DNA of 64,000 nt. Origin: Streptomyces sp. V1I1. Lineage in GTDB: Bacteria > Actinomycetota > Actinomycetes > Streptomycetales > Streptomycetaceae. The position numbers and the translations under genes were made by a program. Where the stretch lies: contig NZ_JAUSZH010000001.1 of assembly GCF_030817355.1 (NCBI RefSeq), positions 186,001-250,000 of the forward strand, read 5' to 3'. Under the pieces are notes generated by a model that searched no databases, was not told where the DNA came from, and saw only the letters and a program-made list of their open reading frames with translations. Below, piece after piece: positions 1-64,000 of this stretch (the first letter of the stretch is position 1; every line of letters starts with the position of its first letter).

Positions 1-570
1 GCCAGGCACCGTGGCAGCGATCCCCGCCCAGGGTGAACCCCAAGGCGCCACCACCCCACCCGCCGCTGACTCACTCCCGCCGGATCACCCCGTGGGTGGG
101 TGCCGCCTCTCCTGATGCCCAGCACATCGCCAACAACGGTGCTCGCGAGGAGGCAGGCAGTGGTCTCTAGCCCGCTCTGGCGCCGTTCGCTGTCCGCTGT
201 CGTGGGCGTGGAGCGGAGGGTGAACCCCGGTGTGGCGACCGTTGGCGGGCGACTTCACGACCGCGAGCGGTACGGCCTTGGGCGTCGGTGCCTTGCCGCT
301 TTCCTGGATCTTCGTCTGCCCCCTGCGAGTGATAGCGGCCATCACGGAAGTGAGCCACCTGCTCCCGGGAGTCCGCCGGCGGCATCCCCACGGCAACCTG
401 CCACGACCAGGCAGGACCCACCCTCTCTGCCTGCCGCGGCCTTGCCCCCTCCCCCGACTGGTTTCACTGCAGAGGGACGGGTCGAAGAAACGCCGGCAGC
501 CGACTCCCTGTTCCGCAACGCCTGCTTCCCCGATCGGGTGCCGTCGATCGCGGCCGATGGCGCCACCCCG
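1..570. other. Stretch with no recognised gene
   Basis: No reading frame here resembles a family I recognise. The longest frames are GC-rich shadows. It lies downstream of the truncated ligase, so it may hold unrelated sequence joined at the deletion point near 571. Confidence 0.5.
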
Positions 571-843
571 TCAATCGCTTGCCGCCCGTGTAGACACGGC
601 CTCGCCGTCGATGACAACGTCCTCGCCCAGCGCCGCGGCGGCGTCAGCGATCTCGGGGAAGGCTCCAGTGAGGTCACGTCCGTTGCGGGACTGCAAGAAC
701 ACTTCGCCATCGGCGCCGGCGAACACCAGCAGCCTGAACCCGTCGTACTTCGGCTCCAGCACCGTGCCGCGCAGGGCGGCGGGCCCCGGGAGACGCGACA
801 CCGCTCGGGCCAGCATCGGCTCCACCGGAGGCTCAAGACTCAT
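571..843 (-). pseudogene. ATP-dependent DNA ligase, N-terminal fragment
   Basis: This encodes about 90 residues matching the start of the intact ligase at 47585-48586. The nucleotidyltransferase motif I EPKYDGFR, with its AMP-accepting lysine, is present, as is motif III-like VIDGEAV. Just after motif III the similarity stops and a TGA follows, so about 240 residues are missing, including motifs IV and V. The fragment cannot be a working ligase. ATG at 843 is the likely start; it lies only about 9 bases from a GGGTAA element, so the message may be leaderless. It diverges from the coiled-coil gene at 911, an arrangement repeated at 42.7-44.1 kb. Confidence 0.85.
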
Positions 844-896
844 GTAAGGCAATTACCCGGACAAAGAGTGCAAACTCGTCTCTATCCGAGTGAAGG
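844..896. promoter_or_regulatory. Divergent promoter block shared with 43.7 kb
   Basis: The 50-odd bases between the ligase and coiled-coil starts are nearly the same as 43709-43760. Shared words include AAGGCAATTACCCG and AAAGAGTGCAA, then AGTGAAGGG. On the minus strand the block reads GGGTAATTGCC directly before the ligase ATG, resembling the -10 of Streptomyces sigma-B promoters (GNNT-N14-16-GGGTAY), with GAGT 15 bases upstream. Conservation while the flanking genes decay suggests a real two-way promoter. The sigma assignment is inference. Confidence 0.5.
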
Positions 897-910
897 GCGT
901 TGGGTGAGCT

Positions 911-1792
911 GTGGATCTGGAGAGCATCGCCAGGGAACTGTACGGGCTGCACCCGGCCGACTTCACCGCAGCCAGAAACGAGCACGCGGCCGCGGCCAGA
1001 AAGGCAGGCAACCGCACGCTGGCAGGGCGGATCCAGGCCCTGCGGCGCCCGACCCTCTCGGCCTGGGCCAGCAACCAACTCGTACGCCGACAGCCGGACC
1101 AGGTCCCGCCGCTGATCAGCCTCGGCGAAAGCCTGCGCCAAGCGCACCGGGAACTCGACGGCGAGCAGCTGCGTGAGCTCAGCCGGCAACAGCACGCTCT
1201 GGTCGGCACGGTGGCCCGACAGGCACGGCAACTGGCGGCCGAGGTCGGCCACCCGGTGAGTGAGGACATCCAGCACGAGATCGAGGCCACCCTGCACGCG
1301 GTCCTCGCCGACCCGCAGGCAGCACAGGAGTGGGTCGCCGGCCAGCTCACGAAACCGCTGAGCCCGCCCGTCGGATTCACCGCCGCCACCGCGGACACCG
1401 TCCCGCACCCGGCACCCAGCTCCACCGGCCAACCCGACACCGCTGCTGCCGAGGAGCCCAAGAAGGTCCGAAGGGAGAAGCGCGCACAGCTCGGCCAGGC
1501 CAAGAAGGACGCGAAGGCAGCCGAGCAGCAGGCGCTGGCCTGTGAGGAGGAGCTGACGCAGGCCGAAACGGACAGAGAGCGGGCCGAGAAGCGGCTGCAG
1601 GAGGCAGAGAAGGAGACCGCTGCGCTGGCCGAGCAACTCAAGCAGGCCAAGGAGCGCCAACGAGTTGCCCGTGACGGTGAAGGCGAAGCACGGAACCGCG
1701 CCCGGGAAGCCGAAACGGCGGCGCGAAAAGCACGCCGCCACGCACAGGACGCGGCCGCGCAAACAGAACGTCTGGCAACCGACGACACGTGA
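911..1792 (+). CDS. Coiled-coil protein paired with DNA ligase
   Basis: A 293-residue protein of unknown function. Residues 1-60 form a compact helical segment (ARELYGLHPADFTAARNEHA; RRPTLSAWASNQLVRR), residues 60-150 are helical, 150-185 are Pro/Ala/Thr rich, and 185-290 form a long charged Ala/Glu/Lys/Arg coiled coil. There is no signal peptide or membrane segment, so it is probably cytoplasmic. It diverges from a ligase remnant, and a truncated paralogue at 43776 has the same partner, so the pairing suggests a role in DNA end metabolism; that is inference. The GTG or ATG near 911 fits the conserved start seen in the paralogue. No clear ribosome-binding site is visible. Confidence 0.75.
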   Translation: MDLESIARELYGLHPADFTAARNEHAAAARKAGNRTLAGRIQALRRPTLSAWASNQLVRRQPDQVPPLISLGESLRQAHRELDGEQLRELSRQQHALVGTVARQARQLAAEVGHPVSEDIQHEIEATLHAVLADPQAAQEWVAGQLTKPLSPPVGFTAATADTVPHPAPSSTGQPDTAAAEEPKKVRREKRAQLGQAKKDAKAAEQQALACEEELTQAETDRERAEKRLQEAEKETAALAEQLKQAKERQRVARDGEGEARNRAREAETAARKARRHAQDAAAQTERLATDDT

Positions 1793-1884
1793 GGCGCCCC
1801 CCAGGTTCTCGGCCTGCCGGAGCGTCCGGCTTCCGGGATCCGATGCGCCGCGGGCGGGGGTGCCATGGAAGAAGTCAGGAGGAG

Positions 1885-2932
1885 ATGGCAGCGATCACGG
1901 GGCGTCCCGTGTGGAGTGGTGCTCTGACCTTCGGCTTGGTGTCGTTGCCCGTGAAGTTGTTCACCGCGACGGACAGCCACACCATCCACTTCCACCAGCT
2001 GCAGCGCGGGACGTCGGACCGGTGCGCAACAAGCGGGTGAACGAGCGCACCGGCAAGGAAGTCTCCCTGGACCAGATCGTCAAGGGCTTCGACGCGGGCG
2101 AGGAGTACGTGCTCGTCGAGCCCGGCGAGTTGGACGACATCGCCCCGGGACGCTCCCAGGCCCTGGAGATCATCGGGTTCGTCGACTGGAACAGGTTGAG
2201 CCGATCTTCTTCGACAAGACGTACTACCTCGGCCCGAAAGGCAAGGAGCACGCCAGGGTCTACGCCCTGCTGGAGCAGGCACTAGCCGGCGCGGACAAGG
2301 CCGGGATCGCCACGTTCGTCATGCGAAACCATGAGTATCTGGTCGCGGTGAAGGCCAAGGCCGGCCTGCTGACACTGCACACCCTGCACTGGGCCGACGA
2401 GATCCGCGACCCGCGCAAGGAGATCGACAACCTGCCCGGCAAGGCCCAAGTCACCGACCGCGAGCTGAAGATGGCCGAGCAGCTCATCGACGCGCTCAGC
2501 ATGGAATGGAAGCCGGAGGAGTTCCACGACACCTTCCAGGAACAGGTCGCCAAGCTCAGCGAGGCCAAGCGCACCGGCAAGACGGTCGAGAAAGCAGAAC
2601 CCCCGGCAAAGGCCACGAACGTGGTCGACCTGATGGAGGCGCTGCGCGCCAGCGTCGACCGGGCCAAGAGCCCCAAAGACCGCGGCGACGAGAAGGCCAC
2701 ATCCACCGGCGCTCCCCCAGCGCGGATCAAGGACGCCGCCGACAAGCGCCGGGCCGGCAACACAGCGAAGGCGAAGAAGCAGTCGAAGGCCTCGTCATTC
2801 GATTCCCTGACCAAGGCAGAGCTCTACCAGCGCGCCACGGACGCCGGTATCCCTGGCCGCTCTTCCATGAACCGCGAGGACCTCCTCAAGGCTCTCCGCG
2901 GCAAACGGGGCCGACGCAAGGCTGCGTCCTGA
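1885..2932 (+). pseudogene. ku: Ku end-binding protein, two frameshifts
   Basis: Bacterial Ku forms a homodimeric ring on DNA ends in non-homologous end joining and recruits ligase. The N-terminus (WSGALTFGLVSLPVKL), middle (VNERTGKEV; DDIAPGRSQALEIIGFVD) and remainder (EPIFFDKTYYLGPKG; TLHWADEIRDP) are clear, but lie in three successive frames, with shifts near 2020 and 2195. About 349 codons in total, a normal size for an extended Streptomyces Ku. The C-terminus has a Lys/Ala-rich linker and a SAP/Rho-N-like module (LTKAELYQRATDAGIPGRSS) ending in basic residues. Either two single-base indels killed the gene or they are sequence errors. ATG 1885 follows AGGAGGAG very closely. Confidence 0.85.
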
Positions 2933-2989
2933 AGAGCCCCCGTGCCGCTCAAAGAGCGTTTTGTCCCGGCGGGTTGTTTGGTTCCGGGT

Positions 2990-3240
2990 TCACGTGTCGC
3001 GCCAGATCGGGGTTGATTCGCGGGTGAGTCGTCGGCTTATGACGTCAATCATCGCGAGGTGGATCATGGCCTCCGAGCGGTGCGGATGGGTCTCGTAGTC
3101 GCGGGCAAGGCGGCGGTGGTCCATGAGCCAGCCGAAGGTCCGCTCGACGACCCAGCAGCGCGGGATGACCTTGACTGCGGGATCACGGCGTACGACTTCG
3201 ACGTCAATACCGAGGCGGGCTCCGTGGTCGATGGCCTTGG
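2990..3240 (-). pseudogene. IS5-family transposase, C-terminal remnant
   Basis: Minus-strand translation gives about 80 residues typical of IS5-family transposase ends: WVVERTFGWLMDHRRLARDY, then HPHRSEAMIHLAMIDV and the stop at 2990. The catalytic core is absent. It abuts the 5'-truncated phosphatase gene at about 3236, so the insertion or a later deletion removed the front of that gene. Confidence 0.75.
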
Positions 3241-3794
3241 CGAACTACGCAACAGGTTCCGCGTCCTGGCTGTCGACCGACCCGGAGGTTCCCCGCCAGA
3301 TCCTGCGCCGCCTGGACGCCGCCCCCCGCCTGACCCTCGCCGACTCGGCCACCGCGATCCTCACCCGCCTGCACCGGACCACACACGGGGCATGGCAGGC
3401 ATCCTGGTCCGTCGTAGGCCACCCCCGCCTGGCTTTATTCACGAGTACAAACGATCGAAGCCACCCCGCCCCCTGCCGATCACCCACGACGGCGCCGCCA
3501 CCTACCTCACCGGGGCACACGCCATGCTCCTGGGGCTGAGCCTACGGCCGAGCGCCCCACCACCACACGTGGCTGCCTGATGGCACCACACTCCTGCTCT
3601 ACACCGACGGCCTCGTCGAATCCCGCACCCGCTCCCTCGACGACGGCATGATCCGCCTGCGCCAGCACGCCATCACCCACCGCTACCTGCCACCTCCCCA
3701 GCTGTGCGCCACACTCGCCGACGACCTGGGTGACAGCCGCGACGACATCACCCTCATCGCTGCACGGACTCCCACCCGGCTGCCCGTCAGCTGA
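3236..3794 (+). pseudogene. SpoIIE/PP2C-type serine phosphatase, C-terminal remnant
   Basis: The fragments read as the last 180 or so residues of a SpoIIE-family phosphatase of the kind found in Streptomyces sensor proteins. Recognisable pieces are LRRLDAAPRLTLADSATAIL, GAATYLTGAHAMLLGL, and LPDGTTLLLYTDGLVESR followed by DSRDDITLIAARTP. They lie in different frames, with shifts near 3420 and 3560. The N-terminus is missing at the IS5 remnant. Such enzymes usually dephosphorylate anti-sigma antagonists; this copy cannot be active. Confidence 0.75.
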
Positions 3795-3944
3795 CCGCTC
3801 AAGGGATTTAGTGGCCGTTCAAGGCAGAAGGGGGCCCTCTAGCTACAGGCCGCGCGGGAGCGCCGGTCGGAGCTGCCTTTAGCTGCTGGCCGCAAGCAGC
3901 CGTGAGCCGGGCGGCGAAGGCCCGGCGCCTGTAGAGTCGTACCT

Positions 3945-4397
3945 ATGCCGGACCTCACCCTCTACCAGGTCGAGGCGATCGCCCGCGAAGGTCACGCGCA
4001 CCAGAGGGACAAGGCGGGACGGCCCTACCTGGAGCATGTCCAGGCGGTGGTTGACGGGGTGAGGGCGCGGGGCGGTTCCGACGAACAGATTGCCGCCGCC
4101 TGGCTGCACGACACGATCGAGGACGACGTGCTCTCCCGCGAGTGGTTCCAGTCAGCCGAACTTCCGCAGGACGTGAAGGACCTGGTCGACGCGATGACCA
4201 AGCGCCCGGGCGAGGGCGACGAGTCGTACACGCAGCGGATCCTCGCCACGCCGGGCGCCCGCCTCATCAAGGAGGCCGACCTCGCCCACAACGCCAACGC
4301 GGACCGGCTCGCCCTGCTCGACGAACCGACCCGGACCCAGCTCGGCGAGAAGTACGCGAGGTTGCGGCGGCTGCTCGGCCTGCAGGAGCCGTGTTGA
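3945..4397 (+). CDS. HD-domain metal-dependent phosphohydrolase
   Basis: A 150-residue protein of the RelA/SpoT-like HD family. The N-terminal helix has EGHAHQRDKAGRPYLEH, the first metal-binding part. The HD doublet is in AAAWLHDTIEDD at about residues 51-62, and a later aspartate lies in KEADLAHNANADR. It is the HD domain alone, without synthetase or TGS domains, so the substrate is unknown; nucleotide hydrolysis is plausible. ATG 3945 starts it, directly after a GC-rich leader without a strong ribosome-binding site. The gene is intact among remnants. Confidence 0.85.
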   Translation: MPDLTLYQVEAIAREGHAHQRDKAGRPYLEHVQAVVDGVRARGGSDEQIAAAWLHDTIEDDVLSREWFQSAELPQDVKDLVDAMTKRPGEGDESYTQRILATPGARLIKEADLAHNANADRLALLDEPTRTQLGEKYARLRRLLGLQEPC

Positions 4398-4518
4398 TCT
4401 CTCGGTAGCCAGTTCAGACTCAGCATTCCGCTGCCCGGGGCTCTGCGGTACAACGTGCTCACAGGGCCAAGGTCACCGCTGGTCCGCCGCACGATGCGGC
4501 GCGCGTCCGAATGCTGGC

Positions 4519-4863
4519 TCACGACGCCATGTCCTCGCTCAACGGCTGCCGGGCGAGCTGCGCCAGGTGCTCCGTCCAGTCGCCGGACCGCGCCGACTGC
4601 ACCATGGCGGAGGTGGCCGCACCGGTGCTGCCACCCAGCTCGGTGAGCTCGGTACGGCACGGCTTGCACAAGCCGTCCTCGAGCGCCGGACCGGTCAGGA
4701 AGATCCGGCACCCACACTCGCCGCAGGAGCCGCGCGGCGGGCCTCCCGCTCACGCGGGGCCGGCAGCGCCGCCGCGCCACCGCCGATCGGCTGCAGGAGC
4801 TCGCACTCCCGACAGACCCCGGACGGGCCGGGCTTGCTGCCGTGGTCGAGGCACAGCCCCCGC
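4519..4863 (-). pseudogene. Cys-rich zinc-ribbon-like protein, frameshifted
   Basis: Two minus-strand frames joined near 4725 give a protein with paired cysteines: CLDHG, VCRECELLQPIGGG, GECGCRIFLTGPALEDGLC and KPCRTELTEL, then SGDWTEHLAQLARQPLSEDMAS and stop. The four CxxC/CxC clusters suggest one or two zinc ribbons. I do not recognise the family. The same C-terminal 40 codons recur at 7572-7700, so the gene was duplicated and both copies have decayed. Confidence 0.55.
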
Positions 4864-5121
4864 TTCCCGCAAGGGCTACGCCCAGGACTGGGCGACCTGG
4901 AGCAGGTTCTGCGCCGACAGCGGTGTCCCGCTGCTTGCCGTCACCTCCGGCGCTCCATTCACCGGAGGTGAGCACTTTCCTGGACTCCGGACATGGGGAG
5001 CTTATCCGGGGTCTTCCAACGGTGCGGCCGGGACATGTCAGGTTTGGCCGCCGCTCGGGCAGACCATGCACAAGAAGGGTACGCGTCCCGGTGGGCGGGT
5101 GCGCGTGCGGGAGGGGAGCCG

Positions 5122-5636
5122 ATGAATCGGAAGACAGGTTGGGCGGCACTGGCCGTGATCCTGAGCGTGCTCGCAGTACTGGTGACCCCCACGCCAGCGT
5201 CACCGACATTGGCGTGGTGGTGACCAGGTTCCGGAACTATCAAGACGGCTGGTGTCTGGACTACTACGCCGCCAGGAAGGAGGGCGACGACAACGATGTG
5301 TACGCAACCGGCTGCAACTCAGGCGACTTTCAGAAGTGGTGCTGGAACAACACCCCCCGGACCGCCACCCCGATGCGGCAGGAGCAGAGCGATCTGTGCC
5401 TGACGTTGTGGCCAAACGGGAGCCGGTATTCCGTGTACATGCGCCGCTGTGACTTCCAGACCTTTGGCTACATGCAGCGATGGTATGTGGCCTTCCCCGC
5501 CGATGGGGGACCAGCCTTCATCAGGAACGCCGCTCACACCAACCTGTGCCTCAGCCTCCCCACTTACATCGACAGCACCATCTTCATCTATACGTGCACC
5601 AACGGTCACCCGGAAATGCGGTGGAACGACTGGTGA
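5122..5636 (+). pseudogene. Secreted ricin-type lectin-like protein, frameshifted
   Basis: ATG 5122 follows GGAGGGGAGCC. The first 27 residues are a signal peptide (MNRKTGWAALAVILSVLAVL, then TPTPAS). The mature part in the next frame has repeated Trp/Cys-containing beta-trefoil-like units: DGWCLDYYAARK, QKWCWNN, SDLCLTLWPNG, TNLCLSLP and a final MRWNDW. A one-base shift at about 5195-5210 separates export signal from the domain. If that shift is a sequence error, the product is a small exported carbohydrate-binding protein of about 171 residues with an even number of cysteines. Confidence 0.7.
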
Positions 5637-6000
5637 GTGCGCAAGCCCCTGCGGGAACGGCTGCGCCTCTGTCTTGGAGATATGAGCGTTTGTGCTGGTG
5701 ACAGCCGTGGTCGGGCTTCTGCTTTACCGAGCGTGGAAAGCCTCTTCGCCACGTGGCGTTGAGGGGCGGATGCGGCGAGGGATGATCCTTGAGGACCTTC
5801 GAGTGCAGCCCATGAAGGGGGTCGCCGTAGTATCCGCCGCAAAAACAGCGGATATTGCTGACCTGGGGCGATGGTGATCATGACGGTTGGTCGTGTCCTG
5901 GGCAGGGACCCGGTCGTTCACCATGCAGTGCGGTAAGCCGTCGATACGACAGCGGGCCCCGGAGGCCACCGCGTACGAACGGCTGGGCTGGGGGTGATTG
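5637..6000. other. Stretch without a convincing gene
   Basis: A possible 61-codon frame at 5692-5877 begins with a hydrophobic segment (VLVTAVVGLLLY), but codon use is poor and there is no ribosome-binding site. The end of this stretch may be the upstream flank of the Tn3 remnant at 6001. Confidence 0.4.
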
Positions 6001-6126
6001 GTGGCGACCCGTGTGTTCTCGGACGATGAGCTCGCGCGGCTGCGCGGCTTCTCGGAGATCAACAAAGAAGAGCTGATCCGGTTCTTCACACTGACGCCGG
6101 GCAGCCGGACTCAGAGGTATTTCTGA
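6001..6126 (+). pseudogene. Tn3-family transposase, N-terminal remnant
   Basis: A 41-codon frame from GTG 6001 reads MATRVFSDDELARLRGF, then INKEELIRFFTLTP. This matches the conserved start (DUF4158 region) of Streptomyces Tn3-family TnpA proteins, which are close to 1000 residues. It ends at a TGA at 6124-6126, so only the first few percent remain. No terminal inverted repeat was found beside it. Confidence 0.7.
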
Positions 6127-6149
6127 CGCTGCGCCAGTTGCGATAGGGG

Positions 6150-7196
6150 GTGTCCGTGCCCGAGGTAGAGGCGACGGTGGACCAGGTGGTGCCGGCGATC
6201 GGCGCGGCGGTGGGGGCGTACGGGGTGGGGGTGCTCACCCAGGCGCAGGACACGGCGGTCGACGCCACGGTGAACCTGGGCCAGCGGATCCTGGCCCGGC
6301 TCCTGCGCCATGCCCCTGAGCGCGGGCGGCTGGAATCGGCGGTGGCCGATCTCGCCGCAGGCGGGGAAGACCCGGACGCGGTGGCGGCGCTGCGCCTGCA
6401 GGTCCGCAGGATCCTGGCGCAGAACCCGGAACTCGTCACGGAGCTCGCCGCGATGCTGCCGCCCGCCCCGCAGGCCAGCACGAGCAGACGTGCCACCGAG
6501 CGACTCCGCACGTTCCTCCTGCCAAGTACTGCCAGCCAGCAGCGCGCGGCCAGCGGGACGGCCGCGAGCGAGGCTACGTGGTGGACGCGGATGGAACGCA
6601 CTGTGGGACTGCTGGTGAGCACGGCCACACTGGCCGTTGCCGCCTTCGCATGGATATCGATCCAGCAGGTCAACAGCGACCAACACATCACCCGCGACGG
6701 ACAGATCACCGACCGGTACAACGCAGCCGTGCAGAACCTGGGCTCTGACTCACTCGACATACGCCTCGGCGGCATCTACGCCCTCCAGCGCATCATGGAG
6801 GACTCCCCACGAGACGAACCCACGGTGGTCCGTGTCCTCTCCGCATTCATACGCACCCGCTCCACCACACTCGCGAAATGGGCCTCCACAAAGCCACGCC
6901 TAGGAACCGATATAAATGCCGCTCTAACTGTCCTCTCCACTAACCACAACAAGACCCCCACCGATTTGACCAATGCCTACCTGGCCCGCGCTGACCTGGC
7001 CCGCGCTGACCTGACGGGCGCCGACCTGGCCCGCGCCGACCTGACTGGCGCCGACCTGACTGACGCTGACCTGCAGGGCGCGCACCTGGCTGGCGCTGAC
7101 CTACGGGGCGCGCACCTGGCCCGCTCGGATTTGCGGGGGGCAGACCTGACCGACGCGAAAATGGACAAGGGAGCGTTGACGTACTCTCAGCGGTGA
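6150..7196 (+). CDS. Membrane-anchored pentapeptide-repeat protein
   Basis: A 348-residue protein starting at GTG 6150, a few bases after AGGGGG. Residues 1-130 are Ala-rich and helical. One membrane segment lies near residues 150-172 (GLLVSTATLAVAAFAWISI), followed by a conserved QITDRYNAAVQNLGSD segment. Residues 270-340 hold about fifteen pentapeptides of A(D/N)LXX form (ADLARADLTGADL), which fold as a right-handed beta helix. Many actinobacterial proteins share the architecture of membrane segment, linker and pentapeptides, but the function is not established. It is intact and follows the Tn3 remnant by 23 bases. Confidence 0.85.
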   Translation: MSVPEVEATVDQVVPAIGAAVGAYGVGVLTQAQDTAVDATVNLGQRILARLLRHAPERGRLESAVADLAAGGEDPDAVAALRLQVRRILAQNPELVTELAAMLPPAPQASTSRRATERLRTFLLPSTASQQRAASGTAASEATWWTRMERTVGLLVSTATLAVAAFAWISIQQVNSDQHITRDGQITDRYNAAVQNLGSDSLDIRLGGIYALQRIMEDSPRDEPTVVRVLSAFIRTRSTTLAKWASTKPRLGTDINAALTVLSTNHNKTPTDLTNAYLARADLARADLTGADLARADLTGADLTDADLQGAHLAGADLRGAHLARSDLRGADLTDAKMDKGALTYSQR

Positions 7197-7383
7197 AGGC
7201 CCTCCCAGTCAGTCCCGGCGCCTACCGGTCGGCGGGGGATCTGAGGCGTGTGATCCCCCTGCTGGAGCAGATCCCAGGCCCGGATCCAGCCCCGTGCGTC
7301 AGCCGGCCGACCGCCAGCAGATCGCAGCGTCCTGACTCACTCGCGACGTACCAGCCCAGATCAGAAGCGATCTGGACGCGTCA

Positions 7384-7566
7384 ATGGTCGGTAAACTGCG
7401 GTGCGTCCGGGAGTGGATCGTCGAGCACAGCGAGGGGCCGACGATCCGGGAGATCGGTCAGCAGGTCGGTCTGTCCAGCACGAGTTCGACGGCGTACCAG
7501 CGCGGGAGGCTGAAGCAGCACGGGATGATCAGCCGCAACCGGAGCTGGCGACATCCGTCTCGCTAG
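7384..7566 (+). pseudogene. LexA-like winged-helix DNA-binding fragment
   Basis: A 60-codon frame carries the LexA N-terminal helix-turn-helix pattern: EWIVEHSEGPTIREIGQQVG, then LSSTSSTAYQRGRLKQHGMI. In LexA the matching part is REIGEAVGLTSTSSVAHQL. No peptidase domain follows; the frame ends after RNRSWRHPSR. Streptomyces do have short LexA-HTH proteins without the protease, so this could be a complete small gene, but the cut-off N-terminus favours a remnant. Confidence 0.6.
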
Positions 7567-7571
7567 GGGCC

Positions 7572-7700
7572 TCACGAGGCCATGTCCTCGCTCAACGGCT
7601 GCCGGGCGAGCTGCGCCAGGTGCTCCGACCAGTCGCCGGACCGCACCGGCTGCGCCACGGCGGGGGTGGCCGCACCGGTGCAGCCACCCTCGATGTCGGT
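7572..7700 (-). pseudogene. Second copy of the 3' end of the Cys-rich gene
   Basis: This stretch is nearly identical to 4519-4645. On the minus strand it ends in SGDWSEHLAQLARQPLSEDM and a stop, but the upstream cysteine region is absent. Similarity fades near 7700. It is a truncated duplicate in the same orientation about 3 kb away. Confidence 0.7.
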
Positions 7701-7913
7701 CGGCTAGGACATGTCACACAGCTGACCATCGATACCGAGCCGCCCGGGATGTCAGTGGTGTTCGTTAAAGTCAGAACCTGATGGGTTGTCCGTTCTCCTT
7801 GGCCACGGAGCTCTGTGCGGGTGAGCAGGTGTCGGCTGGCATGAAGACGGCTAGGTGGAGTTGCTGGCAAGGGGGCTGGCGATGGACTGTGACACCGGCA
7901 GATCCAGACAGCG

Positions 7914-9141
7914 GTGCAGGGAGAAGCCGTCTCTGACGAGCCGCTGATCTGTCCGACGGATGCGCTTGAGCTGGACGCCTTCCGTGAGGAGTACTGCGGT
8001 TGGACGTTCTGGTGCGGTGTTCTGCTGGGCGGCTGTGGCGGGCAGTTGACGACCAAGCGCTGCACGATCGTGTCTGTCACTTTGCTCATCTGCCCGATCC
8101 AGAGGGTCTGCGGCCGGAATGCGGACGACGTGCGCGGGTGTGAGCAGCGCAGACCACCTGTATGTGAAGACCGCGACAGAGGCATGGCTGCAGCGGCAAG
8201 GACACACGCCGCGCTACCGCTTCATCGACCCTGACGATGCGCCGATCGGCTCCGTCGTGGAAATCGACCTGGACGGGCACAAGATGCGCATCCACATGAA
8301 CCCCTCCGTGCAGCCCGACTGGGATGCCGAGGACGGAGAGCTGATTCTGGGGCCGGGCGTACGCATTTCCCCTGGCCAGTTGGCCCGCCGGGGCTACGTC
8401 AACCGCGTCAAGCTGGTGAGCGACGGCAACCAGCGCATCCTGCAGTTCGGCACCGAAGTCCCCCGCGAGGGTACTACCTGGGGGTACGACACCGCCGACT
8501 GCGAGGTCACTCCCGAGGGCCTGCTCAAGACTCCCCTGGTTGCCCGCGTCTGGCGCGAAGGCGGTCCGGCGCCGGCAGTGCCCGAGCCGAGGGCCGAGCA
8601 GGACACCGCGCCGGTGTCAGCGAGCCGACGTTCTACCAGTCTTCCTGATGCGCACGTTCCGGTTCGGATCGGGGCCCTGGTCCGCAGACTCAACACGGCC
8701 GTACGGACGAGCGAGATCATCCTCGTACGAGGGCTGTGCCGGGAGGCCGAGCACGAGATGGGCCGGTGTGAAGGACTCGCTCTCGACAAGCTCGAGGCCG
8801 CCACGTCGGCTGCTCAGACCTGGCTCCAAGGACAGGACCGGCTGCGTCAGGTCCTCTTCACGCGTCTGCAGAACGCCGTTGAGCATCGTCATGCCTCCGA
8901 GACGCGGTCCCTGCTGCGACAGGTGAACGACCTCTTGAAGCGTGGCGAGGCACCCAGCGAGGACGAGGCGGCAACGCTAGCCGCTGCCAAGCCGCTCACC
9001 GACATCGTCTTCTCCGGGATGCGGCCGGCTGCCCGGATGTCCACTCGCGGCGCGTTGTCCACGCCACCAGTATCAGCCCGCCAGGACCAAGGAGTCGCAC
9101 AGGTCCAGCCAGCTCGGCAACAGGCCAGAGAGTCGTTGTGA
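7914..9141 (+). pseudogene. CoiA-like competence-family protein, two frameshifts
   Basis: Three frames in series build one protein of about 400 residues: LICPTDALELDAFREEYCGW and GVLLGGCGGQLTTKR, then CHFAHLPDPEGLRPECGRRA, then GVSSADHLYVKTATEAWLQR. Shifts lie near 8063 and 8115. The Cys-rich front with HFAH resembles actinobacterial proteins annotated as CoiA family (DNA uptake or processing). The 340-residue tail is long and helical at its end, with QNAVEHRHASETRSLLRQVN. Assignment rests on memory of the family pattern. The 8119 frame alone lacks the zinc-binding part. Confidence 0.5.
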
Positions 9142-9148
9142 GGTGCCC

Positions 9149-9661
9149 TTACCGTCGGCGGTCTCGTGACAGCATGCCCGGCTCGTATAGGCAGGCAAAG
9201 TCGAACACGTACCGCGGCGCTGAGCGCGGCTTCTTCCTCGTGGAAGCCGTCGTTCGGGGGCCGGGAGCGGAAGAGAGGTGCAGGTTGCCGATCCACACGG
9301 TGCCGGAGTGACGCTCCTGTACCGTCTCGCCTTGCTCGTGAAGCGCCTCGATGATCTCGGCTGCCGGCCACCCGAAGACGTCGACGCCCTGGAACGCAAC
9401 CGGGCATGCCACTCGCTCGTCGACCGGCCGCCGCGACAGCGAAATGATCGAAAGGCCGCCTCCGTCGGAGGCCGAAAGGGTGATCGAACATCCGGGCAAG
9501 TCGAAACCAACCGCCCAATCGGTCCCGCAGACGAAATCATCCGACAGCGCCGCATGCGGCGCCAGGACGCGACGGGCGTACTGCTCGGACATGCCGAAGA
9601 CCAGTTCGGGCAGCGGGCCGGGCAGCCGTACGCCCGTCGCAGGAAGCAGGTCGATGGTCAT
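9149..9661 (-). CDS. Hypothetical protein, conserved in Streptomyces
   Basis: A 170-residue protein with no signal peptide or membrane helix. It begins MTIDLLPATGVRLPGPLPEL and has alternating hydrophobic residues suggesting a mixed alpha/beta fold. The last third (SAPGPRTTASTRKKPR) is basic and low complexity. I do not recognise a domain. It ends 8 bases from the convergent CoiA-like remnant. ATG 9661 is the first start in the frame. Confidence 0.6.
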   Translation of the reverse strand: MTIDLLPATGVRLPGPLPELVFGMSEQYARRVLAPHAALSDDFVCGTDWAVGFDLPGCSITLSASDGGGLSIISLSRRPVDERVACPVAFQGVDVFGWPAAEIIEALHEQGETVQERHSGTVWIGNLHLSSAPGPRTTASTRKKPRSAPRYVFDFACLYEPGMLSRDRRR

Positions 9662-9860
9662 GCCGCCATGGTGGCAGCCACGGCCACCACCTGGGCACTG
9701 TCGTCTCAGCTGCCCGGCTCACGGGTGCCGCATCGCTGCATCGAACGCAGCCGGTCAGCCCCGTCGGATTGGTCTGGTATTACGGCAGGATGCGGGGACA
9801 GTCTGAGGACCGCTAAGTGCAGCCCGGGTCTGCCGGGTCGGCCAAGGTGAGGCGGATGTT

Positions 9861-10223
9861 GTGATCGACCACGTGGTGATCGGCGTCGGGGACGTAGCGA
9901 CGAGCAGGGCGTTCTACGAGCGTGCGTTGGCCCCTCTCGGAGTGGGCATCGTGCTCGACCTTCCGGGCTACGTCGGGTTCGGGGACCAGGGCATGCCATG
10001 GTTCTTCGTCGCAGCCCGGGAACCAACGCAGCGGGTGCACATCGCGTTCAGTGCGGCGGATCGGCCCACGGTCGATGCCTTCCACAGGGCCGCGCTGGAG
10101 GCCGGTGCGGTGGACAACGGCGCACCCGGCCCTCGCCCGGTCTACCACCAGCACTACTACGGAGCGTTCGTCTTCGACCCGGACGGCAACAACATCGAGG
10201 CCGTTTGCCACGTGCCCGGATGA
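9861..10223 (+). CDS. VOC/glyoxalase-superfamily protein
   Basis: A 120-residue single VOC domain, starting at GTG 9861 after AAGGTGAGG. The first beta strand (MIDHVVIGVGDVATSRAFYE) carries the usual metal-ligand histidine. The C-terminal strand FVFDPDGNNIEAVCH holds the typical glutamate. Length and motifs fit small lactoylglutathione-lyase-like proteins. Its substrate is unknown. It lacks the TCAGGWATCGAGAAGC promoter motif of the two VOC genes further on. Confidence 0.85.
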   Translation: MIDHVVIGVGDVATSRAFYERALAPLGVGIVLDLPGYVGFGDQGMPWFFVAAREPTQRVHIAFSAADRPTVDAFHRAALEAGAVDNGAPGPRPVYHQHYYGAFVFDPDGNNIEAVCHVPG

Positions 10224-10281
10224 CGCGCCGGATCCCCGACTCCAACATCCGCTGAGTGCGACTGTTCACAGCACGTACGGG

Positions 10282-10690
10282 TCAGACGAGTGCGGTGAGG
10301 CGGTCCTCGATGTAGGCGCGCTTCGCGTCTTCGTCTCGACGAGACGACAGGTAGCGCGACCACGCCTGCTGCTCATGAGCGGTAGGGCCGAGTTCCCACA
10401 CGCATTGCGTCGGCTTGAGTATCCCCTCCCGGGGATACGGCTCGAAGCCTCCTTCCTCCTTGAAGTGCAACGTCTGCCACATTTCGTTGGTACTGCGCCA
10501 GACACAGACGATGAGGAAGAAAATCTCCCCGGAGCGATGCAGGATCACAAACCCAGCTCGTTGCGGAGGTCCAGCCTCCCGGCGGCCGCTTCGGCGCGGA
10601 GGAACCCGCGCGCCTCTTCCCGGACTTCCGGTGCGACAGCCAGTTCCGTGTGGTGGACGTCGTACCACTTGAGGTACGCGTTACCTCGCC
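10282..10690 (-). pseudogene. Conserved hypothetical protein, one frameshift
   Basis: The front lies in one frame (YLKWYDVHHTELAVAPEVRE, EEARGFLRAEAAAGRLDLRN) and the back in another (VILHRSGEIFFLIVCVWRST, NEMWQTLHF, CVWELGPTAHEQQAWSRYL). The shift is near 10555. Streptomyces homologues read straight through from DELGF to VILHR. The function is unknown. The natural start is unclear; a strong hairpin sits where the leader should be. Confidence 0.65.
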
Positions 10691-10713
10691 CCGGCCACAG
10701 CGGCCGGGGCGAG
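10685..10713. terminator. Perfect 12-bp hairpin
   Basis: CTCGCCCCGGCC, loop ACAGC, GGCCGGGGCGAG. It lies at the 5' edge of the minus-strand pseudogene and upstream of nothing on the plus strand, so it may act as an attenuator or as a terminator inherited from a lost gene. Confidence 0.5.
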
Positions 10714-10720
10714 ATCTCAA

Positions 10721-10757
10721 CGGGGCACCGCAGCATCGGCAAGAGGCCGGTGCCCCG
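10721..10757. terminator. Second hairpin, 10-bp stem
   Basis: CGGGGCACCG pairs with CGGTGCCCCG across a 17-base loop, 7 bases after the previous hairpin. Tandem hairpins suggest a strong intergenic barrier between opposite transcription units. Confidence 0.45.
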
Positions 10758-10797
10758 CTCCCCTTCACGCCGTTTCGAGATCAGGAGACCTCCACCA

Positions 10798-11088
10798 TGC
10801 ACCGTCCCGCCATCTTCGCCGCCGTTCTCGGCCTGGGCAGCTGGCAGACGGACAATTAGGCGGCTGCGAAGGGCCGCCCGGATCCGGGTGCCGGCGGAGC
10901 GAAGGCCAGGGAGTCCTGGCGGGGCGCTGATCGCTCACGTGGCGGTCTATCACCTGGGCATAGCCGTGATGCTCGCGGTGACCATAGCCCTGCTCGACCT
11001 GCCGATCGGATGGACCGGGGCCGCGACGGGGATCGCCTCGATCGCCGAGGTCACCAGCCTGCTCGCGCCCAGTGGCAGTCGGCGCTGA
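10798..11088 (+). pseudogene. Small membrane-protein remnant
   Basis: A start with good spacing from AGGAGA (MHRPAIFAAVLGLGSWQTDN) stops at 10858. In another frame, 10918-11088 encodes GALIAHVAVYHLGIAVMLAV, then TIALLDLPIGWTGAATGIAS, with two hydrophobic segments. Together they look like a small membrane protein broken by a frameshift. I do not recognise the family. Confidence 0.35.
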
Positions 11089-11334
11089 GAAGCAACGCCG
11101 GGCGGATTCGGTGCACTCCTCGGTCCGGAGGGCTCTGTATTCGCTCGAGCCGAGGCTCACACGTCCACGCAGGGGGCGGTCGGCCGGTGTTGGGGAGATC
11201 CCGGCCGGAGGCACCGAGCGTGGTGGACTCGATGAACCGGACGGTGGCCTTGCCCACGCCGGGCCTGAATGTCACGCGGAACGCACTTGTTTCCCGCGAC
11301 AGTGCACGTGAACGTCCAAGCGTGGCCGGATCGA
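11089..11334. other. Stretch with no recognised gene
   Basis: No frame resembles a known family on either strand. It probably forms the upstream flank of the VOC gene whose promoter begins at 11335. Confidence 0.4.
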
Positions 11335-11376
11335 TCAGGTATCGAGAAGCGCGGGACACGGAGCCGGTTCTAGCCT
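11335..11376 (+). promoter_or_regulatory. VOC-gene promoter motif, copy 1
   Basis: TCAGGTATCGAGAAGC at 11335-11350 is followed after 20 bases by TAGCCT (11371-11376), a fair -10 hexamer, 7 bases before the ATG. The same arrangement occurs at 12595-12636. The motif lies where an activator would bind next to a weak -35, and the neighbour encodes an AraC regulator. The short distance implies a nearly leaderless message. Confidence 0.55.
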
Positions 11377-11383
11377 GTTCGTC

Positions 11384-11794
11384 ATGGACATCACCATTCA
11401 CACGAGTTCCCTGCCGCACGACGACCCGGATGCGTCCCTGGCTTTCTACCGCGACGTCCTCGGCTTCGAGGTCCGCAGCGACGTCGGGCAGGGCAGGATG
11501 CGCTGGATCACGGTCGGCCCGGCCGGTCAGCCGAACACGTCCCTCCTCCTGGCGCCGCCGGCCGCCGACCCGGGAGTCACCGAGGACGAGCGCCGCACCA
11601 TCACCGAGATGATGGCCAAGGGCACCTACGGCTGGATCCTGCTGGCCACCCCGGACCTTGACGCCACGTTCGAGAAGGTGCAGGCCGGTGAGACCGAGGT
11701 CGTCCAGGAGCCGACCGAGCAGCCGTACGGCATCCGTGACTGCGCCTTCCGCGACCCCGCGGGCAACCTGGTCCGCATCCAGGAGCTTCGCTGA
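11384..11794 (+). CDS. VOC/glyoxalase-superfamily protein
   Basis: A 136-residue single VOC domain. The first strand (MDITIHTSSLPHDDPDASLA) leads into FYRDVLGFEVRSDVG, the typical Phe-Tyr-x-x-x-Leu-Gly-Phe signature. The end, RDCAFRDPAGNLVRIQELR, is the usual C-terminal strand with the metal-binding position. No ribosome-binding site precedes ATG 11384, which agrees with a leaderless message from the motif promoter at 11335-11376. Probably controlled with the VOC gene at 12638 by the AraC regulator between them; that is inference. Confidence 0.9.
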   Translation: MDITIHTSSLPHDDPDASLAFYRDVLGFEVRSDVGQGRMRWITVGPAGQPNTSLLLAPPAADPGVTEDERRTITEMMAKGTYGWILLATPDLDATFEKVQAGETEVVQEPTEQPYGIRDCAFRDPAGNLVRIQELR

Positions 11795-12010
11795 GCCGTG
11801 CGGGCATCGATGCGGCCGTGCTGGTCGGCACTGCGACCACCTGCAAAGAACGCGGCGCACCATCGCAGAGGTGCCCGCCCTGCCTGGCCGCCCACCAGGG
11901 CCGCGTCCGCATCCTCGTTGAACCGGACAGGGGCCCGGAGTCCGTCCCGCTGCTGTCCGTCAGTTGCTCGACCGGCTGGTCCGCTCCGGCGGGCCGGTCT
12001 TCATCACCGA
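11795..12010. other. Stretch with no recognised gene
   Basis: Two overlapping frames contain plausible segments (VRQLLDRLVRSGGPVFITER) but neither has a start, and I recognise no family. It ends in the strong hairpin at 12011. Confidence 0.35.
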
Positions 12011-12050
12011 GCGCCTGGGGTGCCTGTCTCGGCAGGCACCCCAGGCGCTT
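12011..12050. terminator. Strong intrinsic terminator hairpin
   Basis: GCGCCTGGGGTGCCTG, loop TCTCGG, CAGGCACCCCAGGCGC: a perfect 16-bp stem, or 17 with the flanking A-T pair. It separates the first VOC unit from the araC-VOC unit starting at 12090. Confidence 0.85.
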
Positions 12051-12089
12051 GTAGGCGTCGATTGAAGAGGAAAGTAAGGGGAGTGTTCC

Positions 12090-12638
12090 ATGTGTCAGCC
12101 CGAGTGGCGGCATGCACGCGTCGAGGCGCAGCGCCTGACCGATCTCGCGCGGCTGCGCCGCGTCCGCGACCGGATCGATAGGGAGTACGCGCAGCCGCTA
12201 AACGTGGAGGCGCTCGCCCGCGGTGTGAACATGTCCGCCGGGCACCTCAGCCGGCAGTTCCGGGCCGCCTACGGCGAGTCGCCGTACGCGTACCTGATGA
12301 CGCGTCGCATCGAGCGCGCGACGGCGCTGCTGCGGCGTGGCGACCTCAGCGTCACCGAGGTCTGCTTCGCGGTCGGCTGCGCGTCGCTGGGCACGTTCAC
12401 AACCCGCTTCACCGAGCTGGTCGGCATGCCGCCCGGGGCTTTCCGGCGCCGCGCGGCGGATGCGGCGGATGCGGCGGATGCGGCGGATGCGGCGGCCGAC
12501 CGTGCCGATGCCGCGGGTACGGTCGGTGATGCGGGGCCTGCGGTCACGGTGGAGGGGATGCCGGCGTGTGTGGCGAAGCAGGTGACAAGACCGGTCAGGA
12601 ATCGAGAAGCCCCGGCCGCCGAGCAGCCCCTAGCGTGA
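12090..12638 (+). CDS. AraC-family transcriptional regulator
   Basis: A 182-residue protein. Residues 20-115 form the double helix-turn-helix of the AraC family: LNVEALARGVNMSAGHLSRQ, then RRIERATALLRRGDLSVTEV and ASLGTFTTRFTELVGMPPGA. There is no ligand-binding domain in front. The tail from residue 118 is low complexity, with (ADA)n repeats encoded by tandem GCGGATGCG units at about 12457-12495. ATG 12090 follows AAGGGGAG. Its stop overlaps the next ATG by one base (TGATG), so the two are translationally coupled. It probably activates the nearby VOC genes. Confidence 0.9.
   Translation: MCQPEWRHARVEAQRLTDLARLRRVRDRIDREYAQPLNVEALARGVNMSAGHLSRQFRAAYGESPYAYLMTRRIERATALLRRGDLSVTEVCFAVGCASLGTFTTRFTELVGMPPGAFRRRAADAADAADAADAAADRADAAGTVGDAGPAVTVEGMPACVAKQVTRPVRNREAPAAEQPLA
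12595..12636 (+). promoter_or_regulatory. VOC-gene promoter motif, copy 2
   Basis: TCAGGAATCGAGAAGC (12595-12610), then 20 bases, then TAGCGT (12631-12636), next to the ATG at 12638. It is inside the 3' end of the AraC gene, so the second VOC gene has its own promoter as well as read-through. It matches 11335-11376 in sequence and spacing. Confidence 0.55.
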
Positions 12639-13312
12639 TGGCCATGGCAACCACCGCATCCACCACGTCCATCGCATCCGTCACCCTCGAGGTGGCCGAC
12701 CCCGAGGCCGCCCACCGCTTCTACACCGCCTTCGGCGTGGACACGCACATACGCCTGCGGGCGTCCGAGGCGCACTCCACCGGATTCCGCGGCTTCACCC
12801 TGGCGCTCACGGTGTCCCGGCCGGCCACCGTCGACAGCTTCCTCGGCGCCGCCGCGGACGCCGGCGCCACGGTGCTGAAGCCCGCCGCGAAGTCGCTGTG
12901 GGGCTATGGCGGCGTCGTCCAGGCGCCGGACGAGACGATCTGGAAGGTCGCGACCTCGGCGAAGAAAGATACCGGCCCGGCCACCCGCGAGATCGACGAG
13001 ATCGTCCTCCTGCTCGGCGTCGAGGACGTGAAGGCCAGCAAGCGGTTCTACGTCGGCCGGGGCCTGACCGTGGCCAGGAGCTTCGGCGGCAAGTACGCCG
13101 AGTTCGCCTCCGGCGAGTCCAGCCCCGTCAAGCTGGCGCTGTACACGCGCCGTGGCCTGGCCAAGGACCTCGGCGTCCCCGCCGAGGGCACAGGCTCGCA
13201 CCGCATCGTCCTCGGCAGCACCGCCGGCCCCTTCACCGACCCGGACGGATTCGCCTGGGAGGCCGCCACGTCGCTCACCCCCGCGCCGTCCACGGCGTCT
13301 GCACGGTCCTGA
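12638..13312 (+). CDS. Tandem-domain VOC/glyoxalase protein
   Basis: About 224 residues holding two VOC-like halves. Half one is SIASVTLEVADPEAAHRFYT to DETIWKVATS. Half two is EIDEIVLLLGVEDVKASKRF to SHRIVLGSTAGPFTDPDGFA and WEAATS. ATG 12638 overlaps the AraC stop; ATG 12644 (MATTASTTS) is an alternative. This type of gene commonly follows an AraC regulator in actinomycetes. The enzymatic role is unknown; isomerase, lyase or a resistance-type binding protein are all possible. Confidence 0.9.
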   Translation: MAMATTASTTSIASVTLEVADPEAAHRFYTAFGVDTHIRLRASEAHSTGFRGFTLALTVSRPATVDSFLGAAADAGATVLKPAAKSLWGYGGVVQAPDETIWKVATSAKKDTGPATREIDEIVLLLGVEDVKASKRFYVGRGLTVARSFGGKYAEFASGESSPVKLALYTRRGLAKDLGVPAEGTGSHRIVLGSTAGPFTDPDGFAWEAATSLTPAPSTASARS

Positions 13313-13373
13313 CTCCCGGCCCTGAGCTCCCGCCCGGACCTGCCTCATCCCTGTACGAGAGGGGAAATCTGCC

Positions 13374-13700
13374 ATGCAGCACACGAAGTCGTCTGCCGAG
13401 ACCTCCGGCACGGCCGCCGAGGAGTACAACGGATTCACCGCCGAAGAGCGGGCCGCGATGAAGGAGCACGCGCAGGAGCAGAAGCAGGCGGCGGCACGGC
13501 GCGGTTCGCGGGCGGAGAAGGAGGCGGCAGCGGAGCGGGATGTGCTCGCGAAGATCGCCGAGATGCCGGAGGCGGACCGCGTCCTCGCCGAGCGGATCCA
13601 CGCCATCGTCAAGGCCGCCCACTTTCAGAGCGCGCAGAAGTTCAAGTCGAGGTATGCCACGCTCGGATTCAGCGACCAGGCGGGCTCGACGACGGCGCCG
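13374..13700 (+). pseudogene. DUF1801/iron-chaperone-like protein, internally deleted
   Basis: The N-terminal half is intact: TAAEEYNGFTAEERAAMKEH, then RDVLAKIAEMPEADRVLAER. The family normally continues with a segment ending KTWYGMPAYA before FQSAQKFKSRYATLGFSDQA. Here IVKAA is joined directly to HFQSAQKFKSRY, so about 25 codons are missing in frame. After SDQA the frame is lost and an ISL3-type transposase fragment begins. ATG 13374 follows GAGAGGGGAA. Confidence 0.65.
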
Positions 13701-13717
13701 GCACTCCGGCTGGTCGG

Positions 13718-14488
13718 CATGCGCGGCGGCTGTTCGAGGCCGTGCACGCGCTGACTGATGCCGGCCGCCCCTACAGCGCCGCAGCGCGAGCTCGGACTGG
13801 ACCGCCGCACGGTGCGCAAGTACGCCCGGGCCAGCACCTGGCACGAGGTGATGCGTCGGGCTCCCCGCCGCTCCTCCAGTCTTGATCCGTACCTCGACTA
13901 CCTGCAGCAACGCTGGGACGAGGGCGAACACAACGCCAAGATCCTGCACCAGGAACTGTCCGGCAAGGGCTACCTCGGCCACTACCAGCGAGTAAAGATG
14001 GCCATAGCGCCCCTTCGCCGCGGTCTGCCCCTGGACGAGCCGCGCGAGCGGCCGCTTTCACCACGCGAGCTGCTCGCTGGATCTCCACCGCCCCCGGCCG
14101 GCGCAGGCTTGAGACCGAACAGCGCCTGCGCCGGCTGCTCGAACAGTGCCCGGAATTGCACCGCACGCACGAGCTGGTATGTCAGTTCGCCGACATGCTC
14201 GCTGCCCGTGACGCCGCATCCCTGCCCGACTGGCTCGACCGGCTCGTCGCGAGCAGTCTCCCTGCCCTGGTCGGCTTGGCGAAGGTGATCCCCGAAGAGC
14301 AGGCAGCGGTTATCCAGGGGATCACCACCTCGTTCAGTTCCGGGGGCAACGAGGGGCGCATTACGGACGTGAAACTCCAGAAGCGGATCATGGGAGGTCG
14401 CGCAGGCGTCGCGCTCCTGTGCCAGCGGGTCGTGCTGATCGCACACCTACGCCGCCGCTACCCGGACCACTCCGCCGCTCGATGGTGA
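13718..14488 (+). pseudogene. ISL3-family transposase, C-terminal remnant
   Basis: The helix-turn-helix and following part lie in one frame (AARELGLDRRTVRKYARAST, SSLDPYLDYLQQRWDEGEHN, LHQELSGKGYLGHYQRVKMA). The C-terminus is in a second frame from about 14090 (MHRTHELVCQFADMLAARDA, KLQKRIMGGRAGVALL). This is the arrangement of ISL3-family transposases of Streptomyces. The N-terminal zinc-binding and first catalytic parts are missing; the junction is with the DUF1801 gene. No inverted repeats were found. Confidence 0.75.
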
Positions 14489-14537
14489 TCTTCGGCTACA
14501 AAATTCTTGCATGCGCCGAGCTGCACCCAACGAGGCT

Positions 14538-15266
14538 TCAGCTTCGGAGGGGGATGCCCAACGACCGTACGAGCTGGGTCACTTCCTCCCGGAAGAGCTT
14601 GTCCGGGCTGGTCGTCTGGGTGCGCAGATGGCCGTAGACCTCCAGTGACACCAGGCCGTGCAGACGCCCCCAGAGGCGCAGGGCGAGTGCGACGGCAGCG
14701 GGCGGCAGGCCGGGGAAGTCCGCGCGGACCGTGTCGACGAGCCCGGCGTCGAAGTCGGACCACTCGAACTCGCTGCTCTCATGAAGGTGTTCGGCGTGCG
14801 GCCAGGCGGCTGCCGCGAGCGCGGTGAGCCCCGCGCAGACCCGGTGGGTAGCCTCCGGGGCGGCACCTCCGTGGGGGGTGTCGTAGCCGGGAACGGGATC
14901 GCCGTAGACAAGCCGAAAGCCCTCGGGGTTGGCCAGGGCCCAGCTCCGGAAGGCGCCCGCCCACCCCTGGATCCGGGTGGCCGGACCCTCGGCGGAGGCG
15001 CTCTCCCATGCAGCGTCCACGGCGTCGGCCAGCTCGGTGTACACGTCGTTGATGAGCACGGTGACCAGGTCGTCGCGGGTGGCGAAGTAGCCGTAGATGG
15101 CGTTGGCCGTCATGCCCATCTCGCGGGCGATGGCCCGCAGGGTGATGGCCTCGGGCCCGCCCGAGGCCATCAACTCCAGCGCCACGTCCTTGATTTCGGC
15201 CGTCGTCTCGGCCCGCAGGCGCTCGCGTCGTCCCTTGCTTCCTGCCCTGCTCGCTGTACTTGCCAC
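14538..15266 (-). CDS. TetR-family transcriptional repressor
   Basis: A 242-residue protein. Residues 18-70 carry the TetR helix-turn-helix: TTAEIKDVALELMASGGPEA, then AREMGMTANAIYGYFATRDD. The remaining helical part matches TetR_C families of Streptomyces (GWAGAFRSWALANPEGFRLV, ALRLWGRLHGLVSLEVYGHL). GTG 15266 is the probable start. It is transcribed away from the NAD(P)-binding gene at 15391 and very likely represses that gene and itself from the 124-base spacer. Confidence 0.9.
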   Translation of the reverse strand: MASTASRAGSKGRRERLRAETTAEIKDVALELMASGGPEAITLRAIAREMGMTANAIYGYFATRDDLVTVLINDVYTELADAVDAAWESASAEGPATRIQGWAGAFRSWALANPEGFRLVYGDPVPGYDTPHGGAAPEATHRVCAGLTALAAAAWPHAEHLHESSEFEWSDFDAGLVDTVRADFPGLPPAAVALALRLWGRLHGLVSLEVYGHLRTQTTSPDKLFREEVTQLVRSLGIPLRS

Positions 15267-15300
15267 CCAGACACTCTACAGCGTCACCCACATTGATGGC

Positions 15301-15326
15301 CGTATAGAATCTTCACGGCGTATAGT
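15301..15326. promoter_or_regulatory. Possible TetR operator
   Basis: The spacer between the divergent genes contains the direct repeat GTATAG at 15302 and 15320 (CCGTATAG and GCGTATAG), 18 bases apart and AT-rich against a GC-rich background. TATAGT could also be the -10 of the oxidoreductase gene. No longer palindrome was seen, so operator status is tentative. Confidence 0.35.
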
Positions 15327-15390
15327 TGTCACACGGACGTACCCAAACTTGTTGGTTGCGCCCTCATATCCGCATGAACAGGGGAGAACC

Positions 15391-16098
15391 ATGCACATCG
15401 GAGTCGTCGGAGCCACGGGGACCATCGGCAGCCGGGTCGTTACTGAGGCCCTCGACCGGGGGCATCACGTCAGGGCGTTGAGCCGTGACGCGACGCGGCC
15501 GCAGGCCGACGAGAAGCGGGAGAACATCACCTGGGCGGGCGTCGATGTCCTGGATGCGGCGAGCATCATGGCCGTGCTGCCCGGCCTCGACGTTCTCATC
15601 AGCGCCTACCAGCCCGGCAATGCCGCCAAGGACTTCGAGGACACCGTCCGGCGTTCGATCGCCGACCCCACGGTCCACTCCACCGTGGCGCGCGCCCTGC
15701 TGAAGGCCCTGGAGAGCCACCCGCGGACCCGGCTGATCGTGATCGGCGGCGCAGGCAGCCTGGAGGTCGAGCCCGGGCTGGTGCTCGCCGACTCGGACGA
15801 GCGCATGCACGAGACCCTCGACCAGCTCGGGCTGCCCCGCGCCTACGCGGCGGCGGCGCGCGGCGCCCGCGACGGCTTCAACGTCCTGCGCACCTCGAAC
15901 CGGCTGTGGACCTACTTCAGCCCCGCCGAGGAGATCGCCCCCGACGAGCGCACCGGACGCTTCCGCATCGGCGGCGACCAGGCGGTCCGCGACGCGGAGG
16001 GGCGCAGCCGCATCTCGGCGGAGGACGCGGCGGTCGCCCTGGTCGACGAGGCGGAGCTGCCGCAGTTCGTGCAGCGGCGCTTCACGATCGGATACTGA
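15391..16098 (+). CDS. NAD(P)-binding oxidoreductase (NmrA/SDR-like)
   Basis: A 235-residue Rossmann protein. The glycine-rich NAD(P) motif GVVGATGTIGSRVV lies at residues 3-16. A second conserved segment, TRLIVIGGAGSLEVEPG, follows in the middle. It lacks the YxxxK catalytic pair of classical short-chain dehydrogenases, as in NmrA-like and epimerase-like sensor reductases. ATG 15391 follows GGGGAGAACC. Expression is probably controlled by the divergent TetR repressor. Confidence 0.88.
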   Translation: MHIGVVGATGTIGSRVVTEALDRGHHVRALSRDATRPQADEKRENITWAGVDVLDAASIMAVLPGLDVLISAYQPGNAAKDFEDTVRRSIADPTVHSTVARALLKALESHPRTRLIVIGGAGSLEVEPGLVLADSDERMHETLDQLGLPRAYAAAARGARDGFNVLRTSNRLWTYFSPAEEIAPDERTGRFRIGGDQAVRDAEGRSRISAEDAAVALVDEAELPQFVQRRFTIGY

Positions 16099-16115
16099 AG
16101 GGTCGTGTTGCTCAG

Positions 16116-16153
16116 AGGCCCCGGCCCGCCACAGGGGCGGAGTCCCGGGGCCT
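16116..16153 (+). terminator. Terminator after the oxidoreductase gene
   Basis: AGGCCCCGG pairs with CCGGGGCCT, with a smaller internal stem in the loop (CCCGCC-ACA-GGGGCGG-like). It begins 18 bases after the stop codon. Confidence 0.6.
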
Positions 16154-16207
16154 TCGTCCAGGCGGTACCACGGTGTCGGTTCTCGTCGGTGCGGCGGTGC
16201 TGTCGTG

Positions 16208-16662
16208 TCAGCGCAGCGCGATGTCCACGATCCAGTCGTCCAGGCCGGGGTCATGGCGATGTCCGCGCAGCGTCTCGGCCAGGTGCCGTCGGGCTTCGGC
16301 GAGCAGGTGCCGGCGGGCGAAGCTGCCACGCATCACGTAGACCACTGCCGCGACATCGACGACCGGCCGCACTCGAGCCCGGATCACAGCGGCCGCGGCC
16401 CGGGCCCGCGCCAGGGGTCCGTCGACCAGGGCGACACCGAACCGTCGGATCGCTGACTCCCGCCACCGCTCCCGCAGCACGTGAAGGGGCAGCAGTTGCT
16501 TCTTCGACGGCCGGTGCTCTCAGCCGCCCACCGCGCCAGCCCGTGCCGGGCCCGCTCCCCCGGCTGGCGTCCGTGGTCGGCGACGTAGGTGTCGGTCCGC
16601 CCCTCCAGGGCGGCGAGGATCCACTCGCGGCGCATGGACGACCAGCCGATCAGCTCGTGCGG
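16208..16662 (-). pseudogene. Internal fragment of a MobF/TrwC-like relaxase
   Basis: Minus-strand frames give [40 protein letters not shown], then after a shift VLRERWRESAIRRFGVALVD and RRHLLAEARRHLAETLRGHR with PGLDDWIVD. From memory this pattern belongs to the segment following the relaxase domain in Streptomyces MobF conjugation proteins. Both ends are missing. Assignment is moderate; the fragment itself has real coding character. Confidence 0.45.
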
Positions 16663-16906
16663 GATCCGTGCTGTCTCCATCACCGCCCAGCTCCCCAAGC
16701 ATGCAGCCCACCTGGACGCCGCCCCAGGCGACCTGCTGGCGTTCACCGCCTTCACCCGCGAGATCTGGCGGCAGATCTGGTCGAACAATCCGCAGGAACG
16801 GCTGAACAAGGAAATCAGGCGTCGCACCGACGTGGTTGGGATCTTCCCCGACCGCACCGCCCTGATCCGGCTGGTCGGCGCCGTGCTGGCCGAGCAGAAC
16901 GACTAG
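16663..16906 (+). pseudogene. IS256-family transposase, part 1 (interrupted)
   Basis: Only the C-terminal part remains: [20 protein letters not shown], then [20 protein letters not shown] and [11 protein letters not shown]. It is cut by the composite element after 16906 and continues at 23256. At the junction the original codon after Asp would read TAG, where the family has Glu (GAG). Confidence 0.85.
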
Positions 16907-18288
16907 TAGGGCTTTGTTAGGTGGGTCTTGTCGCGTTGGGTGTCTGGTAGTTCGCTGTTGGTATGAGGGTCGGGGAACTCGCTTCGTGTCGTGTCCGGTT
17001 GGAGGAGTTCGGTGGGGAGGTGTTCGCGCCGCTGGTGCGGCGGGATCAGCGTGAGAAGGGTGCCCTGTATCTGCGGGGGCTGCTGCTGGACGGCCGGCGT
17101 AAGTCGATGCAGCCGATGGCCGGGCGCCTGGGGGTGGACCACCAGCAGCTTCAGCAGTTCATCACGTCCTCCACCTGGGCCTTTGACGCGGTGCGGGCCC
17201 GGTTGGCGTGGCGGGCCGTGCGGGTGGTCCGTCCTCAGGCGTGGGTGGTGGACGACACCGGGTTCCCGAAGGACGGCATCTCGTCGCCCGGGGTGGCCCG
17301 GCAGTACTCGGGCACCCTGGGCAAGGTCGGTAACTGCCAGATCGGCGTCAGCGTCCACGCCGCTTCCGACACCGCCTCGTGTCCGCTGTCCTGGCGTTTG
17401 TTCCTTCCCGAGAGCTGGGACACGCCAGAAGCGGCCAGCCGTCGGGAACGCTGTCGCATCCCTGATGACGAGCATCACCGCCCGAAGTGGCAGCTGGCGC
17501 TGGAGATGCTCGACGACCTGGCCGGCACCGGGCTGAAGCCGGCGGTGCTGGTCGCGGACACCGGATACGGCGCCAACGCCGACTTCCGCCGCGGCCTGGA
17601 AGACCGCGGCCTGGCCTACGTCCTGCAGGCCAAGGCCGAAATGACCGCCCACAGTGAGGATGCCGAACCCCACCAGCCTGCCTATGGCGGCCTGGGGCCC
17701 AGGCCCCTTCCGCGTTACCGCACCCGCCCGGTGTCCTTACGGGATCACGTGCTGGCCGCCGGACGACGCCAGGGACGAACCCTGACCTGGCGCAGGGGCT
17801 CCAAAGCCGCGATGAGCTCGCACTTCGTTCTTGTGAGGATCCGTCTCGCGGGGCGGCGGCCCAAGCCCGCCACCGACGGCACGATCCCGCTGACCTGGCT
17901 CATCGCCCAGTGGCCCGAAGGCGAGGACGAGCCGGTCAAGTACTGGATCTCGAACCTGCCCGCAGACATCCCCGCCCGCGACCTTGTCCGCATCGCGAAA
18001 CTGCGGTGGCGCATCGAGCACGACTACCGCGAGCTGAAGACCACCCTCGGCCTCGACCACTTCGAGGGCCGCTCGTTCACCGGCTGGCACCGGCACGTCA
18101 CCCTCGTCACCGCCGCCCACCTGTTCCTGACCGAACAGCGGACCTGCCCAAAAGCCCCTGCCAGGGCCTGACCCTCTACCAGGCCCTGGATCTCCTCCAA
18201 CACCTCCTGGCCACCTGGACCGGCACCTGCCCCACCTGCCGACAACCCACCCCCTGGCAGCCCTACGACACCACCTAACAAAGCCCTA
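16907..18288 (+). mobile_element. IS701-family element, left copy
   Basis: The ends read TAGGGCTTTGTTAGGTGG (left) and its complement (right), an 18-base inverted repeat. CTAG lies outside both ends. It contains one full transposase gene. Confidence 0.85.
16963..18171 (+). CDS. IS701-family transposase
   Basis: A 402-residue DDE transposase, apparently intact. Typical segments: LYLRGLLLDGRRKSMQPMAG near residue 40, the first catalytic region AWVVDDTGFPKDG at about 92-104, PAVLVADTGYGANADF at about 197-212, and the C-terminal glutamate region RWRIEHDYRELKTTLGLDHF. It is identical in sequence to the inverted copy at 21987-23195. A short frame (122 codons) overlapping its end is a shadow. ATG 16963 lies 56 bases inside the left end. 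Confidence 0.92.
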   Translation: MRVGELASCRVRLEEFGGEVFAPLVRRDQREKGALYLRGLLLDGRRKSMQPMAGRLGVDHQQLQQFITSSTWAFDAVRARLAWRAVRVVRPQAWVVDDTGFPKDGISSPGVARQYSGTLGKVGNCQIGVSVHAASDTASCPLSWRLFLPESWDTPEAASRRERCRIPDDEHHRPKWQLALEMLDDLAGTGLKPAVLVADTGYGANADFRRGLEDRGLAYVLQAKAEMTAHSEDAEPHQPAYGGLGPRPLPRYRTRPVSLRDHVLAAGRRQGRTLTWRRGSKAAMSSHFVLVRIRLAGRRPKPATDGTIPLTWLIAQWPEGEDEPVKYWISNLPADIPARDLVRIAKLRWRIEHDYRELKTTLGLDHFEGRSFTGWHRHVTLVTAAHLFLTEQRTCPKAPARA

Positions 18289-18311
18289 CTAGGCCGTGTC
18301 TCTTCGATCAT
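18289..18311. repeat. Solo IS5-type terminal repeat beside CTAG
   Basis: CTAG followed by GCCGTGTCTCTTCGATCA. The same word occurs at both ends of the IS5-type element (19270 and, inverted, 21848-21865). Here no transposase follows, so it is the stump of another copy left beside the GNAT gene. Confidence 0.6.
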
Positions 18312-18411
18312 CGGCTGCCTTCCCGAGCCCCCAAACCCGCACCACGCCGGCCGGTCGGAAACCGGGTGCGGACTGTCGGTGCGGTGGTGTGTGATCGGGG
18401 GTGTGGCGATT

Positions 18412-19269
18412 GTGTTAGGCAAGCCGGGAGTCGACGCGCTGAGCGAGGCTGTGGGCGTGCTGCGGGAGTGGCAGTACGACGGGGCGCCGATGCAACTGCA
18501 TCCGGGGGACCTGGGCTGGTTCTGGCGGTTAGGTGCGGAAGCGACCGCCGCGGCGGTCAGGACGTGGAGCCGGGACGGACAGATTCTCGCCGTCGGGCTG
18601 CTGGACGGTCCCAGGCTGTTGCGGCTGACGATCGCGCCAGACGCTCAGCGGGACGAGGAGCTGGCGCAGCAGTTGGTTGAAGACGTGACCGAGCCGGAGC
18701 GCGGCGTGCTGCCCGAGGGGAAGGCGAACATCGAGGCGCCGATGGGTGCACTAATCCAAGATCTGCTGTTCGAGGACGGCTGGAACGCCGACGAGCCGTG
18801 GACGCCGCTGCGCCGCGACCTCACGAAGCCGGTGAATAACCCAGGCGTGCGGATCGAGGTGGTCGGGCCGGAGCAGGCGCTCGTGTTTGCCGCCGTACAT
18901 CGGGCAGCGTTCGACGGGTCGAGGTTCACGGACGAGCGCTGGCAGGCGATGGCGGCCGGATTGCCGTACGCCGACGCTCGGTGTCTGGTCGCGTACGACG
19001 ACCAGGGCAACGCGGTGGCGGCGGTGACGGTGTGGTCGGCCGGTCCGGGTAGGCCCGGGTTGCTCGAACCGATGGGCGTGCACCGGGAACATCGCCGTCA
19101 CGGCTACGGCGAGGCGATCACCGTCGCCGCGGCGGCGGCACTCCAGGAGCTGGGCTCGTCGAGCGCGATCGTCTGCGCCCCGAGCTCCAATGTCGGCGCC
19201 GTCGCCACCTACAAGTCAGCCGGCTTCCAGCAACGCCCCGAGGTCCGGGACCAATACCGGGACGCCTAG
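18412..19269 (+). CDS. GNAT-family acetyltransferase carried by the composite element
   Basis: About 285 residues with two GNAT-like halves. The N-terminal half has REWQYDGAPMQLHPGDLGWF and the C-terminal half ends with the acetyl-CoA loop EHRRHGYGEAITVAAAAAL, then SSNVGAVATYKSAGFQQRPE, the classical GNAT motif A and B. GTG 18412 has GGGGG about 10 bases upstream; GTG 18403 and ATG 18379 are alternatives in frame. The stop TAG is part of the CTAG that borders the IS5-type element. It is the only non-transposition gene inside the composite transposon, so it is the cargo. Substrate unknown. Confidence 0.85.
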   Translation: MLGKPGVDALSEAVGVLREWQYDGAPMQLHPGDLGWFWRLGAEATAAAVRTWSRDGQILAVGLLDGPRLLRLTIAPDAQRDEELAQQLVEDVTEPERGVLPEGKANIEAPMGALIQDLLFEDGWNADEPWTPLRRDLTKPVNNPGVRIEVVGPEQALVFAAVHRAAFDGSRFTDERWQAMAAGLPYADARCLVAYDDQGNAVAAVTVWSAGPGRPGLLEPMGVHREHRRHGYGEAITVAAAAALQELGSSSAIVCAPSSNVGAVATYKSAGFQQRPEVRDQYRDA

Positions 19270-19286
19270 TGGCCTTGTCTCCTCGA

Positions 19287-19569
19287 TCACGAGCGGAGCC
19301 AGATGAGGAGTGCGGCAGCGGTGACGGTGCCGAGGAAGACGTATCCGCGCTTGTCGTAGCGGGTGGCGACGGCTCTGAACTGCTTGAGTTTGTTGATCGC
19401 CCGCTCGACGGTGTTCCTGGCTTTGTACCGGGTCTTGTCGAAGCCGGGTGGCCGACCGCCGCGTGAACCCCTGCCGAGGCGGGCGGACTTGGTGTCGCTC
19501 TTCTCTGGGATCACGTGCCGGATGCCACGTCGTCGCAGGTAGGAGCGGATCAGGCCGTTGCTGTATGCC
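19287..19569 (-). pseudogene. IS5-type transposase, C-terminal part
   Basis: Minus-strand translation YSNGLIRSYLRRRGIRHVIP, then RPPGFDKTRYKARNTVERAI and NKLKQFRAVATRYDKRGY, ending at 19287. It continues the N-terminal part at 21172-21828, after the codons for GDKA. Together they make one transposase split by the IS110 insertion. Confidence 0.85.
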
Positions 19570-21175
19570 TAATAGGCACGTGGGTTGGCCGTTGAGCCAG
19601 TCCAGGCAGGGGCCGGGCGAGACGTCTGGGCTGTATGCAGCACCGGGAGTGCTTCGACAAGAGGGATGGAGTTCCGGCCCCTGCCGTTGCGAGTTCGGTC
19701 GCCGTACCGTTCCGTGATTCGAGCCATTCCCAGGGCCACCTCCCGACTCAGCTGGAGCCGTCGAGCTCTTCACGAGAGTGAGGCCCCTGAGCAGGGCTGG
19801 GGCCACGGACGGCTGATGGGGTGGTGCGCCCGCGAGCGCTTCTATTAGGTCGCCGGGTGGTCCTGCCGCGGCTTGATGCCGATGGACAGCGAAGCCTTGA
19901 GAGGAGCGCGTGGTGCACGTAACCTGCGGAATCGACTGGGCCGAGGACCACCACGATGTGGCGGTGGTCGACTCCGACGCCCGGCTGCTCGGCAAACTCA
20001 GGATCAGCGATGACGTGGCGGGGTTCCAGGACCTGTTGCGCCTGCTCGCCGAGCAAGGCGACAGCCCGGACGATCCGATCCCGGTCGCGATCGAGACCTC
20101 CCGGGGACTGCTGGTGGCCTGCCTGCAGGCCTCCGGGCGCCGGGTCTATGCGATCAATCCGATGGCCGTCGCCCGCTACCGCGACCGGCACGCCGTCTCC
20201 CGGAAGAAGTCCGACCACCAAGACGCCGTCGTCCTGGCGAACATCCTGCGCACTGACGCCTCGCTGCACCGTCCGCTGCCGGCAGACTCCGACTTGGTCA
20301 AAGCGATAGCCGTCCTCGCCAGGGCTCAGCAGGACGCGGTCTGGGACCGCACTCGCGCCCACAACCGGCTCCGATCCCACCTGCGCGAGTATTACCCCGC
20401 GATCCTCGAGGCGTTTGCCGACAAGCGTGAGCGGCTGCTGTCCCGGGAGGCCCGCGCGATCCTGGCGATCGCGCCCACTCCGGCCGAGGCCACCCGGCTG
20501 ACGCGCGGCCGACTGAGGACCGCCGTCACCAGGGCCGGACGCCAACGCCGCATCCAGGCCGAGACCGACCGGCTCCTTGAAGTGTTCCGCCGAACCTGGC
20601 TCCGCCAGCCTGCCTGGTCGAGAAGGCGATGGGACGGCAGACACTCGCCCTCCTCGCCCAACTCGACGCAGCCTGCCAGGCATGTGACGGCCTGGCACGC
20701 GACACCGAGGAACTGTTCCTGCAGCATCCCGACGCGGAGATCATCACGAGTTTCCCCGGCCTGGCCACGCTCACCGGCGCGCGGATCCTCGCCGAGATCG
20801 GCGACGACCGCAGCCGGTTCACCCGGGCCGGCGATCTGAAGGCCTATGCCGGAAGCGCACCAGTGACCCGCCAGTCCGGCAAGAGCCGCCACGTCACCCA
20901 CCGTCGGATCAAGAACAGCCGCCTGGCCTCGACCGGCCGGCACTGGGCGTTCGCTGCACTGACCGCCTCACCCGGCGCCCATGCCCACTACAACCGCCGA
21001 CGGGATACCGGCGACCGCTACCACGCCGCCCTCCGCAACCTGTTCAACCGCATGCTCGGCCAGCTCCACCACTGCCTGAGCAACCGCCAGAAGTTCGACG
21101 AAACGATCGCCTTCAGCACACCCGCCCCACCCCCGCTCACGACGGCCGCTTGACCTGATAGCCGCATGGGGTGCC
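19570..21175 (+). mobile_element. IS110-family element
   Basis: About 1606 bases inserted in the IS5-type transposase gene. TGCC occurs at both borders (19566-19569 and 21172-21175), either a short duplication or target homology. As expected for IS110, there are no long terminal inverted repeats and a long non-coding leader precedes the gene; in this family such a leader can encode the bridge RNA. Confidence 0.75.
19910..21153 (+). pseudogene. IS110-family transposase, one frameshift
   Basis: A DEDD recombinase of about 415 residues. The RuvC-like N-terminal part begins VHVTCGIDWAEDHHDVAVVD and has PVAIETSRGLLVACLQ and RKKSDHQDAVVLANILRTD, the expected acidic residues. The C-terminal Tnp20 part has EIITSFPGLATLTGARILAE, DLKAYAGSAPVTRQSGKS and HYNRRRDTGDRYHAALRNL. 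A one-base shift near 20610 separates the two. GTG 19910 follows GAGAGGAG. It is inactive unless the shift is programmed or a sequence error. Confidence 0.85.
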
Positions 21176-21828
21176 TTGTCGCCGCGCACCCGCCGCGGGT
21201 GGGTGCGCGGACTGCCCGGTCGGGGCCTGGGCACGCGGATTGCGTCGAGGAGGTTCGCGAACTGCGATGAGTCGCCGCGTTGTCCGGCGGTGATCAGCAG
21301 GGCCAGCGGGCGCTGGCCCTGCTCGACCACCAGGTGGATCTTCGTGGTCAGCCCGCTGCGGGAGCGCCCGAGTGCTTCGCCTGACGCACCGCCTCCGCCA
21401 GGAACGGGCGCAGGCGCATGTGCACGCGCATGTGAACTGATCTTTGTACGGCCCCTTTTGAGGTACTGGGCGGTGCCGGCGGCGGACCTGTTGGGGCCGG
21501 CGGCGTGCTGGTGAGCGCGGACCGAGGTGGAGTCGATGTTGATGTTCCAGTCGACGTCGCCCGCGGCGTCGGCGACCGCCTGGACGTGCTGGAGCAGCCG
21601 CTCCCAGGTGCCGTCGGCCGACCACAGCATGTGCCGCTTGTGGACGGTCTGCCATGAGCCGAAACGTTCGGGCAGCTTGCGCCACTGACAGCCGGTGCTG
21701 AGCCGATGAATGATCCCGTTGATCACCTGCCGGTGATCACGCCACCGGCCGCACCGGTTGTTGCTCATGGGCAGCAACGGCTCCAGCACCGCCCATTCGT
21801 CGTCGGTCAGATCCCCCCTGCTCAGCAT
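21172..21828 (-). pseudogene. IS5-type transposase, N-terminal part
   Basis: It begins MLSRGDLTDDEWAVLEPLLP, with IHRLSTGCQWRKLPERFGSW and the first catalytic Asp in DVDWNINIDSTSVRAHQHAA, then GLTTKIHLVVEQGQRPLALL. The frame runs to RRVRGDKA where IS110 begins. It has an unusual insertion rich in His/Ala/Pro between the first Asp and GRSRSGLTTK. Confidence 0.85.
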
Positions 21829-21869
21829 GACCAGAACAACGAATCACTGATCGAAGAGACACCCTCTAG

Positions 21870-23251
21870 TAGGGCTTTGTTAGGTGGTGTCGTAGGGCTG
21901 CCAGGGGGTGGGTTGTCGGCAGGTGGGGCAGGTGCCGGTCCAGGTGGCCAGGAGGTGTTGGAGGAGATCCAGGGCCTGGTAGAGGGTCAGGCCCTGGCAG
22001 GGGCTTTTGGGCAGGTCCGCTGTTCGGTCAGGAACAGGTGGGCGGCGGTGACGAGGGTGACGTGCCGGTGCCAGCCGGTGAACGAGCGGCCCTCGAAGTG
22101 GTCGAGGCCGAGGGTGGTCTTCAGCTCGCGGTAGTCGTGCTCGATGCGCCACCGCAGTTTCGCGATGCGGACAAGGTCGCGGGCGGGGATGTCTGCGGGC
22201 AGGTTCGAGATCCAGTACTTGACCGGCTCGTCCTCGCCTTCGGGCCACTGGGCGATGAGCCAGGTCAGCGGGATCGTGCCGTCGGTGGCGGGCTTGGGCC
22301 GCCGCCCCGCGAGACGGATCCTCACAAGAACGAAGTGCGAGCTCATCGCGGCTTTGGAGCCCCTGCGCCAGGTCAGGGTTCGTCCCTGGCGTCGTCCGGC
22401 GGCCAGCACGTGATCCCGTAAGGACACCGGGCGGGTGCGGTAACGCGGAAGGGGCCTGGGCCCCAGGCCGCCATAGGCAGGCTGGTGGGGTTCGGCATCC
22501 TCACTGTGGGCGGTCATTTCGGCCTTGGCCTGCAGGACGTAGGCCAGGCCGCGGTCTTCCAGGCCGCGGCGGAAGTCGGCGTTGGCGCCGTATCCGGTGT
22601 CCGCGACCAGCACCGCCGGCTTCAGCCCGGTGCCGGCCAGGTCGTCGAGCATCTCCAGCGCCAGCTGCCACTTCGGGCGGTGATGCTCGTCATCAGGGAT
22701 GCGACAGCGTTCCCGACGGCTGGCCGCTTCTGGCGTGTCCCAGCTCTCGGGAAGGAACAAACGCCAGGACAGCGGACACGAGGCGGTGTCGGAAGCGGCG
22801 TGGACGCTGACGCCGATCTGGCAGTTACCGACCTTGCCCAGGGTGCCCGAGTACTGCCGGGCCACCCCGGGCGACGAGATGCCGTCCTTCGGGAACCCGG
22901 TGTCGTCCACCACCCACGCCTGAGGACGGACCACCCGCACGGCCCGCCACGCCAACCGGGCCCGCACCGCGTCAAAGGCCCAGGTGGAGGACGTGATGAA
23001 CTGCTGAAGCTGCTGGTGGTCCACCCCCAGGCGCCCGGCCATCGGCTGCATCGACTTACGCCGGCCGTCCAGCAGCAGCCCCCGCAGATACAGGGCACCC
23101 TTCTCACGCTGATCCCGCCGCACCAGCGGCGCGAACACCTCCCCACCGAACTCCTCCAACCGGACACGACACGAAGCGAGTTCCCCGACCCTCATACCAA
23201 CAGCGAACTACCAGACACCCAACGCGACAAGACCCACCTAACAAAGCCCTA
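21870..23251 (-). mobile_element. IS701-family element, right copy
   Basis: Exact inverted counterpart of 16907-18288: same length, same ends, same gene. CTAG lies outside both ends. Confidence 0.85.
21987..23195 (-). CDS. IS701-family transposase, second copy
   Basis: The 402-residue product is identical to that of 16963-18171. Identity over the full length means the two copies separated very recently or are kept the same by gene conversion. A full-length enzyme at each end could mobilise the whole composite or flip the interior by homologous recombination between the inverted copies. Confidence 0.92.
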   Translation of the reverse strand: MRVGELASCRVRLEEFGGEVFAPLVRRDQREKGALYLRGLLLDGRRKSMQPMAGRLGVDHQQLQQFITSSTWAFDAVRARLAWRAVRVVRPQAWVVDDTGFPKDGISSPGVARQYSGTLGKVGNCQIGVSVHAASDTASCPLSWRLFLPESWDTPEAASRRERCRIPDDEHHRPKWQLALEMLDDLAGTGLKPAVLVADTGYGANADFRRGLEDRGLAYVLQAKAEMTAHSEDAEPHQPAYGGLGPRPLPRYRTRPVSLRDHVLAAGRRQGRTLTWRRGSKAAMSSHFVLVRIRLAGRRPKPATDGTIPLTWLIAQWPEGEDEPVKYWISNLPADIPARDLVRIAKLRWRIEHDYRELKTTLGLDHFEGRSFTGWHRHVTLVTAAHLFLTEQRTCPKAPARA

Positions 23252-23255
23252 CTAG

Positions 23256-23366
23256 TGGACCGAAGCCCGCCGCTACATGGGCCGCGAACTCCTCGCCAAG
23301 GCCCGCCTCCACCCGATCGAGTCAGAAACCGACGAACCCGCACTCCAGAGCGAACTCACCGCATAG
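23256..23366 (+). pseudogene. IS256-family transposase, part 2
   Basis: Continues the interrupted gene: WTEARRYMGRELLAKARLHP, then ESETDEPALQSELTA and stop. Joined to 16663-16906 it forms the normal C-terminus of the family. Confidence 0.85.
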
Positions 23367-23549
23367 CCTCAAAATTGGATCACCGAGTGGCCGTCGATAC
23401 ACCACTCCCGGACGTGACCGAAGGGGTTCGTGTCCGCCGATGGGGTGAGACACGTTCCGGGGCATGAGAGCGCGAGTCCGATCTATCAAGAGCTGCGTCA
23501 CTCTGGGCGTGCTGGTGCGTCGTTTCTCCTGGAAGTCGGTGATCGTATG

Positions 23550-23639
23550 AAGTTCAATCCTCTGGAGCAGCGAGGCATCCGGCTGGACCGCCAGCTGCGC
23601 AGCTGGCGGGAGCTGAACGTCTCGCCGATCGATCGGTGA
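23550..23639 (+). pseudogene. N-terminal fragment of a conserved ferritin-like protein
   Basis: MKFNPLEQRGIRLDRQLRSW and RELNVSPID match, from memory, the start of a conserved actinobacterial protein of about 270 residues with a ferritin-like fold. It stops after 30 codons, overlapping the start of the DUF2071 gene. Low certainty. Confidence 0.35.
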
Positions 23640-24325
23640 GGTCAGCGGCGCTGACGGCACGATGGCTGCGGCAGACCTTCGTGCACTGGCCCTACCCGAC
23701 GGAGGAAGTACAGGCGCTGCTGCCCGCCGGGCTGCGCGTGGATGATTACCACGGCCGGGCATGGGTGGGCCTGACTCCCTTTGTCATGGCATCGGTCCGG
23801 CTCGGGGGCGTAGCGCCGCTGCCGCGTTCGACCTTTCCGGAGACGAACCTGCGCACCTACGTCCGGCTGCCGGACGGACGCAGCGGGCTGTGGTTCCTGT
23901 CCCTGGACGTCACCCATCCGCTGATGCTTGCGGCCCGAGCGCTCGGTGTTCCCTACCACCTCGCCGACCTTACGGTCCGGGTTGACGGCCCCCTCGTCCA
24001 CTACGCGGGGCGGCGCCGCGGAGCAGGGGCCTCCTACCAGCTCACCGTCGAGACCGGTCCACCGATCAGCGCAGATGAATTCGACCGCTGGCTCACCTCC
24101 CGATGGAGAGCCTTCTCATTGCGGGCGGGCACGCTGTGGCAGACGCCGGTCCGACACCAGCCTTGGCCCTTCGCCCGCGTCATTCTTGTCCAGCTGCAGC
24201 AGACGCTCACGTCCGACGCCGGCCTCTCGTCCCCCGCGACCGATCCGGTTGTCCACTATTCACCCGGCGTCGGGCCTGCCCGTATCGGCATGCCCCGGCC
24301 CGTCGCCGCCTCGGTCTTCAGGTGA
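23636..24325 (+). CDS. DUF2071 (YqjF-like) protein
   Basis: A 229-residue protein starting at GTG 23636. The family signature is complete: WLRQTFVHWPYPTEEVQALL, then YHGRAWVGLTPFVMASVRL, FPETNLRTYVRLPDGRSGLW and FLSLDVTHPLML. The fold resembles acetoacetate decarboxylase. The function is unknown. The terminator hairpin at 24316 overlaps its stop codon. The upstream neighbour is only a fragment, so its native promoter may be lost. Confidence 0.88.
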   Translation: MRSAALTARWLRQTFVHWPYPTEEVQALLPAGLRVDDYHGRAWVGLTPFVMASVRLGGVAPLPRSTFPETNLRTYVRLPDGRSGLWFLSLDVTHPLMLAARALGVPYHLADLTVRVDGPLVHYAGRRRGAGASYQLTVETGPPISADEFDRWLTSRWRAFSLRAGTLWQTPVRHQPWPFARVILVQLQQTLTSDAGLSSPATDPVVHYSPGVGPARIGMPRPVAASVFR

Positions 24326-24362
24326 CTCCCTCAACAACGGGTGCCCTGCGAGTCACCTGAAG
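24316..24362. terminator. Bidirectional terminator between convergent genes
   Basis: CTTCAGGTGACT and AGTCACCTGAAG form a perfect 12-bp stem with a 23-base loop. It covers the stop codon of the DUF2071 gene and faces the minus-strand gene ending at 24489. Confidence 0.65.
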
Positions 24363-24488
24363 CAGTGGAGCTACGACTGGCGTCAGTCCAGTGCGACCAC
24401 ATCGTGCCCACCCCACGGACCACGTGACGCGTTCTGAGGAACCGGGCTGACGAACCAGCGGGCCGTCCGGACAGCCGAGGCGCCTTGT

Positions 24489-25040
24489 TCAAAGGGAAGC
24501 GCCTCTCTCCAGGCCTACCGTTGTGGTGAGCCGCACAACGGCGGGTTTCCGGGGGACGGAACCGGCCCCGAAATGCACGGGAGGCTCGACCCGCGCGAGC
24601 GGGCCCAAGTCGTTTCCACCGAAGATGGCCGCGGCAGTGGAGATCGGCAGAAGGTCCTGCACGCCATACCACTCACGACGGCCCGCCCTGGTACTGCCGC
24701 GGGTCCGTACGCCGAACAGCAGTTGAGCCGGCACATCGACCAGTGCGCTCCAGGCCGGGCGAATGGCGAGCCAACCAGGCACGACATGCAGCAGCGCCCC
24801 TAGCGGGTCTCGCCGACCGGTGGTGAAACATAGGTCCAGCGACGGCGCCGTGACGGACCAGTCTTCTCCTGCGATGTCGACTGTGACCGGTACGATCTGC
24901 ACTTCGTCAAACGTATAGGTGCCGACGATGAAGTCCCCGATCTCTGCAGTGGGAGCCAACAGAAGACCCCTTCCGTTCGCCTGCTCGAGCATCACGTCAC
25001 TGAACGGCCCGAACGGCGACCGTGCCCAGTGTCCGAGCAC
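24489..25040 (-). CDS. Hypothetical protein, possibly 5'-truncated
   Basis: A 183-residue protein from GTG 25040. It contains FGPFSDVMLEQANGRGLLLA, IGDFIVGTYTFDEVQIVPVT and GRREWYGVQDLLPISTAAAI. The coding character continues upstream of the GTG (RLRFDGWIAGLGTSSSVRL) until a stop near 25125, with no start codon or ribosome-binding site in that extension, so the natural N-terminus may be lost. The family is a conserved actinobacterial one of unknown function, by appearance mainly beta-sheet. Confidence 0.6.
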   Translation of the reverse strand: MLGHWARSPFGPFSDVMLEQANGRGLLLAPTAEIGDFIVGTYTFDEVQIVPVTVDIAGEDWSVTAPSLDLCFTTGRRDPLGALLHVVPGWLAIRPAWSALVDVPAQLLFGVRTRGSTRAGRREWYGVQDLLPISTAAAIFGGNDLGPLARVEPPVHFGAGSVPRKPAVVRLTTTVGLERGASL

Positions 25041-25305
25041 CAGCCGAACACTGGAGGAGGTTCCGAGACCAGCGATCCAGCCGTCGAAGCGCAGTCGTTG
25101 ACGCGTTGGAGCGACTCCTTCCTCTCAGGAGGGACATATCGGTGAACGGCCCGGGTGTCCTTCGGGTTCCCGCCCAGCGCTCCTGGCCTCCTGGTACCCC
25201 ACGCCCGGGCTGAACCACCTTGATCAGCCGCGGGCACCTTCGCCATAAGCTGTTGCCCATTGCCCATTCACCGGCCGAAAAGGGCAGGGGATGAACGCCT
25301 GTGGC
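25041..25305. other. Intergenic stretch
   Basis: Beyond the degenerate 5' extension of the previous gene (to about 25125), no gene, promoter motif or repeat is evident. Confidence 0.4.
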
Positions 25306-26334
25306 TCAGGCAAGGAGGTTGACGCCTTGCCGGAACAGCCAGCTCAGGCGGGATGCGAGCGGCACGATGCGCGGTCCGACGAGTGGCTGTTCACGGGCCC
25401 ACAGCAAGGAGCCGGTGAGCAGCAGGTGGCTATGCGAGAGCTTTCTCCAGGCCCGCTCGTAGTCTTGCGGGTGTCCGGCTCGCACGCACCGGACCAGTTC
25501 ACCGGCGGCGGTCAGGGCCAGCGTCAGGCCCTCCCCGGTGAGCGCGTCCACGTAGCCGGCCGCGTCACCCACGAGAAGGACGCGGCCCGCGACGCGCGAG
25601 CGCACCCGCTGTCGCAGCGGACCGGCGCCACGCACCCGGGTGGTGCCCGCGGCGGCGCACAGCCGTGACATCAGGACGGGAAACCGGCTCAGCTGCGCCT
25701 CGAACGCCATGCGCTCGCTGGTGAGGACCGCGATGCCGACGAGGTCGGGCGCGAGCGGCGTGACGTATGCCTCGGAGCGTCCCGACCAGTGGACCTCGAC
25801 CAGGTCGCTCCACGGTTCGACGGCGTAGTGGCGGCGCAGTCCGTAGCGCGCGGGCCGATGTGGATCGTGCGGTGCACACAGGCCGAGTGCGCGACGCGTC
25901 GGGGAGTGGAGACCGTCGGCAGCGGCCAGGTACCGGGCCGTCAGCCCGCCGGCGGTGACGCACGCTCCGTCCTGGTACAGGTTGTCGAGGCGGCGCTGCA
26001 CCAGCCGCACCCCCAGCTGGGCGGCTCGGGCGGCCAGGGCCGCGTGCAAGCCGGTGCGTCGTACGCCGAGGCCCTGGCCGGAGCGGAACTGTGCCTCCGC
26101 ATGGCGCCCGGTGATGCCGTCCACGTAACGGATGCCGCGGAAGGGCTGTCCGGCGACCGTGACACCGAGCTGCGTAAGTGCCCGCAGGGCCCCCGGCATC
26201 AGCCCCTCGCCGCAGGCTTTGTCGATGGGTGTGGGTCGGGGTTCGGCGACGACGACCTCGAGGCCGGCCAGCGCGCCGTGGATGGCTGTGGCCAGCCCTG
26301 CCGGGCCGCCGCCAGCGACGAGCAGATCGATCAT
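25306..26334 (-). CDS. srsC: FAD-dependent hydroxylase, SrsC-like
   Basis: A 342-residue flavoprotein. The Rossmann FAD motif LLVAGGGPAGLATAIHGA lies at residues 4-21. The second FAD site GRVLLVGDAAGYVDALTGEG lies at about 265-285. It belongs to the geranylgeranyl-reductase/PHBH-like group. It is the last gene of an operon with a methyltransferase and a type III polyketide synthase, the order of srsA-srsB-srsC in S. griseus. There SrsC hydroxylates the alkylresorcinol methyl ether on the way to alkylquinones. Its ATG overlaps the srsB stop (ATGA). Role by analogy. Confidence 0.85.
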   Translation of the reverse strand: MIDLLVAGGGPAGLATAIHGALAGLEVVVAEPRPTPIDKACGEGLMPGALRALTQLGVTVAGQPFRGIRYVDGITGRHAEAQFRSGQGLGVRRTGLHAALAARAAQLGVRLVQRRLDNLYQDGACVTAGGLTARYLAAADGLHSPTRRALGLCAPHDPHRPARYGLRRHYAVEPWSDLVEVHWSGRSEAYVTPLAPDLVGIAVLTSERMAFEAQLSRFPVLMSRLCAAAGTTRVRGAGPLRQRVRSRVAGRVLLVGDAAGYVDALTGEGLTLALTAAGELVRCVRAGHPQDYERAWRKLSHSHLLLTGSLLWAREQPLVGPRIVPLASRLSWLFRQGVNLLA

Positions 26335-26867
26335 CGTGCGGTACCCGGCATCGGTACGGTACGGTCGCCGACCAGCGCCCTCTCCTCACAGCGGACACGC
26401 ACGGAGAGCAGCACGAGGTTCAGCACGGTGAAGCAGAGCGCGGTCGCCCAGGCCGTGTGCACAAGGGGGAGGGCGAACCCCTCGACCACGACTGCCAGGT
26501 AGTTGGGATGCCGCAGCCATCGGTAGGGGCCGTAGGTGACCAGCGGCAGTCCTTCGACCACGACGACCCGGGTGTTCCAGCGCCGGCCGAGGGTGATGAT
26601 GCACCACCAGCGCAACACCTGTGCGGCAACGGCCAGTGCCAGCATGGGCCAGCCGAGCACCGGGAGGAAGGGACGGCCGAACGCCCACGGTTCGGCCACG
26701 CAGCCCACCAGCAGGCCGGCATGGAGGGCGACCATCGCCGGGTAGTGGGCGCGCCCGTATTCCCTGCCGCCGCGTGCGCGGCTCCATGCGCTGTTGCGGC
26801 GAGCCACGAGGAGTTCGGCGAGGCGCTCCACGGTGACCAGGAGCATCAGCCCGGCCAAGGCGTTCAC
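26331..26867 (-). CDS. srsB: Isoprenylcysteine-carboxyl-methyltransferase-like O-methyltransferase, SrsB-like
   Basis: A 178-residue membrane protein with four to five hydrophobic segments. The ICMT-family core GPYRWLRHPNYLAVVVEG near residues 113-130 carries the RHPxY S-adenosylmethionine-binding motif, and EERALVGD ends the fold. In the S. griseus srs operon the matching enzyme methylates alkylresorcinols. It starts 6 bases after srsA and overlaps srsC, so all three are co-translated. Confidence 0.85.
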   Translation of the reverse strand: MNALAGLMLLVTVERLAELLVARRNSAWSRARGGREYGRAHYPAMVALHAGLLVGCVAEPWAFGRPFLPVLGWPMLALAVAAQVLRWWCIITLGRRWNTRVVVVEGLPLVTYGPYRWLRHPNYLAVVVEGFALPLVHTAWATALCFTVLNLVLLSVRVRCEERALVGDRTVPMPGTAR

Positions 26868-26873
26868 GAGCGA

Positions 26874-27935
26874 TTACCAGCGCAGAAGGACGAGTTCGGA
26901 GGCGAGGCCGGGCCCGAGGGCCAGCATGAGCCCGGTGGACCCGGACTCGGGCGGTCCGCAGGTCATCGCATCGAGCAGCACATGCAACACGGACGCCGAT
27001 GAGAGATTCCCGCTGCGGGCCAGTGAGCGCCGGCTCAACTCGAACGCCGACTGCGGCAGCCCGAGGACTTCAGCCAGCACGTCGAGGACTTTCGGCCCGC
27101 CGGGATGGCAGATCCAGGCCGTGACGTCCGGTGGCTTGAGATCGTGATCGGCAAGGAAGGACGCGATCTCCTCTCCCACGTGCAGCCTGATCACCTCGGG
27201 CAAGTCGCTGCCGAGGACCATGCGGAAGCCCCACTCGCCGACTTCCCACCCGAGAAGCTTTCCGGTGCCCGGATAAAGGCGGCTGCGGCCTGCCACCACC
27301 TGCGGACCGGGGCCGTCGCCATGTCGGGGGTGGTCACGGCCGACGGCCAGCAGAGCTGCTGCTCCGTCACCGAACAGGGCGCCTGCCACCAGGTTCCCGG
27401 TGGACGTGTCCGAGGTCTGCAGCGTGAGCGAACACAGTTCGGTGGAGAGCAACAGCGCAACATGATCCGGCCGCCCGACGAGATAGTCGTGGACTCGGGC
27501 GGTGCCGGCCGCGCCGCCCGCACAACCGAGTCCGAAGACGGGCACGCGCTTCACGTCGGGGCGTAGTCCGACGGTCGCGGCCAACCGGGTCTCCAAGGAC
27601 GGGGTGGCAATGCCGGTGACCGAGGTGGACAGCACGAGGTCGATGGTGTCGGCGGTCAGTCCGGCTTCGGCCAGCGCCCCTTCGATGGCCTGGGCCCCGA
27701 GATCGAGCGCCGCCTCGATGTAGGCGTCGTTGGCCCGGCCGAAGCCGCCGAGCCGTTCGTACCGGTCCAGCGGCAGCGCCAAATGCCGGGCCTCGACCTG
27801 CACAGAGGCATGGATACGGCGCAGCAGACCGGCGTCCGCACCCGTCGGGAGACAACGGGCGAGCGCATCCGTGATGTCGGCCTGCGTGTAGCGGTGGGGC
27901 GGCAACACCGTGCTCACTGCCAGGACACGCGTCAT
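26874..27935 (-). CDS. srsA: Type III polyketide synthase, SrsA-like
   Basis: A 353-residue chalcone-synthase-superfamily enzyme. The Cys-His-Asn triad is complete: Cys138 in VFGLGCAGGAAG, His277 in WICHPGGPKVLD, Asn310 in RSGNLSSASVL. In the srs pathway such enzymes extend a long acyl starter with malonyl units to make alkylresorcinols or alkylpyrones that enter the membrane. ATG 27935 follows GGTGG. It is the first gene of the operon. The frame extends upstream to 28055, but ATG 27935 matches the family start (MTRVLAVSTVLPPHRYTQ). Related S. coelicolor SCO7671-type genes have the same neighbours. Confidence 0.9.
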   Translation of the reverse strand: MTRVLAVSTVLPPHRYTQADITDALARCLPTGADAGLLRRIHASVQVEARHLALPLDRYERLGGFGRANDAYIEAALDLGAQAIEGALAEAGLTADTIDLVLSTSVTGIATPSLETRLAATVGLRPDVKRVPVFGLGCAGGAAGTARVHDYLVGRPDHVALLLSTELCSLTLQTSDTSTGNLVAGALFGDGAAALLAVGRDHPRHGDGPGPQVVAGRSRLYPGTGKLLGWEVGEWGFRMVLGSDLPEVIRLHVGEEIASFLADHDLKPPDVTAWICHPGGPKVLDVLAEVLGLPQSAFELSRRSLARSGNLSSASVLHVLLDAMTCGPPESGSTGLMLALGPGLASELVLLRW

Positions 27936-28011
27936 TGATCCACCATAGACAAGAACTAACAGAAGGTGTTGAACGTGGCAAAGAGGGTGTGGCGCGACGT
28001 AATGTGACATC
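27936..28011. promoter_or_regulatory. Divergent promoter region of srsA and the prenyltransferase gene
   Basis: This 76-base spacer must contain both promoters. It is AT-richer than its surroundings (GACAAGAACTAACAGAAGG). I see no clear operator palindrome. Confidence 0.4.
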
Positions 28012-28893
28012 GTGCCGAGCACCCCCAGCGCCGAGGACACCGTAGCGGCACCCATCGACTTCCCGGTCAGGCCAGCGACAGGCTTGCTGACAGCGTGTCA
28101 CCCGCTTCCCGCCGCAGCAGTAACCGCCTTCACCGCCGCTCTGGCCGCTGCAGTGGAGCACAGCCTCCTCAGCGGCACTGTCACGGTATGCGCGGTGGCC
28201 GCCGGACAGCTCTCAGTCGGCTGGTGCAACGATCGCATCGATCTGCAGCGCGACCGAAAAGCCCAGCGCAGGGACAAGCCGCTGGCCACCGGCCAAGCAC
28301 GGGCTGGGGCGGTGACCGTCGCCGCAGCCTCGGCCCTCGCGCTGTGCATTCTCCTGTCGGTGGCCTGTGGACCACTCGCGGGCTGCATTCATCTGGGCGG
28401 TGTAGCGACAGCCTGGTGGTACAACCTCCATCTGAAGCGCACGGCCGCTTCCTGGCTGCCGTACGCCTTCGCCTTCGGCACCCTACCCGCCGTCGTCACC
28501 CTCGCCCTGCCCGGCGGCTCATGGCCTCCGCTGTGGCTGACGGCCGCCGCCGCTCTGCTGGGCACGGGGGCCCACTTCGCCAATGTGCTGCCGGACATCG
28601 ACCATGACCTCGCAGCAGGCGTGACGGGTCTTCCCCAGCGGCTGGGCAGGCGGCGGGCCGGCCCAACGGCGGCTCTCCTGGTGCTCGCTTCGTCCTTCGT
28701 TCTGGTCCTGGCGCCTCCCGGGCCGGTCTCCGTGTCCGGCTGGGCAGTACTGGGGTCCACGACGCTGTTGTGCACGGCCGCCCTTGACCGACCGCTCGGC
28801 GCGGCCGACGGAAAGCTCGCTTTCCGGGCCACCATGGCGATTGCCGGGGCCGATGTCGTCCAACTGCTGCTTCACGGCACCGATCTCCGCTGA
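28012..28893 (+). CDS. UbiA-family prenyltransferase
   Basis: A 293-residue polytopic membrane protein with about eight hydrophobic segments. The first prenyl-diphosphate motif is WCNDRIDLQRDRKAQRRDKP (NDxxD), and the second acidic loop is NVLPDIDHDLAAGVTGLPQR. The family joins isoprenyl chains to aromatic acceptors or makes (lyso)lipid-linked products. It is divergent from an alkylresorcinol-type operon, so an aromatic polyketide from SrsABC could be its acceptor; that is inference. GTG 28012 lies close to the shared promoter. Confidence 0.88.
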   Translation: MPSTPSAEDTVAAPIDFPVRPATGLLTACHPLPAAAVTAFTAALAAAVEHSLLSGTVTVCAVAAGQLSVGWCNDRIDLQRDRKAQRRDKPLATGQARAGAVTVAAASALALCILLSVACGPLAGCIHLGGVATAWWYNLHLKRTAASWLPYAFAFGTLPAVVTLALPGGSWPPLWLTAAAALLGTGAHFANVLPDIDHDLAAGVTGLPQRLGRRRAGPTAALLVLASSFVLVLAPPGPVSVSGWAVLGSTTLLCTAALDRPLGAADGKLAFRATMAIAGADVVQLLLHGTDLR

Positions 28894-28899
28894 CGGCGC

Positions 28900-29211
28900 G
28901 GACCGCCTGATCACCGACTTCAGCGTCGAGAATCAGAGCTCGACCTGACGACCGGCCCGCAGCTTCAAGAGGCACTCGATGAAGCACTGGCCGACCACCC
29001 CCACCGCATCGAGGCCGACTTGAACCTCGTGACCTTCTGTGACTGCTCGGGACTGAACGTCCTGCTGCGAACCCGAGCCAGGGCCCGTGAGGCAGAGATG
29101 TCCTTCACAGTGGTCGGGGCCCAGGCACCCGTCGTGGCCCGGCTGTTCTACCTGACTGAGAACTGGCCGCTCCTCGGGCCGGGCTGGCTGCCGCCTGATC
29201 CTCATCACTGA
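28900..29211 (+). pseudogene. STAS anti-sigma-factor antagonist, N-terminal frameshift
   Basis: The frame from about 28935 reads ELDLTTGPQLQEALDEALAD, then NLVTFCDCSGLNVLLRTRAR with the phospho-acceptor region DCSG. The few codons before it (DRLITDFSVEN) lie in another frame, so the start is lost by a shift near 28934. An intact protein would be about 105 residues and would bind an anti-sigma factor. Confidence 0.7.
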
Positions 29212-29592
29212 AGCAGTGGCCCCGTCGCAGCTTCGAAAATCAGGCTCTCAGGCAGGCGTCATGTCGATGAAGAACTCCCGGTCGACGGGCGGCCATGCTC
29301 ACCAGGATGCCTGCCGGGTGGTCGACGAGGTCCGGAGGCCGCGGACCCACGGCAGCAAACCGAGGATCGGCCTTCAGCAGCTCCGTGACCAGGTTGGGCA
29401 AGTCTTCGCATGTTATGCCTCATTCGATGGAGCCCAGCAGGTCCAAAAGACACGGCCGCTATCCGTCTCAGGGTCGGATCAGCAGGGCAGTCGCCGGACG
29501 CCGCAGTCAAGATGCTGGTCGCTGACAGATCGCTCAGGCCCTCCCAGTGCTCTTGCCGAACTACGGTGCCACCTATTTGCCACTGTTTGACC
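29212..29592. other. Stretch with possible minus-strand remnant
   Basis: On the minus strand NLVTELLKADPRFAAVGPRP and, in another frame, DREFFIDMTPA near 29260 look like the end of a small gene, but no complete frame exists and I do not recognise it. Nothing convincing on the plus strand. Confidence 0.3.
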
Positions 29593-29616
29593 GTTTTGCA
29601 TAGACATGTGGGGTAC
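29593..29616 (+). promoter_or_regulatory. Sigma-B-type promoter of the envelope-stress operon
   Basis: GTTT at 29593-29596, 14 bases, GGGTAC at 29611-29616. This is an exact match to the Streptomyces sigma-B consensus GNNT-N14-16-GGGTAY. It lies 72 bases upstream of the first gene of a four-gene operon of stress-type proteins. Regulation is inferred from the match. Confidence 0.65.
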
Positions 29617-29687
29617 TCGCCCTCCTGGACGTGAATCCGGAGGAGCCGACTCCGTCGGCGTTCCGGGCATCGGAGGAGGAATGGCTT

Positions 29688-30308
29688 ATGAGTGATGCCG
29701 GTCGTGTTCAGCAGACGGGGCAGACGGCGAAGGAACAGGCATCGGCTGTCGCCGATCGGACCGGACAGGCGGCCGGTGAGGTCGCCGGTACTGCGGCCGA
29801 GCAGGTCAAAGCGGTTGCCGGTGAGGCACGCCAGCAGGCAGGTGGTGCGATGCGTGATCTGCGGCAGCAGGTGCAGGACGAGGGCCAGGGACAGGTGGAG
29901 CGTCTTGCCGCCTCCGTGCGGCAGTGGGCCGATGATCTTGCCGGGATGGCGGAGAACGCTTCGGGTGACTCCCCGGCTCGCGGCCTGGCAGCCCAGGCCG
30001 CCGACGGGGGCCATCGTGCGGCGGACTACCTGGACAAGAACGGCGTGGAGGGCCTGATAGGCGATCTGCAGGAGTTCGGGCGCCGACGGCCGGGAGCGTT
30101 CCTGGGCGGGGCGGTGCTGGCCGGTCTGGTGGTCGGCCGCCTGGCCAAGGCCAGCACCAAGGCCGCCCGGTCCCCGCAGCCCACGCGGCCGCTGCCGCAG
30201 GAGAGCAGCTCGCTGCCTCCCGGTGCTGTGCGGCCGCTGCCGGAGGAGAGCAGCTCGCTGCCTCCCGGTACCGCGCCGTCGGAGCTGCCCGGTCGTCCGG
30301 GGGTGTGA
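29688..30308 (+). CDS. Ala/Gln-rich LEA-like membrane-associated protein
   Basis: About 206 residues. Residues 1-80 are amphipathic repeats rich in Ala, Gln, Glu and Val (QTAKEQASAVADRTGQAAGE, GTAAEQVKAVAGEARQQ), like LEA or DUF883-type proteins. One hydrophobic segment (GAFLGGAVLAGLVVGRLAK) lies near 143-161. The tail carries a duplicated unit RPLPQESSSLPPGAV/RPLPEESSSLPPGTA. ATG 29688 follows GGAGGAGG by 8 bases. It is first in an operon with a holin-like and a DUF3618 protein. Probably an envelope stress protein; exact role unknown. Confidence 0.8.
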   Translation: MSDAGRVQQTGQTAKEQASAVADRTGQAAGEVAGTAAEQVKAVAGEARQQAGGAMRDLRQQVQDEGQGQVERLAASVRQWADDLAGMAENASGDSPARGLAAQAADGGHRAADYLDKNGVEGLIGDLQEFGRRRPGAFLGGAVLAGLVVGRLAKASTKAARSPQPTRPLPQESSSLPPGAVRPLPEESSSLPPGTAPSELPGRPGV

Positions 30309-30309
30309 G

Positions 30310-30732
30310 ATGTCCTCGATCTCACCCCAGCCACCTGGAGCGGAAGGTTCGGGCCGCGACCGCTCGGTCGGCGAACTGCTGTCCGCGGTGACCTCGGACG
30401 TGCAGACGTTGTTCCGCCAGGAGGTGGAGCTTGCCAAGACGGAGATCCGCGAGGAGGCCACCAAGGCCGGTAAGGCCGCCGGCATGTTCGGAGGCGCCGG
30501 TTTCGCCGGATACATGGTGGCGCTGTTCCTGTCGCTCGCAGCGGTCTTCGGCCTATCGAACGTGATGGACGCCGCGTGGTCGGCACTGATCATCACGGCG
30601 GTGTGGGCGGCAATCGCAGCCGTGCTGTACGCAATGGGCCGCACCCGGATGCGGGAGGTCTCCCCGAAACCCGAGCAGACCGTAGAGACACTGAAGGAGG
30701 ACGCGCAATGGGCACGTCACCCGACCAAATGA
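30310..30732 (+). CDS. Phage-holin-superfamily-6-like (DUF1469) membrane protein
   Basis: A 140-residue protein. An N-terminal cytosolic helix (SVGELLSAVTSDVQTLFRQE, VELAKTEIREEATKAGKAA) is followed by two membrane segments (GGAGFAGYMVALFLSLAAVF and SALIITAVWAAIAAVLYAMG). This is the usual form of actinobacterial holin-X proteins, which are envelope proteins rather than phage holins. ATG 30310 comes just after the preceding stop. Its end overlaps the next gene by 25 bases. Confidence 0.88.
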   Translation: MSSISPQPPGAEGSGRDRSVGELLSAVTSDVQTLFRQEVELAKTEIREEATKAGKAAGMFGGAGFAGYMVALFLSLAAVFGLSNVMDAAWSALIITAVWAAIAAVLYAMGRTRMREVSPKPEQTVETLKEDAQWARHPTK

Positions 30733-31415
30733 GGGCCCAGATCGACACCACCCGGGAGCGGCTGTCGGAGAACGTCGACCGGCTGGCCGACCGCGCCAGC
30801 CCCGGACAGATGGTGCGCCGCCGCAAGCAGCGGGTGCGCGGTGCAGTGTCGGGGCTTCGTGACCGTGTCATGGGGACCGTGGCCGACTCCGCCGGGACGG
30901 CCCGGGGTCGAACCCAGCAGGCCACCGAGTCGGCGAAGGAGAGCGCGGGCGAAGCCGCGGACGCCGTGCGCCAGGCGGCCGGAGAGGCCGCCGGGCAGGT
31001 CGGCGATGCGGCCGGACGGGTCGGTGAGACGGTCGGACGCGCACCGGAGCAGGCCGTGCGGCAGACGCAGGGCAATCCGCTCGCCGCCGGGCTGATCGCC
31101 TTCGGCGCCGGCCTGCTGAGCGCTTCACTGCTGCCGGTCTCCGAGACCGAGCAGCAGGCAGCCACACAGCTCGCCGAAAGTGAGGCTGTCGAGCCGGTCA
31201 AGCAGGCGGTGGTGGAATCGGCCCAGCAGCTGAGGGAGGACGCCACCGAGACCGCCAAGCAGGCAGCCGAGCAGGTCAAGGACACCGCCGCGGATGCCGC
31301 CCATACCACCAAGGAACAGGCCGGCGACCAGGCGGCGCAGGTGACCGATCAGGCCCGTGAGTCCGGCCAAGAGGTCACCGGTGAAGCACGCGGGCAGAGT
31401 TCGGGACCTGCCTAA
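30708..31415 (+). CDS. DUF3618 alanine-rich stress protein
   Basis: A 235-residue protein starting at ATG 30708 after GAAGGAGG. Residues 5-50 are the DUF3618 motif: QMRAQIDTTRERLSENVDRL and ADRASPGQMVRRRKQRVRGA. One membrane-like segment (NPLAAGLIAFGAGLLSASLL) lies near 127-146. The rest consists of Ala/Glu/Gln/Lys repeats typical of LEA-type proteins. DUF3618 genes are commonly next to holin-X genes, as here. It overlaps both neighbours, so the operon is tightly coupled. Confidence 0.88.
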   Translation: MGTSPDQMRAQIDTTRERLSENVDRLADRASPGQMVRRRKQRVRGAVSGLRDRVMGTVADSAGTARGRTQQATESAKESAGEAADAVRQAAGEAAGQVGDAAGRVGETVGRAPEQAVRQTQGNPLAAGLIAFGAGLLSASLLPVSETEQQAATQLAESEAVEPVKQAVVESAQQLREDATETAKQAAEQVKDTAADAAHTTKEQAGDQAAQVTDQARESGQEVTGEARGQSSGPA

Positions 31416-31947
31416 CGAACTGACCACGGACCACCGCGAGGTGGATGGCCTTTTCGAACAGATCGAGGAGGCCGCGCCGGGCAGCCCGGAGCGCAAGAAC
31501 CTGGCCGACCGGCTGACCATCGAACTGGTGCGGCACTCCGTCGCGGAGGAGGAGCACCTGTATCCCGCGGTACGCAGGCATCTGCCGGGCGGCGACGCGC
31601 TTGCTGACAAGGAGATCGCCGACCACGGAAGGGTCGAGGAGCTGCTCAAGGACCTGGAGGGGCGCGAGGCCGACGATCCCGAGTTCAACTACCTCCTCGC
31701 GCAGCTCAGGACCGAGGTGGAAGCCCACGTGGCGGATGAGGAGAGCAACCTCTTCGTACAGTTGCGATCCGCGTGCACACCCGGCGACTTGGAAGAACTC
31801 GGAGACAAGATCCGCTCGGCGAAGAAGCTTGCCCCCACGCGCCCGCACCCCAGTGCACCTGATACACCGCCGGGCAACAAGCTTCTGGCGCCCGGGGCCG
31901 GACTGGTCGACCGCGCCCGCAACTTCATCACCGGCCGCGGCAAGTAG
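31381..31947 (+). CDS. Hemerythrin-like domain protein
   Basis: About 188 residues in the HHE fold. Metal-ligand motifs include LTTDHREVDGLFEQIEE, ELVRHSVAEEEHLYPAVRRH, IADHGRVEELLKDLEG and RTEVEAHVADEESNLFVQLR. The C-terminal tail APTRPHPSAPDTPPGNKLLA then GLVDRARNFITGRGK is shared with the paralogue at 56928. GTG 31381 (VKHAGRV) has AAGAGG upstream and fits the paralogue; GTG 31357 is an alternative. It overlaps the DUF3618 gene. A di-iron oxygen or nitric-oxide sensing or storage role is likely. Confidence 0.9.
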   Translation: MKHAGRVRDLPNELTTDHREVDGLFEQIEEAAPGSPERKNLADRLTIELVRHSVAEEEHLYPAVRRHLPGGDALADKEIADHGRVEELLKDLEGREADDPEFNYLLAQLRTEVEAHVADEESNLFVQLRSACTPGDLEELGDKIRSAKKLAPTRPHPSAPDTPPGNKLLAPGAGLVDRARNFITGRGK

Positions 31948-32020
31948 CCACTCCGCTGGCCTGCTGGCCCGTCCGGGTAGGGCGGGCCGGGACCGCTCGA
32001 CCATCGCCCAGGCGGTCCGC

Positions 32021-32058
32021 GGGCCGGGCACGGAGCCCCTGGACTCCGTGCCCGGCCC
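32021..32058 (+). terminator. Terminator of the stress operon
   Basis: GGGCCGGGCACGGAG, loop CCCCTGGA, CTCCGTGCCCGGCCC: a perfect 15-bp stem, 74 bases after the hemerythrin stop. Confidence 0.85.
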
Positions 32059-32163
32059 TCATCCCACCGCGGCCGCTCAGCCGCACCCCGCGGGTGCCCC
32101 TTGGCAACCGGGAGGAAACCTGTCAGCAGTCGAATCCGGGGGTCCCACACCGGCTGTGGCGTT

Positions 32164-32319
32164 TCACTGGTTGGGTTCGGCCGAACTGATGTCGCCCAGC
32201 GCGGAGCCGGGGTCGCGCTCGATGGCCAGGTCGCCGAGGGAGACTATGCCAACCGGGTGCCCGTTTTCGACGACCGGCAGCCCGCGCACCACTTGTTCCC
32301 TCATCAACTGCACGGCGCG
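32164..32319 (-). pseudogene. CBS-domain protein, C-terminal fragment
   Basis: Minus strand reads AVQLMREQVVRGLPVVENGH, then PVGIVSLGDLAIERDPGSAL and GDISSAEPNQ with stop at 32164. This is the second half of a CBS pair. Upstream of it the sequence becomes an unrelated plus-strand fragment. Confidence 0.75.
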
Positions 32320-32758
32320 GCCCGCACCGAAGCCGAGGAACACGGCATCGCCGGCGAACGCGCCACCTCCCAAGCCCAACGCGCCTTCACCTTCCCCTTC
32401 ATTCGACCCCACCAAGCCGCCGACGAAATCGAGCTGGCCGAACAACTGCTCACCGGACTCGTCCTGCACGTGACCAGCGCGACCGTTCGCATCGCCGCGC
32501 TCATCCGCGACGCCGAACCACCCAGGACATCGAAAACCGGGCCGAGCTGCTGCGCACCGAGATCAGCCTCGCCGGCGTCACCGTCGCCGAGCCCATCCCC
32601 GAACTCGCCCTGTGCTTCCACCACGCCGTCCTAGGCGCTGACCACGCAGTGTCCGCCTAGATCGCGCGCCTGAACGACCTCACCCGCAGCGGCGACTACA
32701 CGTACTACGTCGACATCGCCCACTTCATGGCCGACCTTCCCCTCAACACGGCCTCACC
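32320..32758 (+). pseudogene. Unidentified gene remnant
   Basis: The frames show coding character: RAFTFPFIRPHQAADEIELA, EQLLTGLVLHVTSATVRIAA, then after a shift TEISLAGVTVAEPIPELALC, a TAG at about 32658, and TRSGDYTYYVDIAHFMADLP. I do not recognise the family. At least one frameshift and one stop interrupt it and no start is visible. Confidence 0.35.
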
Positions 32759-32889
32759 GGCCCGGTGGCTCGATGGAGAACAGCCCACCCTCGAGCGGTG
32801 GCTCACCCTTGCCTCCGCCCGCGTGATCACACGAACCTGGCCCGATGACGTCTCTGGCCATCGGACGTGGGTGAGAGATAGGCATACAG

Positions 32890-32930
32890 AAAGGCCCGAA
32901 CCTCCCGGTGACCAGGGCTCGGGCCCTTCC
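32890..32930 (+). terminator. Terminator-like hairpin
   Basis: GAAAGGCCCGAACC... GGGCTCGGGCCCTTCC: an imperfect stem of about 9 bp with A residues before it and T residues after it. Confidence 0.5.
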
Positions 32931-33001
32931 TGCTCCCGCTTGCCGTAGCGGCTGCGGCACAACGGTCAACCGGCGTCCGGGCTCTTTCCCGACCAGCTAC
33001 G

Positions 33002-33245
33002 TCAGTAGCTCGACGATCGCGCCTGGTTGCGGTCGATCTTCTCGTTCAGGCCCCGAACGTCATCAGCGAGCCGGTCCACCTTCCCATCGAGATTGCCCAC
33101 CTTCTGATCAAGTTGCCGACCTGCAGACGCACCGCCGTGAGATCGCTCTGACGATCCCGAACTCCCGATCCGTCCTCTCCTCCGCCTGCTCAAAACGGCG
33201 GGTGAGCGCAACAATCTCGCTCTGAGCGATGGGGTCCTCGGGCAC
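33002..33245 (-). pseudogene. Small coiled-coil protein, two frameshifts
   Basis: VPEDPIAQSEIVALTRRFEQ and AEERTDREFGIVR, then DLTAVRLQVGNL in another frame, then KVDRLADDVRGLNEKIDRN. Together about 80 residues of heptad-type coiled coil. I recognise no family. It precedes the IS3 element. Confidence 0.45.
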
Positions 33246-33454
33246 GGGGCGCTCCTGCCAGACACAATAAGAGGCGGATATCAGGGGCCCCACGATATCG
33301 CGCCCGCCGTACGCCGAACCCAGAGAACGTCGGCCGGGTCACAGGCTCCGCCGAACGCACATCGCAGCAGCTGGACCAACCCCGCCGATGAGGGGCCACG
33401 AGGTTTCCGGACAGGCACCCAATAGGGTTGTCCTGAACAGGAAGCGAGGAAGAA

Positions 33455-33745
33455 GTGGCGCCACCCAGTAAGTACTCGCCGGAGTTCCGCGAGGAAGCCG
33501 TCCAGATCGTGTTGAGGTCAAGCAAGACGATCTCCGAAGTCGCCCGGGAGCTTGAGTTGAACCCGGAGACGTTACGCGGCCGGGTGAAGAAGCACCAGAA
33601 GCAGCAGGAACCGGCTCCCGATGCGGAACTGACGGTGAACGAGCGGACGCGCCTGAAGGAGCTCGAACGACGCAACCGCGAGCTGGAGATGGAAGTTACC
33701 TTCCTGAAAAAAGCCGCAGCGTACTTCGCGAAGGATCCCCGGTAG
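33455..33745 (+). CDS. IS3-family OrfA
   Basis: A 96-residue protein with an N-terminal helix-turn-helix (KYSPEFREEAVQIVLRSSKT, ISEVARELELNPETLRGRV) and a C-terminal leucine zipper (ELERRNRELEMEVTFLKKAA). It is intact. GTG 33455 follows GAGGAAGAA. Without an intact OrfB it cannot transpose this copy. Confidence 0.9.
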   Translation: MAPPSKYSPEFREEAVQIVLRSSKTISEVARELELNPETLRGRVKKHQKQQEPAPDAELTVNERTRLKELERRNRELEMEVTFLKKAAAYFAKDPR

Positions 33746-33747
33746 CA

Positions 33748-34258
33748 AGTAAGTACGAGTTCATCGACGAGGTGCGGCTCGACACCGAGGAGTACGCATA
33801 CAGCGTCGAGTTCATGTGCGGCCGACTCGGCGTGTCCAGATCCGGCTACTACGACTGGCGATCCCGCCCGGAATCCGCGACGGCCCGGCGTCGCGGAGAT
33901 CTGAAACTGCTCATCAAGAAGGCCTTCGACACATCCGACAGCACCTACGGACACCGGCGCATCCGGGCCCAGCTGGGCCGCGGCAGTAACTACATGTCAG
34001 CCGAGTTCGGGAAGGTGCTCACCGGTTTGGACTCCGCAGATCTTCCGGCCGCACCGGGATATGTTTCGACAACGCCATGGCCGAATCGTTCTTCGGCACG
34101 CTGAAGAACGAACTTACCTGACCCGAGAGGCTGCCCGACAGGACATCACGCGGTACATTGAATTCTGTTACAATCGCAAACGCCTCCACTCGGCGGTGGG
34201 TTACCGCCCTCCGCGTGAAGTCCACGCCGAGTACGAGAAGTTGCGAATCGCCGCGTGA
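33748..34258 (+). pseudogene. IS3-family OrfB, deleted and frameshifted
   Basis: The front reads YEFIDEVRLDTEEYAYSVEF, then MCGRLGVSRSGYYDWRSRPE and STYGHRRIRAQLGRG, which then joins NYMSAEFGKVLTGLD. The normal DDE segment between them is missing. The end lies in another frame: FDNAMAESFFGTLKNE-like, then RQDITRYIEFCYNRKRLHSA. The first catalytic Asp region is lost. Confidence 0.85.
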
Positions 34259-34580
34259 AATAGACGGTCAGACGCCTGTCCGGAAAACGCGAGGCCTCTC
34301 ACCGACCAGGCAGCACCGGCGCCCTGCGGTCCGTCAGCCAGATGCCTGGACCATGGTTCTTTTGCGCGTCTGAGACCTATGGCGCACGTGGGCACGTCGG
34401 GAGCACCCTGGGTAAGGACGAAGCCCTGGACGGGGTGTGACGGCGCTGTCCAGGGCTTCGCCGAGCCACTCCATAGTCTGGAGCGCTTGGCGTGGAGGGG
34501 AGCGGCCGCATGTAGATGCAGGGCGCGGGTATGCGGCTCATAGGCGACGGGGGTGGTTCCTGTTGTGGAGGAGGCGCATC

Positions 34581-34811
34581 ATGCTGATGGCTCACCCGGC
34601 GGTGTTGACGGACCTGGTCGAAAAGTACGAGACGCTGCGGGCGCTGAATGCTGAGAAGGGCGGGCCTGCGGGGCGGCAGCGCATGGAGGACGTGGCCTAC
34701 ACGTTGTGCGTCTCGACTGGAACCTGCGACGTGGATGCCGCCCTGATCGCTGCGCGCCACCAGCTTCCCGGCGCCCGTCCCGAGGACGATTCAGTACTCG
34801 CTGCCAGCTGA
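34581..34811 (+). CDS. DUF5133-domain protein
   Basis: A 76-residue protein starting at ATG 34581, downstream of GTGGAGGAGG. MLMAHPAVLTDLVEKYETLR, then QRMEDVAYTLCVSTGTCDVD, is the DUF5133 pattern of Streptomyces. Function unknown. It is intact and stands alone between IS3 and ANTAR remnants. Confidence 0.8.
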   Translation: MLMAHPAVLTDLVEKYETLRALNAEKGGPAGRQRMEDVAYTLCVSTGTCDVDAALIAARHQLPGARPEDDSVLAAS

Positions 34812-34934
34812 ACCAGGTTCCGGCCGGGGGCGTGCGACGCCACGGTGCGTGTCCGTCCGATTGCTGCTGGTACAGACCCGGAATCCGCGCTGCAGCAGGC
34901 CCTTGCCAACCGTTCCGAAGGCCCGGGAGGAGCC

Positions 34935-35283
34935 ATGGCGCACGACAGGCAACCCACGACCTGGGAGAACCCGGCCCCGGGATCCCGCACCGGCGCCCGA
35001 GGACTCGGTGGCCATGCTGCAGGAGGTGGGACAGTGCAGCAGGCTCTGGTCTCACACGCGGTGATTGACCAGGCGACGGCATCGTGACTGGGCAGGCATT
35101 GGAGTGTCCTGCAGGAGGTCTCTCAGCACACCCACCTCACCTGCGCTGCCTCGCGGAGGCCCTGACTGCCTGGGCGCACACCGGCGAAATCGATCTCACT
35201 CTCCGTCTCGCCCTTGAGCACGCACTGCGCCGACAGGCCCCGGGTTCTCCAGGTGACCGGGTTCGCGCCACTCGGGGCTGACC
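34935..35283 (+). pseudogene. ANTAR-domain regulator, multiple frameshifts
   Basis: ATG 34935 follows GGGAGGAGCC. Pieces in three frames: MAHDRQPTTWENPAPGSR, EDSVAMLQEVGQ, VQQALVSHAVIDQATA, HWSVLQEVSQHTHL and LRCLAEALTAWAHTGEIDLT. The order and the SHAVIDQA...VSQHT...L pattern are those of ANTAR RNA-binding antiterminator domains. An intact version would be about 110 residues. Confidence 0.6.
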
Positions 35284-35474
35284 TGGCCCGTTCCGCGTTG
35301 GCCGATTACCCGCGAACCAATTCGCCGCCCGTGTGCGCTACTGCCGGTGCTGCCCGGCCAATTGAGAGCCGCCGCCTGACCGGGACCGTCTGTCGGCGAC
35401 GGCTGAAAAGTGGACCAGTATCGACGCTTGGGTTCTAACGCTTATCGCAACATTCCTTGATCATTAGGGGTGTG

Positions 35475-35900
35475 TTGGTGGCGAGGCGGGGACGTAAACG
35501 CAGGCTGGAGCTCGAGGCTGAGTCTGGCGTCTGCTGGCGGCCGGGGTGGGCACTGTGGACGCGTGCAAGCAACTGAGGATCGGGCGGAAGACCGGGTACC
35601 GGTGGCGGGCGGAGAATGGAGGCTTGGAGCCGGACTACGTTCCGGCTGCGTCCCGGTCAGGGCGGTACCTGTCCCTGCTGGAACGCCAGCGGATCGCTTC
35701 GCTGCGCGAACGCGGCCTGACGATCCGGGAGATAGCCGCCCGGCTCGGCCGGGCACCGTCGACGGTCAGCCGGGAGCTGCGGCGCAACAGCCGCCCCACG
35801 ACTACGGAATCTACGATGCCGACCTGGCCCACCACCGCTGCCGGGAACGAGCCGGGCGTCCCCGTCGCGCCAAGCATGGGAACTGGTCAGTGCGTGGCTG
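35475..35900 (+). pseudogene. IS30-family transposase, N-terminal remnant
   Basis: VARRGRKRRLELEAES, then in another frame VGTVDACKQLRIGRKTGYRW, YLSLLERQRIASLRERGLTI and REIAARLGRAPSTVSRELRR, then YDADLAHHRCRERAGRPRRA. This is the helix-turn-helix front of IS30 transposases. The DDE domain is missing; the sequence joins a flavoprotein remnant near 35900. Confidence 0.75.
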
Positions 35901-35904
35901 GACG

Positions 35905-36660
35905 TCGTCGTTCTGGAGGCGGACCGGATCGCCGCCGGAGTGATCGGATACACCACAGCCACGATCCCGTAGCCGGATCCGTACGGCAACGGTTCGCGCG
36001 CCTCGACTCATGGGCCCGCTAGCGGATGCCCGGCTTCGCGGAGGCCGAGATCACATATCACTGTGCCGCGCAGGACAATGACTCGAGCGACCACCTGCCG
36101 TACGTCGGCCATGCCGACCCCGGCACCCAACACGTCTACGTGGCCACCGGCTTCGGCGGCTGGGGCTGAGCAACGGAGTGATGGCCGGCCGCCTGCTCGC
36201 AGCCCACACCACCGGAGGAGCACGGCCTGCCTGGACCGACCTGTACGACCCGAGGAGCCTGCCTCGGGTGAGCGAGACAGCGGAGCTGGCGAAATTCCAG
36301 ACTGCTGTCGCCCGGCACTTTTGTCGGCGACTGCCTGCATACAAGCCACGTCGACTCGGTGAATGACATCCCGCCCGGCAACGGAGCGGTCTTACGGCTG
36401 AACGGAAGGCGCTGCGCCGTGTACCGCGACGAGCAGGGCCACGCCAGCGTGTTCTCCGCACGATGCAGTCACCTCGGCTGCCTCATGCAGTTCAACGATG
36501 CCGAGCGGATCTGGGAATGCCCATGCCACGGCTCCCGCTTGCGACGGACGGCTCGGTCCTGCACGGGCCTGCCATCCGGCCTCTGGGACCTCGCGAGCTG
36601 CCCCAAACCGGGGATGAGCCGGGGTAGCAGCGCCGACGCAGAGTGGTGACGTGTCGCCTT
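35905..36660 (+). pseudogene. FAD-dependent oxidoreductase with C-terminal Rieske domain, broken
   Basis: It starts inside the FAD fold (VVLEADRIAAGVIGYTTA), skips most of the middle, and resumes with RFARLDSWAR, a TAG, RMPGFAEAEITYHCAAQDND and HVYVATGFGGWG. After two more shifts come GVMAGRLLAAHTTGGARPAW, AVYRDEQGHASVFSARCSHL, GCLMQFNDAERIWECPCHGS. The Rieske ligands CSH and CPCH are present. The family (YhfW-like) joins a DAO-type oxidase to a Rieske cluster. Deletion, stop and shifts make it inactive. Confidence 0.75.
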
Positions 36661-36704
36661 CGCAGCGTGGCTGCGTTGACGCGTCATCGGGCCCGGCGGG
36701 CTCG

Positions 36705-36835
36705 GCGCGCCCGAGCGCAGCGGACCATTTCCTCGGCGAGCAGATTCTCGCGCATCGAGCCGCGTCGGCGGATGCGCGACTACCTGCGCGGCCTGCTGGG
36801 CCCGGTCGGCCGCAAGAACGGCTGGCACGTTCATA
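36705..36835 (+). pseudogene. Transposase N-terminal remnant (IS701/IS4-like)
   Basis: RFSRIEPRRRMRDYLRGLLG, then PVGRKNGWH, fits the start of a large group of Streptomyces transposases (normally RVEPRRRVRAYLxGLLxxVERKNGWQLAE). The rest is missing. Confidence 0.55.
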
Positions 36836-36978
36836 TGCTGCGGTTACCCGTATCTCTAGTCATATGGGCCACGGGGCACCGCCGCGGCGCGGCGGTTTCA
36901 GCGGGTCACGCCTGAGCATGGCGCCGGAACAGTTGCCAGTGTTTCGACCGCTGCGCTCCTGTCCAAGGGCCGGAGTGA

Positions 36979-37653
36979 TCACGCAGGCGCGGGCGGATCC
37001 GTGGCCAGTTCGTCCGCGTACTTGCCCGTGACCAGGTAGACCACGCGGCGGGCCACCGAGACGGCATGGTCAGCGAAACGCTCGTAATAACGGCCGGCCA
37101 ACGTGACGTCCACGGCCGTTTCCACACCATGCTGCCACCGGTCGTCCAGCAGGTGCTCAAAGATCACGCGATGCAGCTCGTCCATACGGTCGTCGTCCTT
37201 CTCCAACTGCAGCGCAGCATCGACGTCCGGAGTGATGAGCACTTCGGCGGCCTGCGCCATCAGACGCTGCGCAAGCTGGCCCATCTCCAAAATGGTGCGC
37301 CGCAGATCGCCTGGCACCGCTCGTTCGGGATGGCGAAGCCGGGCCAGCTTGGCCACGTGCTGGGCAAGATCACCACAGCGCTCCAGATCCGCGCTCATGC
37401 GCAGCGAGGTGACCACGAGGCGCAGATCCGTGGCGACCGGCTGCTGCCGCGCCAGCAGCGCGATCGCCCGGTGCTCCAGATCCCGCTGCAGAGCATCGAC
37501 CGTGACATCGGCCGAGATCACACTCTCCGCAAGCTGCAGATCCGCATCCAGTAGAGCGCTGGTGGCCCGACCCATGGCCGAACCGGCCAGGTGTGCCATT
37601 TCCACCAGGCCGTCTCTGATCGACGCCAACTCCTCGTGATAAGCCGCCCGCAT
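36979..37653 (-). CDS. phoU: Phosphate-transport regulator PhoU
   Basis: A 224-residue all-helical protein with two PhoU repeats. Conserved metal-binding segments: AISADVTVDALQRDLEHRAI-like near 45-65, ATDLRLVVTSLRMSADLERC near 73-95 and AGRYYERFADHAVSVARRVV near 185-205. PhoU links the Pst transporter to the PhoR sensor kinase. Here no pst or phoPR genes adjoin; it is flanked by IS debris. ATG 37653 is used. Confidence 0.92.
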   Translation of the reverse strand: MRAAYHEELASIRDGLVEMAHLAGSAMGRATSALLDADLQLAESVISADVTVDALQRDLEHRAIALLARQQPVATDLRLVVTSLRMSADLERCGDLAQHVAKLARLRHPERAVPGDLRRTILEMGQLAQRLMAQAAEVLITPDVDAALQLEKDDDRMDELHRVIFEHLLDDRWQHGVETAVDVTLAGRYYERFADHAVSVARRVVYLVTGKYADELATDPPAPA

Positions 37654-37848
37654 AAGTCCTCACCGTCCAGTCCCCCCTCAGCCAGTCTCCACCGGATGCC
37701 AGACGCGCACACTTCGCGCAGCTTCACGGCCTTCCCACCCCGGCAGACCGCTGCCCAAGTGACATCAAATCTCCCAGCGATGTTGATCTAGTGAACGCTC
37801 CCAGAACGCCTCCTGAAGAAACAGACACAGCCACCATTGGCGGACTGC

Positions 37849-38034
37849 CTAGGGCTCGAGGTAGCTGTCGTCGATCTGGTATTTGATGCCTCGGGTCTGG
37901 CTGGCGGGTGCTTCGGGGTCGACCACGAACTCGGCGAACTTCCCGTACAGGGTGCGGCATCGGGCAGCGTCGGAAAGGGTGTCCGACTCGGTGCAGCTTG
38001 TCCTACGTTTCAGCCGTGGTTCCGAGCCGGTCAT
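37849..38034 (-). other. Small unidentified reading frame
   Basis: A 61-codon frame with coding-like C-terminus (YGKFAEFVVDPEAPASQTRG, IKYQIDDSYLEP). It seems to be the end of a larger lost gene. I do not recognise it. Its start touches the stop of the polymerase gene. Confidence 0.35.
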
Positions 38035-39050
38035 TCGTAGGATCGGCAGGGCCCAGGGGTTCCGGGTATGGCTGTAGTGGCGGGGATGACGGCGGCCGGG
38101 CCGAAGCGGGCGCGGGCCTTATCGGCGGCGGCCTCGATCCGTCGGCGCTTGTCGTCGCCGGGGTCGAACGTGAGCTGTGTCGTGGCGCGTTCGGCCGGCT
38201 GAAGGTCTTCGGCGCGCAGGGCGATGCCGCGGACCCGGGCCCGTTGCAGGCCGAGCGTTGCATAGATGTCGTACGCGGCGCGGGTGAGGGCCGCGGTGTG
38301 GTGGGTGGGTTCGGTCAGAGTGCGGGTGCGCACGGTGGCGGTGCGGTCGGCGTAGCGGACGGTCAGGGTGAGCCGCCGGACGATCTGCCGCTCGGTGCGC
38401 AGTATGGTGCCGAGGTGTTCAGTGAGGCCGAGCAGGGCCTGGCGGTGCCGGTCGGGGTCGAGTTCATCGCGGTCGAAGACATGGTCGGCGCTGCAGGAGC
38501 GGGCCGTGGCCTGCGGGACGACGGAACGGTCGTCGATGCCGCGGGCGCGCTCGTGAAGCAGGCGGCCGTGGGTCTTGCCGAGGAGCCGCTGCAGGGTGCC
38601 CGGCGGTGTGTCGGCGGCCGTGCCGATGGTGTGCAGGCCGTGCCGAGCCAGCAGGTTCGCGGTCGCCGGGCCGACTCCGTACAGCGCACCGATGGGGCGG
38701 GGGCGCAGGAAGCCGGCGATCGCCTCGGGGCTGTTGTCGAGGTGACTGATGCCGCCCGGGGCGGTGGCGTCGGCGGCCATGGCGGCGAGCATGCGATTGC
38801 CCGCCGAGCCAATGGTGGTGGCGATGCCGTACAAGGCCAGGGCGCGCAGCTGGATCAGCTGCGCCAACTCGTACGGGGTGCGGCCGTAGTAGCGCAGGGC
38901 GCCGGTCACATCGCAGTCGGCGTCCGCGGGCGGCAGGGCCTGGGTGCGGGGGCTGATGCCGTGCAGTTGCTCCACCAGCCGCTCATACACATCGGCGTCA
39001 GACGTGTCGGGCAGATGGAAGTGAATCCGGAGAATATGCCGTTCCGTCAT
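38031..39050 (-). CDS. Y-family DNA polymerase (DinB/ImuB-like)
   Basis: A 339-residue protein with the palm/finger, helix-hairpin-helix and little-finger parts of Y-family polymerases: ALPPADADCDVTGALRYYGR, SAGNRMLAAMAADATAPGGI, RPIGALYGVGPATANLLARH. The usual acidic N-terminal DxDxFF is replaced by RIHFHLPDTSD, as in ImuB-like proteins that may be inactive accessory subunits. ATG 39050 has GGGTGA upstream; GTG 39059 overlaps the dnaE2 stop. It is the second gene of the LexA-controlled dnaE2 operon. Confidence 0.85.
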   Translation of the reverse strand: MTERHILRIHFHLPDTSDADVYERLVEQLHGISPRTQALPPADADCDVTGALRYYGRTPYELAQLIQLRALALYGIATTIGSAGNRMLAAMAADATAPGGISHLDNSPEAIAGFLRPRPIGALYGVGPATANLLARHGLHTIGTAADTPPGTLQRLLGKTHGRLLHERARGIDDRSVVPQATARSCSADHVFDRDELDPDRHRQALLGLTEHLGTILRTERQIVRRLTLTVRYADRTATVRTRTLTEPTHHTAALTRAAYDIYATLGLQRARVRGIALRAEDLQPAERATTQLTFDPGDDKRRRIEAAADKARARFGPAAVIPATTAIPGTPGPCRSYE

Positions 39051-39055
39051 GACTG

Positions 39056-42000
39056 TCACCCGGCGCTTCCTGGACTCGTGTAGCCGAGGGCTTTGAGGTC
39101 GGCGGAACGCTGCCCGGCCGGCTGCAGGTCGGCCCACGGGTGCAGTTCGGCTCCGGTCTCCTGTGTGATGGTGCGCTGCGGCGCATCGCCCCTGGCCGTC
39201 GGCGTGGCCGGGGTGGGGGTGGCGTCGGGGCCGAGGAGGCGATGAACGGCTTCGGGGCCGTGGTCGCGGCGGGCGGCGGCAAGTTTGTCGAGGTCCCAGA
39301 CCATGGTGCCGGTGATCGTGTTGCGGCCGCCGCGGCGCTGGATGGTGCCGCGGACCAGGAGCAGCCCGCTGTGGAAGATCGTGTGCGCGCAGGCGTCGTG
39401 GCTGTCTTCGAAGAAGGCCAGGTCGACCATGCCGGAGCCGTCTTCGAGGGTGACGAAGATGATCCGCTTGCCGCTTCGGATGGGCGGCGTCTGGGTGGAG
39501 GCCCGCACGCCCGCCACCAGAACGCGCCGGCCTGGGCGCAGTGCACGCAGGTGGGCGGCGTCGGTGGCACCGAGCTCGCGCAGCAGCTGATGGTGGTGGT
39601 CCATCAGATGCTGCGACACGTCGATGCCGAGGATCTGCAGTTCCGAGCTGAGGGCTTCGCGGCTGGTCATCTCCGGCAGCCCGGCTGCCTGCCCGGCCGC
39701 CTCGTCGCCGGTGTGGAGCGGGAGCTGCCCGTCATCGTGGCGGCGTCCGCGGTACTGGCGGTGGAGCTCGGCGATGTTCAGCAGCAGATCGCGGCGGGAG
39801 AGGGCGCCGCGCAGCGCGTCCAGGGCGCCGATGCTGACGAGGCGTTCGGCGGTCGGCCGGTTGGGGCGGGCGCGCTGCCACAGGTCAGACAGGGACGTGT
39901 AGGGCTGGCCGGCGGCGATCCGGGAAACCTCGCCCTCGTTGATGCCGCGAACGCCGGACAGGGACAGGCGCACTCCCCAGGTGCCGTCCGGGGCCTGTTC
40001 GATGGTGTGCGTGGGCTTGGAGTGGTTGATGTCGACGGGCAGCACCGCGACGTTGTGGCGGCGAGCGTCGGCCACGATGACCCTCTTGGGCCACATGCCC
40101 GGGTCGTGCTCGAGCAAGCCCGCATACAGGGCGGCTGGATGATGGGCCTTCAGCCAGGCCGACTGCAGGGCCGGGACGGCGAAGGCGACCGCATGGGCGC
40201 GGCAGAAGCCGTAGGCGCCAAACGCCTCCAGCGTGTCCCACACCTTGTCCAGCACGTCGGACGGGTAGCCGCGGGCGGAGGCCTCTTTGAGGAACCAGGC
40301 GCGGACCTCGGGCATGCGCTCCGTATCGCCGAGGGCGCGGCGGGCGATGTCGGCGAGCGCCCGGTCGCAGCCGGTCAGGGTGGCGACGATGTCGATGATC
40401 TGCTCGTGCCAGATCACCACCCCGTACGTATCGGACAGCACCGGTTCGAGATCGGAGTGCGGGTAGCTGGGGGCTTTGCCGTGGCGGGCGGCGATGTACT
40501 GCTCCGGCATGCCGCCGGCCACCGGGCCTGGCCGGAACAGGCTGATGTCGGCGACGACGTCCTGGACATTGCGCGGCTGCAGCCTGCTGAGCAGGTCCAT
40601 CTGTCCGGGCGATTCGAGCTGGAACAGGCCCAGGGTCTCGGAGGCCTGGATGAGTCTGAACGCGAAGAAATCATCCAGCGGCACCTGCCGCGGGTCATCC
40701 AGGTCGATGGTGTCGCCGGTGGTGCGCTGAATCTCGGTGGTGGCGTGCGCCATCGCGGACTGCATGCGCACCCCGAGCACATCCAGTTTGATGAGGCCGA
40801 GGTCTTCTACGTCTTCCTTGTCGGCCTGCACCATCGGATAGCCGCCCGGGGTCGGCTGCACCGGCAGCCGGTCCAGCAGCGAGGTGTTCGTGAGGATCAC
40901 GCCGCAGGGGTGCATAGCGATGCCGCGCGGCAGTTTGTCGAGGCCTTCGGCGAGCTCGAACATGAGCCGGAACGGCGCCGCCTCGCTTGCCAGTTGCTTC
41001 AGCTCCGGCAGTTCAGCGAGCGCGGCGGTGATGTCGCAGGCCCGGATGTGCGGAAACGATTTGGCGATCCGGTCCACATCCGATGGCGCGATGCCCAGTG
41101 CCAGCCCGGCGTCGCGCAGCGCGTGCCGTGCCCGGTACGTCTCCGGCATAGCGGTGACCGCGACCCGCTCCAGCCCGAACCGGTCGATGATCTTGTCGTA
41201 GACCTCCAGCCGACGTGCAGACTCCACGTCGATGTCGATGTCCGGCAGCGAGGCGCGCCGCACGGATAGAAAGCGCTCAAAGAGCAGCCGGTGATCCAAG
41301 GGGTTCGCGGTGGCGATCATCAACGCGTGATTGACCATGCTGCCCGCGCCGGAGCCACGGGCCGCGACCCGGATGCCCATCTCCCGTATATCGGCGACGA
41401 CTTGGGCGACAGTCAGGAAATAGGTGTCATAGCGGAGCTCGGCGATGACGGCGAGCTCCTCCTCCAGGCGCTGGAGGGCCGCAGTGTCACGGTCGAGGCC
41501 GCGGCGGACCATGCCTGCCTCGCACCGCTCACGCAGCAGCCGGGATGCCTCCCCCGCTCCCCCACCAGCGCCGACCACCTCCGGTTCGGGGAAATGGGGT
41601 GTGCCCAGGCCCAGGTCCGCGACCGGATCGAGCACGCACCGTGCGGCCGTCGCTTCGGTGTCGGCGAGCAGACGGCGGACCCGCCGCTCTCCCGTGCCCG
41701 CGGCTTCGGCGATACGGGAGGCGGCGTCGGTCATCGCGGCCGGGGACTTGAGCCAGCGCTCCCCGGTATCGAGCCGGTGACAGTCGATGGGGCGCAGCAG
41801 CCGGGCCGCGTCCAGGACATCGGCAAGCCGGTGCTGGCCAGGGTCGGCGTACCGGGTGGCATTGGTCAGCACGGCGGGGATGTGCGCCTGGTCGGCGAGT
41901 TGGAGGGTTCGGGCGGCCAGGCGCAGCGAGCCGGGCTCGGTGCCGGACAGGCCGTGCCACACTGCCTCGAGCCGCAGCCCGGTCCCGAAGATGTCGCGCC

Positions 42001-42508
42001 AGGGGCCAAGCAGCTGCTCAGCGATGTCCGGTCGGCCCGCGGACAGGGCACGGACCGGTTCGGAGACCGGCCCGAGCAGCGCGATCAGTCCCTCGCCCGC
42101 GTGCTCGCGCAGCGCCTCCCAGGACACCACGGGCGGCTCGCCGTGCGGCTGCTGGTGGGCGGCGGAGGTCAGGCGGCACAACCGCGCCCAGCCGGTCCGG
42201 TTCTCGGCGAGCAGCACCAACCGCAACGGCTGCTCGAGCACGTGGGCGCCGCCGCGCACCGGGGTACGGCGGCGCTGCGCACGGACAGAAGCCAGCGGAG
42301 CGACGGCCAGGTCGATGCCGAAGACTGGGCGGATGCCGTGCTCCATCGCCGCCTTCGCGAACCGCACGACGCCGGTGACGGTATCCCGGTCGGTCAGCGC
42401 CAGCGCGCTCATGCCGCGCTCGACTGCCCGCCGCACCAGGTCCTCGGGGTGGGAGGCCCCGTACCGGGCGGAGTAGCCGGACGCGACGTGCACGTGGGTA
42501 AAACCCAT
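39056..42508 (-). CDS. dnaE2: Error-prone DNA polymerase III alpha subunit DnaE2/ImuC
   Basis: About 1150 residues, intact. It begins with the PHP domain (FTHVHVASGYSARYGASHPE, RGMSALALTDRDTVTGVVRF). The polymerase active site LPDIDIDVES is near residue 420. Later come GVVIWHEQIIDIVATLTGCD and a C-terminal OB-fold (RIIFVTLEDGSGMVDLAFFE). DnaE2 with an ImuB-type partner carries out damage-induced mutagenesis in actinobacteria. ATG 42508 has GGAGG 6 bases upstream. A perfect LexA box lies 66 bases before the start. It overlaps the Y-family gene, so both are expressed together on SOS induction. Confidence 0.93.
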   Translation of the reverse strand: MGFTHVHVASGYSARYGASHPEDLVRRAVERGMSALALTDRDTVTGVVRFAKAAMEHGIRPVFGIDLAVAPLASVRAQRRRTPVRGGAHVLEQPLRLVLLAENRTGWARLCRLTSAAHQQPHGEPPVVSWEALREHAGEGLIALLGPVSEPVRALSAGRPDIAEQLLGPWRDIFGTGLRLEAVWHGLSGTEPGSLRLAARTLQLADQAHIPAVLTNATRYADPGQHRLADVLDAARLLRPIDCHRLDTGERWLKSPAAMTDAASRIAEAAGTGERRVRRLLADTEATAARCVLDPVADLGLGTPHFPEPEVVGAGGGAGEASRLLRERCEAGMVRRGLDRDTAALQRLEEELAVIAELRYDTYFLTVAQVVADIREMGIRVAARGSGAGSMVNHALMIATANPLDHRLLFERFLSVRRASLPDIDIDVESARRLEVYDKIIDRFGLERVAVTAMPETYRARHALRDAGLALGIAPSDVDRIAKSFPHIRACDITAALAELPELKQLASEAAPFRLMFELAEGLDKLPRGIAMHPCGVILTNTSLLDRLPVQPTPGGYPMVQADKEDVEDLGLIKLDVLGVRMQSAMAHATTEIQRTTGDTIDLDDPRQVPLDDFFAFRLIQASETLGLFQLESPGQMDLLSRLQPRNVQDVVADISLFRPGPVAGGMPEQYIAARHGKAPSYPHSDLEPVLSDTYGVVIWHEQIIDIVATLTGCDRALADIARRALGDTERMPEVRAWFLKEASARGYPSDVLDKVWDTLEAFGAYGFCRAHAVAFAVPALQSAWLKAHHPAALYAGLLEHDPGMWPKRVIVADARRHNVAVLPVDINHSKPTHTIEQAPDGTWGVRLSLSGVRGINEGEVSRIAAGQPYTSLSDLWQRARPNRPTAERLVSIGALDALRGALSRRDLLLNIAELHRQYRGRRHDDGQLPLHTGDEAAGQAAGLPEMTSREALSSELQILGIDVSQHLMDHHHQLLRELGATDAAHLRALRPGRRVLVAGVRASTQTPPIRSGKRIIFVTLEDGSGMVDLAFFEDSHDACAHTIFHSGLLLVRGTIQRRGGRNTITGTMVWDLDKLAAARRDHGPEAVHRLLGPDATPTPATPTARGDAPQRTITQETGAELHPWADLQPAGQRSADLKALGYTSPGSAG

Positions 42509-42573
42509 GCCGCGCCTCCGAACACCACAACCCCCTCTGTCTATTTTCGTGCGAAATACACCGAAAAGCGACT

Positions 42574-42589
42574 TCGAACCTCTGTTCGA
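42574..42589 (-). promoter_or_regulatory. LexA (SOS) box
   Basis: TCGAACCTCTGTTCGA is a perfect palindrome of the actinobacterial SOS consensus TCGAAC-N4-GTTCGA, 66 bases upstream of the dnaE2 start. LexA binding here would place the dnaE2-Y polymerase operon under damage control. Confidence 0.9.
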
Positions 42590-42686
42590 GAACAGTAACG
42601 CGTGATGCAGTGCGCGGCGACCGTGGCGCACGAGACCACATCGATGAGGGAAACCCCCACCCGCGCGACGTTGGCGCAGCCCGGCG

Positions 42687-43708
42687 TCATGATTCCGCCG
42701 CTGCTGGCCCCCGATCAGCGTCGGTAGGTCCTTCCGTGCCGTAGAGCGGGACGTCGTCGGGGGTGATGTCGATGCGGAGCCGGTGCAGGTTGACGGGGTG
42801 GCGCCAGCGACCGTGATCAACCGCGGTGTCACCGTGAAACTCACCCACGAGCAGGGGTGCGACGGGAGTGAACCGGAGCAGTTCGCGACTGCCCCAGTGC
42901 GAACTGAATTGCACGTCGTGCCAGGGGTGGTCCGCGCCCGGGGTGCGAGCAAGCCGCCACCGAGCTCCGCACGAAGCCGCGGCGACAAGGGGGTACTCCG
43001 GGCGACCAGCAGGAAATGCCCGTCGCTGGTGTAGCGGCCGAGCAGGATCGTCTCAGGCCGGGTGAGACTGCCGGTGACCGCGCCGACGATCGCCTCGGCA
43101 GAGTTGCGGGTGCGGTACTTCAGCCAACCGCGTCGGCCGGGTTGACAGGTCTGGTCGACACCCTTGATGACCAGGCCCTCCACCCCTACCGCGGTCCACT
43201 CGGTCAGCCACTCCTGGGCTGTGGCGCGACTGGTCGTCACGGCGTGAGCGCCCAGGGAGCCTGAAGGCCCTGCCCCTGGAACAGCGAACTCGAGGCTGCG
43301 CGGCGCTCGGCGTAGGACCAGCTGAGCAACTCCGTGCCGACATGCCGCAGCAGATCGAAGGCGACCAGATGGGCCGGTCGCGCCCGGGCCCTCTGGGCGA
43401 CCGCTCGCGACCGGCGGTTCATCCGCTGCTGCAGCGCCGAGAAGTCCTGTCGGCCACCCGGTAGATCACGGCGTCGCCAACGTCCTCGCCGAGTGCCCAG
43501 CGGCGTCAGCGACCTCCGGAAACGCCGCGGTGAGGTCCCGCCCGTTGCGGGACTGCAGAAACACCGCGCCATCAGCCCCGGCGAACACGAACAGCCGGAA
43601 GCCGTCGTACTTCGGCTCGAACACCGTGCCGCCCGGCACGGCGGCGGGCCCCGGCAGACGCGGCACGGATCGGGCCAGCATCGGCTCCACTGGGAACAAG
43701 ACTCGCAT
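42687..43708 (-). pseudogene. ATP-dependent DNA ligase, nearly full length but frameshifted
   Basis: ATG 43708 begins MRVLFPVEPMLARSVPRLPG, with motif I FEPKYDGFRLFVFAGADG. The remainder continues in other frames: DFSALQQRMNRRSRAVAQRA, AFDLLRHVGTELLSWSYAER, GVEGLVIKGVDQTCQPG (motif IV), GWLKYRTRNSAEAIVGAVTG (motif V) and FSSHWGSRELLRFTPVAPLL. Shifts lie near 43480, 43250 and 42920. Length (about 340 codons) equals the intact gene at 47585. It diverges from the coiled-coil remnant at 43776. The long frame running from here into dnaE2 is accidental. Confidence 0.88.
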
Positions 43709-43760
43709 AAGGCAATTACCCGAGCAAAGAGTGCAATCTCCTCTCTTAGCCAGAGTGAAG
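43709..43760. promoter_or_regulatory. Divergent promoter block, second copy
   Basis: Nearly the same as 844-896: AAGGCAATTACCCG, AAAGAGTGCAA and AGTGAAGGG in the same order and spacing. On the minus strand GGGTAATTGCC again lies a few bases before the ligase start. Confidence 0.5.
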
Positions 43761-43775
43761 GGTGCTGGGTGACCT

Positions 43776-44051
43776 GTGTATCTGCAGACCATCGCGGACG
43801 AGCTGTACGGGCTGTACCCGGCCGACTTCATCGCGGCCAGAAACGAGCATGCGGCTGCAGCGAGAAAGGCGGGCGACCGCAAGCTGGCCGGGGATATCCA
43901 GTCCCTGCGGCGCCCGACCCTCTCGGCGTGGGCCAGCAACCAGCTCGTGCGCCGACAGCCGGACCAGGTCCGACCGCGGATCAGCCGGACCAGGTCCGAC
44001 CGCGGATCAGACGGCGATGACCGCCTCCATGAGGCATCGGGCGGCCGGTGA
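43776..44051 (+). pseudogene. Ligase-paired coiled-coil protein, truncated copy
   Basis: The first 70 codons match the protein at 911 (ADELYGLYPADFIAARNEHA, SLRRPTLSAWASNQLVRRQP). After QPDQVRPRIS a 26-base tandem duplication repeats the last codons out of phase, and the rest of the frame is unrelated. The coiled-coil half is lost. Confidence 0.85.
43957..44008. repeat. 26-base perfect tandem duplication
   Basis: The 26 bases from 43957 to 43982 (AGCCGGACCAGG... ending GCGGATC) are repeated exactly at 43983-44008. The copy lies at the break point of the coiled-coil gene. Confidence 0.85.
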
Positions 44052-44450
44052 GCCGGGCCCAGTGGCGCAGAGCCGGTGTGCTTGGGCAGGCGCGAGCCGG
44101 CGTATCCGCCTTCGGCGCGCATGAAAGCGGTGCCGATCCTCGGGTCGAGGCCGGTGCCGGTGCCGGCGAGAACGTCGTCGATGTCGGCGCCGGTGCCTCG
44201 CACAGGTGATCAGATCGCCGACGAAGCTGATCTTGGGGGCCAGGAACGCGTTGCTGGCGTACTTGACCACTTCCGCGGAGGTGAGATCGGTGACCACCAG
44301 CGGCGCGTCGATACCTCGGTACAGCTCCCGCACCAGCGACAGGGAGGGCTGCGTCAGCAAGGCCCACGACCAGGCGTGCGGGGCGGCGCCAGTCCCCGAT
44401 CGCCTCTCCCTGGTTGGGGAACTCCGGACTGCATACCGTCCGAGCCCACC
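44016..44450 (-). pseudogene. UDP-glucose/GDP-mannose dehydrogenase fragment
   Basis: Pieces in shifting frames: EFPNQGEAIGDWRRPARLVV, LYRGIDAPLVVTDLTSAEVV, KYASNAFLAPKISFVGDLIT and GADIDDVLAGTGTGLDPRIG. This is the central part of UDP-glucose 6-dehydrogenase. The catalytic cysteine segment (normally GGSCLPKD) reads AGSRLPKHT, so the nucleophile is lost. Both ends are missing. Confidence 0.75.
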
Positions 44451-44608
44451 CCGGATCGGCCGGACGGAGCGATCGTCGCCACCACCGCACCGACGGCTTG
44501 GGAAGGCCAGCCGGTCCGAGTACTGGACCTGACTCCCTGCAGAACCTCCCGGGGGACCAGTTCGTTGAGCCGCTCGTCCTGCTCCCCCAATGATCAGAAG
44601 GACATGTC

Positions 44609-45016
44609 GTGAGCAGTGGTATCCCAGGAGTGGAAGACAGCTGTATCAGCGCATTCCAGGAGCTGAAGAGCAAGCGGGAGATCAACACAGTGATCTACCG
44701 GCTCAGTGACAATCTGGAGACCGTCATCCTCGACTTCAAGGGGAACCTGACGCACGACGAACTACTGGAGTCTCTGCCAGCCGCCGAGCCTCGGTTTGTC
44801 GTCTACGACCTGGTCTTCGCGACGTCGGACGGGAGCCGGAGGGAGATGATTGTGATGATCTCCTGGTCCCCCGAGACCACGGAGATCAAGCAGAGGATGG
44901 TGCACTCCTCCAGCTACGACACACTCCGGAACATGCTCGACGGTGTCCAGGTCTACGTACAGGCCACGGAGCTGTCCGACGTGGAGTACGACGCACTCGT
45001 ATCCCGGGCTTCTTGA
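44609..45016 (+). CDS. ADF/cofilin-like actin-depolymerising-factor homologue
   Basis: A 135-residue protein made of one complete ADF-H domain. Residue order follows yeast cofilin: SGIPGVEDSCISAFQELK (3-20), RFVVYDLVFATSDGSRREM (62-80), then SWSPETTEIKQRMVHSSSY (85-103) in the long actin-binding helix region, and LDGVQVYVQATELSDVEYDA (110-129). In eukaryotic cofilin the W(S)P-D/E-x-A-x-x-K/R-x-K/R-M stretch binds actin; here the basic residues are kept in IKQRM. GTG 44609 has AGAAGGA 8 bases upstream. By hand count GC is about 59 percent over 44641-45000, well below its neighbours, suggesting foreign origin. No actin gene adjoins. A cytosolic filament-binding role is inference. Confidence 0.88.
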   Translation: MSSGIPGVEDSCISAFQELKSKREINTVIYRLSDNLETVILDFKGNLTHDELLESLPAAEPRFVVYDLVFATSDGSRREMIVMISWSPETTEIKQRMVHSSSYDTLRNMLDGVQVYVQATELSDVEYDALVSRAS

Positions 45017-45322
45017 CCCACCCACAGCCTCCTTGACCGAGGGGTTCGAGAACAGCAGCTCGTTCACGGCAACCCGCCGCCTACGGCCCATTCACAACCA
45101 GCGGTCTCACGCAGGCCGCCACTCCTACCAGCACTGGCGTCGGAGGCCGCTCCTGCCCTGGCGGCGGATCTGCCCTGGTATACCTGCCGCTCTACGTGCC
45201 CTGACCGAACACCGCACCGAGCCCGCCGGGCAGGGCCCTGAGCGCGGACATCGCGGCCGCCGCCCTGCGCGGCATACGTCCCCGCACCAAGCTACTGGAA
45301 CGAGGATGACTCGGTCATGGAC
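45017..45322. other. Stretch without a recognised gene
   Basis: Only one short segment has coding flavour (SADIAAAALRGIRPRTKLLE near 45235-45300). No complete frame, promoter motif or repeat is evident. Confidence 0.35.
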
Positions 45323-46333
45323 TCACCATGCCAGCGGCGTATGGTCGGCCGGCACTGCCTCCTCGGGCGTGACCGGCTTGGGCGACGTGCCGTCGCCGAA
45401 CGGCCGCCCGCCCAGCGCTGCGCGATCGTGCGGCTCGAGCCAGTTCGTCAGGTCCGGGCCAGCCGGCACGATCCTGGTCGGGTTGATGTCGCGGTGCACC
45501 GTGTAGTAGTGCCGCTTGATGTGGTCGAAGTCGACCGTGTCACCGAAGCCGGGCGTCTGGAACAGGTCCCGCGTGTACGCCCACAGCACCGGCATCTCGG
45601 AAAGCTTGTGCCGGTTGCATTTGAAGTGGCCGTGGTAGACGGCGTCGAAGCGCACGAGCGAGGTGAACAGCCGCACGTCCGCCTCGGTGATCGTGTCGCC
45701 GACAAGATAGCGGGACCGTACAAGCCGCTTGGAGAGCCACTCGAGCCGGGCGAACAGGCGCTCGTACGCCTCGGCGTACGACTCCTGCGACCCGGCGAAC
45801 CCGGCCCGGTAGACGCCGTTGTTCACGTCCTTGTAGACCACCTCGTTCACCGCGTCGATCTCCGACCGCAGCGCGGGCGGGTAGAGCGCCGGCGCTCCGT
45901 CGCGGTGGTACAGCATCCACTCCAGCGACATGTCAATCGTGATCTGCGGGAAGTGGTTGGTCACCACCTTGCCCGTTGGCACATCGACGATCGCCGGCAC
46001 CGTGATGCCCCGGTCGTAGCCCGGGTCGCGGCGGAAGTACGCCTGCTGGAGCCGCTCGATCCCGAGCACCGGGTCGCGGCCGCCCGGGTCGAGGTCGAAC
46101 GTCCAGCTGCGCTCGTCGTGGATGGGCCCGGCGACGGCCATCGGCAGCGCCCTCTCCAGGCCGAGGAGCCGCCGTACGATCACCGCCCGGCTTGCCCACG
46201 GACAGGCGCGACTGACCACCAGCCGGTAGCGGCCGGGCTCCACAGGAAAGCCGTCGCGTCCGTCGGTGGTGATCCGGGTGGTGATGTACCGGCTGTCGCG
46301 CGAGTACTTCCCGCCGGGACTCACATAGCTCAC
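45323..46333 (-). CDS. Glutathionyl-hydroquinone-reductase-like (ECM4/YqjG) protein
   Basis: A 336-residue glutathione-transferase-fold protein of the Xi class. The catalytic Cys44 lies in SRACPWASRAVIVRRLLGLE. The family segments ERLQQAYFRRDPGYDRGITV, VPAIVDVPTGKVVTNHF and YLVGDTITEADVRLFTSLVR are present, and the end is LYRRDINPTRIVPAGPDL-like. Actinomycetes lack glutathione and use mycothiol, so the physiological thiol is probably different. GTG 46333 is the start. The gene is intact between remnants. Confidence 0.9.
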   Translation of the reverse strand: MSYVSPGGKYSRDSRYITTRITTDGRDGFPVEPGRYRLVVSRACPWASRAVIVRRLLGLERALPMAVAGPIHDERSWTFDLDPGGRDPVLGIERLQQAYFRRDPGYDRGITVPAIVDVPTGKVVTNHFPQITIDMSLEWMLYHRDGAPALYPPALRSEIDAVNEVVYKDVNNGVYRAGFAGSQESYAEAYERLFARLEWLSKRLVRSRYLVGDTITEADVRLFTSLVRFDAVYHGHFKCNRHKLSEMPVLWAYTRDLFQTPGFGDTVDFDHIKRHYYTVHRDINPTRIVPAGPDLTNWLEPHDRAALGGRPFGDGTSPKPVTPEEAVPADHTPLAW

Positions 46334-46619
46334 ACCCTCGCCCTACCCAGAACAACCGCGGCGAACGCGGCGGCCAGCCTCGAGTGCGTAGTGCGTGGGC
46401 ATCGCGCTGCGGTCGAGAACGCCTCGACCGACGAAGCTCGCCGACTGATCGATGCGGCTCCTGCTGTGGCTGAGCGGTTCAGGTGACCTGTCACGATCAG
46501 ACTGCTTCGGCTTCGAGGAGTTGACCAGCACACCACGCCGCCCTCTCGGAAGTCGAACGTGGCGTTTCTCAGGGACGTAGAACGCTTTCGGTGCCCACGA
46601 CGGCGGCGCGGGCGACGGT
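46334..46619. other. Stretch with no recognised gene
   Basis: No convincing frame on either strand; minus-strand frames are long only because of base composition. Confidence 0.35.
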
Positions 46620-46995
46620 GCTGGCCGGCGGTTCGACCCGAAGCGCCCGGCTCCTGGCTGGTCAACCTCTCGCACGTCGACCTGGCGCGCGTGCTGATCG
46701 GCTAGGAGTGGCAGCAGCTCGAAAGGGATCTGCTGCCCAGCCCGTTCACGCCGAAGGGTGAGACGCCCCAAGGTCCGGCCTGGTACGCGACCGTCGCGCA
46801 CGCGGTGGAGCTCGGCTACGACCTCGCACCGGCCGAGGCGTGAGTGCGGTACGAGAACGGCCGCTACCTGGACGGCTGGTACAACCGTCTGCACGGCGCC
46901 TACGTGGCGACGATGGCCGACGTGGGCGTCACCGGCGACCTGTCGCCGGAGGACTTCCTCGCGGCCATGGACGGCTACCGGCAGCGCGATGAGCA
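46620..46995 (+). pseudogene. Telomere-associated (Tap-like) protein remnant
   Basis: One frame with two in-frame stops (TAG near 46704, TGA near 46843) reads GSWLVNLSHVDLARVLIG, LLPSPFTPKGETPQGPAWYA, TVAHAVELGYDLAPAEA and YNRLHGAYVATMADVGVTGD. From memory this matches the middle of Streptomyces telomere-associated protein Tap, which recruits terminal protein Tpg to the ends of linear replicons. Both ends of the gene are absent. If right, it points to past contact with a linear-replicon end. Confidence 0.5.
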
Positions 46996-47104
46996 GCTCC
47001 GCCACGTCACGCCGCCGAGCGGAGGTTCGGGCCCCTTCCACCTGAGCGTTCCCGCGGTGAGGGTGGAACTTCCGTGTAGCGTCAGGGACAGCTGTCCTGG
47101 TTCT

Positions 47105-47400
47105 GAGGTACCGGTCGCCCGTGAGCGTGCGCACTGGCCGTGCCGCAGGTCGGCAGCGCCCCGACGCCAAGCTCAGTCGTTCTGCGCAGCCACCAGCACG
47201 GTTTCTTCTGCCCGATACATTCGGTACCAGAGGCCATGACCTCTCGCGCGGTCGTCACGTTATCTACCTCTTTCGCACAGCGGCCGGTGAACCAGCCCCT
47301 GAGCATCCCCACCCCGGCCTTTCCTCCCTTGTACGCCTGGCCCAACGTCCCTGCCGCAAGCCACGACCCTGATGCCCGCGACGGGCACCGTAGCCGCTCG
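47105..47400 (-). pseudogene. CBS-domain gene, 5' end and leader only
   Basis: On the minus strand this repeats the start and about 130 bases of leader of the CBS gene at 51593. The product would read VTTAREVMASGTECIGQKKP, then TTELGVGALPTCGTAS, before breaking off. The shared leader can be read as GSWLAAGTLGQAYKG... in both copies. It is an inverted partial duplicate about 4.3 kb away. Confidence 0.75.
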
Positions 47401-47433
47401 TAGGCTTGAACAGGGGGCGGTTGGAGGTACGTC

Positions 47434-47490
47434 ATGCGACACGCCTTGGCCAACGGCGCGATCAGCTTCGGGCTTGTGACTCGCCCGCGA
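47434..47490 (+). pseudogene. Ku, N-terminal stub
   Basis: ATG 47434 follows TTGGAGGTACGTC. The first codons read MRHALANGAISFGLVT, the typical Ku start (MRSIWNGAISFGLVS). Similarity ends after about 16 codons. It stands just upstream of the intact ligase, so this was once a ku-ligase pair. Confidence 0.65.
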
Positions 47491-47584
47491 CGGAGAGCCG
47501 CGCATGACAGCTGCAGTCCGGCATTGCGGTTCACGGTCCTCCGCCGATCCAGACCCCCCTATCCATAGCCAAGGGGATGTCACC

Positions 47585-48586
47585 GTGACGATCACTCCCC
47601 CCGTGGCGCCGATGCTCGCTCTCGCTGTCCCGCAACTGCCCGGGCCCGCAGCGTTGCCCGGCGGCACGGTGTTCGAGCCGAAGTACGACGGCTACCGGAT
47701 GCTCGTCTTCGCGCACGCCGGTCACGTGTATCTGCAGTCGCGGAACCTGCGCGAACTGACGTCCCTGTTCCCGGAGATCGCCGACGCAGCGGCAGCCTTG
47801 TGCGAGGACGTCGTACTGGACGGCGAGGCCGTGATCCACCCGGGCGGCCGACTGGACTTCACCGCCCTGCAGAAGCGGATGGGCCGCCGGCCGGGCACCG
47901 TCGCGCAGCTGGCCGCGAAGCAGCCCGCACACTTCATCGCCTTCGATCTCCTCGAGCTCGAAGGCACCCAGATGTTCAACTGGCCCTACCGGGAGCGGCG
48001 CGCCGCACTCGAGTTCTTGTTTCAGGGACACGGGCTGCACGCCCCGTGGGCTCTCACCCCTCCCACTACCGATCACCGACAGGCAGAGCGGTGGCTTCAA
48101 AAACGGGCAGGCACTGGGGTGGAAGGGGTCGTGGCCAAAGGGGCCGACCAGCCGTATCTGCCCGGGCGCCGCGGCTGGCGCAAGATCCGCGCCCGGAACA
48201 CTGCGGAGGCCATCATCGGAGCTGTTACCGGTCTCTTCACCCATCCCACCACGCTGCTGCTCGGCCGCTACACCTCCAGTGGTGGCCTGCGCCTGGTCGC
48301 CCGCAGCATGCCGCTGTCGCCTCCCCTTCAGCGCGAGCTCGGTCGCCTGCTGTCCCCCGCCGGCCGCGAGCATCCCTGGCAGGACGTGCGCATCTCTTCC
48401 CAAGGGGGCAGCCGAGAGCCACTGTCCTTCACCTGCGTGGCACCGCATTTCGTCGCCGAGTTCCTCGGCGAAACCGCTATCGGCGCCGGCAGGTGGCGCC
48501 ATCCGGTACAGGTGCAGCGGATCAGGACCGATCTCGCGCCCCAAGACGTGCCCGCCGCCGACGAGAACCCGGAACCCGCGCCATGA
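47585..48586 (+). CDS. ATP-dependent DNA ligase (LigC/LigD-ligase-domain type)
   Basis: A 333-residue enzyme, intact. Motif I EPKYDGYRML has the adenylated lysine at position 33. Motif III is VVLDGEAVIHPGGRLDF, IIIa FIAFDLLELEG, IV GVEGVVAKGADQPYLPG and V GWRKIRARNTAEAIIGAVTG. A C-terminal OB-fold follows. GTG 47585 has AAGGGGA 8 bases upstream. Such stand-alone ligases seal breaks brought together by Ku. It is the only complete copy of three in the window. The ku stub just upstream no longer encodes a partner. Confidence 0.93.
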   Translation: MTITPPVAPMLALAVPQLPGPAALPGGTVFEPKYDGYRMLVFAHAGHVYLQSRNLRELTSLFPEIADAAAALCEDVVLDGEAVIHPGGRLDFTALQKRMGRRPGTVAQLAAKQPAHFIAFDLLELEGTQMFNWPYRERRAALEFLFQGHGLHAPWALTPPTTDHRQAERWLQKRAGTGVEGVVAKGADQPYLPGRRGWRKIRARNTAEAIIGAVTGLFTHPTTLLLGRYTSSGGLRLVARSMPLSPPLQRELGRLLSPAGREHPWQDVRISSQGGSREPLSFTCVAPHFVAEFLGETAIGAGRWRHPVQVQRIRTDLAPQDVPAADENPEPAP

Positions 48587-48604
48587 AACAGGCGGTGGCG
48601 GGTT
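48573..48604 (+). terminator. Terminator-like hairpin at the ligase stop
   Basis: AACCCGC and GCGGGTT with an inner imperfect extension, spanning the ligase stop codon (ATGA). Followed by TTCAGTT. Confidence 0.45.
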
Positions 48605-48866
48605 TCAGTTCGCGGATTCGCCACGCAACGCGCTGCGAAGACCTGCTGGACGACGGTGCATGCGCGCTCCCCGCTGCGGATGTCGAGCATGGTCTGGCGA
48701 GCGTGCCCCAAGCGCGGACCCCGACGTCATGCGCCCTCTCTCCCCCGCTGCCCTCTCCCCCGCTCTCGCCACGGAATGGCCTTGACCGGAGGGTTTGAAG
48801 CCGCTTTCCCGGCGCAGGGGATAAATGAACTAAGCCCTACATCCCCTGAGACCGGAGACGATCACC

Positions 48867-49145
48867 ATGGGCATCATCGCCTGGATACTCATCGGCTTGC
48901 TCGCCGGAATGATCGCCAAGCTCCTGATGCCTGGCAAGGACCCCGGCGGCATCATCATCACCATGCTCATCGGTATTGCCGGCGGCCTTCTCGGAGGCTG
49001 GCTCGGCAAGGTCATCTTCGGCGTCGACTCGATCGACGGCTTCTTCGACCTCTCCACGTGGGTCGCGGCGATCGTCGGCTCCCTGATCCTGCTCGTCCTC
49101 TACCGGCTCATCACCGGAAACAGGCGCTCCCACCGGCACGCCTGA
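48867..49145 (+). CDS. GlsB/YeaQ/YmgE-family membrane stress protein
   Basis: A 92-residue protein with three membrane segments: GIIAWILIGLLAGMIAKLLM, IIITMLIGIAGGLLGGWLGK and WVAAIVGSLILLVLYRLI. The glycine-rich pattern and size are typical of the family, which is often induced by general stress. ATG 48867 follows GGAGACGATCACC. Confidence 0.92.
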   Translation: MGIIAWILIGLLAGMIAKLLMPGKDPGGIIITMLIGIAGGLLGGWLGKVIFGVDSIDGFFDLSTWVAAIVGSLILLVLYRLITGNRRSHRHA

Positions 49146-49465
49146 CGGCTGGCCCGAAACCCCGCAGCGACGAGAAGCTGAACCCGAGGCAGAGGCGCCT
49201 CGGCGCGGTCGGGTCTGGCCCCGAAGTGGTCGACCGCGCCAGGCGTCTACTCGCTCGCCGAAGGGAACGCATCGCGGACATGGGGCATGGCGCGGCAGGC
49301 GACACGGTACCGGCCGTTGGGCAGATGGGCCGCCGTCGTCACGCGTACCGTCAGCGGGCGGGCCCATTGCACGCCCCCACCAGCTGAGCACGAAGCGGGC
49401 CCCCACCGGCTCGTGCCGAACGTAAGGACGCGGGCATCGGCCCCGCACTGTATGGGTCACCCCGG
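49146..49465. other. Stretch with no recognised gene
   Basis: One segment (KLNPRQRRLGAVGSGPEVVD) has coding flavour but no start, and the frame is lost at about 49300. Confidence 0.3.
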
Positions 49466-49525
49466 ATGGTGCCGGCCCACGGCGGTGACCGGACTTGCAC
49501 CGCGACTGCGACTTGTAGGTCGGCG

Positions 49526-49747
49526 ATGCGGGGGCGAAGGCGGAAGCCCTCTAACAGTTGCGGAGCCGGAGCGGCGGGGACTCGCTCGCTGCTCGACGAC
49601 ACCCTCGCCGCCCTTGACCGGTTGGACGCCACCGCTTTCGGGCTTTGCCGGGCCTACGGGCGGCCCATCGGGAGGGAACGCCTCTTGGCCCTGCCTCACT
49701 CCGACATCTGCATGGGATGTCGGAGCGCACACCCAGCCATCGGGTAG
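49526..49747 (+). pseudogene. DksA/TraR-type zinc-finger protein, damaged
   Basis: The C-terminal part reads TLAALDRLDATAFGLCRAYG, RPIGRERLLALPHSDICMGC. The family needs CxxC...CxxC; here the second cysteine is Tyr (CRAY), so the zinc site is incomplete. The N-terminal coiled coil is not recognisable in frame. Proteins of this family bind RNA polymerase. Confidence 0.6.
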
Positions 49748-49866
49748 CTCGCCGCCGAGCAGCCGCCGCTGTCATGCCCAGGGACGGCCCAGCCGACGAC
49801 CGCGCCGGGGTAGTGAAGGTCGGCATAGGCTAGCGATCGGTCGTGGGCGCAGGCAGAAGCAAGCGG

Positions 49867-50049
49867 TCACATTCCCACCGCGTCCAAGGCCTCACCCAGC
49901 GACGCCGCGGCGGGCACCCCCGAGTCCGGTCCGGCTATCTCCAGAAGGCGCTGCACCGGCGGAGAGGGCGCGGCAAGGTACAGCGCCGCCGCCGAACGCG
50001 GCGCCGTAGCTCCGCGGCGCGCAGATCGCGGGCCATGAGGCTGACCCAA
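49867..50049 (-). pseudogene. STAS-domain C-terminal remnant
   Basis: LYLAAPSPPVQRLLEIAGPD, then SGVPAAASLGEALDAVG, is the end of an anti-sigma antagonist of Streptomyces. The phospho-acceptor region upstream is missing. Confidence 0.6.
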
Positions 50050-50180
50050 CAGGGAGCGCCGAACACCTCATGACCTGACGTCGACACGACAGCCAACTCC
50101 ATCCGTCGCGCACGCGTCAGTAGACCGTTTCCACGGCGCCGACGGGACGCGGCCCTCGTCGGCGGGGTGTGTCACGGCGG

Positions 50181-50372
50181 CTACTCCTGGGGGTAAATGT
50201 CCCCCGCGGCCATGGCGCTCTCCTGCTCGCTCTGCGCAAGCAGCTTGCGCGCCTTGTCCTGGAGCCGCTGGCGCTCGCCCGGGTCGGTCGCCCCTTCCGC
50301 CTCCTGTTTCAGTCCCTCGGCTTCCTGTCGCAGCTGACGGACGTGACTCCCGGATTCGCCTGAATCGCTCAT
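50181..50372 (-). CDS. DUF6381 family small protein
   Basis: A 63-residue charged helical protein: QLRQEAEGLKQEAEGATDPG, RQRLQDKARKLLAQSEQES, ending MAAGDIYPQE. This is the DUF6381 pattern. ATG 50372 follows GAGGAGTGACC. Function unknown; probably soluble and coiled coil. Confidence 0.8.
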   Translation of the reverse strand: MSDSGESGSHVRQLRQEAEGLKQEAEGATDPGERQRLQDKARKLLAQSEQESAMAAGDIYPQE

Positions 50373-50486
50373 GGTCACTCCTCGAACGTTCGGGACGAGC
50401 CGACACTACTCAGGGAATCAGCGCCCTCACGACTTTGCATCCCGAACCGTCTCCAGCAGATCCCTCCGGGCAGCGGTCTCCAGCTG

Positions 50487-50945
50487 TTAGGCCGGGCTGA
50501 CGCGGCCTCGCCACGAACCGGATTCCCCACCGCGCTGCTCGATGTACTCCTTGAAGCGCCGCATGTCGCCCTTGACCCGCCGGTCGATCACCCCGACCGC
50601 GGACGCAGTCTTGTCCGTCACCCCGGTCGGCTCGACGTCCATCACGAGCTCCACGCGGGTGTGCGTGTCGTCCAGGCGCTGGAAGCGGACCATCCCCATC
50701 TGCTTCGTGTCGCCGCTGATCGTCCGCCAGGCGATGCGCTCGTCCGGCAGCTGGTCGACGATCTCGGTGTCGAATTCCCGCCGTACGCCACCGATCTTGG
50801 TAGTCCAGTGGTTGTGGACGTCGTCGAGCTGGGTCACCTCCTCGACGCCTTCCATGAACTTCGGGAATTCCTCGAACTGCGTCCACTGGTTGTAAGCGGT
50901 GCTGAGGGGAACCTCGACCTCGACCGATTCCTTCACCGTGCTCAT
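50487..50945 (-). CDS. SRPBCC-family (polyketide-cyclase-like) protein
   Basis: A 152-residue START/Bet v1-fold protein. VEVEVPLSTAYNQWTQFEEF, then PKFMEGVEEVTQLDD and RIAWRTISGDTKQMGMVRFQ, fits the group annotated cyclase/dehydrase, common in stress regions. ATG 50945 is used, with AAAGGAAG upstream. A GGGTAC word on the minus strand at 51016-51021 could be a sigma-B -10, but a GNNT -35 lies at 17 bases, outside the usual spacing. Confidence 0.9.
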   Translation of the reverse strand: MSTVKESVEVEVPLSTAYNQWTQFEEFPKFMEGVEEVTQLDDVHNHWTTKIGGVRREFDTEIVDQLPDERIAWRTISGDTKQMGMVRFQRLDDTHTRVELVMDVEPTGVTDKTASAVGVIDRRVKGDMRRFKEYIEQRGGESGSWRGRVSPA

Positions 50946-51129
50946 GCCTGCGCTTCCTTTCCGTATTCATCACGTCCGCAGCGGTTCTGCCGCACACGGT
51001 CGGCCGATACGGCGGGTACCCCAGATCACCCGGATTACAGCCAGAAGGCCGTTCCCGGTTCACATCGGCGGATGTTGTCGTTCCGCAGGCTCAGGAGGCC
51101 GGGTGGCGCCCGTGCGCGTGCCGGCGGCC

Positions 51130-51378
51130 TCAATCCGAGGGCGGCAGCAATGTGCCCAGCGGTCCGAGGTCCAGATTGAGGTCCTCCATGGTCAGTCCGT
51201 ACTGGTCGCACAACTCGCTCATGCGCTCGTGCAGGATCAGGAGCGTGGACCCGAGCCTTTCCTCCTGCTCGTCGGTGAGGTCTCCCTGGTCGACCCACGC
51301 CGGGCCGAGGGCCGGGTCGGCATCCATCATCATCCGCACCGTTGACGCGTTGAACTCCTGGGCACGTACGAGGGTCAT
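51130..51378 (-). CDS. Hypothetical acidic helical protein
   Basis: An 82-residue acidic protein (DADPALGPAWVDQGDLTDEQ, ERLGSTLLILHERMSELCDQ) with two predicted helices and no membrane segment. I recognise no domain. GTG or ATG near 51378 is the start, with weak signals. Confidence 0.55.
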   Translation of the reverse strand: MTLVRAQEFNASTVRMMMDADPALGPAWVDQGDLTDEQEERLGSTLLILHERMSELCDQYGLTMEDLNLDLGPLGTLLPPSD

Positions 51379-51592
51379 GGCCTCGGCACCGAGCTGCCAC
51401 AGATATGGGGGCCCCTGGGTGCACGGTCGTGGATGCGCTTCGCCCCATGACTCGGGTATTCGGATGACGCTGACGGCATCAGGGTCGTGGCTTGCGGCAG
51501 GGACCTTGGGTCAGGCGTACAAGGGGAGGAACCGCCCGGGTGGGATGCCCAGGGGCCGGTTCACGAGCCGTTGTGCGAAAGAGGTAGATGAC

Positions 51593-52009
51593 GTGACGAC
51601 CGCGCGAGAGATCATGACTGCCGGTACCGAGTGCATCGGTGCCGAGGAAACCGTACTGCTGGCGGCGCAGAAGATGACCGAGCTCGGTGTCGGCGCGCTG
51701 CCGATCTGCGGCACCGACAACAAGCTCAAAGGCATGCTGACGGACCGCGACATTGTGGTGAAGGTTTTGGGCGCGGGTAAGGACCCCGGGCAGACGAAGG
51801 CAGGCGAACTCGCCCAGGGCGAGGCGGTGACCATCGGAGCCGACGACGACGCAGGCGAGATTCTGCGCACCATGGCCAGCCACAAGGTGCGCCGGCTACC
51901 GGTCATCGACGGCCACGACTTGGTCGGCATGGTCGCCCAGGCCGACGTCGCCCGCGCTCTGCCCGACCCCCAAGTCGGCGACCTCCTCGAGGCCCTGTCC
52001 ACCGACTGA
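51593..52009 (+). CDS. CBS-domain pair protein
   Basis: A 138-residue protein with two CBS domains: VTTAREIMTAGTECIGAEET to LTDRDIVVKVLGAGK, and VTIGADDDAGEILRTMASHK to VGMVAQADVARALPD. CBS pairs bind adenine nucleotides. GTG 51593 follows AAAGAGGTAG. The paralogue at 61376 has the same length and ending (LLEALSTD). A truncated inverted copy of its 5' end and leader lies at 47105-47400. Probably part of the stress gene group; partner unknown. Confidence 0.92.
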   Translation: MTTAREIMTAGTECIGAEETVLLAAQKMTELGVGALPICGTDNKLKGMLTDRDIVVKVLGAGKDPGQTKAGELAQGEAVTIGADDDAGEILRTMASHKVRRLPVIDGHDLVGMVAQADVARALPDPQVGDLLEALSTD

Positions 52010-52121
52010 CCGGCACACGCCTGAGGGGTGCAGTGAGGAGAGACGCCACCCCTGCACTGACGCAGCGCAGGGGATCCACCGCAGTGGGCCGTGCCGCAGC
52101 GCTGGTGGGGTGACCCCGCCC

Positions 52122-52472
52122 CTACATGTGCGGCTGGCCGTAGTACCGGGCGAACTGCTCCAGGTAGCTGGGCTCGCCGGTGTACTTGGCCTCGTCGAAT
52201 TCGGGCGCGTCTTTGATCTGATCCTTCGTCCGGTTGACAAAGACCGTTTCCCCGGCCCTGTCGATGCGCTCGATGGTCCCGGCGGGCAGCAGCACGTGCT
52301 TGCCGAAAATCCAGATACCGGTATCGACAACGACGTGGGAGGAACCAACGTCTTCGGAGTGCTTGTCGATCTTGCCGATGCTGCCATCAGTGGCCTCGAC
52401 CTTGTAACCGATGAGGTCGATCCCCTTCTGATATCCCGCGCCCGGTCTATAACCCCAGATGTCTTCGCTCAC
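52122..52472 (-). CDS. PRC-barrel domain protein
   Basis: A 116-residue protein. VSEDIWGYRPGAGYQKGIDL, then GYKVEATDGSIGKIDKHSED and VDTGIWIFGKHVLLPAGTIE is the PRC-barrel fold. The C-terminal FDEAKYTGEPSYLEQFARYY is typical of Streptomyces members. GTG 52472 follows GAGAGGAA. Function unknown, often seen with stress genes. Confidence 0.9.
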   Translation of the reverse strand: MSEDIWGYRPGAGYQKGIDLIGYKVEATDGSIGKIDKHSEDVGSSHVVVDTGIWIFGKHVLLPAGTIERIDRAGETVFVNRTKDQIKDAPEFDEAKYTGEPSYLEQFARYYGQPHM

Positions 52473-52609
52473 AGCAATTCCTCTCCGGTGCGTGACAGAT
52501 ATGAGAATCCGCCGATGTCGGTGAACGTACTTCCGAAGCCCAGGGGCTGCCACTCGGGTGTTCCTCCACCAGAGCGATCCCAGGCAGGGAGTGTTAGGCG
52601 GTTCCAGAG

Positions 52610-52917
52610 TCAGCGGCCCAGGCCGCGGCGCAGCTCGACCTTGTCGATCGAGGACCGTCCCTCGATGTTCTTCTTCTTCGCTTCCTCGTACAGCTGATCT
52701 TTGGTTGCTCCCTGTGAGCCCTGGTGGGAGCCCTCCTCGCCGCGCGGGGAGGCAGACTTGCGGTCCTGGGCCGAGGTCTTGCTCGCGGTCTTGGACCCGC
52801 CGGAACGTGCTCCCTCCTTGTTTACCGTGCGGGCGGCGATCTTTTTTGCACGTGAGGCGGAGGCGCCGCGCTTTTGGCGCCTTCCTTGATGTGTTCGTAC
52901 TGGCGCTCCCGCTTTAG
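52610..52917 (-). pseudogene. Plasmid-stabilisation-like (Rho-N/SAP module) protein, frameshifted
   Basis: KRERQYEHIKEGAK lies in one frame and RGASASRAKKIAARTVNKEG, then TKDQLYEEAKKKNIEGRSSI and DKVELRRGLGR in the next, with a shift near 52880. Streptomyces homologues are about 100 residues. The C-terminal module resembles that of Ku at 1885. It abuts an IS630 remnant, which may have removed its promoter. Confidence 0.65.
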
Positions 52918-52949
52918 GATGGATCCTGCAGGCGTGACGGCTCCTTCGG

Positions 52950-53500
52950 TCACGGCGCCGGACTTCTTTGGTTCTCTTGGGCGGCCCCTGAGGCGAGCTT
53001 TAACCCCCGGCCATGATCTCGCCACGGCAGCGGACGAACGGCTGAAAGGGACCGCAGTACACCGGCGAGCCTTACGCGTCCGGAATAGGTGCTGGTGGCA
53101 AGAAGAGCCGGGAGTCGCGGCTCGGGCGGAGGGCAGGACAGCCGAGGTGTCCGGAGCACCGGTGAGTGCCGCGACCTGCATCCATATGAAGTCCAGCAGC
53201 AGTTCGGAGTGACTTTCCCGGTAGTGGTGCGGAACAGCAGGTGTGGCCGGTCGCCGTCGCACCGCAAGGCGCCGAGTGCGTTGACCCGCCGACCGCAGGT
53301 GCCTTCCTGGTAGATCACCGCGCGGGTTCCTTGGCGCGCCCACGTGTATCCAGAGGGCAGGGTCGGGGAGAAACCTGCTTCGTCGACGTAGTAAAGGTCC
53401 ACCTCGTCGGCTTCGGCCCTCAGCCGTACAGCCGCAGGCCGCCTCAGCAGGCTCGGCAGGGCGAGACGCCTCCCACGAGCCGATATGCCCACCCAGCACG
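52950..53500 (-). pseudogene. IS630-family transposase remnant
   Basis: DLYYVDEAGFSPTLPSGYTW, ARQGTRAVIYQEGTCGRRVN, ALGALRCDGDRPHLLF, and in another frame LLLDFIWMQVAALTGAPDTS. The first catalytic Asp (YVDEAGF) is present; the second Asp region and the glutamate are broken by frameshifts. N-terminal helix-turn-helix absent. Confidence 0.75.
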
Positions 53501-53518
53501 AGACTTACGCAAGACCCC

Positions 53519-54991
53519 TCAGAGGGTCATCACGCGGATGGTCTCCATCGTGGGGTCGGCGGCATCCGGGATCAGCATGCCCGCCTGGACGCCGCTGCGG
53601 AGGTAGTCCACCACGTCCTGGTTGATTACCTCGCCGGGTGCGATCGCGGGTACACCTGGCGGGTAGGGACTGGCCATCTCGGCGGCGACACGGCCCACCG
53701 CATTCTGGGCCGGGACCTGCTCGGCGTCGGCGAAGAAGGCCCGGCGCGTTGGCACAGCTTGTTCGAGTTCGAAAGCTTCCGGTTCCGGCAGTGCCACGTC
53801 CGGGCGGGGTTCCAGGCTGTCGGCCGCGTCGATGAGCCGCCGGAAGGCGTCGACGAAGCGGTACTCAGTTTCGTCGTCGTCTGCATGGGTGATCTGTCCG
53901 TTCACCCGGACCGTGTCCGAAGCGCCGACGTCCACATGGCAGGCTGTGCGCATCCACTCGGCGGCCTGCATGCCGCTGATGCCCAGCGAGCGCACATCGA
54001 CCGTGATCCGCAGCGGATCTAAGTCGGCGGCACCGCCCGCGCCGAGCACCTCCGCGCCGAGCAGCCGCATACCGGGCAGAGCGGCGATCTCGGAGCGGAT
54101 CCTGCGCGCCCGCTGCAATGCGGACTCCAGCAACGCGGTGCCCTGCTCTACCATCTGCCGGCGCCAGCCGTCGAGCGACGCGTACACGAGCGAGGAGGAG
54201 CTTGTGGTGCCGAGCACGTCCTCGCGCTGCTTGAGCACCGTCGCCGACACTCGGTCGCCTTGAAGATGGAAAACAGAACTCTGCTCGATGGCCCCACCCA
54301 TCTTGTGCACGCTTGTGACGACTAGATCGGCGTCGGCATCCATGCCCCACGTCGGCAGCCCGTGGTGGAACGGCAGGTGCGCACCCCATGCCTCGTCGAC
54401 GATGAGCGGGAGATCACGCTCGTGAACCACGTGGGCGACGCCTGTTGTATCGGCGCACGTGCCCCAGTCGGTCGGTGTGATCAGCAGCATGCCCTTGGCA
54501 TCCGGATGGTCCTGCAGAGCACGCCGTACATCCTCCGGCTCGGGAGGGTGGGCCAGATGGCGCTCGCGGTCGAAGTGCGGGTGCACCCAGACAGGTTCGA
54601 CGCCGCTGATGATCAGACCCGCGACCGCCGACTTGTGGGTATTGCGGGAGACCAGCAGTTTCTCTCCGGGGCCGGCCACCGCCAGCATCGCGGTCCTAAC
54701 CGAGAGGGAACTGCCGCAGGTGGAGAAGAATGCGTGCTCCGCGCGTACGGCGTCGGCCATCAACTCCTCGGCCCGGGTCAGCACTTTCTGGGAGAGGCGG
54801 CGATCGTCGAGACCGTTGAGCATCAGCACATCCGCTCGGAACAGGTCTTCACCGAGGATCTGCAGCACCCGGGGATCGACACCGCGGCCCTGCTTATGGC
54901 CAGGCGGTCCGTACACGACGTCGCCCCGGCCGCGGAAATCCTCCAGAGCGTCCAGTACCGGGACCCGGGAGTGGTCCATCCGTGTGTCCTC
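53519..54991 (-). CDS. Orn/Lys/Arg decarboxylase-family PLP enzyme
   Basis: About 490 residues in fold type I. PGHKQGRGVDPRVLQILGED is near residue 30, and AEHAFFSTCGSSLSVRTAML follows. The PLP lysine lies in VVTSVHKMGGAIEQSSVFHL at about residue 229, as in basic amino acid decarboxylases. The C-terminal domain includes SPYPPGVPAIAPGEVINQDV. ATG 54991 (MEDTRMDHS) is chosen; the frame also has an ATG at 55024. Substrate could be lysine, ornithine or arginine; polyamine production is a likely role. Confidence 0.9.
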   Translation of the reverse strand, partial: EDTRMDHSRVPVLDALEDFRGRGDVVYGPPGHKQGRGVDPRVLQILGEDLFRADVLMLNGLDDRRLSQKVLTRAEELMADAVRAEHAFFSTCGSSLSVRTAMLAVAGPGEKLLVSRNTHKSAVAGLIISGVEPVWVHPHFDRERHLAHPPEPEDVRRALQDHPDAKGMLLITPTDWGTCADTTGVAHVVHERDLPLIVDEAWGAHLPFHHGLPTWGMDADADLVVTSVHKMGGAIEQSSVFHLQGDRVSATVLKQREDVLGTTSSSSLVYASLDGWRRQMVEQGTALLESALQRARRIRSEIAALPGMRLLGAEVLGAGGAADLDPLRITVDVRSLGISGMQAAEWMRTACHVDVGASDTVRVNGQITHADDDETEYRFVDAFRRLIDAADSLEPRPDVALPEPEAFELEQAVPTRRAFFADAEQVPAQNAVGRVAAEMASPYPPGVPAIAPGEVINQDVVDYLRSGVQAGMLIPDAADPTMETIRVMTL

Positions 54992-55221
54992 CATTCCCAC
55001 CGACGAAGGCTCGAGCAATGTCACCCTGCCTACCGCCTTCCCGGACTCACCCGCCCTGACACGCCGGGCCCTGGGCCGGTGAGCACCGCAGCAGGCGAAG
55101 ACGCATGAACTCCCAAGGACGACGCTCCGTACACCGCATGTCGCGCTCCCAGTAGCGGCTCAGGTCGCACCGGCCGGATCCGCTGTCGTCGCCACACGGA
55201 GCGCCCGGAGGGCAGGGGGTC

Positions 55222-55419
55222 TGCCCCCCGTCGCCCTGGCCGAGGTCCAACTGCTCATCGATGACACCGAGGCACGCGAGCGGCTCGACGAGCTGGTTGA
55301 CTCAACCTTCACCCTGCACTACGCCACTGACCAGGAAGACTTGGCGTCCCGCTCCGCCCGGGCAGGCGTCGCGCACAGCGCCGTGGTCGACGCCTTCGGC
55401 CGCCTGGTCCCCTTATGAC
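55222..55419 (+). other. Unidentified gene fragment
   Basis: PPVALAEVQLLIDDTEARER, then LDELVDSTFTLHYATDQEDL and RAGVAHSAVVDAFGRLVPL with a stop at 55419. It reads as a C-terminal helical segment without a start. Family not recognised. Confidence 0.35.
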
Positions 55420-55790
55420 CCCATGTAATCTCGACATGTCAAATCTGTCAGCAGCCACAGGACCTCACTCCGTCAAGCTCATGGACGAGGACATCGACGG
55501 CGACTGTTGCGGACTCTGGCCGGACGACCTCAGAGCCGGCAGGTGCGTACCCCGCGGCGCCCCCTCAGGACCACTGACCCGTCGTATCCAGGAAGCTTCG
55601 CAGGTGAGCCCGGTCCAAGCGGTGCCCTCCGCCGAGGGACTCCGCCTGCACCGCGCAGCAGGCCGGTCCGACCCCGGCGCCGCTCCCACTCCCGACGGCA
55701 CAGACAAGGGTTGAAGCGGGTCGTTGTGCTCCCTCGAGCGCCACTGTGTCGCCTCGGCAATGGGCCGAGGTAGGCGGCGCGTGATCTACG
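55420..55790. other. Stretch with no recognised gene
   Basis: A 99-codon plus-strand frame exists (55415-55714) but has no ribosome-binding site and no recognisable motif. Confidence 0.35.
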
Positions 55791-55794
55791 AGTC

Positions 55795-56200
55795 GATGAG
55801 ATAGGCCTTCTCACCGACCATGAGGGGCGCGTCGGCGGGCCCCTTGATGTAGGGGCTACGACAGATCACACGGTGCTCCTGCCGACTGGGTACCGCTGGC
55901 GGATCTTGTGCATCTGTACCGGCCACCGATGGTTGTAGACCCGCTTCTTCTCTCCGGCCTCGTCCTTGCGGGGCACCTGGCTTGTGAGCCGGATGATCCG
56001 GACCTCGGGATCGTGCGCCTCCAAGGGACGGCCCGTAGATGCCTGACCTGCGGGCGGCTTGTGCGCGGATGGCCCGACGGACGTGACGCCCTGGGCGATC
56101 AGCGGCCAGAAGGCGAACATGCGGTTGATACACCCCGAAATCACCATCGTCTGGGCCGACTCCGCTAACGCGGGAAAGCTCGTGACCTGAGCAAAGAAGC
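55795..56200 (-). pseudogene. Conserved actinobacterial hypothetical protein, C-terminal remnant
   Basis: RIIRLTSQVPRKDEAGEKKR, VYNHRWPVQMHKIRQRY, and in the next frame SPYIKGPADAPLMVGEKAYL. Similar plasmid- and phage-linked actinobacterial proteins end YR(H/W)xWxVxGHWRxQ...PYxKGPxxxPLxxxEKV. Frameshift near 55870. Function unknown. Confidence 0.5.
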
Positions 56201-56855
56201 ACATCAATCTGACGATCAAGACCGTCAGCCGCCCCGTGGCACCTCCGGCTTCGTCTTCCTGCCCCGCCGCCGGGTCGTCGAACGCAGTCTGGCCTGGATG
56301 AGTGTGCCCGCCGGCTCGGGAGAAATCCGAGACACTCATCACCTGGGCCTCCATCACCCTCATGACCAGGCGTCTGACACGGCAGAAAGCCGCCGCATCA
56401 ACGCGTCCCTGGCCTCGGGACTGCACCACTGACCGGCCGGGACGAACACGATGCACGGGCACCCCCGCCGGACATGACACGCCTGCGGCGGCGGCCATGC
56501 TCCGGCCTGGCTGCGGTACCCCACCGAGATGGACGCAGCACTGGCGTCGTGGCGAGCTGGGCTGCGACTTTGTTGTGCTGTCCGGAGCCGGCCGCCGCGG
56601 CGAGGGATGCATTGCGCGATCCCCGCCTCACGGCAGAACGGCAGCCCGATTCCGCCGATTCGTCAGTCCGCACGACCAGGAGCGGGAGGCTGCGTCACTC
56701 CTGCGTCATCCTGACCTGCTTCGACCCATAGCCGACCTGCACCGTCCCGGGCTCCTCGAGCGTCTTGATTGAGATATTTTCCAGGGTGCGGAGCAGCCGA
56801 CCACGCTTCGGGCCATGCAACTGACCCTACGTCGCGGCTGCCTGGATGAATCGCG
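56201..56855. other. Stretch without a clear gene
   Basis: A plus-strand segment near 56640-56772 (FRRFVSPHDQEREAASLLRH) has coding flavour but no start. Nothing else is convincing. Confidence 0.35.
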
Positions 56856-56881
56856 GTTTGGGGCACGTCCGTCCGGGATAC
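56856..56881 (+). promoter_or_regulatory. Possible stress promoter of the hemerythrin gene
   Basis: GTTT, 15 bases, GGGATAC. It differs from the sigma-B consensus GGGTAY by one inserted base. It lies about 50 bases upstream of ATG 56928. Confidence 0.3.
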
Positions 56882-56927
56882 AGGGTCATGGCATTCCGTC
56901 CCCGCAGTTCGTTGGAAGGGAAATGCC

Positions 56928-57470
56928 ATGGGCCATGGCGGAGACGTGATCGAAGAACTCACCAGCGATCACAACGAAGTGGAAGAGCTGTTCACCCGTA
57001 TTGAGTCCCTGCCTGCAGGGGACAGCAAGCGCCAGCGGCTCACCGATCAGGCGGTCATCGAACTGGTTCGGCACTCAGTAGCCGAGGAGGAGTACCGCTA
57101 TCCCGCCGTCCGCGAGTACCTGTCCGACGGTGACACCGTCGCCGACAAGGAGATCGAGGATCACTCTGCGGCAGAGCGCACTATGAAGCAGCTCGAAGGC
57201 CTCGACGCTGACGATCCCCTGTTCGATCAGCTCCTACGCGAGCTGATGACGGAGGCCCCGTCGCACGTACGGGACGAAGAGAGCAACCTCTTTCCCCAGC
57301 TGCGTACCACAGCCTCCCAAGAGGCGCTGATGCAGCTGGGCGAGAAGGTTCGCCAGGCCAAGAAGACGGCCCCGACCCGGCCGCACCCGTCGGCTCCAGA
57401 CACTCCCCCCGGCCAACAAACTGCTCGCCCCAGGGGACAGGCCTGGTGGGCCGGATCAGGGACGCCCTGA
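56928..57470 (+). CDS. Hemerythrin-like domain protein with altered C-terminus
   Basis: A 180-residue HHE-domain protein: ELTSDHNEVEELFTRIESLP, ELVRHSVAEEEYRYPAVREY, DHSAAERTMKQLEGLDADDP and SHVRDEESNLFPQLR. It is a paralogue of 31381-31947 and shares KKTAPTRPHPSAPDTPPG. After that the frame shifts: the DNA still encodes GLVGRIRDALTGRGKE in another frame, so the annotated tail (QQTARPRGQAWW...) results from an indel. The di-iron fold is intact. ATG 56928 follows GAAGGGAAATGCC. Confidence 0.88.
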   Translation: MGHGGDVIEELTSDHNEVEELFTRIESLPAGDSKRQRLTDQAVIELVRHSVAEEEYRYPAVREYLSDGDTVADKEIEDHSAAERTMKQLEGLDADDPLFDQLLRELMTEAPSHVRDEESNLFPQLRTTASQEALMQLGEKVRQAKKTAPTRPHPSAPDTPPGQQTARPRGQAWWAGSGTP

Positions 57471-57781
57471 CCGGACGCGGCAAGGAATCCTTAAGTCGGC
57501 AGGGAAGACGACGGTCGGGTAGGCGTCGTGATCCTTGCGCCTGATTCCCGGTGGTGGTCCTGCTCATGGACCGGCTCGGATGCTGAAAGCGCAGACCGCG
57601 CACCGCCCGCCTCTGGAAGGTGTGAGCGGCGGTGCTCACCACTGATCAGCTCACTCCGCAGGCCTCGGGCCTCTGCCGCTCGATAGAGGACCGCCCCCGG
57701 GCGCGCCGCCACCTCAGGGCGCTGCCACCGAGGCGACCCAGGTCTGCCGGGTTTCAGGATGTCCGGAGATCGCGGATCTTC
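57471..57781. other. Stretch with no recognised gene
   Basis: Apart from the frameshifted tail of the hemerythrin gene at its left edge, no coding frame is recognisable. Confidence 0.35.
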
Positions 57782-57807
57782 GTTTCGAACCGACCTGTCT
57801 CAGGTAC
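57782..57807 (+). promoter_or_regulatory. Sigma-B-like promoter candidate
   Basis: GTTT at 57782-57785, 16 bases, AGGTAC at 57802-57807: one mismatch to GNNT-N16-GGGTAC. It lies 42 bases before the F420 oxidoreductase start. Confidence 0.4.
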
Positions 57808-57848
57808 CCGGTCCACAACGGGAACAGGCGCGCGCCCGAGGAGATGCC

Positions 57849-58802
57849 ATGCCGGAGTTCGGATACTTCCTCTCCTGCGAGGAGCACAGCCCAGCAGAAC
57901 TTGTCGAACAGGCCCGGATGGCCGAGCAGGCCGGCTTCACATCGCTCTGGGTCTCGGACCACTATCACCCCTGGAACGACCACCAGGGGCAGAGTCCTTT
58001 CGTGTGGTCTGTGATCGGCGCCTTGTCGCAGGCGGTGTCCCTTCCCGTGGAGACGGCCGTCACCTGCCCCCTCGTGCGCACCCATCCGGCGGTGGTGGCG
58101 CAGGCGGCGGCCACGAGCGCCGTCCAGCTTGGGGGCCGGTTCCGCCTGGGCGTCGGCACAGGTGAGGCACTGAACGAGCACATCCTCGGTAGCGCGTGGC
58201 CCGAGGCCTCCGTACGGCTGGAGATGCTCGAGGAAGCCGTTCAGATCATGCGCCGTCTGTTCACCGGGGCACAGGTCAGCCATCGCGGGAAGCACTACAC
58301 GGTGGAGAACGCCCGTCTGTACACCGTGCCCGACGATCCGGTGCCGATCGACGTCTCGGCCTTTGGTCCACAGGCAGCCGAGGTGGCCGGACGAATCGGT
58401 GACGGCCTCATCACCATGACGCCGGACAGAACCCTGATCGAGCGTTTCCGGCGAAGTGGTGGCAGTAAACCCGTCTACGGCGGGCTGAAGGTGTGCTGGG
58501 GAACCGACAAGGAGGAGGCCGTCCGCACTGCGCACCGCCTGTGGGCCAACGAGCAGTTGCCCGGCGAACTCCCCCAGATTCTGCCCACCCCACGGCACTT
58601 CGAGCAGGCCTCACAACTGGTCACTCGGGATCAGGTGCAGGCCGTCCTGCCGTGCGGCGATGACGTGGATACACACCTTGAGGCCATCACGAAGTACGTA
58701 GAGGCGGAATTCGACACCGTGTATGTCAGCCAGATCGGCAGGGACCAGCGGGGCTTCTTCGAGTTCTACCGCACTGAAGTACTGCCCCGGCTCGGCGCCT
58801 GA
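57849..58802 (+). CDS. LLM-class F420-dependent oxidoreductase
   Basis: A 317-residue TIM-barrel flavin/F420 enzyme of the luciferase-like group, near F420-dependent glucose-6-phosphate dehydrogenases (TIGR03557 type). FGYFLSCEEHSPAELVEQAR, then SLWVSDHYHPWNDHQGQSPF, VETAVTCPLVRTHPAVVAQA and GRFRLGVGTGEALNEHILG are typical. ATG 57849 has GAGGAG 5 bases upstream. It reduces or oxidises an unknown substrate with F420. A heptamer repeat begins 7 bases after the stop. Confidence 0.92.
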   Translation: MPEFGYFLSCEEHSPAELVEQARMAEQAGFTSLWVSDHYHPWNDHQGQSPFVWSVIGALSQAVSLPVETAVTCPLVRTHPAVVAQAAATSAVQLGGRFRLGVGTGEALNEHILGSAWPEASVRLEMLEEAVQIMRRLFTGAQVSHRGKHYTVENARLYTVPDDPVPIDVSAFGPQAAEVAGRIGDGLITMTPDRTLIERFRRSGGSKPVYGGLKVCWGTDKEEAVRTAHRLWANEQLPGELPQILPTPRHFEQASQLVTRDQVQAVLPCGDDVDTHLEAITKYVEAEFDTVYVSQIGRDQRGFFEFYRTEVLPRLGA

Positions 58803-58808
58803 GCCTGG

Positions 58809-58854
58809 GTCGGCAGTCGGCAGTCGGCAGTCGGCAGTCGGCAGTCGGCAGTCG
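58809..58854. repeat. GTCGGCA heptamer tandem repeat
   Basis: Six perfect copies of GTCGGCA (58809-58850) followed by a partial copy. It lies between the F420 gene and a broken membrane-protein gene. A 7-base unit in non-coding DNA can vary by slippage without changing a frame. Confidence 0.9.
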
Positions 58855-58924
58855 GGGCACGAACGCCAGGCCGATGTCGCCTGGTGACCTGTCAGCAGAC
58901 ATCGACAAGCTCAGGAGGACTTCC

Positions 58925-59523
58925 ATGGCTACCGCAGCCGCGCCGCTGATGCGCAGGTGGCGGCACTGGCGCCAGGGGCGCGATCTTTCCGTTCCCCTAC
59001 AAACCACCTCGGTCGAGGACACCATGCGCCGGTTCCTGTTGTACGGCGTCATCGGACCCGGATCGAGCACACGGGCGGTGCCAAAGAGTCAGCCGTGCAC
59101 GCGCTTATGATGACCGAAGCCGGGATTCCCGTCGCGATGAGTCTGCTCGCGAAGATCAACCCGCTGGTTCTCTCCGTCATGGGCGGGGCAGCCCTGGCTC
59201 ACGGAGCGACCGCCTTGTACGACGTAGGCCTGGCGACGCAGGAACGCGAAGTACGGCCAGTGGAGCAGCACATTCACAGCTTTCTCGAGGTCCTCCCTCT
59301 CTCCGCGATGGCTTTCACCGCCTGTCTCCACGCCGACGAAGTGCGGTCCCTGCTGCGCGGCGGCCAGGCTCCGGAGGACTGGCGGTTGCTGCCGAAGGAC
59401 CGGCCCCTTTCGGCGAAGTACCTCGCTGCACTCGGCGCGGTAATCGGAGCCGGCGTGATCCTGCCATATGCGGAGGAGATGACCCGTTGTCTCCGCGCCC
59501 GGCGAGGGGCAGGCCTGCAGTGA
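58925..59523 (+). pseudogene. Conserved membrane protein, deleted and frameshifted
   Basis: ATG 58925 (AGGAGGACTTCC upstream) begins MATAAAPLMRRWRHWRQGRD and LQTTSVEDTMRRFLLYGV. The rest, in another frame, is RTRIEHTGGAKESAVHALMM, PLVLSVMGGAALAHGATALY, EREVRPVEQHIHSFLEVLPL and RPLSAKYLAALGAVIGAG. Streptomyces homologues have about 25 further residues with the first membrane helix between these parts. The downstream gene starts by overlap (GTGA). Confidence 0.6.
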
Positions 59524-60512
59524 CGCCAGAGTCGCGCAGGTTTACGCATACCACGATGCCACCGCTGCGTATCCTGCGCATCGGCGGCTCCGGGCCCGAA
59601 GACGTCGTCGTCGACGCAGCGGGGCGGGTCCTGACCGGAACGGCGGACGGAAGGATCCTGCGGATCACCTTGCCCGGCCCGCGGACAGACGGCAGCGTTG
59701 AAGCGGTCGCACAGACAGGGGGTAGGCCGCTGGGGCTCGAAGCCCCGCCCGATGGACGCATCCTCGTGTGCGACGCGCAGCGGGGCCTGCTGCGGCTGAC
59801 TCCCGCGCCCGACACCGGAGTCGAAGTGCTCGTCGACTCGGTGGACGGAGCGCCTTTGCGGTTCTGCAGCAACGCGGCGGCCGCCGCGGACGGCACCGTC
59901 TATTTCACCACCTCCAGCAGCCGCCACGGGCTGAGCGACTGGCGCGCGGACATCGTCGAACATTCCCCAACAGGCCAGCTCTTGCGCCTCGTACCAAACG
60001 GTGGGACGGAAGTCCTGCTTGAGGGCCTGCAGTTTGCCAACGGTGTCGTGCTCTCCGCCGACGAGTCCTACGTCGCCGTGGCGGAGACCGGCGCCTACCG
60101 CCTGACCCGCCTGTGGCTCACCGGCCCCCATACGGGACGACGTGACGTGCTCATCGATGAACTGCCGGGATTTCCCGACAACCTTTCACGCGGACCTTCG
60201 GGCACGATCTGGATCGCCCTGGCCTCGCCGCGTGAAGCAGCACTCGACTGGCTGCACCGCAGACCGCTGGCCTGGCGGCACCTGGCAGCACGCGCGACAA
60301 CTCGGCTGCGCTTACCACCACGGCGCATTGCACAGGTACTCGGCATCGACCAACAAGGTCACGCGCTATATGACCTACAGCGACGCTCCACGGAATACCG
60401 GATGATCACGAGTGTCTATGAGCACCACCAGACTCTGATACTCGGCAGCCTGCTGGAGGACGCCCTAGCCACGTGCCCCATCCCGCCATGCTTACGGACC
60501 GGTTCACCGTGA
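59520..60512 (+). CDS. SMP-30/strictosidine-synthase-like beta-propeller protein
   Basis: A 330-residue six-bladed propeller. GSGPEDVVVDAAGRVLTGTA, RPLGLEAPPDGRILVCDAQR, LRFCSNAAAAADGTVYFTTS, GLQFANGVVLSADESYVAVA and LPGFPDNLSRGPSGTIWIAL are the blade motifs of strictosidine-synthase-like lactonases. GTG 59520 overlaps the preceding TGA; ATG 59556 is an alternative. No signal peptide. Probably a lactone or ester hydrolase. Confidence 0.88.
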   Translation: MTPESRRFTHTTMPPLRILRIGGSGPEDVVVDAAGRVLTGTADGRILRITLPGPRTDGSVEAVAQTGGRPLGLEAPPDGRILVCDAQRGLLRLTPAPDTGVEVLVDSVDGAPLRFCSNAAAAADGTVYFTTSSSRHGLSDWRADIVEHSPTGQLLRLVPNGGTEVLLEGLQFANGVVLSADESYVAVAETGAYRLTRLWLTGPHTGRRDVLIDELPGFPDNLSRGPSGTIWIALASPREAALDWLHRRPLAWRHLAARATTRLRLPPRRIAQVLGIDQQGHALYDLQRRSTEYRMITSVYEHHQTLILGSLLEDALATCPIPPCLRTGSP

Positions 60513-60646
60513 GTCCCCACACGCGGAGTCATCGTCCGACGCCCGGCACGACACAGACCGCGAGCTTGGCGCATCGCAGCCTCGTACGCGTCCTACGCCA
60601 TGCGCCAACCGCGATAGCACCAAGATTCCTGGTGGGATGACGGTCT
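60513..60646. other. Short intergenic stretch
   Basis: No recognisable feature. Confidence 0.3.
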
Positions 60647-61228
60647 TTGAGCAGGTACGCCCGGCCTCCTGTGGCAGCGGCACACTACTGGCCGACATGG
60701 CGGAGGAACTACGAGTGGCACAACCGCGCCTCTCGGCTCACCCAGAAAGTGCGGGCTCTTGCCGACGCCCGGCAGTGGGCAAGAGAAAGTTTCCGCTTCA
60801 ATCCGGGCTGGCGCCTCCGCCGCGTGGGACCGTCTCCGCCGTCCACCGACGCGGACGGGGTGTGGGCGCGCATAAGCAGCCGGCTCATGGCCGTAACCCG
60901 CACCCTGGCGGCTGCCGCAGACAGCAAGGTCGAGCTGACCTCCCCCTCCCCCGCCTACCTCCGCCGCTATGCCGCGGTGCTGGAGCAGGCCGCGATCGCG
61001 TGCATCGCCAATGCCGAGCTGCTCAAAGGCCTCGACCAGCCACGGCCTGTGTGAGACCGGCGCGATAAGGCCCTGAGGAGCGCGTGGGATCTCCTTGACA
61101 GCCTCACCAGGGATTTCGAGCAGGAGAGAGGCACAGCCGCGGCGGTGGGAGGTGAGCTTCTGGTCGAAGCTCAGCAGCTCCTGTGTGAGCTGGCACAGGA
61201 GACGGCGGCGGCTGCCCAAGCTGTGTAA
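60647..61228 (+). pseudogene. FUSC-type (aromatic acid exporter-like) protein, C-terminal remnant with stop
   Basis: RNYEWHNRASRLTQKVRALA, RLMAVTRTLAAAADSKVELT, RRYAAVLEQAAIACIANAEL, then in frame a TGA at 61052-61054, then ALRSAWDLLDSLTRDFEQER and ELLVEAQQLLCELAQETAAA to TAA at 61228. The layout resembles the cytosolic C-terminus of FUSC/aromatic-acid-exporter proteins. The membrane part is missing and one nonsense codon splits the rest. Confidence 0.5.
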
Positions 61229-61316
61229 CTGGTGGCCGACGCCTTGCTCGCTGCCGAGGATTTCGACGCGCCTGGTGCCACCATGCATTCGAAGGGCACT
61301 GGCCTGCGGAAACAGG

Positions 61317-61356
61317 GCGGGGCCCCGGTCGCGGGGAGGCGGAACCGGGGCCCCGC
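61317..61356. terminator. Strong terminator hairpin
   Basis: GCGGGGCCCCGGT and ACCGGGGCCCCGC form a perfect 13-bp stem with a 14-base loop, 20 bases beyond the stop of the minus-strand CBS gene. Confidence 0.8.
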
Positions 61357-61375
61357 AGGGTGAGGGAATGCGGGG

Positions 61376-61792
61376 TCAGTCGGTGGACAGGGCCTCAAGC
61401 AGGTCACCGACCTTGGCATCGGGCAAGGCGCGGGCGACGTCTGCCTGGGCGACCATGCCGACCAGTTCGTGGCCGTCGATGACCGGCAGGCGGCGGACCT
61501 TGTGCCGGGTCATGGTGTGCAGGATCTCGTCGGGGTCGTCGTCGGCGCCGATCGTCACCGCCTCGCCCTGGGCGAGCTCACCGGCCTTGACCGCTGAGGG
61601 GTCCTTGCCGGCACCGAGGACCTTCACGACGATGTCGCGGTCGGTCAGCATGCCCTTGAGCCTGTCGTCGGTGCCGCAGATGGGCAGTGCGCCGACACCG
61701 AGCTGCTTCATCTTGCGTGCCGCTTCCAGAACGCTCTCTTCGGCGCCAATACATTCGGCGCCCCCCGTCATGATCTCTCGTGCCGTCGTCAT
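61376..61792 (-). CDS. CBS-domain pair protein, second copy
   Basis: A 138-residue paralogue of 51593-52009. CBS one: MTTAREIMTGGAECIGAEES to LTDRDIVVKVLGAGKDPSA. CBS two: VTIGADDDPDEILHTMTRHK to LVGMVAQADVARALPD, ending LLEALSTD. ATG 61792 follows GGAGAGGGAGCGATCC. The two copies differ in leader sequence, so control may differ. Confidence 0.92.
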   Translation of the reverse strand: MTTAREIMTGGAECIGAEESVLEAARKMKQLGVGALPICGTDDRLKGMLTDRDIVVKVLGAGKDPSAVKAGELAQGEAVTIGADDDPDEILHTMTRHKVRRLPVIDGHELVGMVAQADVARALPDAKVGDLLEALSTD

Positions 61793-62184
61793 GGATCGCT
61801 CCCTCTCCTACGGATCTTGCCAGCCCTGCAGGAAAACTCCCACGAACGCTGACTGCGGTGACGTGGCACGTGTTCCCACAACCGAGATCGCCTAACAGAA
61901 CCTCACCGAAAGTACGCATATCGGCGTCGAGGAAGCGAAGCGACCTCACCTCGCTCGTCGCCTCCGTCCTATGTCCTGCGGGAATCCGTCCCGAACAGGC
62001 GCGGGAAAAATGGAGAGTGTCCTGCGCAAGGCTGCTCGGCCTGCGCCGACCCCCGCGACGTGCTGGCCCGGCCGGCTCCCTGCACAACTCCGCCGTCGAT
62101 GTGTTGCTCCAGATTCGGCATCGCTCGCCGCTTCGGCGCCTGTGCGACGTTGTCGAGAAGAACGACTGAGCACGCGCTGCCGTA
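61793..62184. other. Stretch with no recognised gene
   Basis: A long plus-strand frame (61780-62169) lacks a ribosome-binding site, and codon use argues against it. No promoter motif was recognised on either strand. Confidence 0.4.
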
Positions 62185-62535
62185 TCAGGAGAGCAAGAAC
62201 AAGCCGACGCAGAGCGCAACCGACAGCAGGAGGCAGGCGACGCTGAGGCTGAGCAGTCGGCGGCGGAGGGCAAGGTAGCGGGCAGTGTAGGTGCTATTCA
62301 GTTCGGTGCAGCGGGCGGCAATCGCTCTGAGCATCTGTTTCGACAGGTTGACGCGCTGCTCGGCGTAGCGCCGGGCGATTTCGTCCTGTTCGGCGGTGGT
62401 GAGCCAGGGCATGCTGCGGGCAAATGCTTCGGCTTCGCTGCGTGCTGTGCGCAGTTCTGCCTGGTAGAGCAGGTAGCCCTCGATCTTGTTGATACCTGCG
62501 GCTGTCTCCTGTTTTGTGGGTGGTGGTTGTTCCAT
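62185..62535 (-). CDS. Small membrane protein coupled to ctaD
   Basis: A 116-residue protein. Residues 1-90 are helical (INKIEGYLLYQAELRTARSE, QDEIARRYAEQRVNLSKQML), and one membrane helix lies at the end (LLSLSVACLLLSVALCVGLF). Its ATG overlaps the ctaD stop (ATGA), so it is co-translated with oxidase subunit I. It may assist oxidase assembly; that is inference. Confidence 0.7.
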   Translation of the reverse strand: MEQPPPTKQETAAGINKIEGYLLYQAELRTARSEAEAFARSMPWLTTAEQDEIARRYAEQRVNLSKQMLRAIAARCTELNSTYTARYLALRRRLLSLSVACLLLSVALCVGLFLLS

Positions 62536-64000
62536 CAGGAGTCGCCCTTGTCGTCTCCCAGCGGGGGTGCGACGCCTTTGCCGGGTTCGATGACGTCACG
62601 GCGGTCGCCACTGGTGATGTTTTCGAGTTCAGCGAGGTCGGGGTGGTGCAGGTCGAAGGCCGGTGATTCGGAGCGGATCCTGGGCAGGGCAACGAAGTTG
62701 TGCCGGGGTGGGGGGCAGGAGGTCGCCCATTCCAGGGAGCGTCCGTATCCCCAGGGGTCGTCGACGTCGATGCGTTTGCCGTACTTGGCGGTTTTCCACA
62801 CGTTGTAGAAGAACGGCAGCGTGGAGGAGCCGAGAAGAAAGGCCCCGATGGTCGAGATGGTGTTCAGCGTGGTGAAGCCGTCCGCGGCCAGATAGTCGGC
62901 GTATCGGCGGGGCATGCCTTCGGCACCCAACCAGTGCTGGATGAGGAACGTGGTGTGGAAGCCGATGAACAGCGTCCAGAAGTGGATCTTTCCGAGTCGC
63001 TCGTCGAGCAGGGTGCCTGTCATCTTTGGCCACCAGAAGTGGAAGCCGGCGAACATCGCGAACACGACGGTCCCGAAGACGACGTAGTGGAAGTGGGCCA
63101 CCACGAAGTAGCTGTCGGTGACGTGGAAGTCCATGGGCGGGGAGGCCAGGATGACGCCCGTCAGGCCGCCGAAGAGGAAGGTCACGAGGAACCCCATGGA
63201 CCACAGCATCGGTGTTTCGAAGGACAGCGAGCCTGTCCACATGGTGCCGATCCAGTTGAAGAATTTCACCCCAGTCGGCACAGCGATGAGGAACGTCATG
63301 AAGGAGAAGAACGGCAGAAGGACGGCGCCTGTTGCGAACATATGATGAGCCCACACCGTGACAGACAGGCCAGTGATAGCGATGGTGGCGCCGACCAGCC
63401 CCACATAGCCGAAGATCGGTTTACGGGAGAAGACGGGGATGATCTCGGTGACGATGCCGAAGAACGGCAGCGCGATGATGTAGACCTCCGGGTGTCCGAA
63501 GAACCAGAAGAGGTGCTGCCACAGCAGGGCGCCGCCGTTTCCCGGGTCGAACACCTGGGCCCCGAACCTGCGGTCGGCCTCCAGGACGAGCAGCGCGGCC
63601 GCGAGGACGGGGAAGGCCAGCAGGACCAGGACCGATGTGAACAGGATGTTCCAGGTGAAGATCGGCATGCGGAACATGGTCATCCCGGGCGCGCGCATGC
63701 ACACGATCGTCGTGATGAAGTTGACCGCACCGAGGATCGTGCCGAACCCGGACAGCGCCAGCCCCATGACCCACAGGTCTCCACCGATGAAGGGGGTCCG
63801 CTCGCCGCCGCTGAGCGGGGTGTAGGCAGTCCAGCCGAAGTCGGCGGCGCCCTGCGGGGTGAGAAAACTGCCGGTGGCCATCAGCCCGCCGAAGAGGAAC
63901 AGCCAGAACGAGAGCATGTTCAGCCGCGGGAATGCGACGTCGGGTGCGCCGATCTGCAGCGGCATGACCGCATTGGCGAATCCCGCGAAGGTCGGGGTAG
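62535..64000 (-). CDS. ctaD: Cytochrome c oxidase subunit I (partial, 5' end outside)
   Basis: The frame is open to the window edge, so the N-terminus lies beyond 64000. Present are [20 protein letters not shown], the copper-B and proton-pump helix [40 protein letters not shown], and the haem a3/a ligand helix [20 protein letters not shown]. All marks of an aa3-type haem-copper oxidase are there. The tail ([17 protein letters not shown]) is cytosolic. Streptomyces often have a second ctaD apart from the main oxidase cluster; this one is followed by a small membrane protein rather than ctaC/ctaE on this side. Confidence 0.93.

Follow-up and report, generated by a model that had tools for sequence, protein, structure and literature searches.

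What is a eukaryote-type actin-disassembly protein doing in a bacterium? To our knowledge, core actin-regulating genes are usually held to be eukaryote-only, and yet a sequence-only reading of a 64,000-nucleotide stretch of the soil bacterium Streptomyces sp. V1I1 (bases 186001–250000 of an 8.27 Mb contig, one of the two that make up the genome; hereafter the window) proposed that it encodes a protein of the ADF/cofilin family in an accessory region. Our analysis supports the proposal that a genuine ADF/cofilin gene lies in an accessory region of Streptomyces, and the questions we address here are how it relates to other cofilins, which of its surfaces are under constraint, and what it may do in its host.

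The Gene and Its Surroundings

The features of the locus are collected in Table 1. The open reading frame proposed by the sequence-only reading does run from its GTG start to a stop codon at 45014–45016, with no internal stops, and is preceded by the proper ribosome-binding site that was claimed for it. The GC content, put at about 59% and below that of the neighbors, is 0.588 (0.57, 0.38, and 0.82 at the three codon positions, all lower than the usual Streptomyces values of about 0.70, 0.50, and 0.92), and the gene shows as a dip in a 500-base profile (0.600–0.652 over the gene vs 0.650–0.748 elsewhere, for segments starting at 40250–48500).

Table 1. Features of the ADF/Cofilin Locus (Positions in the Window)
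Feature	Position	Strand	Description and basis
Open reading frame with front of ATP-dependent DNA ligase and possible UDP-glucose dehydrogenase piece	43466–44203	−	Pfam
97-base remnant like the end of a Streptomyces linear-plasmid gene	44443–44539		Nucleotide matches
Promoter-like element GAAC-N17-CGTTGA	44542–44568	+	Pattern common to other ADF upstreams
Ribosome-binding site AGAAGGA	44596–44602	+	6 nt before GTG start of ADF/cofilin gene; sequence
ADF/cofilin gene	44609–45016	+	135 aa, GTG start; PF00241, AlphaFold2 model, solved-structure matches
Codons 32–52, part of conserved segment (G45, T48, H49, D50, E51)	44702–44764	+	Column entropies, 42 clade A/B sequences
Long helix, codons 93–108	44885–44932	+	K94, R96, M97 correspond to yeast cofilin R96, K98, M99

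The neighboring genes had been described as decayed, and this holds on the left side, where one open reading frame combines a match to ATP-dependent DNA ligase (PF01068, 29.8 bits at residues 174–235, cut-off 26.2) with a weak one to UDP-glucose dehydrogenase that stays below threshold (PF00984, 20.7 bits, cut-off 25.4). The pieces of this second ligase (43237–44203, minus strand) run into a long open reading frame at 39056–43240 that by eye is DNA polymerase-like, and an intact ATP-dependent DNA ligase gene lies about 4 kb away on the opposite strand (47504–48586, plus strand). We also observe a 26-base unit in two exact head-to-tail copies (43956–44007) between the decayed genes. The 97-base remnant is matched at 77–86% in 17 of 20 among the matches listed (60 records match the 44300–45200 query), and in SAP1 it corresponds to about the last 97 bases of the hypothetical gene SAVERM_RS00120; this resemblance of the upstream remnant to the end of a linear-plasmid gene fits a plasmid origin of the stretch.

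It is extremely improbable that the gene is a product of contamination or misassembly, a concern that the sequence-only reading had raised: nothing indicates it in an assembly that is 99.71% complete and 0.2% contaminated, the gene lies inside the 8.27 Mb contig, and relatives are found in many separate Streptomyces assemblies.

Family, Fold, and Distribution

The Pfam profile Cofilin_ADF (PF00241) matches residues 12–132 of the window protein with an E-value of 7.7e-33 (113.3 bits, gathering cut-off 22.4), far beyond chance and in agreement with the family originally proposed; none of the NCBIfam models matches the protein. Structure prediction, suggested as a check by the sequence-only reading, likewise agrees with cofilin, as the AlphaFold2 model (pLDDT 92.7, pTM 0.86) has a predicted ADF-H fold over the whole chain, and its matches among solved structures include actophorin (7sog) and Streptomyces griseoflavus cofilin (5ivu), the nearest being true cofilins.

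The gene is sparsely distributed. In a sample of 392 Streptomyces genomes, PF00241 matched 17, among them that of the window, which carries a single copy at 0.23 Mb; the 19 places found in this sample contain no internal stops, and one of them is partial (G078, profile positions 15–97). In a phylum-wide sample of 396 genomes, whose listed rows include 11 others of the genus, a match was found in the window's own genome and nowhere else. Relatives occur in 6 of 72,556 plasmid records, all of them linear, from Streptomyces, and 0.2 to 1.05 Mb long, and of the five PF00241 places on contigs of at least 8 Mb, four lie no more than 270 kb from a contig end and one lies at 1.07 Mb. Carriage by phages was considered and rejected (0 matches in 50,697 phage records), as was carriage on viral contigs, where none of five pattern stretches is a relative. 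A protein search listed 78 proteins, and those with an organism name are from Streptomyces, except for one from the plant Cuscuta campestris; several entries are without an organism name. We propose that the gene, whose homology to cofilins is evident, would have been acquired from a eukaryotic donor, probably long ago. It now persists in a minority of Streptomyces, where it sits on linear plasmids or chromosome arms as a lone accessory gene with a promoter-like element of its own.

Types of Streptomyces Cofilin

The window protein belongs to a type that we call clade A, with the signature NTVIYRL ... GNLTHDEL. Clade B, whose members are 35–39% identical to the window protein, nests in clade A, and a more canonical Streptomyces group comprises 5ivu, L035, and L046, with L036 lying near fungal cofilins. 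The sequence-only reading had suggested a tree to see whether bacterial copies form one clade. In a tree rooted with six eukaryotic sequences, clades A and B form one group of 48 sequences (SH-aLRT 96.4, UFBoot 94), and the clade of the window protein, its relative P0003, and 37 others is well supported (97.2/100), whereas little support (65.4/66) is given to the node that splits the window pair from these 37. Streptomyces nevertheless has a second type that is more canonical, and the AU test does not separate one transfer from several, since a forced single Streptomyces group is not rejected (p = 0.587 for the unconstrained tree, and 0.465 and 0.398 with the Streptomyces sequences forced together without and with L036, respectively). 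The protein of L036 matches yeast cofilin with an E-value of 1.8e-44 and, given its position near the fungi on the tree, perhaps represents a separate transfer. The canonical genes lie at 9370–9783 (minus strand) in L036, 10083–10511 (plus strand) in L035, and 9411–9836 (minus strand) in L046.

Actin-Binding Face and Near-Invariant Residues

In yeast cofilin, actin-site roles fall to R96, K98, M99, K105, and D106 of the long helix and to R80, K82, E134, R135, and R138 of the filament site. The window protein keeps R96, K98, M99, D106, R80, and R135 (as K94, R96, M97, D104, R78, and R133, respectively), and differs at K105, K82, and E134 (Y103, M80, and S132) and at R138, which has no counterpart. 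Membership in the family does not require K105, D106, or the filament-site residues. The earlier statement that the actin-binding helix retains its basic residues is thus only partly right: it holds for the segment around R96, K98, and M99, but not for K105, nor, outside the helix, for K82.

The triad K/R94-K/R96-M97 is found in 12 of the 101 bacterial sequences in the tree and is absent in the other 89; 5ivu, which is outside the 101, also has it, with KMKQKM at the helix site. Thinning 98 clade A/B sequences at 80% identity left 42, over which we calculated column entropies. The mean for all positions is 1.56 bits, compared to 2.26 bits for seven helix-face positions that had been taken from yeast cofilin in advance; random sets of seven positions get to the latter value in 1.3% of draws. 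Widening the set to fourteen actin-site positions gives a mean of 2.03 bits (1.5% of draws). In five eukaryotic rows, the same seven helix positions average 0.28 bits vs 1.00 overall, and in the twelve triad-keeping sequences that make up the window's subgroup, itself partly chosen by the triad, the helix averages 0.46 bits vs 0.71. Judging from these alignments, most of the bacterial copies compared do not conserve the actin-binding face, which suggests that many Streptomyces copies have lost the surface that grips actin and may now do another job, while the conserved helix of the window's subgroup favors the view that the window's own copy has retained a role of the actin type.

Constraint is instead seen elsewhere in the protein. 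In addition to the residues of the conserved segment listed in Table 1, the near-invariant set takes in R23, N26, T27, and R62, and eight of these positions (with G45 and without R23) average 0.34 bits over the 42 sequences, a value that is a description rather than a test because the positions were picked for their conservation. N26 and T27 are absent from all five eukaryotic rows. The role of the near-invariant residues may, however, be structural. Pairwise dN/dS values, obtained by a simple method and possibly inflated by codon bias, range from 0.20 to 0.67 in 16 of 17 pairs (0.42–0.55 for pairs with the window gene), with a value of 0.99 for the pair L035–L046. The model of a clade B member (pLDDT 89.3) also matches cofilins, such that the fold appears to be kept after loss of the actin face.

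Upstream Element

The promoter-like element of the window recurs in the form [GC]AAC-N16/17-CGTTG[AG], a pattern written after the alignment was seen, at −65 to −68 from the start in 9 of 31 ADF upstreams (the window, L001, L003, L004, L005, L037, L047, L051, and L052), all of them in clade A. Block shuffles of the upstreams gave a mean of 0.05 and at most 2 loci with the element in 1000 runs. Its recurrence may partly stem from shared ancestry. By eye, there is little alignment among the upstreams of the window, L037, and L051 outside the element and the ribosome-binding site.

The element resembles the promoters read by sigma factors of the extracytoplasmic type. A SigB-type promoter, for which the consensus is GNNT-N14-16-GGGTAY, can be set aside, as 0 of 31 ADF upstreams match, and no sigma-70 promoter or terminator patterns were found. 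Judged by its consensus, sigma-BldN as the factor reading the element gains no support from the chaplin genes: among six chaplin loci examined in the window's own genome (9 matches), two have a loose match, one of them at a plausible distance. Genome-wide, the related form SNAAC-N16/17-CGTTGA occurs 36 times vs 16 for a reversed control, and the window's own site misses this stricter form.

Genomic Company

We compared 33 ADF loci with 12 arm and 6 core stretches from six ADF-negative genomes, using 22 queries, sixteen of which were taken as stress types, and counting per 20 kb. The ADF loci carry 2.48 stress types per 20 kb, compared to 0.5 in the arm controls and 0 in the core controls, these counts including STAS and ATPase queries that came in pairs, so that those types are partly counted twice. 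When the eight loci that supplied queries are left out, the remaining 25 still carry 1.96 (p = 0.014 vs arms and 0.0013 vs all controls). No stress type is present in more than 9 of the 33 loci, and none of the sixteen is present in 9 of the 33. Conserved gene neighbors were rejected on the basis of Pfam, since among the families of the 150 nearest of 187 neighbor genes, none is present in more than 5. The window itself contributes PRC-barrel, CBS, ligase, SRPBCC, and GlsB types.

Among the single types, a small CBM48-like protein stands out most, being found in 9 of 33 loci vs 0 of 18 controls (p = 0.013, uncorrected), all nine in clade B. This CBM48-like (“isoamylase early set”) gene lies within 10 kb of the clade B cofilin gene in L009, L012, L014, L041–L043, and L048–L050. 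Separately, L045 holds a 264-residue open frame (9756–10550, minus strand) in which a STAS (anti-sigma antagonist) domain is joined to a divergent ADF domain; no second such fusion was found among 61 genomes around L045, in which ADF matches occur in L045’s own genome and one other.

Candidate Partners and Delivery

Matches to the actin profile PF00022 are present in 34 of 34 genomes examined, scoring at most 45.5 bits. In the window's own genome, this search finds MreB/Mbl only and no eukaryote-type actin, the match consisting of two segments of one frame whose protein is MreB/Mbl by Pfam (516.7 bits). We rejected a eukaryote-type actin partner in the higher-scoring loci as well, since the two read out of the eight kept with higher PF00022 scores, L053 and L060, are again MreB/Mbl (448.9 and 450.9 bits). 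Gelsolin and profilin profiles gave 0 matches, as did their controls. The genes in L053 (994–2106, minus strand) and L060 (1450–2499, plus strand) are extra members of the MreB/Mbl family that outscore the usual one on the actin family, and in some Streptomyces about 3 kb separate such an extra gene from a further actin-family match.

Turning to delivery, inspection by eye shows no signal peptide on the window protein. Release through a contractile injection system was rejected, as the sheath family PF04984 is equally frequent in genomes with ADF (12 of 17) and without it (12 of 17), and the sheath match of the window's own genome is at 7.64 Mb, 7.4 Mb from the ADF gene.

What the Gene May Do

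The explanation we consider best, which we hold tentatively and at somewhat less than even confidence, is that of an imported cofilin that in most of the family binds a bacterial partner inside the cell and does not sever actin. Such a protein would serve as a small protein-binding domain within a stress or developmental program, and would, in most of the family, contact its partner through the region of R23, N26–T27, G45, T48–E51, and R62. As the constraint on the helix is gone in most of the family while other residues are near-invariant, binding of a bacterial partner rather than severing of actin would be its likely act, and since the window's copy sits on an earlier branch with helix-conserving members, it may itself keep actin-type binding. 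In favor of this explanation are the family and fold, the eroded actin face on a retained fold, the dN/dS values, the upstream element, the stress-type company, the STAS fusion, MreB/Mbl as the one actin-family protein found in the window's own genome, and the missing link to contractile injection. Against it count the conserved helix of the window's subgroup, the choice of the near-invariant residues after the fact, the occurrence of the STAS fusion in a single case, the 9 loci that lack all sixteen stress types, the dN/dS of 0.42–0.55 in window pairs and of 0.99 for L035–L046, and the restriction of the upstream element to clade A. It is possible, but on balance somewhat doubtful, that the whole history is that of a eukaryotic actin-disassembly protein rebuilt into a non-actin signaling or stress module, in which the actin face was lost stepwise, other residues were fixed, a promoter was gained and, once, a STAS domain, and of which the window's copy would be a surviving intermediate with part of the old face.

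The retention of K/R94, K/R96, and M97 on a conserved helix in the window's copy and its early-branch relatives, the KMKQKM of 5ivu at the same place, and the true cofilins among the nearest solved folds are all in line with a regulator aimed at eukaryotes, released or delivered to disassemble the actin of amoebae, fungi, insects, or plants. We nevertheless regard this as unlikely, in view of the lack of a signal peptide visible by eye, the equal numbers and distance of sheath genes, the replacement of yeast K105 and K82, and the absence of the triad from most bacterial sequences. Between an assault on foreign actin and an internal, stress-linked binding role, we judge the latter to be the more likely, because no signal peptide is seen by eye, there is no link to an injection system, and in most of the family the constraint lies elsewhere. 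A further possibility is that the protein regulates the cell's own MreB/Mbl filaments during aerial growth or sporulation, as every one of the 34 genomes has an actin-family match and the three read are MreB/Mbl by Pfam. However, MreB is present in every genome examined, ADF in 17 of 392, and over the whole A/B family the actin-facing part is what varies, making this quite unlikely.

Finally, linear plasmids and chromosome arms could be carrying the gene along as a slowly decaying passenger that does little or nothing. Its patchy presence, the dN/dS of pairs with the window gene, the decayed neighbors, the residues lost at the actin face, and the partial copy in G078 would fit this, but the frames without internal stops at all 19 places, the near-invariant residues, the recurring upstream element, and dN/dS values down to 0.20 argue against it, and a mere passenger is in our view also an unlikely description.

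Comparison with Known Cofilins

Actophorin (7sog, 1ahq) and yeast cofilin (1cfy) are among the best solved-structure matches of the window protein and align with it over nearly its whole length. Unlike the eukaryotic cofilins, however, the window's copy resides in a genome in which no eukaryote-type actin was found, and it departs from yeast cofilin at the four actin-site positions described above. Streptomyces offers a natural series, from canonical cofilins (5ivu, L035, L036, and L046) through window-like proteins to those without the actin face, with the predicted fold kept in the members modeled, and this makes it testable how an imported cytoskeletal protein changes its job without its partner in the cell.

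Cofilins from bacteria had in themselves been recorded before. A 2009 paper gives cofilin one table line, with the entries “A homolog only in Streptomyces” among prokaryotes and “probable HGT” (PMC2651865), and states no function. The closest relatives of the window protein carry the NCBI name “actin-binding ADF family protein” in Streptomyces (P0003, for example, is 95% identical), a database name with no function attached. The entry 5ivu, released in 2017 as “Crystal Structure of Streptomyces griseoflavus Cofilin”, is 30% identical to the window protein, has SSKD where the latter has SSYD, and belongs to the other branch, with L035 and L046 (SH-aLRT 96.9, UFBoot 100). Given these records, what is new here is the variant and not the kind.
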